In this document: positions 1-33,608 of the stretch, in pieces
How the letters are laid out: the number at the start of each line of letters is the position of its first letter
How positions within the stretch are numbered: the first letter of the stretch is position 1
IMG/VR virus record: IMGVR_UViG_3300025133_000380
Span: 1-33,608 of that record
DNA: 33,608 nucleotides
Direction: 5' to 3' (one strand)
DNA from: a virus
The notes under the pieces: generated by a model
What the model saw: only the letters and a program-made list of their open reading frames with translations
What the model was told of the DNA's origin: nothing
Database searches by the model: none
Made by a program: the position numbers and the translations under genes

Positions 1-866
1 TTTTCTTCTAACCCCGACAGATCTATTTCTGGTGCCCCTATCTGAGACAAGTCTATCCCCGACAGATCTATTTCTGGAACATTAATTTCTGGAATACCGT
101 TGGGCATAAGACTCGGTAGTCCACCAGAGTCTTGGTCTTTGTAAAAATCTAACCAGTCAGAACCAATATCTCCAGGCTGGGGTCCAACTGGGAGATCTCC
201 ATTTTGCATATAGTCTTCAGGATTGAAACCGTATTTTTCTTCTAGTTCATCAAAATCCATCTCTGGTAGATCATCCCATGGACCACGTATAGGTGGGTAT
301 CCTGGAGGAAGAGTTATAGGAGGTTCTCCTGGAGTTCCTGGGGGAGTTACTGGGGGAGTTACTGGCGGAGTTACTGGCGGAGTTACTGGCGGAGTTACTG
401 GCGGAGTTTCTCCTGGAGGAGGAGCCAAAAATCTTCTATACATTTGCCTCTGCATATCCATCATTTTTTGTCTATCTTCTTGGCCACCTGGATCTGTTCT
501 CCTTGGATTAACTAAAGAATTCACTGATGGAGCACGGTTGTACATCTCGGCTACACGATTACCAGCAGGTGCTCCTTGAACTAACCCCATGTTGTTTTGT
601 CCTTGTTGAAACCACGGAGGAGGCATCAGAGGTTGTCGTGGAATAGAAATATCTCTTGGTGGTCTAGGTCCAGGATCAATACGATCATCTTTTGGTGGAT
701 CGTATAAAGGGTGTCCTGGTCCAATAGGCATTACTGTAGGCATTCCTGGTTTATCTGATGGACCAAGTTGTTCGATATTAATGCGAGGAGTAGTTGGACG
801 TCTGCCTGGACGTCTGTCTTTAGGCATACTCCCTATACCTTTCTTTAAATTTTTAAATAATGCCAT
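1..866 (-). CDS. Proline-rich phage protein, 3' end beyond window (partial)
   Basis: Reading leftward from an ATG at 866-864, the frame stays open for 288 codons to the window edge, so the C-terminus is missing. The start lies one base after the stop of the 999-residue gene upstream. The N-terminus is basic (MALFKNLKKGIG, then Arg/Pro-rich). A Pro/Gly-rich region follows, with five TPPV units and a TPPG unit encoded at 331-402, then an acidic segment. The last visible part repeats PEIDLSG with a 15-residue period. No enzymatic motif, signal peptide or membrane segment is visible. It follows large virion-type genes in the same operon, so a structural or tail-associated role is likely but inferred. 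I do not recognise a family. Confidence 0.75.
   Translation of the reverse strand, partial: MALFKNLKKGIGSMPKDRRPGRRPTTPRINIEQLGPSDKPGMPTVMPIGPGHPLYDPPKDDRIDPGPRPPRDISIPRQPLMPPPWFQQGQNNMGLVQGAPAGNRVAEMYNRAPSVNSLVNPRRTDPGGQEDRQKMMDMQRQMYRRFLAPPPGETPPVTPPVTPPVTPPVTPPVTPPGTPGEPPITLPPGYPPIRGPWDDLPEMDFDELEEKYGFNPEDYMQNGDLPVGPQPGDIGSDWLDFYKDQDSGGLPSLMPNGIPEINVPEIDLSGIDLSQIGAPEIDLSGLEE
12..77 (-). repeat. 21-bp exact direct repeat inside the proline-rich gene
   Basis: The same 21 bases occur at 12-32 and 57-77, spaced 45 bases apart (15 codons). They encode the repeated PEIDLSG motif. More copies may lie beyond the left edge of the window. Confidence 0.8.
331..402 (-). repeat. 12-bp tandem repeat encoding TPPV units
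   Basis: Six consecutive 12-bp units (plus-strand form ggagttactggc) begin at 331, 343, 355, 367, 379 and 391. The first has one base change and encodes TPPG; the other five encode TPPV. The copies differ only by single bases, so slippage-driven copy-number variation is plausible. The encoded run is a likely extended polyproline-type linker. Confidence 0.85.
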
Positions 867-867
867 T

Positions 868-3867
868 TTATTTTCCGTATCCGTATTTAAGGGGAACACT
901 TAACTGTTTAACCACGTGACCACCGAACCTAAAGTTTTGTCTATCTTCCTGATATCCTGGACCAAACATGATAGTTTCTTCTGGGGATACATCGGAAACC
1001 AACTCAGGGTCTTCCCACTCTCGATAGTATATCCTACCCAGTTCTCGAACTAAACCCCTAACCGCTGGGTTCTTTTGCCACTGATCCTTCATGATAGCGT
1101 TATATAGTTTGTCTGGATTTACTAACAGGTCTAATTCTTTATTAGTGGCAGCACCTCCAGCTACGGTTTTTAAAGCAGTAAGTACACGACCTGGAGTTGT
1201 AAAAAGACCAACATAAGCACGGGCTAAAGAGTTAACACTTTTTAATATATGTGCGTCTTCTGGTCTTAAGGCAGGCTTAGTGGGGTCATCAAGTGCTTTA
1301 AGTTTTTTAGCAATATCACCAAGCTGATTTTTAAACTTCTTACCGAACCAAATCTCTAAAGCGTCTCCACTCTCGTCAACATATCTGGTAAGAGCTTTTC
1401 CGTCAAAAACATCTAATCCCAAAGTGCCTTGCCTTTGGGTTTTTTCCATTAAATCTTTAAAAATATATGATTTATATGTATCAATTAAATCTCTGCTGCC
1501 GTGAGTACTTACAGCATCAAACAATTCTTTAGTAGCTGTAAACCCTCCTGGACTCCATGTGTTTTTGAATAAATCTTCTGGTGTTTTAAAGTTTCCTGCT
1601 ATATCTGCTAGGTTTGTGTTTTTAAGTATTGCATCTCTTGTTTTATTTAAAGCGAGTTCTCTGGCTTTATAGTTTTTAATAAATTGTTCAGCGTTGGTAA
1701 ACTCTGCCATTTCGTCTGTTGTGAAAAACTTTTCTAATAAAGTTTTGTTTTTCTTCATGAAGTTTTCGTGAGCTCTGGGGGACTTAGGTTTAAAAAGATC
1801 TCCCGTAGTGTCTACTACATCGTCTAAATACATTTGACGTAGCCCACCTTTTGTTCCTAATAGACCATCTGCATATTTAGGGTCAAACAGTATATCGTCA
1901 ATATACTGAGGCGACGTGATAGTACCGTCTGAATTCTTAGTTACTGTGTTTCTTAAAAAATTCATAAAGCCTGTGTATGCTGTTTTGTCGCCTTGTTTAT
2001 AAGCATCATCGCTAACTCTTTGAAGATTCAATATTCTCTTTATATTGTCATTGTTAAAATCTACCATCAATTTTCTGTAAGCAGTTTCTGCTTCATTGAA
2101 AAGTTTTAATGCATCTGCGTTCCCTGAATTTTTGAGAGTTTTAGAACGAATAGTTTCCATGGCTTTTTTAAGATTTACCAACTCTTCTACATTATTACCG
2201 ACAGCTCTTTCTGCTCTTATGATGCTCCTTAAACTAGACAAGTCATTTACAAAAACAGTATGTGATTTCTTAGCTCCACCTTCTATACTATCTATTAACC
2301 CCTTAACTATTCTTGCGTTTTTAGGATCTGCAAAAGCCTGTTGATTTAGTATGTTTTTATATCTTTTGGCTACTTTTAAAAGAGGACTGTAATCATAAGG
2401 TTTCATATTTCCTGTAAACCCTGCTGATTTTGTGGCTTTTTCGTACGCATCATCTACCACACCTTGTGCTGTGTCTTTTGCAGTTTGAAAAGTGTCTCTT
2501 ATTTGTTTACCAGCTAGATTAGGGTCTATAGAACCATCTGTCAAACCTCTAAATATATTGTCAGATTCTGTGCCTAATTCAACAAGAGCATTTTCTGCTT
2601 CTACTAGTTTAGGGTTAGTTTCTAGTGCTTCTTGTGCTACGTCTCTAAACTCAGTGCCTCTAGTTGCTCTCGCTCCTGCTCCTGCTTCCTCTTCGGCTAA
2701 TTCTCGAGTAATCCCCTGAGCACCAAAAGGCTCATCCACTATATCTTGTGCTTGACGTTCTTGCTGTACATATTTTTCTCTTAACTCTTGTCCTTGTCTA
2801 CTGCCTCGTGTTGCTTCGTCTCTTAGCCCTGCTTCAAGTTCTTCTACTGGGCTATCTACTTCAACACCTTCGTCTGATGCTCTACGCATTACTTGAGGGG
2901 AAGTCATACTGCCTACATCTTCGCCCAACTCCCCAGTCAATTTTTCATAAGACCGCTTAAATTCTTCTGGGTCGAGGAACCACTTATTCGGAAGGTTACT
3001 AACTCCTCCTGCTAGTTTAATTAATTTAAACAGAGTTGCGCCACCCACACTGAACAGAGCGGTCAGGCTTGCATCTTTCATTGCTCTGGTGTTTTTATCA
3101 TATCCTTCTGGTAGATAACCTTGCTCGTCTAAATAGTCTAGATTTTGAAGTCTCCAAAAATACGTGGCTAAACTTTCTGCTGCGATTCCTGCAGTAATGG
3201 GGTTCACAACTCCTGCGGTAACACCAGTAGTGAACGTCCCTGCGATTGCGCCACCTATTGCTGCAGTTATTTCTGCTGCTACTGGTTCAGCGAAAGCTAA
3301 GAAATCACCCTTATCTATTCCTGGAGGATTGATGACCGTAGGTTTATTATTATTTAACGGATCATTAAAAATTAGTTCGTTGGTGTTTGGTTCTACTCTG
3401 ACGTTATAGTCATAAGTGCGAGGAATATCCTGGTCTTCTGCATAGTTCTTTTGTAGGACACGTTGCACGTAGTCTGGATTACTGCGCACGTCCGCAGGTA
3501 ACAGTTCTATTTGTCTTATAACGTCGCCTTGTGCTCCTGCTGTAAAGTCTACACCAGTGTATTCAGCTTTGAGTTGAGGTTTGGCGTCTGCTAAATACTT
3601 TTCTATAAAATAAGGGTCATCTGCTAGTATCCCCTTTTCAATTGCTTGATCCCTTGCTCTCTGATTAGCCATATAGTCCCCAAGCGGAGCAAACTGACTA
3701 GGACTACGACTTGGTTGTGGTTTAGCGTATCCAAACTCAGTAAGTTTTTGAAGATCTAATTCTTCGTCGTCTATTTTTTGGGATTCTTTTAACGCAGATT
3801 CTGCTAGTAGTGCTGCTTCATGATCGTCTAAAAGAGCGTCTATGTCTATTATATCATTTTGTGACAT
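868..3867 (-). CDS. Large virion protein, probable internal/ejection protein
   Basis: A 999-residue protein starting at ATG 3867, two bases after the stop of the gene upstream. The first ~150 residues are charged and helical. A small-residue-rich hydrophobic stretch at roughly residues 190-240 (alternating A/G/T/I) could be membrane-interacting. The middle (about 300-800) is long, charged and predicted helical, with many E/K/R/A/L. It is one of four large proteins following the P22 gp10-like tail gene, a position where podoviruses commonly encode proteins ejected with the DNA. I see no lysozyme or transglycosylase motif. Function is inferred from size, composition and position only; it could instead be a tape-measure-like or other structural protein. 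Confidence 0.6.
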   Translation of the reverse strand: MSQNDIIDIDALLDDHEAALLAESALKESQKIDDEELDLQKLTEFGYAKPQPSRSPSQFAPLGDYMANQRARDQAIEKGILADDPYFIEKYLADAKPQLKAEYTGVDFTAGAQGDVIRQIELLPADVRSNPDYVQRVLQKNYAEDQDIPRTYDYNVRVEPNTNELIFNDPLNNNKPTVINPPGIDKGDFLAFAEPVAAEITAAIGGAIAGTFTTGVTAGVVNPITAGIAAESLATYFWRLQNLDYLDEQGYLPEGYDKNTRAMKDASLTALFSVGGATLFKLIKLAGGVSNLPNKWFLDPEEFKRSYEKLTGELGEDVGSMTSPQVMRRASDEGVEVDSPVEELEAGLRDEATRGSRQGQELREKYVQQERQAQDIVDEPFGAQGITRELAEEEAGAGARATRGTEFRDVAQEALETNPKLVEAENALVELGTESDNIFRGLTDGSIDPNLAGKQIRDTFQTAKDTAQGVVDDAYEKATKSAGFTGNMKPYDYSPLLKVAKRYKNILNQQAFADPKNARIVKGLIDSIEGGAKKSHTVFVNDLSSLRSIIRAERAVGNNVEELVNLKKAMETIRSKTLKNSGNADALKLFNEAETAYRKLMVDFNNDNIKRILNLQRVSDDAYKQGDKTAYTGFMNFLRNTVTKNSDGTITSPQYIDDILFDPKYADGLLGTKGGLRQMYLDDVVDTTGDLFKPKSPRAHENFMKKNKTLLEKFFTTDEMAEFTNAEQFIKNYKARELALNKTRDAILKNTNLADIAGNFKTPEDLFKNTWSPGGFTATKELFDAVSTHGSRDLIDTYKSYIFKDLMEKTQRQGTLGLDVFDGKALTRYVDESGDALEIWFGKKFKNQLGDIAKKLKALDDPTKPALRPEDAHILKSVNSLARAYVGLFTTPGRVLTALKTVAGGAATNKELDLLVNPDKLYNAIMKDQWQKNPAVRGLVRELGRIYYREWEDPELVSDVSPEETIMFGPGYQEDRQNFRFGGHVVKQLSVPLKYGYGK

Positions 3868-3869
3868 TA

Positions 3870-6461
3870 CTACCCGCCACCGCTAATTTTCTTAATATAA
3901 TCTACAATTGCTTTATACTCAGGGGATTCTTGTCCTAAGGTGTCTCTTAGTTTTTTAGTTAAAGCAATTTTACCGCTGTCGTCCAACATTTTAAACTCTT
4001 CCCAAACCCCATGAATAGTTTGATTACCCCAACCAGATTGTTCATTGCCCCCAGGAAGAACAACACTCGGTTGTCCTGGAGCACTAACATTCGGTTGATA
4101 AGTTATACTGTTTATTCCAGAGCCAGTAACAGAGGCTACGAGCTGTTCTTTTAATTCAGCTATAGTGTAAGGTGCATCTCTAAATGGTTTTTGAGTTCCT
4201 TGCTCTTCAACTAAGTTAGGATACATAAAATCAATCATCGTCATTTTTTCATCAGAGTCTGGATCCATTTGTAGTCTTGCTGCGTACCTGATTTCTGAAT
4301 CTACTAGACTTTCATGTTTACGAATAGCACCTAGAGCTAAATCATCGATTACTGTGATAAATTCTTCCTCAGAAGTTGCGAAAGCTCCAGCCCTAGTTAA
4401 GAAACGTTCAATATCTTTATCAGAAATATCACGACCTTTTTGGTCATCGTTAGCAGCACTCTGTAATGCTAAGGTTAAGACCATATTAGTTAGTCTCTTC
4501 TTACCTAACCCAGAACCCTGTAAAAATCTTCCCAAATTAGTGTTCGCAATTGTATCTTCAAACTGTTTACTAAATGAACCAAAGTCTGTAGAAGACTCTC
4601 CTGGATCTCTTTTACCGTTTCCATTACTATCGGTGTAAAAAGCGTAGCCAGATTTTGGATCAGTGAAAACTGTTTTTAATTGATCTACTTGATCTATTAC
4701 ATTTTTACCAAATGTGGTCAAACTGCCCGCAACACCAAACACGACTGGTTCTCCTTTCGCATTTTGATTTGATAAAAGATCTTTTATGGTAGAGTGGGTT
4801 GTTAAAATGTTGTCTCTTTTTTGATCTGTTTGTATTAAAAACTCTCTAACCCTTTGTTCTTCTTTTCCTCTTTGTGAGCCAGTCATCAAAGTACCCATAC
4901 CAGCAGCATCACCCGTCATCATTATAGGATCACCGTCGGGTCCAAAAACTATTGTGTTTTCTTGACCGATAGGGCTATACATTTCCCGACCTCTAGGGGT
5001 GAGGAGTTCTCTGTTGTCTACCCAAGTTAGTTCTCCTGTAGACCTGTTTCTTACTGCTTTAGCACTAGAAGCACCAACTACCCTAACGTCTGAATCTGGG
5101 TTCTCGTTCATAAAGGATTCTAATTCTTCTGAAGAATACATCTGTGCCACATTGTCTACGAGATACAGTTTTTTACCTTTAGTTAGGTTGCCTTCTCTTA
5201 TGATGTAACCTTCTGTTTGTTTATTTTGTGCTCCTGCTTCTGACAATAGCTGAGTTATAGCAGGAGAAGTAGCGTCAGGTTGACCGTCCCCGTCTGCGTC
5301 GGTAAATATTGTGTATTCTTTTATTCCTCCGTCTTCCGCTGTCCATGGTATTACGCTGTTTCCTTTTCCTGCCTCTAGACCTGCTTGGTATGTGGTGTAG
5401 TAAACAGGACTAGCACTACTGTTTACTTTATAGGGTTTTTTCTCTTTAGTGAGGAGAGCTCTTTCTAATGCTTTTTGTTCTTTATAGTCCGCCATGTATA
5501 GTTGCATAGCGAAATTATTAATGTCTTGTCTTTCTTTTAACTCAAGACCAAGCATTGATTTTTCATAATCTTTTTCTTCTTTCTTTTCTGTGAGGCTGTA
5601 CTGTAAGAAAGCATTAGACAACGCTTGACCCCAACTTTCTCCTTTTGAACCAGACTGAATTAATGCAGCACCAGCCACCATATAAGGAAGAGATTTATCA
5701 GGTTGAGGAATTAACTCTTTTAAGTCGTCCGTATCATAAAACATTTCTGCTGCTTTTTTATAAATATTAAGCATTTCTTTTTGATCATCTGGATCATCTG
5801 AATCAAACTCTGAGTTCATGTCTAGCATAGCTTGAATTGTTTGATTAGAATCTGTGTCGTCTTCTCCGTTAGCTATTGATCCTGCTGTTGAGGAGGCTAT
5901 TACTTGATCAAGTAGGGTGTCCTCTGTTGAATTATCTTTAGCTTGATCGTCTTTTTCATCATCGGTAAAGCCCAATTTTTCCATGTTAACAACCAACTCT
6001 GTTTCGGTTAGGTAGTCAGCAGGATCAATATCTAAATTCAACTCAGGCATAACTAAATCAGTTATACTGTTGCCGTCTTCTAGGGACATATCAAGATCGC
6101 CCATTTCCATTTCTGTATCAAAAGAACCTATTCCCCCTGATGTTAAATTTGTTTCTGGTCCACCAAGGTAGGGTTCACCAAACTCTCCTCCAGGCATAAA
6201 AGCACTACGGTCTCCCTGCATCACAGATACTTGCATCGCTACTTCTTCTTGAGGTATGCCAGTCATTTGAGATATCTGGTCCACGGACAACCCTTCTCTA
6301 GCTAATCTCATTATCGTTTGCGTGGGGTCTTCGTTATCCAAGATCATACTTTGATCAGACATTTGCCCACCAAACGCTTGATCCCATGGATTATTGGGAT
6401 CTGCTGTGATGGTCGTAGTTCCTGGACCGATAGCTGAGCGGAAAGGGTATTCGTTAGCCAT
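3870..6461 (-). CDS. Large virion-associated protein, unknown
   Basis: An 863-residue protein starting at ATG 6461 and ending two bases before the next gene. The first ~220 residues are strongly acidic and low-complexity (D/E/S/T-rich). Near residues 55-80 is a short helix-turn-helix-like stretch (LSVDQISQMTGIPQEEVAMQ) resembling a sigma-like HTH; here it may be only a structural helical hairpin. A central charged helical segment (about 290-345, K/E/L-rich) follows. The C-terminal half has mixed alpha/beta composition. There is no signal peptide. Its place between glycine-rich virion proteins and the 999-residue protein suggests an internal or ejected virion component. I do not recognise a named family. 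Confidence 0.55.
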   Translation of the reverse strand: MANEYPFRSAIGPGTTTITADPNNPWDQAFGGQMSDQSMILDNEDPTQTIMRLAREGLSVDQISQMTGIPQEEVAMQVSVMQGDRSAFMPGGEFGEPYLGGPETNLTSGGIGSFDTEMEMGDLDMSLEDGNSITDLVMPELNLDIDPADYLTETELVVNMEKLGFTDDEKDDQAKDNSTEDTLLDQVIASSTAGSIANGEDDTDSNQTIQAMLDMNSEFDSDDPDDQKEMLNIYKKAAEMFYDTDDLKELIPQPDKSLPYMVAGAALIQSGSKGESWGQALSNAFLQYSLTEKKEEKDYEKSMLGLELKERQDINNFAMQLYMADYKEQKALERALLTKEKKPYKVNSSASPVYYTTYQAGLEAGKGNSVIPWTAEDGGIKEYTIFTDADGDGQPDATSPAITQLLSEAGAQNKQTEGYIIREGNLTKGKKLYLVDNVAQMYSSEELESFMNENPDSDVRVVGASSAKAVRNRSTGELTWVDNRELLTPRGREMYSPIGQENTIVFGPDGDPIMMTGDAAGMGTLMTGSQRGKEEQRVREFLIQTDQKRDNILTTHSTIKDLLSNQNAKGEPVVFGVAGSLTTFGKNVIDQVDQLKTVFTDPKSGYAFYTDSNGNGKRDPGESSTDFGSFSKQFEDTIANTNLGRFLQGSGLGKKRLTNMVLTLALQSAANDDQKGRDISDKDIERFLTRAGAFATSEEEFITVIDDLALGAIRKHESLVDSEIRYAARLQMDPDSDEKMTMIDFMYPNLVEEQGTQKPFRDAPYTIAELKEQLVASVTGSGINSITYQPNVSAPGQPSVVLPGGNEQSGWGNQTIHGVWEEFKMLDDSGKIALTKKLRDTLGQESPEYKAIVDYIKKISGGG

Positions 6462-6463
6462 TT

Positions 6464-7861
6464 TTATTTAAGTGCTCCGTATGCTGTGAGAGCTGTGCCT
6501 GCTGCTTGCATCAATGGATTAGTTGTGTTGCCTGTTTGACCTTGTTGTAAGGTTGTTCCTCCCATTGCTGGAGCCCAACCAGTAGCCATACCACCTATTT
6601 GACCTAGAGTTTGCATCGGTAGATTATACTGACCTACGAAGTTTCCGTAGTTTAAGTCTAGTCCACGTTGATCCATTCCTCTTTGCATACCGCCCATGCC
6701 CATCATTCTACTGATGTCCTGACCCATTAGTCCGCTTACACCTGAACCTAAACCAGCCATCTGTTGACCTGCGCCCATGCCAAGTTGTCCTAATTGAGCA
6801 CCTGAGCCAAAGATATCTCGACCAGCTCCACCGTATATATTCGATAAATTACCACCCAAGCTACCGATACCTCCAGCAGTTGAGCCGTATAGTCCTGCTA
6901 AATTACCGCCCATGCCTGCTATTTGTGCTCCCATGCCTGCTCTTTGACCTGCCATCTGTCCCAGTTGAGAACCTATGTTAGCTTGTTGTGAACCTAGACC
7001 TGCTAATAAATTTGCTTGACCTGCTTGTCTGCCTTGTTGTGCTTCAAATGCACCTTGTGCTCTACGTGCTGCGTCTTGATAACCACCTGACCTTATAGCA
7101 CCTATTTGAGATGCCGCACCTCTTGCTGCAGATTCTGCTAGTTCTTGACCTTGAAGTCTACTACGAGAACCTCCAAAAGCTCCTGCACCTATTTCGTTTG
7201 CTCTACGTGCTATGTCCCCCTGAGCTAAACCTTTACGAACATCTTCCATGGTTTGATCAACAACCTGTTGCTCAAACGGATTATAAAAACTTTCTATACC
7301 ACGTGGGTCAAATTCTTGTGTGGATCCGTAACCGACTCCTGCTGCTTCGCCGAGCCTGCCCATTGTACCACCTAAAACATTTCTAGCACCACTCAGTTCT
7401 CTACCGCCTCTACCAACTTCCCTTAAACCTCTTCTGGTTGCTGCTGCTCCAACTCTAGGGGCACGTCTTAACATATTCATAGCTTCGTTAGTGCTCATTT
7501 CACCAGCTTGAACTGCTTGATCAATCATGCCACGAGTGTCTCCGTAAGCACCAGCTGCTGCACCTAGTCCACCTTCCGTCATTTGTTCTGCTCTTTGGAA
7601 ATACGGGGCATAAGAACCCATACCTTCCGCAGTCATTCTCATTGCTTCTCTTTCTGCAGGTGCAAAGTCTGCTATTCGTTCTCCTGAATATGTATAGGGG
7701 TTAGCTCCCTCTACCCCAAACCCCATCATTCTGTTGACAAGTTCTTGGTTCAATAAAGGCATTAGTCCAGGAACATTAGTCCCAGGAACACCGCTATACA
7801 TCTGCGCTAAATAATTAGGTGGAAGTTGTTCGACTCGTTGATAACTGCTTTCGGTTGCCAT
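6464..7861 (-). CDS. Gly/Ala/Gln-rich virion protein, probable internal or ejection protein
   Basis: A 465-residue protein starting at ATG 7861, whose first base is shared with the stop of the gene upstream (TAATG junction). The N-terminal ~100 residues are ordinary sequence. From about residue 240 to 400 the protein is dominated by G, A, Q, M and L in short quasi-repeats such as QAGQANLLAGLGSQQ and GQMAGQRAGMG. Glycine/glutamine-rich amphipathic repeats of this type are common in phage proteins expelled into the cell envelope. That assignment rests on composition and position behind the tail genes; no catalytic motif is visible. Confidence 0.55.
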   Translation of the reverse strand: MATESSYQRVEQLPPNYLAQMYSGVPGTNVPGLMPLLNQELVNRMMGFGVEGANPYTYSGERIADFAPAEREAMRMTAEGMGSYAPYFQRAEQMTEGGLGAAAGAYGDTRGMIDQAVQAGEMSTNEAMNMLRRAPRVGAAATRRGLREVGRGGRELSGARNVLGGTMGRLGEAAGVGYGSTQEFDPRGIESFYNPFEQQVVDQTMEDVRKGLAQGDIARRANEIGAGAFGGSRSRLQGQELAESAARGAASQIGAIRSGGYQDAARRAQGAFEAQQGRQAGQANLLAGLGSQQANIGSQLGQMAGQRAGMGAQIAGMGGNLAGLYGSTAGGIGSLGGNLSNIYGGAGRDIFGSGAQLGQLGMGAGQQMAGLGSGVSGLMGQDISRMMGMGGMQRGMDQRGLDLNYGNFVGQYNLPMQTLGQIGGMATGWAPAMGGTTLQQGQTGNTTNPLMQAAGTALTAYGALK

Positions 7862-9108
7862 TATGCTCTCCCTATCCCCATCTGCTGCGCTCTGTTTTCA
7901 TTTTCATTCATCATGGCGTAAAGAGTTTCAATACCTTTTTCATGATCACCGTCGCCCATACCCATTATACTCTGTTTTGTCATTACAAATTCTCCATCAC
8001 TAAGCATGGCAGGCACGTCATCTGAAACTCCATTTCCTGGACCAGAAGATTCTCCGCCACCACGCATGTCTAATTCATATATCGCTCCACCATCTTTTAC
8101 TGCTGCTCTTTGTTGAAATTCAGGGAACATTAATTTACTGTATTCTTCGTCACCCATGGTTGCTCTTAAATAAGCTGCAGTTGCTGGATCTAATCCACCA
8201 CCGCCAGCAATACCAGAACCCATAGCCATAGTATTCATGCCTCCTGGACCATCAACTCCTACACCTTCTGTACCGTATTGAGTGGGTAGTGCTGCTGCTG
8301 AGAGTGGTCTCTGTAGATAACCGCCTAATTCACCGCTCGGTCCAGGCATTTGAGAGTCGTCTTTTCCTGCTTCAAATCCACCAAGTGAGGCTAAACCTAA
8401 ACCCCCCACACCCATTTTTTGCAGTGTGGATAGTTTACCCCAAGAATCCCCGATTCCTGCATAACTTGAAGGCAACCCTGCTGCTGATGCAGAACGTAAA
8501 GCACCTGCACCACTAGCACCAATATCTTGGAAAAAGCCACCGATTCCGCCCTGAGCTCCTGGAACAGCTTTACCTAGTTTCCATAAACTACCTGTTGGAT
8601 TTGTGCCTTTGCCCCATAAAGAACCAACACCGCCACCACCTTGAACACCGAAACCTGTTGCCATGCTTCCCATCATGTAGCCAGATGCTGCGTGTTTTAC
8701 CGCTCCTTTTAAACTGCCTGTTTTTACCGCTCCTCCAATACCGCCACCAATTGCTGCACCTGCTGGTCCACCAATAGCGAACCCTACAACTTTACCGATA
8801 ACTGGTGCTGCTTTTTTAAGGAACTTACCGATCTTCTTAAAGAACCCAAATTCAGGAACTCCAGTGAGAGGGTTGATTGAATTTTCAAAATGACCCACTT
8901 GATATTGGTGGGGATTAAGTTCGTGACGTTCAAAAGCGTCAAATAATTGTCTTTTTAATACGGGATCGTCTGCTATGGGTCTGGGGAGAACCATTTCTCC
9001 AGGAGTTAAGTGTCCTATGGTCGTGTCGCCGTAACGACCATGAATCGCCAACGCATGACGAGCGTCTGCTAACTCCTCTAAACTTTGTAAACCTTGAGAC
9101 TGCTGCAT
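7861..9108 (-). CDS. Virion protein with glycine-rich hydrophobic core, probable internal protein
   Basis: I chose ATG 9108 (415 residues). An in-frame TTG at 9120 abuts the GAGGAG ribosome site and would leave no spacer; ATG 9108 has a spacer of about 12 nt. The N-terminal region holds GDTTIGHLTPGEMVLPRP and the C-terminal region SDDVPAMLSDGEFVMTKQS. I associate this pair of related motifs with structural proteins of T7-like and uncultured marine podoviruses. Between them a K-rich helix leads into a glycine/alanine zipper-like stretch (about 95-150) that could insert in membrane. The stop overlaps the next start (TAATG). Role in the virion or DNA ejection is inferred. Confidence 0.6.
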   Translation of the reverse strand: MQQSQGLQSLEELADARHALAIHGRYGDTTIGHLTPGEMVLPRPIADDPVLKRQLFDAFERHELNPHQYQVGHFENSINPLTGVPEFGFFKKIGKFLKKAAPVIGKVVGFAIGGPAGAAIGGGIGGAVKTGSLKGAVKHAASGYMMGSMATGFGVQGGGGVGSLWGKGTNPTGSLWKLGKAVPGAQGGIGGFFQDIGASGAGALRSASAAGLPSSYAGIGDSWGKLSTLQKMGVGGLGLASLGGFEAGKDDSQMPGPSGELGGYLQRPLSAAALPTQYGTEGVGVDGPGGMNTMAMGSGIAGGGGLDPATAAYLRATMGDEEYSKLMFPEFQQRAAVKDGGAIYELDMRGGGESSGPGNGVSDDVPAMLSDGEFVMTKQSIMGMGDGDHEKGIETLYAMMNENENRAQQMGIGRA

Positions 9109-9125
9109 ATCTGTATTCAACTCCT

Positions 9126-9161
9126 CTATCTAGATAGTTTAACTAATTTAAACAACGTTGT
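9126..9161. other. Three adjoining palindromes in the 9109-9175 intergenic gap
   Basis: CTATCTAGATAG (9126-9137) is a perfect 12-bp palindrome. GTTTAA/TTAAAC (9137-9142 and 9148-9153) is an inverted repeat with a 5-base loop. ACAACGTTGT (9152-9161) is a perfect 10-bp palindrome. They tile the gap directly upstream of the GAGGAG ribosome site of the next gene. No T-run follows, so this is not an intrinsic terminator. It could be an operator or RNA-processing element, or chance in AT-rich DNA. Confidence 0.35.
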
Positions 9162-9175
9162 ATATTCTTTTACGA

Positions 9176-9505
9176 TCATAATGTAATAGTCGTGTCTCCT
9201 GCTATCTTTAGTGTAACTTCCCCAACAGACCCTGTAGCCGATAGCCCGTGGTCGTTTTGAGGAGTGGAAAGGGTAAGCCATTGACTACCAGACCAGACCT
9301 CCAAAGATTCATTGTTTGTATTCCAGACAAGACTTCCTGCATTAAATTGTATTTTTCCTTTTTCTGTATCATCTATCTGTCGTATGTTGTCTGGGTCAAA
9401 TTCCCCTAAATTTATCTCCAGTATTCGTACTAAACGGTTGTACGTTCCCGCACTTACAACCTCTTCCATCTCTTGAGGCAGTTGTGTGACTAATAGTCTG
9501 CTCAT
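9176..9505 (-). CDS. Small tail-associated structural protein
   Basis: A 109-residue protein starting at ATG 9505, overlapping the stop of the gp10-like gene by four bases (ATGA). The first half is charged and helical. The second half resembles a short phage beta-domain: GSLVWNTNNESLEVWSGSQW is the kind of segment seen near the ends of phage fibre and tail proteins where a displayed value or label is built from beta-turns. The C-terminus is beta-prone (VTLKIAGDTTITL). The overlap suggests translation in step with the tail hub protein. No named family recognised. Confidence 0.6.
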   Translation of the reverse strand: MSRLLVTQLPQEMEEVVSAGTYNRLVRILEINLGEFDPDNIRQIDDTEKGKIQFNAGSLVWNTNNESLEVWSGSQWLTLSTPQNDHGLSATGSVGEVTLKIAGDTTITL

Positions 9506-11367
9506 CGTCTACCATCGGGTCGTATTTCTAAACGAGTGGCACCTAATCGCCAACCTGTTGCTGTGTTTCCAGGTGTACTGTCATCGTCTGATTCTAACCG
9601 AACAACCACCTGACGTGCTCTTGCTCTTACATAGGATTGTTCAGTTGAACTGGTTATAACAGAGGTACTATTAGTGCTTAAACTATCTCCTGGAAAATTA
9701 CGTGTTTTTAATACAAAATTAACCTGACCGCCATTACTATTACTCAAGAATCTTAAATCAGGTATTATCCTACTGATAAACGCAAACTGTTCTCCGTCTC
9801 CTATGTCAAAATCACTGGACTCTATGTATACATTAGTCATCGGGCTTCCATCTGCGTCGTACCCTGTTTCGTGTTCATATAGATAAGAGTCTGTTGATGC
9901 TCTTGGGTAGGGTTCTACCCCTGAATCTAACCAAGCGTATCTTGTTAGTTCTCCATAACTCCAAACATTCTCCGCATAGTTGTAGAGCACATATCTATCT
10001 ATTTCACCAGAACTAGCTGATGGATAGAACCAACCCACTTCGTCAAACTGGGTGTTAGTAAAAGCGTGAACTTTGTATGCTTGAGATGCATTAAAATTAT
10101 CAAACACATAACTCAATACACTACAAGGCACTTTTTTAATAACTCCTGTGTATGTGTAGAAATTGTCGTAGCCCATCCAATAGACACCACTCGGCGCAGT
10201 TACTGCTGCTTTAGGTGCCATTAGCCCTGTATTTTCATTAATCAAGTTTATGCCGAACGTGTACGGTGGACCAATATACTGCATACTGTATAAAGCAGTG
10301 TCTGTCCAAACTAAAATTTCTTGTCTTGCTTTTACTGCGCCAACTATTTTACTGCCAGAAGAAAGCCTAAGTTCTCCTGCTGTGTTGGTGCTTCTTGCTT
10401 GAAAATCAAGTTCATTTTCTTGATCACTAAATGCTATTAACATAGGATCACTTGATCCACTGCGAGAAGAATCTTCCATGGGATCTGCGCCCAACACTAT
10501 TAAGTGCCTATCTTTTTCTGAGGTTATAACCTGTAATCCAACAGTAGGAACGTCTACTGCGCCACTAATCCCAGAAAGAGCAACGGCTCTAACAGTTGTA
10601 CCAGAGCTCTCTACCCATTTATAGACTCCTCCTCCACGAGGACAAATCATTAAGTTTTCCCCAAAATGATCGTGTGTCCAAAGTCTTAACTGACTACTCG
10701 CAGAAATAGCACTAGAACTACCAAAAGTTCCTGCTCCCCAAGTACCGCTACCCCAACCTGTGGAAGAAACAAAATCATCTAGTCCTACATTAATCTGATA
10801 TGCACCAACGGTGCTTCCTCCTCCGCTACCGCTATCACTACTGTTAGCTGTTACAGTATCGCCAGAAGTGTCTTTAGCAGTGATTGTGTAAGTGTTGGTG
10901 CCTGTCACTAAAAGTATTTGATATTCTTGATTTAAAACTGTAGCGGTAACTAAACCACCTAAAGTAGCAGCACCACTAAAAGTAACATAATCATTAGTGA
11001 CAGCTCCATGACTCGCATCAGTTACCGTTATGGTCGAGCTTCCATTAGTTGCGGCAAAGGTTACATCTCCAGCAGAAGTTGTAGCTCTAATTGGGGTAAC
11101 GTCATCAAAATTAGCCCCTTGTTTTATATAATATTTCCAAGTTGTACCGACCCCTAGATACTTTGTGCCCTCTAAAGAGACCCAACCATGAAGTGCTCGG
11201 GCTTTTCCTAAAAAAGTGTCTAACGTGTCTTTTGCCCAACCGCCTATTTTTTGTGGTCTGCCGTTTTTAAAACGTATTAAATTAGAATCAAACCAACCCC
11301 CCTCGTTATCGTAATCTGTTCCTTCACGATTAATCCCAGGACGAAATACAAATTTATTTAATGGCAT
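9502..11367 (-). CDS. P22 gp10-like tail hub / DNA-stabilization protein
   Basis: A 621-residue protein starting at ATG 11367. The N-terminus (FRPGINREGTDYDNEGGWFD, then a GRPQKIGGW element) and the C-terminal GWRLGATRLEIRPDGRR fit the P22 gp10-type packaged-DNA stabilization and tail hub proteins, which plug the portal/gp4 channel and bind the needle and spikes. The body is beta-rich with many G/S/T/W residues, consistent with a propeller-like fold. A low-complexity insertion at about residues 95-190 (TT/SS/GS-rich) looks like an extra Ig-like or linker domain. It lies immediately after the lysozyme. The likely partner is the gp4-like adaptor at 26927-27601. Recognised from sequence pattern, not by a search. 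Confidence 0.72.
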   Translation of the reverse strand: MPLNKFVFRPGINREGTDYDNEGGWFDSNLIRFKNGRPQKIGGWAKDTLDTFLGKARALHGWVSLEGTKYLGVGTTWKYYIKQGANFDDVTPIRATTSAGDVTFAATNGSSTITVTDASHGAVTNDYVTFSGAATLGGLVTATVLNQEYQILLVTGTNTYTITAKDTSGDTVTANSSDSGSGGGSTVGAYQINVGLDDFVSSTGWGSGTWGAGTFGSSSAISASSQLRLWTHDHFGENLMICPRGGGVYKWVESSGTTVRAVALSGISGAVDVPTVGLQVITSEKDRHLIVLGADPMEDSSRSGSSDPMLIAFSDQENELDFQARSTNTAGELRLSSGSKIVGAVKARQEILVWTDTALYSMQYIGPPYTFGINLINENTGLMAPKAAVTAPSGVYWMGYDNFYTYTGVIKKVPCSVLSYVFDNFNASQAYKVHAFTNTQFDEVGWFYPSASSGEIDRYVLYNYAENVWSYGELTRYAWLDSGVEPYPRASTDSYLYEHETGYDADGSPMTNVYIESSDFDIGDGEQFAFISRIIPDLRFLSNSNGGQVNFVLKTRNFPGDSLSTNSTSVITSSTEQSYVRARARQVVVRLESDDDSTPGNTATGWRLGATRLEIRPDGRR

Positions 11368-11369
11368 TA

Positions 11370-11813
11370 CTACACCTCATACCAATCTTTACCTTCAAAT
11401 AAAAGAGCTTCTGCATCTCTTCTTCTTATCAGACCTTCCAATACTTTTCCACCCGCTTTATTCCACCTTTTCATCTCACTGGGTACTTTACTATATTTTT
11501 CTTCGTTTAGAACTTCCAACATAGTAGAACTCTTAAGATTAGATGGACCGAGATTAAATGTCCAAGCAACTAAAGCGTCAAACTGATTTTGATCTAAAGC
11601 AACCTCTACAGCATTGTTTACATAACCTTCAAACTCTTCTAGATCTTCCGTCAGTAAATGGTCTGCTTCGTCTTGGTTTATTTTATCTCCTTGTTTTACC
11701 CCAGCCGTGTGTCCATAACCTATGGTCCAAACACCGCCACTACAAACATACGAATCAAGTTCGCAACCTTCAAATTTTTTAATTAAGGCTTTGCCTTCTT
11801 CTGAAATTTTCAT
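11370..11813 (-). CDS. Endolysin, GH24 lysozyme
   Basis: I chose ATG 11813 (147 residues) because GGAGG lies 9 bases before it; the frame extends upstream without such support. The product matches the phage lysozyme family (T4 / P22 gp19), which hydrolyses peptidoglycan between MurNAc and GlcNAc. Glu15 in the FEG motif and Thr30 in WTIGYGHT sit at the spacing Glu-8-x-5-Thr. The middle position is Cys24 rather than Asp, a known natural variant of this triad. GYGHT and the later AWTFNLG and RRRDAEALLF segments are also family features. There is no N-terminal signal or SAR segment, so it should need a holin to reach the wall. It follows the lipoprotein gene by one base. Confidence 0.92.
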   Translation of the reverse strand: MKISEEGKALIKKFEGCELDSYVCSGGVWTIGYGHTAGVKQGDKINQDEADHLLTEDLEEFEGYVNNAVEVALDQNQFDALVAWTFNLGPSNLKSSTMLEVLNEEKYSKVPSEMKRWNKAGGKVLEGLIRRRDAEALLFEGKDWYEV

Positions 11814-11814
11814 A

Positions 11815-12192
11815 CTACTGTTCCTCCGTTTCTGATACAGTAACTTTTCTATAATACACAACCACTTCTTTAAGCTCACCTATATACCTCTTTAATTCCT
11901 GCATATTATACGCCATGAGTTCATAATCTGGAACAGACATAGCAAAAAACACCACCTGACCATGCTCTTTGTCAACTCTGCCTAAAAATTCTTCAAGGTT
12001 TTTATCACTCACCACGTACCAATAAGGCTCTTTTAAGTCTATTTCCCTTGGCATAACAGGCTGAACTATAGTTCTCTCTATAGGTTTAGTGATAACTTCG
12101 ACTTGTTGTTTACTTGGGATTAGACTGCAACTGCAGACCATCATCAAGATCGTCGATGTTACGACTAAGTTCTTCAATGCTGTTAAATACAT
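11815..12192 (-). CDS. Outer-membrane-type lipoprotein, candidate o-spanin
   Basis: I chose ATG 12192 (125 residues), which has GGA about 8 bases upstream and gives a clean signal peptide; ATG 12204 and TTG 12222 are alternatives. The N-terminus has one Lys, a hydrophobic core and a VCSC lipobox (Cys at about 22), predicting lipidation. The mature part has a Pro/Ile-rich stretch followed by PYWYVVSDKNLEEFLGRV and a helical C-terminus. The first 83 nt overlap the end of the i-spanin gene in another frame, as in many Rz/Rz1 pairs, and the lysozyme follows. Longer than typical o-spanins, so a different phage lipoprotein is possible. Confidence 0.6.
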   Translation of the reverse strand: MYLTALKNLVVTSTILMMVCSCSLIPSKQQVEVITKPIERTIVQPVMPREIDLKEPYWYVVSDKNLEEFLGRVDKEHGQVVFFAMSVPDYELMAYNMQELKRYIGELKEVVVYYRKVTVSETEEQ

Positions 12193-12517
12193 TTTTAGTT
12201 CCATTATTAACTTTAGGTTCAAGTAATCCAGGTTTTGCTGCTGCTGTTTTACTTAGATTATGTCTTTTGAAAATATCTAGATATCGAGTCATTTCTAATT
12301 CTATTTCTTGATTCTTGGATTGGAGGGTTAATAGCCCTTCGGTTTGTTTTTTAAAGTCAACCTGTAGTTGCTCTATTGCTGCTTTCTGTTCTTGGTTTCT
12401 TATTTCAAATGCTTGGTTCAAGGCAGATAGACTAGCGTTTTCGTTCCATAAGAAATATAAAGCTACTCCAAGAACTAAAACAACTCCTGCCAAAACTTTG
12501 CTTAAAACATCACCCAT
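12110..12517 (-). CDS. i-spanin-like (Rz-like) protein
   Basis: I chose ATG 12517 (135 residues), which overlaps the preceding stop as TAATG with AGGAG 13 bases upstream. The product has one N-terminal membrane segment (VLAGVVLVLGVALYFLW) and then a long charged coiled coil (about residues 28-95, rich in E/K/Q/L). That is the topology of an inner-membrane spanin reaching into the periplasm. Its 3' end overlaps the lipoprotein gene by 83 nt. With the lipoprotein it would fuse the two membranes at lysis. The family is recognised from topology and context, as spanins are poorly conserved. Confidence 0.68.
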   Translation of the reverse strand: MGDVLSKVLAGVVLVLGVALYFLWNENASLSALNQAFEIRNQEQKAAIEQLQVDFKKQTEGLLTLQSKNQEIELEMTRYLDIFKRHNLSKTAAAKPGLLEPKVNNGTKNVFNSIEELSRNIDDLDDGLQLQSNPK

Positions 12518-12693
12518 TACGAAAGCATTGCTCCTAAAATTTGTGAGCCAATAATTAAAACGTATAGTCCCCATATCATCTGTTCCATTCGAACAAATCT
12601 TTTAGAACCAGACTCTAGTCTGTTTTCTATTTGTTTAAATCTAAGTGCACAAATTTCTTCATGCTGGTCCAATTTTGTTTTTCTAGTCGCCAT
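12517..12693 (-). CDS. 58-residue tail-anchored membrane protein
   Basis: ATG at 12693-12691 opens a 58-codon frame that ends with TAA at 12519-12517. It begins MATRKTKLDQHEEICALRFK and ends with a single hydrophobic segment (MIWGLYVLIIGSQILGAML). The start lies 11 nt inside the end of the cyclase gene, and the stop overlaps the i-spanin ATG (TAATG), so it fills the gap exactly. The topology (charged coiled N-terminus, C-terminal membrane anchor) resembles XhlA-like or holin-accessory phage proteins. No Shine-Dalgarno sequence is seen, so translation probably depends on coupling. A lysis role is inferred from position. Confidence 0.65.
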   Translation of the reverse strand: MATRKTKLDQHEEICALRFKQIENRLESGSKRFVRMEQMIWGLYVLIIGSQILGAMLS

Positions 12694-14452
12694 TTTTAAT
12701 TGTATATATTTGTAAAGGTTTCTCTTTTCCCTTAACTTTTATTGGTTCCAGTAATTTTAACTCAAAATTGCAACTTTTTTTAGTAGTATCGCCAATTAGT
12801 ATGTCTTCCCCCACTTCTTTGGTTGCAGATTCTAGTCTTGCTGCAGTGTTTACAGCATCGCCAATTGCCGTATAATCAAACCGTGTTTCACTTCCCATGT
12901 TCCCAATAACTGCGTATCCTGTGTTAACTCCGACGCCTATCGCTACATCTATGTCGGCTTCTTTTATGTTTTTCTGTATCTCTCTTGCTGCTGCAACTGC
13001 TTTATTTTCATGTCTTTCAAGGTCTAATGGAGCATTAAAGATTGCCATCATTGCGTCGCCAATATACTTATCCACCATACCGCCATATTTTTGTACCGCT
13101 TTTTGTTGTATGGTTAAGGCTTCATTCATAATTTTAGTTACTTCTTCTGGTTCAAGTGTTTCTGACATGGCTGTAAATCCTCTTACGTCTGTGAATAAAA
13201 AAGTACAAAATCTTTTTTCTCCGCCTAATTTTAAAAGTTCGGGGTTATCTTGCAGTTTTTTAACCTGAGCAGGATCTAGATAGTGTTCAAACTGTTTCTT
13301 AATCTGTTGTCTAAGTTTGTATTGTTCTCTAAATCTAATGTAGAAAACCACAGCCCCCACTATAAACTGTGCAAGCAGTGCCCAACTAACATCTATTAAA
13401 AGCCCGTTCTTTATTAAATAAAACCCTCCTAGAGCCGTAGAGAAGGATATAAGACCGCCTAGTACAACCCCCCACGTTATACCTAAAAAGGTCAATACAG
13501 ACCATATAAGAGCGACTGTAGCCCCATATATAATAATTTCTAAGGAAATAGCCCAGTCTGGTATTCGAGGACTGTTTTGTATTAAAATAGATTCGGATAA
13601 TGCTGCTTGAATTTTATGTGGTTCGAGCAGACCAACAGGAGTTGCAATTTGAGGCATAACACCTTCTGCTGTTACCCCAACGAACACAAACCTACCTTCA
13701 ATGTCTAGTTCTTTTGTATATAACTCACGAAGATTGAATTCAGGGGTATCGACCCAACTAATCCATTTTCTTCCTAAAGAGTCTGTAGGAACTGGAGGTA
13801 ATCCCCTTACCCGTATCTCCTCTACACCGTTTTGGTTTGTTTTAATCACATATGTATCTGCGCCTGCTAACACTTTTAGTACCTCAGCACCGTAAGCAGA
13901 AACCCAACCATCAGGTGTTCTTAACAACAAAGGCATTCTTCTAACTAACTGGTCTACTTCTGTAGGAGCAACTGCTATGCCCTCAAAAGCACTTTCACGG
14001 AACAAAGGAATGTTCTGTATAACACCTTTTGCTTTAAAACCACCACGGTCTTCACCCAATATAACTGTGCCTGTTGTTACAGGGTATGTCCCATTTTCAT
14101 TTTCAAAAGTTGCTAAAATACTTGGGGCAGAAGCCAGACTTTCAGCAAACGCTAAATCTCCGCCAAAACGATCTGGTTGTGGAAAAGCAATAACCCAGCC
14201 CACACCCAAAGCACCTTTTTCAATAAGTTTGTTTTGTATTTGTGCTAATCTTTTTCTGGGGAAGGGGTATCCGTTTTCTTTTTGAACATCTTTTTCGTCT
14301 ATTGATAATATTGAAAAATAATTAGAAACTTCTTTTTCTTCAACGAGTGCGTCAAAAATTCTTAGTTTAAGTATTTCTAGAGGAACCCACTGCTGAGTAA
14401 GAGGAACTCCTAATAAAACTAAAAAAGCTAATAGTTGTAAAAATTTAGTCAC
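12683..14452 (-). CDS. CHASE2-domain class III adenylyl cyclase
   Basis: An intact 589-residue membrane cyclase, taking GTG 14452 as start (TTG 14461 is possible; neither has a clear ribosome site, and both overlap the curlin stop). An N-terminal membrane anchor (about 3-21) is followed by a periplasmic CHASE2 sensor (about 25-295), three membrane segments (about 303-322, 325-347, 352-373), a linker helix, and the cytoplasmic class III catalytic domain (about 410-560). Metal ligands Asp422 (FTDVRGFT) and Asp466 (IGDA) are present. So are base-selecting Lys462 and Thr528 and transition-state Asn535 and Arg539 (VNTAARLE). Lys plus Thr predicts ATP as substrate and subtype IIIb. Dimerisation is required in this family. 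It is the last gene of the curli-like block. Confidence 0.93.
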   Translation of the reverse strand: MTKFLQLLAFLVLLGVPLTQQWVPLEILKLRIFDALVEEKEVSNYFSILSIDEKDVQKENGYPFPRKRLAQIQNKLIEKGALGVGWVIAFPQPDRFGGDLAFAESLASAPSILATFENENGTYPVTTGTVILGEDRGGFKAKGVIQNIPLFRESAFEGIAVAPTEVDQLVRRMPLLLRTPDGWVSAYGAEVLKVLAGADTYVIKTNQNGVEEIRVRGLPPVPTDSLGRKWISWVDTPEFNLRELYTKELDIEGRFVFVGVTAEGVMPQIATPVGLLEPHKIQAALSESILIQNSPRIPDWAISLEIIIYGATVALIWSVLTFLGITWGVVLGGLISFSTALGGFYLIKNGLLIDVSWALLAQFIVGAVVFYIRFREQYKLRQQIKKQFEHYLDPAQVKKLQDNPELLKLGGEKRFCTFLFTDVRGFTAMSETLEPEEVTKIMNEALTIQQKAVQKYGGMVDKYIGDAMMAIFNAPLDLERHENKAVAAAREIQKNIKEADIDVAIGVGVNTGYAVIGNMGSETRFDYTAIGDAVNTAARLESATKEVGEDILIGDTTKKSCNFELKLLEPIKVKGKEKPLQIYTIKNGD

Positions 14453-15170
14453 TTTGATCAATTGTTACTGTTTTAGTACAATTGGTTACACAATTATAAC
14501 TAACAGTAATACTTTTATTTGTTGTACCTGATTGACTGGCGGTTACATCATAGTCATCTGTGTAAAAATTTAGTCTCATATAGTGATCTCCACTTCCAGT
14601 CTGGGTAATCGTAGCATCGTTATTATCTGCTGAGTTGCTTGCATATATTTTAGCGTAATGTTCTCCAGAACCTGACTGAGTAATACTAAACTCAGAACTA
14701 TCCCCAAAAGCTCTAATTTCGCCTTCTTTGTCATCTCCAGTTTGAGTTATAGTGTATACATTGTTATCACCTTGCATATAGATTTCAGCATCATTATCAT
14801 TGCCGTCTTGAACTATGTCCATATCATTGCCGTCATCGTCTGCATCTATATAGCCGAAGTTATCATTGCCGTCTTGGTCTATTTTGTATTCATTACCTGT
14901 GTGGTTTGCTACTTGACTGTATGCTCTAGCCGTGTTGTTAGTACCTTCCTGATCTATATCAATTTCGGCATTACTACAGTTATGAGCAGGATATGCACCT
15001 TCAGACAACCCACACCAAACTCTAGCAGTATTACTCGTCCCTATCTGATCAATATGTATAAGGGAAGAACTGCCTTTAGTTCTCACCTCCACAGAATTAT
15101 CCCCTGCTTGTACAAAAGGACAACTGTGTAAAAATAAAATACTAATCAGACTGATTGATAATGATTTCAT
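14445..15170 (-). CDS. Secreted curlin-repeat protein (CsgA/CsgB-like), second copy
   Basis: I chose ATG 15170 (241 residues): GGAGG precedes it by about 8 bases, while the upstream in-frame GTG codons sit inside that ribosome site. A signal peptide (SLISILFLHSCPFVQA) is followed by eight or nine imperfect curlin repeats of the form I-x-Q-x-G-x-x-N-x-A, for example HIDQIGTSNTARV, DIDQEGTNNTARA, TITQTGDD and SITQSGSG. The chain is very acidic (many D/N). Cys pairs flank the repeats (near WCG...NCS and NCVTNC). It ends in TIDQSD, close to the INQSD end of the FecR protein. Curlin repeats form stacked beta-hairpins of extracellular amyloid. The gene overlaps the FecR gene by 29 nt. Whether it is subunit or nucleator is unknown. 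Confidence 0.85.
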   Translation of the reverse strand: MKSLSISLISILFLHSCPFVQAGDNSVEVRTKGSSSLIHIDQIGTSNTARVWCGLSEGAYPAHNCSNAEIDIDQEGTNNTARAYSQVANHTGNEYKIDQDGNDNFGYIDADDDGNDMDIVQDGNDNDAEIYMQGDNNVYTITQTGDDKEGEIRAFGDSSEFSITQSGSGEHYAKIYASNSADNNDATITQTGSGDHYMRLNFYTDDYDVTASQSGTTNKSITVSYNCVTNCTKTVTIDQSD

Positions 15171-16245
15171 TTTCACCACCTCCGTTTAATGTTACGTTTA
15201 TAAATCTTCCTGCAGACAACATCTGGATATTATACCCCGCAGTTTTATCCAACTCTAAGTCTATTGTGTTCTCAACTTGTCTTACTAATGTAAAAAACTC
15301 ACCTTCTACAAAAGTATATACCTGAGCGTTTTGGTCAAATCTAGGAATAATACCCTCTATTTTTACTCCGTCTAGTTCTCCTGAGGCACCCTCATCTCTT
15401 CCTCCAGCTGAAACCTCTTCTATCATTTCTAGTAAGTCTTGTAGAAAATCAACAGCCAACAAATCTATGTCTAGTCTTGTAATTTCTTCTTGTAGTTCGT
15501 CCTTAGACAAATCACCATCGTCATCCAAATCATTTTCTTCTAAAAAATCCGCATCTAAAACATTACTAGAGCTTTGGCTTTGTTCGTCCAGTGCTTGTTC
15601 TACTTCTTCGGGAGGGTTAACAATTAGAAGATTATCGATAAAGTTTAAAGACATGTTCAATAATTGAACAGGTTTTGTGGGAGGACTTTCACTAACACTG
15701 ACCATTGTTGCTTGGTATGGCTCATTGAGAACCTCTATACCAGCCATTGTTTCTACAGTTATTTCACCAGAAGAAGTTCCATCAGGTTTAGGAAGAAGTA
15801 TCACTAACGACCTTCCTATTTCATCTACTGTAGTTGTGAAGTCGGTGCCTCTAATTGCAATTGTTGCGCTAGGGGTTCTTATAGAAATGTTTTCTTTATC
15901 TATTCTTCCCAATGCGCCAGTAATAAATCTGGCTGTTCCGCTTGCCATCTGGAGTGCCATTTTGCTTTTACTTGGATCAGGGTCATAAATATACTCATCG
16001 ATAACAATCTTAGAATGTTCAGTGAGCCGTATAACAGAAGAATCAAGAAACTCAATACCGATACGACCATCACCAGTGCGGACATCATCATAGCTAAAGA
16101 TATCCAAATCAGTTGTTGCCAGTAATTTATCTGACTGATCCGCTCGTAAAATTTCTCCACTACCTCTCAACTCGGAAATTGTGCCTATTTCAGAATAAGC
16201 ATTAATATGTATGACCCCAAATAAAACTAACAGCCACTTGCGCAT
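15142..16245 (-). CDS. Periplasmic FecR-domain protein with EF-hand
   Basis: A 367-residue exported protein (signal peptide about 1-17). Residues about 50-140 form a FecR domain: DDVRTGDGRIGIEFLDSS, RLTEHSKI, a MASGTARF segment and TPSATIAIRGTDF are characteristic. Residues 239-250 (DLDDDGDLSKDE) are a canonical 12-residue EF-hand loop with acidic ligands at 1, 3, 5 and Glu at 12, so calcium binding is expected. A beta-rich C-terminus ends in IIINQSD, like the curlin-2 terminus. No sigma factor or TonB receptor gene is nearby, so this is not a classical iron-uptake FecR. FecR-domain proteins are often encoded beside CHASE2 cyclases, which suggests it may feed the cyclase sensor. It overlaps curlin-1 by 19 nt. 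Confidence 0.85.
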   Translation of the reverse strand: MRKWLLVLFGVIHINAYSEIGTISELRGSGEILRADQSDKLLATTDLDIFSYDDVRTGDGRIGIEFLDSSVIRLTEHSKIVIDEYIYDPDPSKSKMALQMASGTARFITGALGRIDKENISIRTPSATIAIRGTDFTTTVDEIGRSLVILLPKPDGTSSGEITVETMAGIEVLNEPYQATMVSVSESPPTKPVQLLNMSLNFIDNLLIVNPPEEVEQALDEQSQSSSNVLDADFLEENDLDDDGDLSKDELQEEITRLDIDLLAVDFLQDLLEMIEEVSAGGRDEGASGELDGVKIEGIIPRFDQNAQVYTFVEGEFFTLVRQVENTIDLELDKTAGYNIQMLSAGRFINVTLNGGGENEIIINQSD

Positions 16246-16913
16246 TGGTCTATGTCTATAGTCCCGTTGCTTGTGGTTGCTGTTATAACCACCACACCCG
16301 AAGTGCTACCAGTACCGTTGGTCTGGTCTATGTCTATATTATTTGTGTTTCCTGTAATATCTCCTGTGATTGAGTGATCTGCATTTCCCGTCTGGGTGGT
16401 GTCTATATCGTTTGAGTCGCCATCTACATCCCAGTTATTAATACAACCAACTACTTCACAAGTAGCATTCAAATCATTTGATGTTCCTGCTATGATTATG
16501 TCTTGATTACCTGCGGTGGCTGTTGCTGCAGCCCCTTGGGTAAAAGTTACTGTGTTTGAATCTCCTGTTGCAGCGTAGTCAAAATCAGTGTTAGCAACGT
16601 CTCCTGTTGCTCCCAGTGCTAAAGTCGTCGTATTACTATCACCAGTTGTGCTTGCTGTAAACGAGGTACTATTACCCTGAGCCACTGAAGCTGCCAGTGT
16701 GTTGCTATCCCCCACTTGATCTATATCAACAGTCATTGATGTACCAGTAAAAGTAGCTCTAGCTTGTGATGTACCGACCACATTACTATTACCGATCTGG
16801 TCAATATTCATTGTTAATCCTGTACCAGACTGCGTTATGTATATATCGTTATTGGCTGCAAAAATCGCAGGGGTCACTAAAACCAATAATAATAGTTTCC
16901 AAATATGTTTCAT
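16227..16913 (-). CDS. Secreted curlin-like protein, first copy
   Basis: A 228-residue protein with AGGAGG five bases before ATG 16913. The signal peptide (KLLLLVLVTPAIFA) is cleaved after about residue 19. The mature chain is G/S/T/N/D-rich with repeated I-x-Q-x-G and G-x-SN elements: YITQSGTG, NIDQIGNSN, DIDQVGDSN and NIDIDQTNG. Spacing between repeats is looser than in curlin-2, and several repeats lack the Gln. Two Cys pairs occur (CEVVGC near the middle, CASGC at the extreme C-terminus). It lies 13 bases after csgG and overlaps the FecR start by 19 nt. I infer a secreted amyloid-like or beta-solenoid substrate of the adjacent CsgG pore; an unrelated repeat-rich adhesin is possible. Confidence 0.75.
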   Translation of the reverse strand: MKHIWKLLLLVLVTPAIFAANNDIYITQSGTGLTMNIDQIGNSNVVGTSQARATFTGTSMTVDIDQVGDSNTLAASVAQGNSTSFTASTTGDSNTTTLALGATGDVANTDFDYAATGDSNTVTFTQGAAATATAGNQDIIIAGTSNDLNATCEVVGCINNWDVDGDSNDIDTTQTGNADHSITGDITGNTNNIDIDQTNGTGSTSGVVVITATTSNGTIDIDQCASGC

Positions 16914-16926
16914 TCTTCCTCCTGGC

Positions 16927-17754
16927 TTAGTCTTTCTCGAACTGCTCGTAGTTAAAATCCCACAATTCTTTTTCTAAGCCTTTCATAATTAAAGTGTAGA
17001 CCGCCTCTTCAATCGCTGATCTAGTGGCATAACCAACAGCTTCATTCTGACTGTATCCTGTCTCTACTTCAACGAGTTCCGTGCCTAATTCAACGAAACG
17101 AAACACATCTCGACTGACACCCGCACTCAATATTGTTTTACTCACCATACAGTTTATCATAACTTCCCCTGTTTGCACAAGAACTGCTCTTAAAGAAACT
17201 GTAATCTCATCTTTGCGCCATTGGTTGCTTGAACCGATTCCTAAGTATCTAGCTCCGTTTCCACCTGTTTCCACATTGGTGTCATACTGAACTATTCCTC
17301 CTTCTATAAGGATACCTGCGAAGAGTAACGGTTTTAGCGTATTCCCGTTTTCTCCGTTATATGTTTTTCTAGTGTTTTTTATAAGTTGTCTTTCTTTAGT
17401 TAATGCGTCTAAGTTTTTTCTTTCTACTACCGCAAACCAATTTCCTTTTCCCGCACTTCTTAAAGCGTCTATAAGATAGTTATCTGCTCCTTGTGTGACC
17501 GCTGTACTAAATAAAGCCATCTTTTGAGAACTTTTCCTTTGTCCTGTTAAATCTTGAAAACTGTAGACAGCAACAACTGCTTTTTGCATAGGTGGGGGAA
17601 GCTTTTCTAGTTTTGTTTGTGTTGGTCTAACTGTTTCTGGTTCTTCACTACACTCTAACCAACTAATACAACCTGTGTGACCAACAGGCGCAAGACTAGC
17701 ACACCCCTGTAGTATTGAAAATACTAAAACTAAATACCACAATCTTCTGAACAT
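16927..17754 (-). CDS. csgG: CsgG, curli secretion pore lipoprotein
   Basis: A 275-residue lipoprotein: signal peptide with LQGC lipobox (Cys18). The body matches CsgG, the nonameric outer-membrane channel that exports curlin subunits. VAVYSFQDLTGQ, FSTAVTQGADNYLIDALRS, VVERKNLDALTKERQLI, GARYLGIGSS, SKTILS and DVFRFVE all align with E. coli CsgG from memory. In the constriction loop the Phe (E. coli Phe56) is kept as Phe82. The Tyr51 and Asn55 positions are not conserved and the loop appears one residue longer, so pore selectivity may differ. The membrane hairpins are full length, so no truncation is apparent. The gene overlaps csgF by 25 nt. Confidence 0.93.
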   Translation of the reverse strand: MFRRLWYLVLVFSILQGCASLAPVGHTGCISWLECSEEPETVRPTQTKLEKLPPPMQKAVVAVYSFQDLTGQRKSSQKMALFSTAVTQGADNYLIDALRSAGKGNWFAVVERKNLDALTKERQLIKNTRKTYNGENGNTLKPLLFAGILIEGGIVQYDTNVETGGNGARYLGIGSSNQWRKDEITVSLRAVLVQTGEVMINCMVSKTILSAGVSRDVFRFVELGTELVEVETGYSQNEAVGYATRSAIEEAVYTLIMKGLEKELWDFNYEQFEKD

Positions 17755-18263
17755 ATTCCAAATATACCTATGGGTATAACAATAGTTGTGATATTACCGT
17801 CTGCGTCTATTACTGTTAGTGTTATGTTTATACCATCGTTTACAAAAGTTATTACACTACCTTCTAATTCTATGCTTCCTCCTGTTCCGCCACCCTCGGA
17901 GTTAAACAGGCTTTCTGCGATGTCTCTAGACAATTGACTATAGATCCTGCTTTCTAAGTTTCTTAAAAACTTGGCGAGTGTTGTGTTTTCTGCTTCTCTT
18001 TCTGCTTCTTTTAAAGCGTCTTCAACTTTTTGTGCTTCTTCGTCTCTTCTTGTTTTTTCTTGTTCATCAATTGTTAGGTAATGCGAAGAAGTACCTACAC
18101 CACTAAAACTGGGGCTTTTAAACTCATGTACTATTTCATCTGCAAAAACTTTATTGTGTATAACAACAACCAACACCACAATCAATATGGATGAAAAATA
18201 AAGCAACGCTATTGGTTCTCTATGTCTTTTTATTTCTTGTGGGTTTGTTTTCTTTATTTTCAT
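17730..18263 (-). CDS. csgF: CsgF-like curli assembly factor
   Basis: A 177-residue exported protein. A long basic N-terminus and a hydrophobic core end at VFA, with predicted cleavage after about residue 41. The mature N-terminus HEFKSPSFSG corresponds to the CsgF segment (FRNPNFGG in E. coli) that threads into the CsgG barrel. A charged helix (about 65-95), LESRIYSQLSRDIAESLF and a beta-rich tail (VNDGINITLTVIDADGNITT) match the rest of CsgF. It is larger than E. coli CsgF by a charged helical insertion and a C-terminal Cys pair (CSEDC). In the family it couples the CsgG pore to surface nucleation. The start overlaps the upstream membrane gene by 44 nt. Confidence 0.85.
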   Translation of the reverse strand: MKIKKTNPQEIKRHREPIALLYFSSILIVVLVVVIHNKVFADEIVHEFKSPSFSGVGTSSHYLTIDEQEKTRRDEEAQKVEDALKEAEREAENTTLAKFLRNLESRIYSQLSRDIAESLFNSEGGGTGGSIELEGSVITFVNDGINITLTVIDADGNITTIVIPIGIFGICSEDCGI

Positions 18264-18489
18264 CTTCTTTTAATTGTAAAACAGTATTCACTTTTTCTTT
18301 TAATCTTATCATATCTTGATCTAAAAGACGTAATTGGTCAGTTAATCTTATAATGGTGTTTTTCATTTCCTCTACGGCTGGGTCTATTACTTTCGTAATG
18401 GTTTGCCAAACAAAATAAACAAAGTATCCCAGACCGACAACCATAACCACAGGAAAACCGAAGTCCGACACCAATTGGACTATGTCCAC
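18220..18489 (-). CDS. Small membrane protein with coiled coil (paralogue 2)
   Basis: An 89-residue protein from a GTG start with AGGAG 6 bases upstream; the GTG overlaps the preceding stop (TAGTG). One membrane segment (FPVVMVVGLGYFVYFVW) leads to a coiled coil (about 35-75) and a K/N-rich tail. The N-terminus pattern MD-I/V-...-L-...-G-F/L-PV-...-YF is shared with the gene directly before it, so the two look like diverged tandem duplicates. Topology resembles small phage holin-like or BhlA-like proteins. It overlaps csgF by 44 nt and so may be co-translated with it. Function unknown. Confidence 0.6.
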   Translation of the reverse strand: MDIVQLVSDFGFPVVMVVGLGYFVYFVWQTITKVIDPAVEEMKNTIIRLTDQLRLLDQDMIRLKEKVNTVLQLKEDENKENKPTRNKKT

Positions 18490-18782
18490 TAATCTCTCCT
18501 AGCGTCTATCTTCCCATCTTCTACAAAATTTTCTGCTCTTGCGATCCTGTCTAAATCAGGGGGTATACCTAAAGCCGAAGAAACGCTTGTGTCTATTCTA
18601 ATAATATCATTATTCATAATAGAGGCTCTAGTGATGAGCATTTTAGAAATTCCTTGGATAGTTTTAATCTCTGAAACAAGATTTCCCATCAGTTGTTTCA
18701 TGATGAGAAAAATAAAATATGCCATTATAAGACCTCCCGCCACAGGAAGTCCTAGTTCAGCTATTAAAGCAAAAACATCCAC
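18489..18782 (-). CDS. Small membrane protein with helical tail (paralogue 1)
   Basis: A 97-residue protein from a GTG start that overlaps the preceding stop (TAGTG), with AAGGAAG upstream. One membrane segment (LPVAGGLIMAYFIFLIM) is followed by a helical region with I/M/S heptad-like spacing and a charged C-terminus. It resembles the following gene at the N-terminus and in topology. Placement next to oxygenase, membrane and lysis genes suggests a holin-like or envelope role. No named family recognised. Confidence 0.6.
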   Translation of the reverse strand: MDVFALIAELGLPVAGGLIMAYFIFLIMKQLMGNLVSEIKTIQGISKMLITRASIMNNDIIRIDTSVSSALGIPPDLDRIARAENFVEDGKIDARRD

Positions 18783-19177
18783 TATTCACTTCCTTCGCCT
18801 TTAAAACTTTTAGAAGAACCAGAAGTGCCAGCGTATAAACCAAACCATGCTGCTCCTGCTCCAACAATAATACTTATAAGACCTGATTGCTCAAGACTTG
18901 GCTCGGGAAGATCCATAAACCACATTGTTGAATAGTAGAGTAAGAATATATAAACACTTAAGAAAACTCTAGGAAATATCCTCCATGAATCCACTGCTTG
19001 AGCTAAATGAATCCATCTTTGATGGGGGTTTACATTTGTTGCGTCTTCTAGTGTTCTGACCTGATCTTTAAGGTCTGAGATTTCTCGGACCATGTCCATA
19101 AACTTGTTGAGATCCATCTCAACTTCGTTTCTGTCCATGTCTCCACCAAATCGACTTGATGGATCATTGTTGCTCAT
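18782..19177 (-). CDS. Two-span membrane protein, holin-like candidate
   Basis: A 131-residue protein starting at ATG 19177, overlapping the upstream stop by four bases (ATGA). The first ~65 residues are charged with a coiled segment (KFMDMVREISDLKDQVRTLE). Two membrane helices follow (about 70-87, VFLSVYIFLLYYSTMWF, and about 101-115, ISIIVGAGAAWFGLY), then a short Ser/Gly/Lys tail. I have an impression of similar proteins in marine podovirus genomes, but cannot name a family. It could be the holin needed by the signal-less lysozyme, though several small membrane proteins here compete for that role. Confidence 0.6.
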   Translation of the reverse strand: MSNNDPSSRFGGDMDRNEVEMDLNKFMDMVREISDLKDQVRTLEDATNVNPHQRWIHLAQAVDSWRIFPRVFLSVYIFLLYYSTMWFMDLPEPSLEQSGLISIIVGAGAAWFGLYAGTSGSSKSFKGEGSE

Positions 19178-19365
19178 CGTTTTTTACGAGAAGACTTTTT
19201 CTTAGCTTGGGTCTTTTTAACAGCAACTTTTTTATAAGCCTCATTTACATCTGGGGTAGACTTATCGTCTGCTTTATAATGACCTTTAGCTGTTCTGGCT
19301 CTTACGGTTTTTTCTTCATATCCAAGAAAAGTTGTTTTGAACCAGTTAGTTAATCCAATAGCCAT
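19174..19365 (-). CDS. Small lysine-rich protein
   Basis: I chose ATG 19365 (63 residues, beginning MAIGLTNWFKTTFLGY) because CAGGT lies about 8 bases upstream; the frame continues farther but without a ribosome site. The N-terminus is amphipathic and the last ~25 residues are a run of Lys/Ser/Arg/Ala. Such tails usually bind nucleic acid or acidic surfaces. It overlaps the next start by four bases. Function unknown. Confidence 0.5.
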   Translation of the reverse strand: MAIGLTNWFKTTFLGYEEKTVRARTAKGHYKADDKSTPDVNEAYKKVAVKKTQAKKKSSRKKR

Positions 19366-19366
19366 G

Positions 19367-19540
19367 TTATTTACCTGCCTTGTCTTTTGCCTTACCGATA
19401 TTAAATGCGCATAGATCAATTAGCTTGTAAAGTTTACCAATCCATACATCATCTTTAGGGGTGGGTGTGACGGCAGCGATAATGCTACTCACACTAATAA
19501 TTGCCATAATTATTGCAATCGTGTTTGCAAATATTTCCAT
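19367..19540 (-). CDS. 57-residue single-span membrane protein
   Basis: ATG 19540 overlaps the oxygenase stop (TAATG), with GAGGT nearby, giving 57 residues. One membrane segment (NTIAIIMAIISVSSIIAAV) is followed by a PTPKDDVW turn and a basic helical tail. The PTPKDD-x-W motif after a helix recurs in small phage membrane proteins in my recollection. It lies in the cluster of small membrane genes before the curli block, so holin or antiholin is a reasonable guess. Confidence 0.6.
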   Translation of the reverse strand: MEIFANTIAIIMAIISVSSIIAAVTPTPKDDVWIGKLYKLIDLCAFNIGKAKDKAGK

Positions 19541-20250
19541 TATTGTACCTCTTCTATTTCTGTTGGTTGTTCTTGAATATCCCAGCAATTAAGATTAGAG
19601 GCGACAGTTCTTCTTTCGCCTTTTCCCTTAAAAGGATACACCATATGTTGCAACCAAGAGGGAAAAACCAACAACTTTCCTACTTCTGGTTGCATAACAA
19701 AAGATTGCGGAGGTCGCAGTCTCTCTGTGTTCATCAGTTCGTTTCTGCCGTAATTAAAAGCTATATACCCATCACAATCACCAGACGAATTGTATAAAGA
19801 GTAGTTACCATCGCCAGCAGTTGGTTGGTCTAGTATCTGTTGCGGAACCTTAGTCCAGCTAGTTGTCGATATACCCATAATGGTTTTAGTGCCGTGATCG
19901 TGTATAGGGTTATAGTCACCTTCGTAACTGTGCACTGACCAAGTTTCATCAACCGCTACGGCTTTGGGTGCTTTTAACATTGTTCCAATATTCTGAGAGA
20001 AGAAATTAATATAATCTGCCCCCAAGCCACATATAAAATTCGTGTATTCTTTTACTCTTGGATCATCATTATCCAGAAGTAATTGTTCACCTTGTGCTAT
20101 TTGCCCAACTAAAGTGTCAGCTAATGATTTTTTATTTTTATCCTCAACATATTCATCCAGGTAATCATTTAACTCCTCAACCATACTCTCTGGCATTTGT
20201 GTCTCCATGACATAGACACTAGGCATGTTGTGCACCGTTACTTCAGCCAT
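19540..20250 (-). CDS. Putative 2OG-Fe(II) oxygenase
   Basis: A 236-residue protein with the pattern of phage 2-oxoglutarate/Fe(II)-dependent oxygenases of the double-stranded beta-helix fold. NPIHDHG (His117-Asp118-His119) gives the first metal ligands. FPSWLQHMVYPF (His202) gives the distal His, and GERRTVASNLN supplies the Arg (213/214) expected to bind 2OG. WSVHSY and the hydrophobic strands around them fit the core. Enzymes of this type hydroxylate protein, nucleic-acid or small-molecule substrates; nothing here shows which. It sits between fibre and membrane genes, abutting a 106-residue structural gene by two bases. Related proteins are frequent in marine phages. Confidence 0.75.
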   Translation of the reverse strand: MAEVTVHNMPSVYVMETQMPESMVEELNDYLDEYVEDKNKKSLADTLVGQIAQGEQLLLDNDDPRVKEYTNFICGLGADYINFFSQNIGTMLKAPKAVAVDETWSVHSYEGDYNPIHDHGTKTIMGISTTSWTKVPQQILDQPTAGDGNYSLYNSSGDCDGYIAFNYGRNELMNTERLRPPQSFVMQPEVGKLLVFPSWLQHMVYPFKGKGERRTVASNLNCWDIQEQPTEIEEVQ

Positions 20251-20252
20251 TT

Positions 20253-20573
20253 CTAGCTAGAAGGTACTGCAAAGTCTTGGTCTGGTACTGCTGGTGTAGC
20301 GGGATTAGTAATTACTGAATCCACTTGACTCGCAAAGACTGCATCCCATTGTGATACAGGACACATTGCGGTCAAAGCTGCCAGATTAAACGAGCTTTTA
20401 GCTGCTGCGGTGAAATCACCATCGGCTGCTACGGCTTGATGACTGAATACAGACTTGTAATAAGTCGCATCGCCTTCTTTGTCGTTCTCGTAAGTCATTT
20501 CTAAATCCCACATTTGAGCCTTACTAGACTTCACATGGGGAATAGATTTGGTTAGCTTTTTTGTTACTGCCAT
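20253..20573 (-). CDS. Unknown 106-residue phage protein
   Basis: A 106-residue soluble protein starting at ATG 20573, two bases after the fibre gene stop. It has a basic N-terminus, a mixed alpha/beta middle (AQMWDLEMTYENDKEGD, TYYKSVFSHQAV) and a Pro/Ala-rich tail. No membrane segment or catalytic motif is visible. Its place right after the fibre could fit a fibre chaperone or attachment protein, but that is speculation. Confidence 0.5.
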   Translation of the reverse strand: MAVTKKLTKSIPHVKSSKAQMWDLEMTYENDKEGDATYYKSVFSHQAVAADGDFTAAAKSSFNLAALTAMCPVSQWDAVFASQVDSVITNPATPAVPDQDFAVPSS

Positions 20574-20575
20574 TT

Positions 20576-23500
20576 TTATTCCTCTATTTTAGATTTTAAT
20601 TCCTCAACTTGCGCTGAGAGTTCTTTTACTGCGTTTACTAAGTACCAAGTAAGGTTATCGGGGTCAACCGAATAACACCCTGTTGATTCTTGTTTAACGA
20701 CATCGGGTAAAACTTCCATAATTTCTTGTGCAATTACACCAAGTTGTGTGCCTTCTTTACCTATAGCTGCACTCTGCGGGAGTTCCTCATCAACTTCTTC
20801 TGGTAAACGATATTCAAAGTTTCTTACACGAATTTGATTAATCTTTTCAAGTCCATCGTTATTATCTTCTATATTCTTTTTGATTCGTCTGTCAGATGTG
20901 GTTGACCACGATGCAGAGTTATTACCCGCATAAACACCACCACCTATAGGATTAATAAAACCAGTTTGTGATCCTTTACCTGTGGTGTTATATCCAATTA
21001 CTATCTCATAATTGTTATCATCAGCAGAAGGAGCAGCACTCATTCCTAGATATATTCCACCCGTTCCTTCCACAATATTAGCCCCAGAATCATAACCCAC
21101 ACAGGTGTGCCTAACTCCAGTTGTAATACTTGTACCAGCGAATGTCCCAACTCCTGTGTTGTATTCACCTGTGGTGTTTGCTAATAATGCTCTTCTTCCG
21201 AATGCAGCGTTGTAAGAAGCAGTGGTGTTATTACCTAAAGCATTTTCTCCTACACCTGTATTATAGTTTCCAGTGGTGTTTGCCCCCATAGCATTTTCAC
21301 CCATTGCCACTATTTCACCACCCGTTGTATTGGCATCCAGGCATTGTCTGCCAACCGCAACATTACCTGTACCTGTGGTGTTTGCTACTAAAGCATCATA
21401 ACCAATTGCTGTGTTGTTACTTGCGGTTGTATTCGCCAATAAAGCACGAGCTCCTAATGCTACATTTTTATCTCCTGTCGTGTTAGCACCTAAAGCACCA
21501 TCTCCTATAGCAGTGTTTTCTTCTCCGTCGGTAAGAGCATCAAGACAATTAGCGCCGACCGCTACGTTGTTTCCGCCCGTTGTGGCACTTGTTAAAGCAC
21601 CATAACCTACGCCTACGTTGTTTGAGCCTGTGGTGTTAGCATCTAGTGAATTAGCACCGACTGCCGTATTATAAGCACCTGTGGTGTTTGCCATTCCAGC
21701 CGTTCTACCAACAGCTACATTATATTGACCTGTGGTGTTTGCTTTAAGTGCTTCTCTACCAACGGCAGTGTTGTAGTTCGCAGTAGTGTTTGCTCCTAGA
21801 GCATCATAACCCACTGCAACATTCTGACCAGCTGTTGTATTGGCATCTAGGGCATTATTACCAATTGCTACGTTTTGTTCACCTGTGGTGTTTGCGTTTA
21901 AAGAATTATAACCAACTGCGGTGTTGTTTGAAGCTGTTGTTGTTGCCTGTAAAGCACCACCACCTAGTCCTGTGTTATAACTACCTGTAGTCGCAGTTCT
22001 TAATGAGTTAATACCTAAAGAAGTGTTTTCACCACCTGTAGTTATAGCCAAACTTGAATCGTGTCCTATCGCTGTGTTTCCAGCACCAGTTGTATTTGCC
22101 GTTAAAGCATCATCGCCTACAGCCACGTTTGTGTTGCCAGTTGTATTTGCTGCTAGTGCGTCTTTACCTACAGCAGTGTTGCTTGTACCTGTGGTGTTTG
22201 CTGTTAAAGCTGAATAACCGACTGCTGTGTTGTTATCGGCTGTGGTATTTGCTCCTAAAGCACTTCTGCCTAATGCAGTGTTTGATGTGCCTGTGGTATT
22301 AGCATCAAGAGAATAAGCACCAAATGCTGCATTATTTGAAGCAGTAGTATTTGCTGTCATTGCGTTTAGACCAAAAGCTGCATTACCAGCACCTGTGGTG
22401 TTTGCATCTAAAGAATTATGCCCTACGGCTGTGTTTGAATCGCCTGTGGTATTCGCTCCCATAGAATTATAACCAAGAGCAGTATTTTCTGAACCTGTGG
22501 TATTAGCATCAAGAGAATAAGCACCAACAGCTACATTTGCTGTTCCTGTGGTGTTTTCTTTTAAAGCAATGTACCCAAGTGCTGTGTTATTTGATGCTGT
22601 TGTGCTTGCTGTTAATGCACCCTTACCAACCACAACATTGTAATTACCTGTGGTGATAGCATCTCCAGCATCCTTTCCTATAGCTATGTTGTGTGCGCCT
22701 GTGGTTATTGCTCCACCTGCATCTTTACCAATTCCTATATTATTAGAACCTGTGGTGACTGCATCTAGGGCATTAGCTCCAACGGCAACATTATTTGCAC
22801 CTGTCGTGTTTGCTGTTAAAGCTGTATAGCCAACTGCGGTGTTACTGTCTGCTGTGGTGTTAGCATTTAAGGCTTGATAACCAACCGCTACATTTGATGT
22901 TCCCGTTGTATTTGTAAATAAAGCTGACCTTCCAACAGCAACGTTGTTGTCTGCTGTTGTGTTTGAACTAAGCGCAGATTTACCAAGAGCAACATTTGAA
23001 TCACCCGTTGTATTAGCATCTAGTGAATCTGCTCCCACTGCGACATTTCCAGCCCCTGTTGTGTTTACACCCATTGCAACATCGCCCACTGCAACATTGT
23101 CCGATCCTGTGGTGACTGCATCCATTGCAGAATCACCTATGGCTACGTTATCCGTTCCTGTCGTAATTGCTGTACCGAGTGCGCCAGAACCCAGTCCGAC
23201 ATTTCCTGTACCAGAAGTCATAGCCAATACGTCTGTTACTGCTGCACCTGAACCTGCGCCATCCGCAACAAGCATTTTAATACTGCCATTGGGTATAACT
23301 ACATTTGATCCTGTTCCCTGTGAAATTGTTACTGTAGCTCCTGCACTGTTTTTAATAACCCAACACTTATTAACTGTGTTGGGGGCTAAAGTTACAGTAC
23401 ATGCTTGTGATAAAGAACCTGTAAGCGTAAGTGCCATTGCTCTAGCAGCATCACTTGCCCCATCTTGCATCGTAATAGTTGCCGTAGAAGCATCGGATAG

Positions 23501-23632
23501 TGCTTCCGAACCGCTACCAAAGGCTTCTGCAATAAGTTCGAGATTTGTATTAGTTGTTGTTCCCCAAGTTCCACTACCGTCTCCAGTAGCCATCTCGTTT
23601 AATCTTAGGTCATTAACGTATGTGCTTGCCAT
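20576..23632 (-). CDS. Tail fibre with YadA-like head repeats and S74 self-cleaving chaperone
   Basis: A 1018-residue adhesin. Residues 1-140 form an N-terminal module (TYVNDLRLNEMATGDGSGTW) recurring in marine phage fibres and likely attaching to the tail. Residues about 141-871 are some 43 imperfect 17-residue repeats of the kind (x)NTAVGxxALxANTTG, resembling the left-handed beta-roll head repeats of trimeric autotransporter adhesins, so a trimeric stalk is expected. The C-terminal ~110 residues are a peptidase S74 intramolecular chaperone. SDRRIKKNI gives Ser913 and, five residues later, Lys918, matching the catalytic dyad spacing of endosialidase; the family cleaves itself off after trimerisation. 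GVIAQEIMEVLPDVV and a final coiled coil are also typical. It probably recognises the host surface. Confidence 0.88.
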   Translation of the reverse strand: MASTYVNDLRLNEMATGDGSGTWGTTTNTNLELIAEAFGSGSEALSDASTATITMQDGASDAARAMALTLTGSLSQACTVTLAPNTVNKCWVIKNSAGATVTISQGTGSNVVIPNGSIKMLVADGAGSGAAVTDVLAMTSGTGNVGLGSGALGTAITTGTDNVAIGDSAMDAVTTGSDNVAVGDVAMGVNTTGAGNVAVGADSLDANTTGDSNVALGKSALSSNTTADNNVAVGRSALFTNTTGTSNVAVGYQALNANTTADSNTAVGYTALTANTTGANNVAVGANALDAVTTGSNNIGIGKDAGGAITTGAHNIAIGKDAGDAITTGNYNVVVGKGALTASTTASNNTALGYIALKENTTGTANVAVGAYSLDANTTGSENTALGYNSMGANTTGDSNTAVGHNSLDANTTGAGNAAFGLNAMTANTTASNNAAFGAYSLDANTTGTSNTALGRSALGANTTADNNTAVGYSALTANTTGTSNTAVGKDALAANTTGNTNVAVGDDALTANTTGAGNTAIGHDSSLAITTGGENTSLGINSLRTATTGSYNTGLGGGALQATTTASNNTAVGYNSLNANTTGEQNVAIGNNALDANTTAGQNVAVGYDALGANTTANYNTAVGREALKANTTGQYNVAVGRTAGMANTTGAYNTAVGANSLDANTTGSNNVGVGYGALTSATTGGNNVAVGANCLDALTDGEENTAIGDGALGANTTGDKNVALGARALLANTTASNNTAIGYDALVANTTGTGNVAVGRQCLDANTTGGEIVAMGENAMGANTTGNYNTGVGENALGNNTTASYNAAFGRRALLANTTGEYNTGVGTFAGTSITTGVRHTCVGYDSGANIVEGTGGIYLGMSAAPSADDNNYEIVIGYNTTGKGSQTGFINPIGGGVYAGNNSASWSTTSDRRIKKNIEDNNDGLEKINQIRVRNFEYRLPEEVDEELPQSAAIGKEGTQLGVIAQEIMEVLPDVVKQESTGCYSVDPDNLTWYLVNAVKELSAQVEELKSKIEE
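21020..23212 (-). repeat. About 43 imperfect 51-bp coding repeats in the fibre gene
   Basis: The DNA encodes about 43 consecutive 17-residue units, nearly all ending ANTTG, ANTTA or AITTG. Units diverge at synonymous and variable codons, so identical runs are short. Several pairs are close (for example units ending SLDANTTG). There are no spacers, so it is not a CRISPR array. Copy number may vary by recombination, changing fibre length. Confidence 0.9.
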
Positions 23633-23655
23633 TTTTTAATCCTCTTGCTATATTG

Positions 23656-23684
23656 ATTATATACTTTTTTTCTATAAAAGTTAA
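23656..23684 (-). promoter_or_regulatory. Candidate sigma70-like promoter for the fibre gene
   Basis: On the minus strand a TTAACT box (23684-23679) is followed 17 bases later by a perfect TATAAT (23661-23656). The upstream box overlaps the stop of the 253-residue gene. Transcription would start near 23649, just before the GAGGAT ribosome site and ATG 23632. No other junction nearby has such a pair. This is a sequence match only. Confidence 0.4.
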
Positions 23685-24442
23685 GCCACTTCTTCCCATT
23701 CTGGGGTTTGACTATCGTCTATATTAGACCAACTAGGTGTCTGACTATCACTCACCCCTGTCCAACTTGGATCTTGACTATCATCAATCAATCCCCAAAC
23801 ATTAACAGTTGGTGTTCCTGCTGTTGCTTCTAGTCCTGTTAGGGTAACTGTTGCTTTTGCTATCGAAGTTACTGTTCCTACACTACCTGTGGCTTCTAGT
23901 CCTGTTAGAGTAATTTGAACATTATGATAAACTGTAACGCTTCCTAGTGCACCTGTTGCTGCACCACATAAAACAGGTACTGTTGCTTCTCCGTCAACAT
24001 CTACTGAAACTGCACCACATGTTCCTACCGCACTCGGAAGAACAGCTATTGCTTGCGCATTAACCCCTGCTGTGGGGGCACCTGCTGTTCCTGCTACCCC
24101 TGATACTGATACATTGGCTTCGGCATCTACACTAGGAGAGCCTAGCGCACTTGTAGCAACTTGAGTAGCAGGAGTTACATTGGCTTCGGCATCTACACTA
24201 GGAGAGCCTAGCGCACTTGTAGCAACTTGAGTAGCAGGAGTTACATTGGCTTCACAATCAAAAGTGGGTGTTCCTACTGCCCCAGTTCCTGCTTGACCTG
24301 AAACAGTAATATTGTTGTCACATTTAAGAGTAACAGTGCCAAGGGCACTTGTTCCTGCGAGACCTGAAAGGGTAACAGGATTGGGTTCACCCCAAGTATC
24401 CGAGCCCCACGTGCCTCGACCCCAACCCGTGATCGCTGCCAT
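23681..24442 (-). CDS. Repeat-rich virion protein
   Basis: A 253-residue protein starting at ATG 24442. The N-terminus WGRGTWGSDTWGEPNPVTLS and the C-terminal series of DDSQ-x-PSW units are motifs I associate with structural proteins of uncultured marine phages. In between lie repeats of about 22 residues (V/LTGLEATGxxGTVT type, and ANVTPATQVATSALGSPSV present twice identically). Composition is G/A/T/V/S-rich and beta-prone. It is likely a fibre-like, needle-like or decoration protein next to the main fibre; the exact role is unknown. Confidence 0.6.
   Translation of the reverse strand: MAAITGWGRGTWGSDTWGEPNPVTLSGLAGTSALGTVTLKCDNNITVSGQAGTGAVGTPTFDCEANVTPATQVATSALGSPSVDAEANVTPATQVATSALGSPSVDAEANVSVSGVAGTAGAPTAGVNAQAIAVLPSAVGTCGAVSVDVDGEATVPVLCGAATGALGSVTVYHNVQITLTGLEATGSVGTVTSIAKATVTLTGLEATAGTPTVNVWGLIDDSQDPSWTGVSDSQTPSWSNIDDSQTPEWEEVA
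24111..24242 (-). repeat. Two identical tandem 66-bp units
   Basis: The 66 bases at 24111-24176 recur exactly at 24177-24242, followed by the first 11 bases of a third copy. They encode an exact 22-residue duplication. Full identity, including synonymous positions, indicates a very recent duplication, or collapse/expansion in assembly. Confidence 0.92.
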
Positions 24443-24449
24443 TTTTTAA

Positions 24450-24881
24450 CTAAGCTATTCTTATAATAGCTGTACTTGCTGCTGCTGCTGGGAAAACTAT
24501 TGTAAAGTCTCCTGCTGTGGACGTTTTATCTCCACCAAAATCAATAGTAGCTACAGAAGGGTCGCCACTAGCTGTATCATTATAGATTAAACAGCCTCTA
24601 GCGGTAACAGTAGCTGTACCGAAAGTCAAGTCTGCGAAATCAGTGAATCCTGTCGTTCCGCCACTTGTTGGTGCTACATTAGTAAGAGCAGAACCACCTG
24701 CAGAGTAGTTTGTACCAGTAACTTGGTTTGTGGTTGTATATGCCGTAGTTGCTGCGCCCATTGTAGCAGAACTTGTGTACAACGCTAGTTTAAAAGAGTT
24801 TCCACCAGAAGCCTTAAAATTATGTGTTGCTTCTAGCAGTTCTTTTTTAAAGCTAGTTGTTAATGTTGAGGTTATTGCCAT
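24450..24881 (-). CDS. Putative tail/virion structural protein
   Basis: A 143-residue protein starting at ATG 24881 (TAATG overlap with the upstream stop). It begins MAITSTLTTSFKKELLEATH and has FKLALYTSSATMGAATTAYTT, a beta-rich G/T/A middle, and a hydrophobic C-terminus (FTIVFPAAAASTAIIRIA). I have an impression of similar small proteins in pelagic podoviruses and cyanophages, where they are listed as virion proteins. No catalytic motif. It lies 7 bases before the repeat-rich protein. Confidence 0.6.
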   Translation of the reverse strand: MAITSTLTTSFKKELLEATHNFKASGGNSFKLALYTSSATMGAATTAYTTTNQVTGTNYSAGGSALTNVAPTSGGTTGFTDFADLTFGTATVTARGCLIYNDTASGDPSVATIDFGGDKTSTAGDFTIVFPAAAASTAIIRIA

Positions 24882-25174
24882 TATTTTATCTCCGTTAGTA
24901 TCTTAGCTAAATCGTCATGACCCTGTTTAGCTAAAATGTTTTTCATAGTGCATCGCTCACTATTGATGCTCTGCTTTATATAATAAAGTATTGTGTTGTA
25001 AATAGATAGTCTAAATGCTTCTGCTTGTTGTTTGATGTGTGGTGCAGCGTTTTCAGATATACCACAAATTCTTTCTGTAGCTTTCTCTGCCCAGTACTCA
25101 GGTGGGTGTCCTCTATACTGTTGTGTATCAACAGTTATATTCCCTAATCCGCCAACTGTGTCTATCTCAATCAT
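24881..25174 (-). CDS. Unknown 97-residue phage protein
   Basis: A 97-residue protein starting at ATG 25174, one base after the upstream stop. It has a short N-terminal strand-rich part, then QYRGHPPEYWAEKATERICG and a long amphipathic helix to the end. It is soluble, with no signal. The position between DUF115-like and virion genes suggests a virion or assembly role. Family not recognised. Confidence 0.5.
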   Translation of the reverse strand: MIEIDTVGGLGNITVDTQQYRGHPPEYWAEKATERICGISENAAPHIKQQAEAFRLSIYNTILYYIKQSINSERCTMKNILAKQGHDDLAKILTEIK

Positions 25175-25175
25175 A

Positions 25176-25913
25176 TCAATATCTTTTTGCTTCTGGTGGT
25201 GTGCTTAAAATAGGCACTAATTCTGCATTTTTTCTATTCTCTTCTTCTTTTGCTTTTTTGTACTCATTGAAACCAACCTTGTAAAACTCATTCGTTTCAG
25301 GGTCAAACATAACTAAAGGAGGATTGTCTAAACGATGGTAACCATAGACTTTATCTTGAATCGGTACATCTGTATCTAGTAACCCTGATCTTGGTGCTAC
25401 ACTTACGACTATTCCCGCAGAAATACACTTAGACAACCAAAACTCTACACAAGCTCTTCCTGCTTCTGCAAAGTGAAGGTTTCCTTTATATGTGAAATCA
25501 ACTCCGAACATATTAATCCGACCAACTTTGTTATACATAGCGAAAGCGATAGCAAAACAAACAGTATTGTTTAGATAAGAACTTCCTGTTTCTTCAATAA
25601 CCTCTAAAAGAGGAAACTCTACTAAGTTTTCACATCGGTCATCTAGTTCACAGGTGTATATCGGTCCTGGATGAGTTTTTAAAACTTTTTGCATTAGATG
25701 CGTTTGGCTTCCCGCAGCATCGCTGTCTAAAAATCTGCTGGCTGGGTCTAACATAAATGTTCTATCAACTTGCCTTGCAATTCCCGCCATTGCGTTTATT
25801 GCCCAAACTTCGTCAAACTCGTTGCCGTGAGAAATAGCTAAGTGATAGTCTAGTTGGCTTTCGCCCATTGCGACGATGGCGATATTCGCCCCGTCGAGTT
25901 CTTTTATTTTCAT
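25176..25913 (-). CDS. Rossmann-like DUF115/MAF-type protein (tentative)
   Basis: A 245-residue protein starting at ATG 25913, overlapping the upstream stop (ATGA). The N-terminal IAIVAMGES, then DEVWAINAMAG and FMLDPASRF, and later NNTVCFAIAFAMYNKVGRINMFGVDFTY give an alternating strand/helix pattern. This reminds me of DUF115 (MAF/MptE-like) proteins, which include flagellin glycosylation factors and a pterin kinase. Cys and His are scattered with no classical catalytic set. It lies between neck genes and repeat proteins, so it could modify a virion protein or sugar. Tentative by eye; another Rossmann-like enzyme is possible. Confidence 0.4.
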   Translation of the reverse strand: MKIKELDGANIAIVAMGESQLDYHLAISHGNEFDEVWAINAMAGIARQVDRTFMLDPASRFLDSDAAGSQTHLMQKVLKTHPGPIYTCELDDRCENLVEFPLLEVIEETGSSYLNNTVCFAIAFAMYNKVGRINMFGVDFTYKGNLHFAEAGRACVEFWLSKCISAGIVVSVAPRSGLLDTDVPIQDKVYGYHRLDNPPLVMFDPETNEFYKVGFNEYKKAKEEENRKNAELVPILSTPPEAKRY

Positions 25914-26560
25914 GCCTGTGGTGATCTCCTTACTTGGTCATATCTATATTGATCTCGGGTGGACTTACCTTCCCCAAGGTTTTTCATTAAGGCTAATGCC
26001 TCTTGAAATCTTTGCTCATAGATGGGTGATGTCTCATAATTTTTTAGGTACATCATTGCTTCTGCTAAACTACCATACAATAGTGCATTGGGAGCATTAG
26101 TAGAAAGCCACGTAGTACCAGAATCACCTGCCGAAGTAAGGGATGAGGGTCTATAAAAATAGTGTAACTCAAATGTAAAGTTTGAATTTGGCGTCGGTGC
26201 CAATATAAAAGTATTTTCGTCAAACTCAGCGTAATACTTTGGTTCTCCCGTAGTGGAAGATGCAGGTGTGTAATCCCGAATAAAACTTGGATGCTTTAGT
26301 CTTAGATAGTTATAGTTAGAATCACTGTCTATAACCGCTAAACTAAAGGAGGATAAGAAGTCACTAGGTGCTCCTAAATATGCAGAACCAGACGTTGCTG
26401 TTCCTGTTACGTTTTTAATAAAGTCGTCTAATTGAACGGCTTTTAAAATGCGTTCTTCCGCTGATTTTATGAAATCATCTAAATGATTAGTAAAAGATGT
26501 TTCTGTGGATTCAGCGTAATCTTGTATTGCTGTTTTTAATGTAGAGTATGTCCAACTCAT
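25910..26560 (-). CDS. Putative head-tail adaptor / tail accessory protein
   Basis: A 216-residue protein starting at ATG 26560. The helical N-terminus (TYSTLKTAIQDYAESTE, FIKSAEERILKAV) is followed by a beta-rich middle with LRLKHPSFIRDYTP, YYAEFDENTFILAPTP and FELHYFYRP, and a helical end (NALLYGSLAEAMMYLKN). This layout is similar to phage neck/adaptor proteins that follow the portal. With the gp4-like gene upstream it may build the portal-tail junction. Family assignment is from pattern only. Confidence 0.55.
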   Translation of the reverse strand: MSWTYSTLKTAIQDYAESTETSFTNHLDDFIKSAEERILKAVQLDDFIKNVTGTATSGSAYLGAPSDFLSSFSLAVIDSDSNYNYLRLKHPSFIRDYTPASSTTGEPKYYAEFDENTFILAPTPNSNFTFELHYFYRPSSLTSAGDSGTTWLSTNAPNALLYGSLAEAMMYLKNYETSPIYEQRFQEALALMKNLGEGKSTRDQYRYDQVRRSPQA

Positions 26561-26564
26561 TTCA

Positions 26565-26927
26565 TTATCCTGTTGTAACTGTTACAGTTCCTACACTTCC
26601 TGTAACTTCTTCCATGTAAAAACTAGACCCTATAACGTCATTGTGCGCAATATCCATAGATACTGAACTAACTCCGTCAGCGTTTTTAGTGTTTCCCGAC
26701 CTAACTATACCATATCCAGTGGTGGGAGCTGGTTCAGTTGGTCTTGGTTGTCTCAAAGCTTCTGGATCAACAGGCACCCTAACTGGATCTAGTTGTGGTG
26801 CTTTTGGTTCATAACATTCTCGACAAACCTTAAAACCTGTCCATTCCATTTTCATCTGTAGGTACGGATAAACAAAACCGCATCTATCACACTCTGCTTG
26901 AGAATATTTACCAACAGCATACGCCAT
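26565..26927 (-). CDS. Small zinc-ribbon protein
   Basis: A 120-residue protein starting at ATG 26927, whose first base overlaps the stop of the gp4-like gene. A CDRC pair near residue 14-17 and a CREC pair near 36-39 form a CxxC-x18-CxxC zinc-ribbon-like site. A Pro-rich linker and a beta-rich C-terminus (GSVGTVTVTT) follow. The C-terminal motif resembles repeats in the 253-residue virion protein. The place between two neck proteins suggests a virion or assembly role. No DNA-binding evidence. Confidence 0.55.
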   Translation of the reverse strand: MAYAVGKYSQAECDRCGFVYPYLQMKMEWTGFKVCRECYEPKAPQLDPVRVPVDPEALRQPRPTEPAPTTGYGIVRSGNTKNADGVSSVSMDIAHNDVIGSSFYMEEVTGSVGTVTVTTG

Positions 26928-27601
26928 TATAAATAACTCCTACTGGGCACAAGATGTAGAGAGGCTCTATTACGATCCTCATCGGCAGCAAGTTGAAAAT
27001 CTTGTTCATATTGTTGTTTTAAAAGTCCAGCTTTTTCTGGGTTTTTCTTTAAAGCAATATAATAAGCTAATCCACTAGCCATGCAAGGCATAAACCTTGA
27101 AGGTATTTGGGGATCTTGCGCAGAAGCAGTTACATCATCTATACGTTGAATAGTGTTTGCTATTAGCCTGTATGTGTATGTACTGTCTGGTGTTGGCCAC
27201 AGCTTTACAACTGGTGTGGTTTGTCTATCTAAAAATAACTGAGTTGGTCTTCCTGTGGTAGACTTATCAGGGATACTTAGATATTCTGTACGACCTATCC
27301 GTGTTAACTGTATATCGGTTGTTGTAGAACCGTCGATCTGTCGTACGATTGCGGAAACTATGTCTATGTCATAAGAGTTTAACGTATAACTATTAGTCCC
27401 AGACGTTAGGTTAGTTGTAACCTGTTCTATTGTCCAAAGATTAACACCCCTATTAGACCAATCAGCGAACATTATATTTAATGATCGCCGAGCGGTCTCC
27501 GCATCATATCCTGTCCTAAGCTCTAGTCCAGCCAACTCATATGCTTCTTCTATTGTGTCCGCTATGGTTAACTGAAAGGTCTTAGTCCCTGAGGTAGCCA
27601 T
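26927..27601 (-). CDS. P22 gp4-like head-to-tail adaptor
   Basis: A 224-residue protein starting at ATG 27601. TIADTIEEAYELAGLELRTG, ARRSLNIMFADWSNRGVNLW and IEQVTTNLTSGTNSYTL resemble P22 gp4-type tail accessory factors, which bind the portal ring and carry gp10. The C-terminal part (YYIALKKNPEKAGLLKQQYE) is helical. The matching gp10-like protein is at 9502-11367, far downstream, so the tail genes are split by the fibre, curli and lysis blocks. No muramidase motif is evident. Recognised by pattern. Confidence 0.6.
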   Translation of the reverse strand: MATSGTKTFQLTIADTIEEAYELAGLELRTGYDAETARRSLNIMFADWSNRGVNLWTIEQVTTNLTSGTNSYTLNSYDIDIVSAIVRQIDGSTTTDIQLTRIGRTEYLSIPDKSTTGRPTQLFLDRQTTPVVKLWPTPDSTYTYRLIANTIQRIDDVTASAQDPQIPSRFMPCMASGLAYYIALKKNPEKAGLLKQQYEQDFQLAADEDRNRASLHLVPSRSYL

Positions 27602-27606
27602 GTGTT

Positions 27607-28014
27607 TTAAAACTCTTTAATTACTGTTAAAACAATAACGTATGAATCTCCACTGGCGTGTCCCGTAGTTGTTAGCTTGATGTCTCCTGTTTTTCCACTT
27701 GCGGCAGTTGTGTTCTGCAAACCGCCCATGTATGAAAAGTCAACGTCATCGCTATAGTCAGAATTTAAGTCCCAACATATTGTGTTCGTACTTGCGTTCC
27801 ATAATAATTTCACACTCATACCAAAAGTTGAGTAATTAACTCTTGCGACTTTACAACCTGTGCAAGCAGCACCATCTGAACTTCTTACAGAAAGTGCGCT
27901 TACATCTATTTTGGTAACAGCCGATTCCCCAGTTCCGTCGGACGTATTAGTTAGCTGTATAACAGCTTTTCTATCGTCATCAACGATTGTTGTTGAAGTT
28001 ACTGCGTCAGCCAT
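27607..28014 (-). CDS. Putative virion structural protein
   Basis: A 135-residue, mainly beta protein starting at ATG 28014. Cys residues occur in CTGCK and near TNTICWDLN. It has G/T/S-rich loops and a hydrophobic final strand (YVIVLTVIKEF). No signal, membrane segment or catalytic motif. The setting between capsid and neck genes suggests a minor head or decoration protein; family not recognised. Confidence 0.5.
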   Translation of the reverse strand: MADAVTSTTIVDDDRKAVIQLTNTSDGTGESAVTKIDVSALSVRSSDGAACTGCKVARVNYSTFGMSVKLLWNASTNTICWDLNSDYSDDVDFSYMGGLQNTTAASGKTGDIKLTTTGHASGDSYVIVLTVIKEF

Positions 28015-28024
28015 GATCTACCCC

Positions 28025-28582
28025 TTACTCAAATGGAGTGGCTAGTGTGCCATCGCCATGTAGGAATGCTTCACAATGCCATACTGCTGCACTGGTTGCT
28101 ACTAAACGAATTACTCCGCCTACTAACCAACCTTGTGCTGCTGAACCTAAGTCAATAGTATCATCATCACTAGCATCAGGGATAAAAGTATTCGTATCAC
28201 TCGCAGTTGCTGGATCAAATACTTGTGCAAAACCAGAGAATAAATCACTGGCATTGTCCGTATTAATTTGTCCTGCGCCTGTAAAAGTTGTACCAACTAT
28301 AAATGTATAGTTAAGTCCTGCTGCTGCTGTAGGTAGTGTTACCACAATACCTGCTGCTCTGTTTAAAGTATAAACAGTTCCTGAGTCAGTAGACTCAACA
28401 GAATGCGTAGCACTTGTGATGCTACTGATATTAGAGTAAGAAGATACATACCCAGTTGTGGTTATGTTTCCGCTTGTGTCTACATCTAGATTGGTTGTGA
28501 TAGCACCAGTAGTTGCGTTCTTACTGATTTGTTCAAAACCATTTTCAGACCTGACTGGTCCATTAAATGTTGAATTTGCCAT
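28025..28582 (-). CDS. Putative virion structural protein, first gene after terminator
   Basis: I chose ATG 28582 (185 residues, MANSTFNGPVRSENGFEQ): GAGGAGG lies 8 bases upstream, whereas the ATG at 28588 is only 2 bases from it. It has a glycine/threonine/serine-rich, beta-prone chain with an acidic DASDDDTIDLGSAAQG segment and an ending AAVWHCEAFLHGDGTL. I have an impression of similar proteins in marine podoviruses near capsid genes. It follows the terminator region, so its transcription depends on readthrough or a local promoter that I could not identify with confidence. Confidence 0.6.
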   Translation of the reverse strand: MANSTFNGPVRSENGFEQISKNATTGAITTNLDVDTSGNITTTGYVSSYSNISSITSATHSVESTDSGTVYTLNRAAGIVVTLPTAAAGLNYTFIVGTTFTGAGQINTDNASDLFSGFAQVFDPATASDTNTFIPDASDDDTIDLGSAAQGWLVGGVIRLVATSAAVWHCEAFLHGDGTLATPFE

Positions 28583-28691
28583 AATCATTTCCTCCTCGGA
28601 AATAGCTCTATAGTCTTGGCTTTGTCTGCTAGGTCAGTCTATAGAACAAAGTTAATTAAACCCTAGACTTTCATTCTATAATATAAACTGT

Positions 28692-28721
28692 AAAAAAGAA
28701 AGGGATCCGAAGATCCCTTTC
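28692..28721 (-). terminator. Intrinsic terminator after the major capsid gene
   Basis: On the minus strand a 10-bp perfect stem (GAAAGGGATC / GATCCCTTTC, 28721-28712 and 28707-28698) encloses a TTCG tetraloop (28711-28708) and is followed by six T (28697-28692). UUCG loops are exceptionally stable. It lies about 25 bases after the capsid stop. The remaining 28589-28691 sequence has no gene and shows only a loose inverted repeat (TCTATAG...CTATAGA). Confidence 0.93.
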
Positions 28722-28745
28722 CAAACGATTTAAGAAAAAATCGTA

Positions 28746-29654
28746 CTAGGCTCCTGGAGAACCGTAAACACCTCTCCAATCAGACCAACCGAAAGAATAT
28801 CTTTCTCTCGCTTTGTACCTAACATTACCAGTTTCGAAGTCTCCTTCCATACCAGTTGCCATAGAAGCTCTTTCAAAGTGCTTCATGCCGTTAGGCGCAT
28901 CAGTTTTAACAAACCATGCATCTGTATCGGTTAGATAGTGGTTAACAGTGTAGCCTTCTGGTAACATCCCCATGTTTTTCATGGCATTGATGTCATTGTC
29001 TGATGTTGCCACTCTGCCAGGAGTATTTAAAATCCTGTCAGCTACGAATTGTAGTTGTGGTGGAACGATCAGTTTTCGGGCTTGCACGTTTACCTTGATA
29101 CCTCTTTCATCTTTATATCCAGCGATATCAATTAAGGCATTCTCCAACGAAGTTTCGTTTAGGTCTGCTGCTGAACTTGGCTCATTCGCTTGATCCCCAG
29201 CTGTAAGAGTTGGGTGATCAGTGGTCATGAGAGGTTTCCCGTCGCCTCCTGGATAGGAAGTAGAGAAACCATTGTTAAGTACGTTTGCAGCCTTAACTTG
29301 TTTCGTGTTTGCCATCGATCTAGCCAGTGCTCTAGTATATCTAGAAGAAAGCGTATCGTAGAGATTATCTTCGATTGCTTCTTCTGTCAATGCAAAAGCA
29401 AGGGCTACCGTTTCGTGAGTGTAGCGAGACGTGAAGGTTTCTTGCGCTGTATCATAACTTACTGCTGCACCTTCTCCTTTTACTGGAGCTTGTGCGAAGC
29501 CTGATAACATCACTTCTTCCTCAAACGCACGATCTGAAGTTTCTGTATCAAAAATTTCAGCGTGCTCATTCTCGTAACGATTATACTCGAGACCAAAGAG
29601 TGCATTCAGTCCAGGCTCGAGTTCTTTAACGAGCTGTGCTCTATTAATAGCCAT
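28746..29654 (-). CDS. Major capsid protein, Mu gpT-like
   Basis: A 302-residue protein starting at ATG 29654. The sequence pattern resembles Mu-like major head subunit gpT proteins with the HK97 fold: AINRAQLVKELEPGLNALFG at the N-terminus, ALTEEAIEDNLYDTL, the NNGFSTSYPGGDGKPLMTTD segment with the ...DHPT continuation, LIVPPQLQFVADRIL, and FVKTDAPNGMKHFERA. The length is normal for a head subunit without a large leader. It is preceded by a decoration-like gene and followed directly by the terminator, consistent with the need for the highest expression. Confidence 0.85.
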   Translation of the reverse strand: MAINRAQLVKELEPGLNALFGLEYNRYENEHAEIFDTETSDRAFEEEVMLSGFAQAPVKGEGAAVSYDTAQETFTSRYTHETVALAFALTEEAIEDNLYDTLSSRYTRALARSMANTKQVKAANVLNNGFSTSYPGGDGKPLMTTDHPTLTAGDQANEPSSAADLNETSLENALIDIAGYKDERGIKVNVQARKLIVPPQLQFVADRILNTPGRVATSDNDINAMKNMGMLPEGYTVNHYLTDTDAWFVKTDAPNGMKHFERASMATGMEGDFETGNVRYKARERYSFGWSDWRGVYGSPGA

Positions 29655-29667
29655 TTCTATTCACCCC

Positions 29668-30210
29668 TTAATCGTTGCCGTACGTCGAAGCTGGGAATAT
29701 GAAATACCCTCTAGCGTATTGCGCATTAGCTGAGTTATCTGGACGAGCCACATAAGCCACTAATTTTGCTATACCACTAGCGGTAGTCGTAGTCACACCT
29801 TCTTTCGAACGGTTGTTGTTAGTATCACCTGCAGTAGTAGAGATAGTGTGCACTTTTCCAACATCAGTTTGTGCAGGAGTCCCAGTAAACTGGGCTTCAT
29901 ACACGATGTTTGGATCAGCGTACACGTATGCTTTAATATTTGCAGAACCTAGAGTAGCCGTACCTGAGACAAATCTTCTTGTGAAGACTACTTCTCCTGT
30001 CGACTTTTGGTATTCACAGCCACCAAATACACCTAAGGGAGCATCAGTCGCTCCTCCTTGAAGAACATATCCACTCGTGAGCTTTACGACGTCACCTGCA
30101 AAGATATCGCCAGTAGCACCACTTTGGATAGGAAACTCAGAAGGGCGGATTGTGCCTCCAGACATGTGATATGCTGGTGTGAAACCATTTGGGTCATTTA
30201 CATTCGCCAT
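29668..30210 (-). CDS. Capsid decoration-like protein
   Basis: A 180-residue protein starting at ATG 30210. MANVNDPNGFTPAYHMSGGT and GDIFAGDVVKLTSGYVLQGG, then a PLGVFGGCEY segment, resemble phage head decoration or stabilization proteins with a beta-tulip-like core. The chain is beta-rich with a hydrophobic end (RGYFIFPAS). It lies 13 bases before the major capsid gene, the usual place of a decoration gene. Recognised by pattern and context. Confidence 0.6.
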   Translation of the reverse strand: MANVNDPNGFTPAYHMSGGTIRPSEFPIQSGATGDIFAGDVVKLTSGYVLQGGATDAPLGVFGGCEYQKSTGEVVFTRRFVSGTATLGSANIKAYVYADPNIVYEAQFTGTPAQTDVGKVHTISTTAGDTNNNRSKEGVTTTTASGIAKLVAYVARPDNSANAQYARGYFIFPASTYGND

Positions 30211-30255
30211 TTATTTCACCTTTAAGTTAATAATATTAATTATAATTAGCGATCC

Positions 30256-30747
30256 CTAAGAATCGCCTCCTTTACCAAATGTGACTTGAGTATTCCTATT
30301 AGGTTTACTAATAGGCATTCTACTGTCACTTTCTCGCATTAGATTTGAATCGACTGCCTCCATCTGGTCTGAAGCCATTTTATTATAGTATGCACGTCGT
30401 TGTTCGACGGTTTCGATTGGCATCTTTGCGAGGATTAACCCACCTACTCCGATTACTCCAGCATGTTTACCGTCTTCAACGGTTGGGGCTTCAAACTCAG
30501 GATGATCATCTGCTCTCACAGGTTCCCATCCTTCACGAATACGTTTTGACATATTCGCTTTGTCTTCTACTCCTGCCATTGATTCCCGTATCCATCTGTA
30601 AACGTAACCTTCTGGTGGCGTTGGTGCGTCTAATAAAGACGGTGGTTGCCATGGTTTGATACGAGCAGTTTTTGCTCGACTCTCTGCAGATCTGGGAGCC
30701 CGATCTGAGCTGGTATTTTTTTCTACATTATTTGTATTATCTACCAT
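30256..30747 (-). CDS. Unknown protein of the head module
   Basis: A 163-residue soluble protein starting at ATG 30747. The N-terminus is charged and disordered. PPEGYVYRWIRESMAG, MSKRIREGWEPVRADDHPEF and VEQRRAYYNKMASDQMEAVD are strongly structured stretches that I have an impression of seeing in marine podovirus genomes beside capsid genes. The C-terminal tail is polar. No enzyme motif. It may act in head assembly between scaffold and decoration protein. Confidence 0.55.
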   Translation of the reverse strand: MVDNTNNVEKNTSSDRAPRSAESRAKTARIKPWQPPSLLDAPTPPEGYVYRWIRESMAGVEDKANMSKRIREGWEPVRADDHPEFEAPTVEDGKHAGVIGVGGLILAKMPIETVEQRRAYYNKMASDQMEAVDSNLMRESDSRMPISKPNRNTQVTFGKGGDS

Positions 30748-30756
30748 TTTTATCTC

Positions 30757-31674
30757 CTACTTAACGTGTTTAGCGTATTCTTCAAGTGGAACACCTAGTC
30801 TTTTTGCTATTGCAACTTGACTCGATGACAACTTGACTGTGCGTCCTTTTCCTGTTCTGCCTCTAGCACCTCTGCTGGAGTTTGCAACATTCTCTTGAAC
30901 GTTATTTATTTGAGAAACTTCTCCACCACCGTTTAACTTGTGGGGAAAGGCTTCCGCCATTCTTCGATCTACTTCCTGATAATAATCATCAGTGGTTGGA
31001 TCAAAACCTTCTTGTTCGACTAATTGTCTATGAAAAGCAAAAGCACTTGTTGTCATAGCCAAATCATTGCCGAACCAATCATTCTTTGCTGCCCATCCCT
31101 GAGCTTTCGCATCAGGTTGTGGGGGAGCTTGCACTTGAGGTTGCTGAGTAACTTGTTGAGGTTGTATATCAACAGGTTGTTCTTGTGTTGTTTCTTGAGG
31201 TCTAACTCTATTTAGGCTCTCAAGTTCAACAGCAAGGGTAGCAACATCTTTTTGTGCTGCCAACATCTGCTCTGTGTCTCCGATATCATGTGCTTTTTTA
31301 TACTTATCTTCGGCACCAGCAAGTTGGCTTTCAACTCTTGCACTATATTCATCATATAGGTTTTTATCTTTTTGTGAAAGGGATGCTTGAGTATTATTTA
31401 ATTTTTGTTGAACACCTTTAGCGTATTCAACTGCTGCTGCTTCCCTTCTTTCTGCTTCACGAATCTTATAAGTTAGTTTATTTATTCGCTTTTTAACAGA
31501 TTCACTATAGTTAGCAATCTCTTCTTCAGAAGACTCTGCTTTTTGGGATTCTGTTTCTGGGGTTTCGGATTCTTCGATAACAACTTCGGGGCTTTGTTGC
31601 GCTTCTTCTGTTGTTTCTTCTAATTGAACTTCGACTTCTTGAGCCTCGGTTTCTTGTTGCATGGATTCTGCCAT
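30757..31674 (-). CDS. Scaffold-like head assembly protein
   Basis: A 305-residue protein starting at ATG 31674. It has a very acidic, E/Q/T-rich first 60 residues, a long coiled coil (about 55-155), a Q/P-rich linker (about 160-195), a middle with AKNDWFGNDLAMTTSAFAFH and a basic C-terminal end (ARGRTGKGRTVKLSSSQ... then VPLEEYAKHVK). An acidic coiled protein with a basic, capsid-binding C-terminus, encoded before the capsid gene, is the usual form of a scaffolding protein. No protease domain is evident. Confidence 0.65.
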   Translation of the reverse strand: MAESMQQETEAQEVEVQLEETTEEAQQSPEVVIEESETPETESQKAESSEEEIANYSESVKKRINKLTYKIREAERREAAAVEYAKGVQQKLNNTQASLSQKDKNLYDEYSARVESQLAGAEDKYKKAHDIGDTEQMLAAQKDVATLAVELESLNRVRPQETTQEQPVDIQPQQVTQQPQVQAPPQPDAKAQGWAAKNDWFGNDLAMTTSAFAFHRQLVEQEGFDPTTDDYYQEVDRRMAEAFPHKLNGGGEVSQINNVQENVANSSRGARGRTGKGRTVKLSSSQVAIAKRLGVPLEEYAKHVK

Positions 31675-31697
31675 GATATTCTCCTTTAGTTGCGTGA

Positions 31698-32162
31698 CTA
31701 TTCTACATCTTCTGGGTTACTAACCACAGCGAGTACTTCGTCATCGTTTAATAAGCGCAGGTCACCACCATCAATTTTGATTCGTGCTCCTGCGTACCTT
31801 CCAAAAATAATCCAATCTCTTTCTTGACACCAAGCGCCATTCGGAAATTTGTTCTTATCTTTGTAAGCATCTGGTCCCAATGATACTACGAAACCAACAT
31901 TAGTACCTAATCTTTCTTTTTCAAGGTAAGAGTCGGCTAACATGATTCCGCCTTTGGTCATTTGTTTCTGACTAAAGGGAAGTATCAATATTCTATATCC
32001 TGTTGGGTCGGGAAGTTTTTCTAGCAGAGATGCATCTTCCTGAACTGATTCAGGTGTGAACTCTACTTTTTCCTTTTCGGGTTTTGTTTCCCTTTCCATT
32101 GGAACATGGTCTGGGATCGGGTTACTTTTTGGTTCTTCTACTTTTTGTGCATCAACTGCCAT
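31698..32162 (-). CDS. GroES-like co-chaperonin
   Basis: A 154-residue protein with AAGGAG 7 bases before ATG 32162. The first ~50 residues are a charged extension. After that the GroES fold is clear: GYRILILPF, mobile loop KQMTKGGIMLADS (Ile73-Met74-Leu75 at the GroEL-binding IVL position), VSLGPDAY, WIIFGRYAGARIKIDG, LLNDDEVLAVV. Phage co-chaperonins such as T4 gp31 replace host GroES to fold a capsid protein. No GroEL gene is in the window, so host GroEL would be used. It overlaps the small upstream gene by 11 nt and precedes the scaffold. Confidence 0.88.
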   Translation of the reverse strand: MAVDAQKVEEPKSNPIPDHVPMERETKPEKEKVEFTPESVQEDASLLEKLPDPTGYRILILPFSQKQMTKGGIMLADSYLEKERLGTNVGFVVSLGPDAYKDKNKFPNGAWCQERDWIIFGRYAGARIKIDGGDLRLLNDDEVLAVVSNPEDVE

Positions 32163-32352
32163 CGTTTTGCTCCTTGATGTTTTGCAGGTCTATTATTATT
32201 CTCTCGGCGGAACTTAGACCTGATAGTTCACCGAGAATTTTTTGGTATCCTTCCCAATCTTGAACACCGCCTGTTTTTAAGACTTCAGTTAAGTCTGCTT
32301 GTCTTTGGCGAAGTTCTTTTAAAACTTTTTGTACTAAATAAACTGGATCCAT
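32152..32352 (-). CDS. Small helical protein before the co-chaperonin
   Basis: A 66-residue all-helical protein starting at ATG 32352 directly after the preceding stop. It has two amphipathic helices (YLVQKVLKELRQRQADLTEV and ILGELSGLSSAERIIIDLQN) around a GGVQDWEGYQ turn. Its 3' end overlaps the GroES-like start by 11 nt. I have an impression of similar small proteins in marine phage head modules. Function unknown; head assembly is a guess from position. Confidence 0.6.
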   Translation of the reverse strand: MDPVYLVQKVLKELRQRQADLTEVLKTGGVQDWEGYQKILGELSGLSSAERIIIDLQNIKEQNDGS

Positions 32353-32496
32353 TTATTTTTTCTTTTTATAGACTTTACCGCCACCACCATATTTTTTGAC
32401 GTCTCCGCCATGACCGTAGCCTTTTTTACCGTAGTCTCCACGAGAGGTTTTACCTTCTCCTCTCATGTATCTTTTTCTTTCGCACATTCCTGGCAT
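32353..32496 (-). CDS. Small Lys/Gly-rich protein
   Basis: I chose ATG 32496 (47 residues, starting MPGMCERKRYMRGEGKTS): GGGGAG lies about 8 bases upstream and the start overlaps the nuclease stop as TAATG. An upstream in-frame ATG would lie within the nuclease gene without support. The chain is very basic and glycine/tyrosine-rich, ending KVYKKKK, so it likely binds nucleic acid or the acidic scaffold. No family recognised. Confidence 0.55.
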   Translation of the reverse strand: MPGMCERKRYMRGEGKTSRGDYGKKGYGHGGDVKKYGGGGKVYKKKK

Positions 32497-32894
32497 TATT
32501 CTACTCCCCAGATTTTTACTTTCTTTCCGCCCCAATACTCAACAGCATGACCTTCTGATATCAATTTTTGACAAATATCTTCACCGTCTTCTGTGTACGG
32601 GACACCTAATATTCTTCCATACTTTCCTTTGCCTAAAGATTTAAGTTTGAACTTACCTGTGCAAAGTTCTTTTAATCGTTCTTTTGCAGCTTTGCCCATA
32701 ACTTTTTCTTGAGTTCTTTCTGGATATCTTTTTGTGTTGATTCTAGACTCAGGTGTATCAATACCTGCTAGACGTACTCTTTGTTTGTGTAGTTTTACAT
32801 CAAAGCCAAGATCTAAGACACAATCAAATGTGTCTCCGTCAATAATACGGTCTAGTGTAGCATTGTAGACAAACGCTTCTGGAGAATCACTCAC
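32496..32894 (-). CDS. SNase-like (thermonuclease-fold) nuclease
   Basis: A 132-residue protein from a GTG start. It carries the staphylococcal nuclease active-site pattern: DGDTFD (Asp21), RVRLAGIDTPE (Arg41, Asp46, Glu49) and KYGRILG (Arg94). These correspond to the calcium ligands and catalytic Arg/Glu/Arg set. The ending SEGHAVEYWGG is also typical. No signal peptide, so it acts inside the cell, perhaps on host DNA or in packaging clean-up. It overlaps the small basic gene downstream by one base. Confidence 0.88.
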   Translation of the reverse strand: MSDSPEAFVYNATLDRIIDGDTFDCVLDLGFDVKLHKQRVRLAGIDTPESRINTKRYPERTQEKVMGKAAKERLKELCTGKFKLKSLGKGKYGRILGVPYTEDGEDICQKLISEGHAVEYWGGKKVKIWGVE

Positions 32895-32899
32895 TGGTT

Positions 32900-33097
32900 T
32901 TATCGAGCTCCGCTAGGACTTTTATTAAACTTAATACCTTGAGTTGCAGCACCCTTACCTTGAACTGTTTTTTGCCCATCGCCAAAAACACTACTACTGG
33001 TTGCATTAAGAACCGTAGTGCCTTTAACTGGTTTAGCCAAGTTAATTTTTCTAGGAGCTGGGAAACTCACTTTTTTATATTTAGTGGTATCTTTCAT
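32900..33097 (-). CDS. Unknown 65-residue basic protein
   Basis: A 65-residue basic, polar protein starting at ATG 33097 immediately after the portal-like stop. It is rich in K/T/S/P/G and has no hydrophobic helix or motif (SFPAPRKINLAKPVKGTT is the most structured part). Probably a small head-module protein; function unknown. Confidence 0.5.
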   Translation of the reverse strand: MKDTTKYKKVSFPAPRKINLAKPVKGTTVLNATSSSVFGDGQKTVQGKGAATQGIKFNKSPSGAR

Positions 33098-33608
33098 TTA
33101 GTCACCTTTTGTGTTTGTATCGGATGATCTTACATCTTTCAATATTTGACCATACGTTTTGTTAATATCCCCTTGTGCTTTCAACAAGGCTTCTTCTCTA
33201 TCTTGAGCAACCTTCATTTCTGCGATTGCTTCTTGTGATTCTATTTTAGCCTGATCTACCTCTGCTCGTAAAGCATCGCCTTGAGCTCTTTGTGCAATTT
33301 CTTCTTTCTTAAGTTCTACAATCGGATCCATTTGAGCATTTTGTTGTGCTTTCATGAGGGCTTCTTGCTGACCTGTAACTTGTTGAGTTGCTGTCGCTGC
33401 TGCGGTGGCTATTTCATTCATTAATTGCTGAGCTTGTTCTGGTGGCATTTGTTGCATTTGATCAAGCGGTGGTAGTGGTTGTCCTAGTGCTTGTTCAATT
33501 TGTTGCTTGTATCCCATTGCTATGTGCTCTTGGATATTAGCTTGTATTGATTGAAGTGCTACTGGGCTCTGTTGCATTTGTGGGTTCTGTAAAAACGCAG
33601 AATGTGAT
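33098..33608 (-). CDS. C-terminal end of a portal-like protein (partial)
   Basis: The frame is open from the stop at 33098 to the right edge without a start that must be real; codons continue upstream of ATG 33577, so the 5' part is missing. The visible ~169 residues start with SHSAFLQNPQMQQS, then IQEHIAMGYKQQIEQALGQ, a PPLDQMQQMPPEQAQQ linker and a long Q/E/A/K coiled coil (about 100 residues). I associate such a Gln-rich coiled tail after an EHIAxxY helix with portal proteins of marine podoviruses, where it forms the barrel. Position upstream of the head module supports this. Without the N-terminus it stays tentative. Confidence 0.55.
   Translation of the reverse strand, partial: SHSAFLQNPQMQQSPVALQSIQANIQEHIAMGYKQQIEQALGQPLPPLDQMQQMPPEQAQQLMNEIATAAATATQQVTGQQEALMKAQQNAQMDPIVELKKEEIAQRAQGDALRAEVDQAKIESQEAIAEMKVAQDREEALLKAQGDINKTYGQILKDVRSSDTNTKGD

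Follow-up and report, generated by a model that had tools for sequence, protein, structure and literature searches.

A putative curli-type (type VIII) export operon with a predicted envelope sensor beside the lysis genes of an HTVC023P-type podovirus

Why a phage would carry, among its late genes, the parts of a bacterial amyloid export system together with a membrane-bound cyclase is the question raised by a 33.6-kb viral record from a marine tailed phage (33,608 nucleotides, analysed whole and called the window here). The reading favoured in this work, to which a probability of about 0.5 is given, is that the block is a late curli-type (type VIII) export operon with its own envelope sensor, which would make a surface fibre. 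The operon, FecR and cyclase genes included, would have been exchanged between an alphaproteobacterial chromosome and phages, and an HTVC023P-type podovirus now has it within its late lysis cassette. CsgG would form an outer-membrane pore late in infection, lined and capped by CsgF; the two curlins would pass through the CsgG-CsgF pore and form a fibre on the surface of the infected, doomed cell. The periplasmic FecR protein and the membrane CHASE2 cyclase would be a ligand-receptor pair reporting envelope or export status. The surface fibre may aggregate cells, hold progeny near new hosts or shield the cell against other phages. Export and fibre formation are proposed from knowledge of the protein families; the FecR-CHASE2 sensor pairing is suggested by their co-inheritance and by precedents (PMC5192318, PMC13001267).

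The presence of CsgF and CsgG in pelagimyophages was published in 2020 (PMC7029224). HTVC023P-type phages carrying CsgF, CsgG, CsgA/B, FecR, CsgA/B and a cyclase followed in 2022, with viral curli transcripts, an ocean-wide distribution and a reported share of about 0.1% for viral curli genes among the assembled viral proteins of ocean stations (PMC9599517). Aggregation and superinfection defence are the hypotheses of that study, and aggregation ('sibling capture') and superinfection defence had thus already been proposed in the 2020-2022 papers (PMC9599517, PMC7029224, PMC9004378). The phage curli module with FecR and cyclase is therefore known, and its recognition in the first-pass annotation is a rediscovery. 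What is new here are curli operons of this type in Caulobacteraceae, the lack of any kinase-model match in the small leading proteins, the scarcity of cNMP-binding domains in the likely host family and a relative with 89% capsid identity that is without CsgG.

Gene content and order of the block

The contig was assigned to the HTVC023P-type podoviruses by its major capsid and virion genes. The capsid protein is 69% identical to that of Pelagibacter phage HTVC023P, 68% to that of 023Pt_psg01 and 74% to that of phage DSL-LC04, and the stabilization protein is 31-42% identical to those of HTVC023P-type members. The first 25 kb of the window gave no megablast match in the phage collection; its G+C content is 41%, against 36% in the part of HTVC023P examined. 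The phage is represented here by one contig, read from its genes alone, and its host is likely of a Pelagibacter-type family. A chimeric or contaminated assembly was rejected, since two other contigs, L003 and L004, match the block and its flanks with 99-100% protein identity in most genes (the spike, at 85%, is the exception); contamination is also ruled out by the GC3 of the block, which is similar to that of the other genes.

All genes of interest lie on the minus strand (Table 1). The six consecutive same-strand reading frames that had been proposed are all present at the coordinates given for them, transcribed in the order CsgF, CsgG, curlin 1, FecR, curlin 2, cyclase. Their identities as CsgF, CsgG, two curlins, a FecR-domain protein and a CHASE2 cyclase stood, and only the EF-hand was lost (see below). 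The placement between virion and lysis genes was likewise borne out, the flanks being the tail spike, spanins, lysozyme and structural proteins. The same gene order was found in many viral contigs and in two isolated phage types. The possibility that such a block occurs only in bacterial chromosomes and never next to virion genes does not hold, as the block adjoins virion genes. From 19177 down to 11370, through the spanins and the lysozyme, the genes overlap or nearly touch, and therefore the block and the lysis genes very likely form one late transcript.

Table 1. Predicted genes of the curli-type block and its neighbours in the window
Feature	Coordinates	Strand	Description
131-aa membrane protein	18782..19177	-	adjoins block, switches side among relatives
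smA	18489..18782	-	~97 aa, one N-terminal TM and coiled tail ending GKIDARRD; phrog_18771
smB	18220..18489	-	~89 aa, smA relative, one TM and coiled tail
CsgF	17730..18263	-	PF10614; N-terminal VxxFxxPxFxG conserved
CsgG	16927..17754	-	outer-membrane lipoprotein pore family; lipobox LQGC
Curlin 1	16227..16913	-	QxGxxN repeats, signal peptide by eye, C-terminal DIDQCASGC
FecR-domain protein	15142..16245	-	periplasmic or exported; FecR beta domain, linker, C-terminal strands
Curlin 2	14445..15179	-	five Curlin_rpt stretches
CHASE2 - TM - class III adenylyl cyclase	12683..14461	-	Pfam and catalytic residues
58-aa single-TM protein	12517..12693	-	possible lysis accessory
Inner-membrane spanin (Rz-like)	12110..12574	-	
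Outer-membrane spanin (Rz1-like lipoprotein)	11815..12222	-	
T4-type phage lysozyme	11370..11879	-	

The conserved unit exceeds six genes. Upstream of csgF, smA and smB were present in 16/16 whole-block loci, all 16 of which, including the isolates HTVC008M and Melnitz, keep the eight-gene order smA, smB, csgF, csgG, curlin 1, fecR, curlin 2, cyclase. This order, and a family match for every part, were counted in favour of the export reading. The transmembrane segment and coiled tail of the two small proteins were assigned by eye, and neither of them matched a kinase model from Pfam, NCBIfam or PHROGs. One or two genes preceding the curli module are named histidine kinases in PMC9599517, and from their position smA and smB are probably these genes. 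The module described there, from HTVC023P-type podoviruses and T4-like pelagimyophages, has CsgF, CsgG and CsgA/B with FecR after them and often a further CsgA/B and a cyclase. It comes from the same phage group with the same genes and order, including the leading small protein(s); the window represents a diverged member in which a T4-type lysozyme and spanins adjoin the module and the leading genes show no kinase domain. PHROGs contains phage families, none with an assigned function, for CsgF, CsgG, FecR and the cyclase.

Export pore, curlins and the lysis neighbourhood

Pfam supported CsgF, CsgG, FecR, CHASE2, the class III cyclase and curlin 2. CsgF matched PF10614 over the cut-off (E 7.5e-13), and its N-terminal VxxFxxPxFxG motif, kept among the phages, corresponds by position to the part of E. 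coli CsgF that lines the channel; a CsgF profile gave no meaningful match against the PDB. CsgG matched PF03783 (E 1.7e-55) and aligned with the solved E. coli CsgG channel (E 1.5e-44), and its lipobox cysteine is invariant in the eight sequences aligned. The constriction residues of E. coli CsgG are Tyr66, Asn70 and Phe71 (PMC7304575); in the window protein the Phe is kept, whereas Tyr66 is replaced by Ser and Asn70 by Leu.

The repeat search separated the two curlins: curlin 2 matched Curlin_rpt with E 1.7e-16, whereas curlin 1 stayed under the Pfam cut-off (E 0.013). Even so, an alignment of 13 sequences shows conserved QxGxxN repeats in curlin 1, for which AlphaFold2 gave a confident, repetitive all-beta chain (pLDDT 82.7). 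Against the PDB the model gave only weak beta-helix matches, among which the CsgA fibril of E. coli came at rank 21 and was not significant. With signal peptides and repeats retained in both, the curlins appear to be potential amyloid substrates.

The window block has the CsgG and CsgF families and curlin repeats in common with E. coli csgBAC/csgDEFG. It differs in its two larger curlins, in the added FecR and CHASE2 cyclase genes, and in that CsgE, CsgC and CsgD were not found. No CsgE (PF10627) was detected in seven records including two bacteria, while the E. coli control matched; CsgC and CsgD were not among the Pfam family matches of the window. Since alphaproteobacterial curli systems are likewise without CsgE (PMC3521004), this protein is not a defining part of the alphaproteobacterial type. 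On CsgG, CsgF and curlin substrates the block qualifies as a type VIII secretion module, with secretion itself putative. Counted in favour of export were the constraint on the curlins, the beta model of curlin 1, the conserved CsgF N-terminus and the Caulobacteraceae operons described below. Counted against it were the missing CsgE gate in the phages and the two bacteria, and the Melnitz infections, in which TEM and cytometry revealed no clumping (PMC9004378).

The main rival to the fibre reading is that the CsgG pore, with or without CsgF, times or eases lysis, the curlins and FecR protein being plugs or cargo that close it until late. A lysis role was proposed for Melnitz in 2022 (PMC9004378), and the missing gate would suit it, as would the arrangement in the window, where spanin and lysozyme genes overlap the block and two small TM proteins precede it, one of them (smB) with a weak PHROG holin match (E 0.003). 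Yet the CsgG pore belongs to the outer membrane, whereas holins act in the inner membrane. The isolates Pelagibacter phage HTVC008M and Methylophilales phage Melnitz (PMC7029224, PMC9004378) keep an eight-gene order identical to that of the window, but they are T4-like myophages with proteins roughly 24-48% identical. Their module separates replication from structural genes; baseplate and tape-measure genes come after it, and none of its immediate neighbours is annotated as a lysis gene. L017 and L019 have the module at a different place relative to the stabilization gene, the relative G724 retains virion and endolysin-side genes but has no CsgG, and the curlins are strongly conserved. A lysis device is thus considered possible but doubtful. 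Among the neighbouring genes, the 58-aa single-TM protein gave a weak, sub-cut-off match to a GTA head-formation family. The 131-aa protein was rejected as a homologue both of the annotated holin of DSL-LC04 and of a similar G724 protein, as no similarity was detectable to either.

The late-operon position beside the tail spike and structural genes would also fit curlin repeats that decorate virions or tie them to cell debris rather than form a host-surface fibre. This is unlikely, as the signal peptides and the presence of a dedicated exporter point to outer-membrane transport and the curlins match no structural-protein family in PHROGs.

The FecR-domain protein and the CHASE2 cyclase

In the FecR-domain protein (Pfam FecR, E 2.7e-12), a long linker, acidic and disordered, joins the FecR beta domain to C-terminal beta strands that end in xIxIxQ. 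The quality of its structure model is low to moderate (mean pLDDT 54), and the fold lies nearest to the PupR signalling domain (E 1.6e-3). The FecR domain sits behind a signal peptide and no other domain was found; a FecR anti-sigma regulator, with a single TM, a cytoplasmic N-terminus and a cognate sigma factor, was rejected on these grounds. The EF-hand claimed for this protein did not survive comparison: the motif DLDDDGDLSKDEL, located in the linker, is intact only in the window copy, altered in the two nearest homologs and missing from the remaining ones, and an EF-hand sensor was ruled out. By comparison, the terminal xIxIxQ is kept in 17/18 homologs, and a C-terminal strand of this form is common to the FecR protein and curlin 2. 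A canonical curlin repeat at the FecR C-terminus found no support, as a matrix built from 834 bacterial repeats gave scores near shuffled values; Pfam detected no curlin repeat there either. It is conceivable, though improbable, that the FecR protein is a component of the pore or fibre, as a CsgE substitute or fibre cap, which rides the channel through its xIxIxQ strand and signals channel occupancy to the CHASE2 cyclase.

Pairing of FecR with CHASE2 has precedents. In Burkholderia, a FecR gene beside a CHASE2 histidine kinase makes up a biofilm-regulating operon (PMC5192318). As in the window, the gene for a FecR-domain envelope protein adjoins that of a CHASE2 receptor, although the receptor output is a histidine kinase and no curli genes are present. 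In S. meliloti, an outer-membrane barrel conveys the signal to which CHASE2 cyclases respond (PMC13001267).

Class III cyclases use two metal-binding Asp residues, Lys and Thr/Asp for base contacts, and Asn and Arg in the transition state. The window cyclase, which matched CHASE2 (E 1e-24) and Guanylate_cyc (E 6.5e-21) in Pfam, has the metal residues Asp425 and Asp469 together with Lys465, Thr531, Asn538 and Arg542, and thus carries the residue set expected of an active class III adenylyl cyclase. These intact residues, and the fact that the cyclase travels with the module, would suit a reading in which cAMP is the main job of the block and the curli parts serve as envelope sensor, altering host expression or lysis time. 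In the Pelagibacter-MAG family, however, cNMP_binding was found in 9/147 genomes (a count that covers this domain; receptors of other families are possible), and a class III cyclase above cut-off in 2/147, which are also the only two genomes with CsgG and both carry the csgG module. No cNMP_binding domain was found in HTVC008M, Melnitz, the window contig, G724 or G725. Moreover, the cyclase is diverged in L018/L022, Melnitz has Ser in place of the catalytic Asn, and the gene is the least constrained of the eight (NG86 dN/dS 0.13 vs the relative L005). Such a rewiring of second-messenger signalling is judged improbable, although the host of the window phage is itself a prediction. The suggestion that cAMP times lysis is weakened, with 138/147 genomes of this family as well as HTVC008M, Melnitz and the window without the domain, and the scarcity of cNMP-binding domains weakens the case for cAMP signalling to the host in general. 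Because the likely host family is mostly without a cNMP-binding protein, the cyclase output would have no obvious reader there, which was also counted against the export reading.

Optional carriage, constraint and bacterial counterparts

The module gave no match in HTVC023P, HTVC027P or 023Pt_psg01. Of two relatives with 89% capsid identity, G725 carries a version with a single detected curlin, and G724 has no CsgG, its spike gene being followed by three short genes and then the stabilization gene. Because a relative this close has no CsgG, the block appears to be an optional insert in this phage group and not a core lysis device. Such patchy presence would also be expected of passive cargo, a bacterial operon acquired and retained by chance and little expressed. 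Against this, all eight genes gave NG86 dN/dS of 0.01-0.13 vs L005, values that are rough because synonymous sites are near saturation, and a second comparison (L010) was mostly incomputable or unreliable. Purifying selection seems to act on the eight genes, and both curlins are among the more constrained (about 0.04-0.06), which speaks against a pore-only or relic reading. With the order common to two phage families and viral curli transcripts reported (PMC9599517), passive carriage is very improbable.

In a scan of bacterial genomes, two Caulobacteraceae MAG contigs from one sampling series, L112 and L114, were found to carry csgF-csgG-curlin-curlin-fecR-CHASE2/AC. The operons lie among ordinary chromosomal genes, namely a glycosyltransferase, a prolyl oligopeptidase and a TonB receptor plug in L112, and a metallophosphoesterase, an amidohydrolase and an acyl-CoA dehydrogenase in L114. 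The families are those of the window in nearly the same order, with FecR 40% identical and the cyclase scoring 668 bits with the phage HMM. In contrast to the window, both curlins precede fecR, smA and smB are absent, and the flanks are bacterial. The arrangement is rare: a full-length FecR was found in 1/385 genomes of the class sample and 2/199 of the family sample, and matches in other Alphaproteobacteria cover the FecR domain only. Several matches from MAGs assigned to Bacteroidota, Synechococcus or Pelagibacter come with smA/smB, and these look like phage contigs binned with bacteria. In the CsgG tree, L112 and L114 branch, with moderate support, among phage sequences, and transfer may therefore have run either way.

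Kinase and cyclase were stated not to lie within bacterial T8SS operons (PMC9599517). Contrary to this, the cyclase and FecR, at least, appear able to belong to a bacterial curli operon. An operon of this kind in culturable relatives, if one were found, would open the sensor half to study with no need for pelagiphages. With cAMP receptors nearly absent from the likely host family, the purpose of the cyclase becomes a sharper question. Should the FecR protein indeed signal channel occupancy to the cyclase, the phage would sense its own amyloid export before lysis.

Module copies in bacterial bins and a CsgG in a phage record

The phage-type module, together with the two small membrane protein genes smA and smB, was also found on short contigs of MAGs (L110, L111, L113, L115, L116 and L118) assigned to Flavobacteria, Saprospirales, Synechococcus and Pelagibacter. 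These are probably phage contigs that were mis-binned with bacteria. Among the phage records, the 1.5 kb entry OR851715.1, named Salmonella phage S.Kent 1-2-1, carries a CsgG 40% identical to that of the window; this sequence is possibly bacterial DNA.

Variation of the cyclase and flanking genes

In two module-bearing contigs, L022 and L018, additional small genes separate curlin 2 from the cyclase, and one of those in L022 appears by eye to be 2OG-Fe(II) oxygenase-like. The cyclase of both is a diverged version, with 36-37% identity as against 59-61% for CsgG, and its replacement is possible. In the cyclase of Methylophilales phage Melnitz, which has a C-terminal extension, Ser occupies the position of the catalytic Asn, and the enzyme is perhaps inactive.

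The window itself has a 2OG-Fe(II) oxygenase, and enzymes of this type are annotated in several relatives. The endolysin type is not uniform among relatives, as seen on comparing the window with L233 and L027/L029. The T4-type lysozyme of the window is shared by the relative G725, while the endolysin of HTVC023P and DSL-LC04 is annotated as peptidase M15.

Locations of the features compared
Feature	Location	Remark
2OG-Fe(II) oxygenase	window 19540-20250	between fibre and small membrane genes
Endolysin	window 11370-11879	T4-type lysozyme
Endolysin	L233:13255-13749	
FecR-domain protein	window 15142-16245	
Additional small genes	L022:4322-5501	
Additional small genes	L018:6085-6691	
Melnitz cyclase	L002:12691-14742	

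Fold of the FecR protein

Matches to the predicted FecR structure included 5ix9, a 76 aa 'cell surface anchoring domain', with E 0.011; the alignment spans 63 columns at an rmsd of 1.2 and a target TM of 0.74. The match concerns the FecR-domain protein of the window and its homologs, and FecR domains may be connected with domains for outer-membrane retention.

Follow-up and report, generated by a model that had tools for sequence, protein, structure and literature searches.

A predicted CHASE2 class IIIb-type adenylyl cyclase encoded in the curli module of an HTVC023P-type phage

Why does a marine phage carry a receptor-type nucleotide cyclase next to genes for curli export? The 33.6-kb virus record studied here (the window, i.e. 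the whole analysed stretch of 33,608 nucleotides) holds such a cyclase ORF. The mechanically called ORF spans 12683..14461 and begins with TTG. The GTG at 14452, which overlaps the stop of the upstream curlin gene by a few bases, is likely the better start, because the viral homologues carry Met at this column of the alignment. The resulting gene (12683..14452) encodes a protein of 589 aa composed of CHASE2, membrane helices and a predicted class IIIb adenylyl cyclase. An earlier note on this DNA had given these coordinates correctly; they refer to the minus strand.

Pfam placed a CHASE2 domain at residues 13-316 (1e-24) and a Guanylate_cyc domain at residues 416-586 (6e-21), each match passing its curated threshold. 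Numbered from the GTG, Asp422, Lys462, Asp466, Thr528, Asn535 and Arg539 are all present, and they include the two metal Asp and the transition-state Asn and Arg of the class III cyclase fold. The earlier note had claimed a phage-encoded CHASE2 class III cyclase with a complete active site; the two domains, the six residues at the numbers it gave and the phage genes described below bear this out. In the AlphaFold2 model (mean pLDDT 90), the catalytic domain matched solved class III cyclases (1.8-2.4 A rmsd to P. aeruginosa CyaB, 3r5g). CyaB (P. aeruginosa) and CyaC (Spirulina), both of class IIIb, are among the nearest solved catalytic domains by sequence and by structure, and Thr528 aligned with the CyaB motif DYTIIG in the sequence match. 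These two enzymes share the catalytic domain and the residue set of the phage cyclase, but their solved chains are catalytic-domain constructs, whereas in the phage protein CHASE2 and membrane helices precede the catalytic part. At the second base-selecting site Thr528 replaces Asp, the mark of subclass IIIb. The IIIb subtype had been proposed before, and both Thr or Ser at 528 in 82 of 83 viral copies and the match to CyaB and CyaC agree with it; the mark is no proof of a bicarbonate response.

Hydropathy and the AlphaFold2 model gave the same layout of helix, periplasmic domain, helix block and cyclase. The predicted topology, which also draws on a K/R-rich segment after the last helix, consists of one N-terminal helix, approximately 280 periplasmic residues, three membrane helices and a cytoplasmic cyclase. 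This is the architecture of a CHASE2 receptor cyclase, and the sensor is predicted to face the periplasm, as had been suggested. Judged from its sequence, the protein is a class IIIb-type CHASE2 cyclase that would be catalytically active. The structure is also close to that of the guanylyl cyclase Cya2 of Synechocystis, which could suggest a guanylyl or mixed cyclase instead of an adenylyl cyclase; however, Lys462 with Thr or Ser at 528 is the adenine-selecting pair in class III enzymes, and we consider a guanylyl or mixed activity quite unlikely.

At least 593 viral relatives of the cyclase were found. Among 83 viral copies, D422, K462 and D466 were invariant, N535 was present in 82 (the sole change is Ser, in Melnitz) and R539 in 82 (absent just in one truncated copy). 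The variable position among the six was 528 (Thr in 58 copies, Ser in 24, Asp in one), the other five being nearly invariant. Chance is excluded by the number of relatives and the constancy of these five residues. The median dN/dS between viral copies was approximately 0.20 (794 pairs) and 0.18 in the cyclase part, rough values given the large distances between pairs. The gene is kept under purifying selection in viruses. Decay or an assembly artefact was rejected on the basis of this ratio and of two other contigs that hold the region at 99.6% nucleotide identity. Could the gene be a passenger with no selected function? Its patchy occurrence in the wider HTVC023P-type group, reported by Wittmers et al. 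2022 (PMC9599517), would fit, but purifying selection, a near-invariant active site and a conserved position make this very improbable.

The virus is an HTVC023P-type podovirus, with a capsid protein 74% identical to that of DSL-LC04 and 69% to that of HTVC023P, and its capsid, virion, spanin and lysozyme genes confirm that it is a phage. The GC content was 40.7% in the window, compared to 28-32% in three sampled SAR11 loci (31-46% in viral relatives), and a SAR11 host is therefore not assured.

The cyclase is the last gene of a curli (T8SS) module in the order csgF, csgG, curlin, fecR, curlin, cyclase, all on the minus strand. The CsgF curli chaperone (17730..18263, Pfam 7.5e-13) and the CsgG outer-membrane curli pore (16927..17754, Pfam 1.7e-55) are followed by a first curlin-like protein (16227..16913), whose curlin repeat match is weak (E 0.013, below the cut-off) and which sits where HTVC008M and Melnitz have their curlin-associated protein. 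Then come an exported FecR-domain protein with a signal-peptide-like N-terminus, in a conserved partner position (15142..16245), and a second, CsgA/B-like curlin-repeat protein (14445..15179, PF07012, Pfam 1.7e-16). Two small single-helix proteins of 89 and 97 aa (18220..18782, minus strand) are conserved upstream of csgF; in appearance they are membrane proteins with one helix and a charged tail. Wittmers et al. (PMC9599517) place a histidine kinase at this position, but Pfam detected no kinase domain in the two proteins, even at E 1. A 2OG-Fe(II) oxygenase (19540-20250, minus strand) adjoins the curli block, and a 1018-aa protein (20576-23632, minus strand) with many short NTTGxxNVAVG-type repeats and a Peptidase_S74 endosialidase chaperone end is a probable tail fibre.

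The module order is the same in HTVC008M, in Melnitz and in the module of Wittmers et al. (PMC9599517). Viral loci found through the cyclase or through CsgG share it almost without exception where their flanks are long enough. The CsgG-anchored search gave 21 further viral loci; FecR and the cyclase were present in all 19 that reach far enough downstream, while the remaining two (L200 and L201) end inside the first curlin gene. Searching a genome collection with the viral alignment gave six loci, several of them resembling phage contigs binned into MAGs. Contigs L085, L111, L112 and L114, from Pelagibacter and Maricaulis MAGs, hold the phage curli module and probably belong to phages; L114 is assigned to a Pelagibacteraceae genome, and the Maricaulis csgF contigs L111 and L112 have phage-type neighbours. 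Five alphaproteobacterial csgF loci (L107-L110, L113) were considered as cellular curli operons with FecR and a cyclase, and none was credible.

Downstream of the cyclase lie lysis genes (11370..12574, minus strand): an Rz-like spanin, an overlapping small lipoprotein-like ORF and a phage lysozyme. As the cyclase is directly upstream of these genes, it is probably expressed late; the spanin, lipoprotein-like ORF and lysozyme may share this late transcription. A promoter scan performed no better than shuffles.

The cyclase itself is not new. The pelagiphage T8SS cyclase that Wittmers et al. (PMC9599517) described inside the phage curli module is the same gene; it likewise follows FecR and the second curlin, and it occurs in the same HTVC023P-type podoviruses. 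The copies of the cultured myophages HTVC008M (AGE60353.1) and Melnitz (QZI94833.1) are annotated as adenylate cyclase and are 36% and 33% identical to the window cyclase respectively. Wittmers et al. make no mention of CHASE2, label FecR an iron-dependent regulator and, in the accessible text, draw no link between FecR and the cyclase as a cellular pair.

High-scoring alphaproteobacterial CHASE2 genes on long contigs were examined together with their surroundings, which gave 38 cellular regions, each up to 19 kb long; 37 of these regions contained a cyclase. A profile built up from the phage FecR then served to search them for FecR. A FecR-domain gene was present within 3 kb of the cyclase in 22 of the 37 regions, often adjacent, and Pfam confirmed FecR in all five cellular neighbours checked. 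These 37 regions contained no FecR beyond 3 kb of the cyclase and no CsgG. The pairing has been reported in Campylobacterota (PMC9239204), and in Burkholderia a CHASE2 histidine kinase occurs with FecR (PMC5192318). Two SAR11 genomes (L183 and L184) carry CHASE2 with a different output domain and FecR approximately 1.3 kb away; L183, the one checked, is a CHASE2-SpoIIE. In the phage FecR, Pfam found the FecR domain alone after the signal-peptide-like start, and not the cytoplasmic anti-sigma domain that a FecR anti-sigma regulator would have at its N-terminus; this weakens the published 'iron-dependent regulator' label. Given the frequency of the cellular pairing, the phage FecR and cyclase look like an imported bacterial pair rather than an iron regulator. 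Residues 239-250 of the phage FecR form a perfect EF-hand-like loop, DLDDDGDLSKDE; a calcium-binding loop as a FecR feature was rejected, as other FecR copies are without it.

In the tree, the viral cyclases, including the HTVC008M and Melnitz copies, formed one clade with the window cyclase (100/100 support) nested in alphaproteobacterial CHASE2 cyclases. The phage proteins have approximately 590 aa, compared to approximately 750 aa in these cellular relatives. The best explanation is that the phage cyclase came from an alphaproteobacterial lineage of CHASE2 cyclases with fecR as a habitual neighbour. CyaD1, CyaD2 and CyaK of S. meliloti combine CHASE2 and a class III cyclase like the phage protein, and SMc02177, a FecR gene, shares a chromosomal neighbourhood with CyaD1 (SMc02176) and with Clr (SMc02175), a regulator (PMC5498481).

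Does the cyclase answer to its neighbours? Curlin export or contact between cells could load FecR, or the signal could come from the CsgG/CsgF pore, so that CHASE2 would be activated and cAMP would report the curli state, an idea that the earlier note had raised in more general form. The genes adjoin in nearly all viral loci, FecR and CHASE2 cyclases are close in cellular genomes without CsgG nearby, and the Campylobacterota and Burkholderia pairings point the same way. However, pairwise identities of CsgF, CsgG and FecR correlated with each other (rho 0.82-0.87), whereas cyclase identity tracked CsgG at rho 0.50 and FecR at 0.64, in a set that is mostly cyclase-anchored and in which the range of cyclase identity is thereby narrowed. 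Discordant loci occurred in both directions: in ten loci CsgG and FecR were approximately 40-47% identical to the window and the cyclase 67-69%, while in two loci CsgG and FecR were approximately 58-59% identical and the cyclase 36%. These values are suggestive of a cyclase that is exchanged between curli modules more readily than csgF, csgG and fecR are. Moreover, the S. meliloti FecR is required for the phenotype but dispensable for signal perception (PMC5498481), so FecR need not belong to the sensor. We consider a response to FecR or CsgG/CsgF possible, at somewhat less than even chances.

A cAMP signal would need a reader. No cyclic-nucleotide-binding protein (PF00027) was detected in 38 virus records, i.e. 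the window, the complete HTVC008M and Melnitz genomes and 35 others, many of which are fragments. PF00027 matches were present in 11 of 148 Pelagibacteraceae genomes. Typing of three of these proteins gave one CRP-type regulator, one fusion to an ABC transporter and one fusion to an acyltransferase; most of the remaining proteins resemble the acyltransferase fusion in score and share its 870-aa open frame. Thus a CRP-type regulator was shown in one of the 148 genomes, with three of the 11 matches typed. Class III cyclases were found in two of the 148, both on contigs with the phage curli module. The earlier proposal that cAMP reports to the infected cell is weakened by the 38 virus records and by the single CRP-type regulator. 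If SAR11 is the host, cAMP would be a messenger without a known reader. The S. meliloti circuit, by contrast, has the cAMP receptor Clr. The phage might bring a cAMP signalling branch into a host without a cellular class III cyclase and a CRP-type receptor; cAMP might then time curli display and lysis through an unrecognised receptor of host or phage or through a change in the nucleotide pool, which we regard as unlikely.

The absence of PF00027 from the window also bears on a Pycsar-like cyclase that would make cCMP or cUMP against rival phages. PADLOC PycC models did match the cyclase (best 3.9e-29), but ordinary bacterial CHASE2 cyclases scored about equally on them, and the Pycsar reading was rejected after this control. 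The purine-selecting Lys462 and Thr528 are retained, no cyclic-nucleotide-binding effector lies nearby, and the four neighbours tested with PADLOC gave a sole match at E 0.0085. A Pycsar role is scarcely credible.

We consider it likely that the protein is a receptor-type class IIIb adenylyl cyclase, tuned to the envelope or to curli, from an alphaproteobacterial FecR-linked lineage. From the domains, active site, selection, context and origin observed here, together with the predicted fold and topology, we infer catalysis, signal and output as follows. The CHASE2 domain would take a signal in the periplasm of the infected cell; the membrane helices and a conserved linker helix would relay this signal to the cyclase, which would work as a homodimer in the cytoplasm and convert ATP to cAMP. 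The cyclase would most likely tune the response of the cell or of the phage to the envelope or curli state. There is a precedent in S. meliloti, where CHASE2 cyclases raise cAMP when they sense a plant protein through the outer-membrane protein NsrA (PMC13001267). Against this mechanism stands the lack of a known cAMP receptor in the searched virus records and in nearly all searched Pelagibacteraceae.

The phage cyclase family was already published; what is added here is the bacterial FecR pairing, the rarity of CRP-type regulators in the Pelagibacteraceae genomes searched and the suggested reassortment. Curli modules occur in phages that are abundant in the ocean. As SAR11 apparently lacks a cAMP reader, it matters whether infection raises cAMP and what would bind it. 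The likeness of the phage FecR and cyclase to a pair known from bacteria speaks for sensing in the periplasm rather than for iron regulation.
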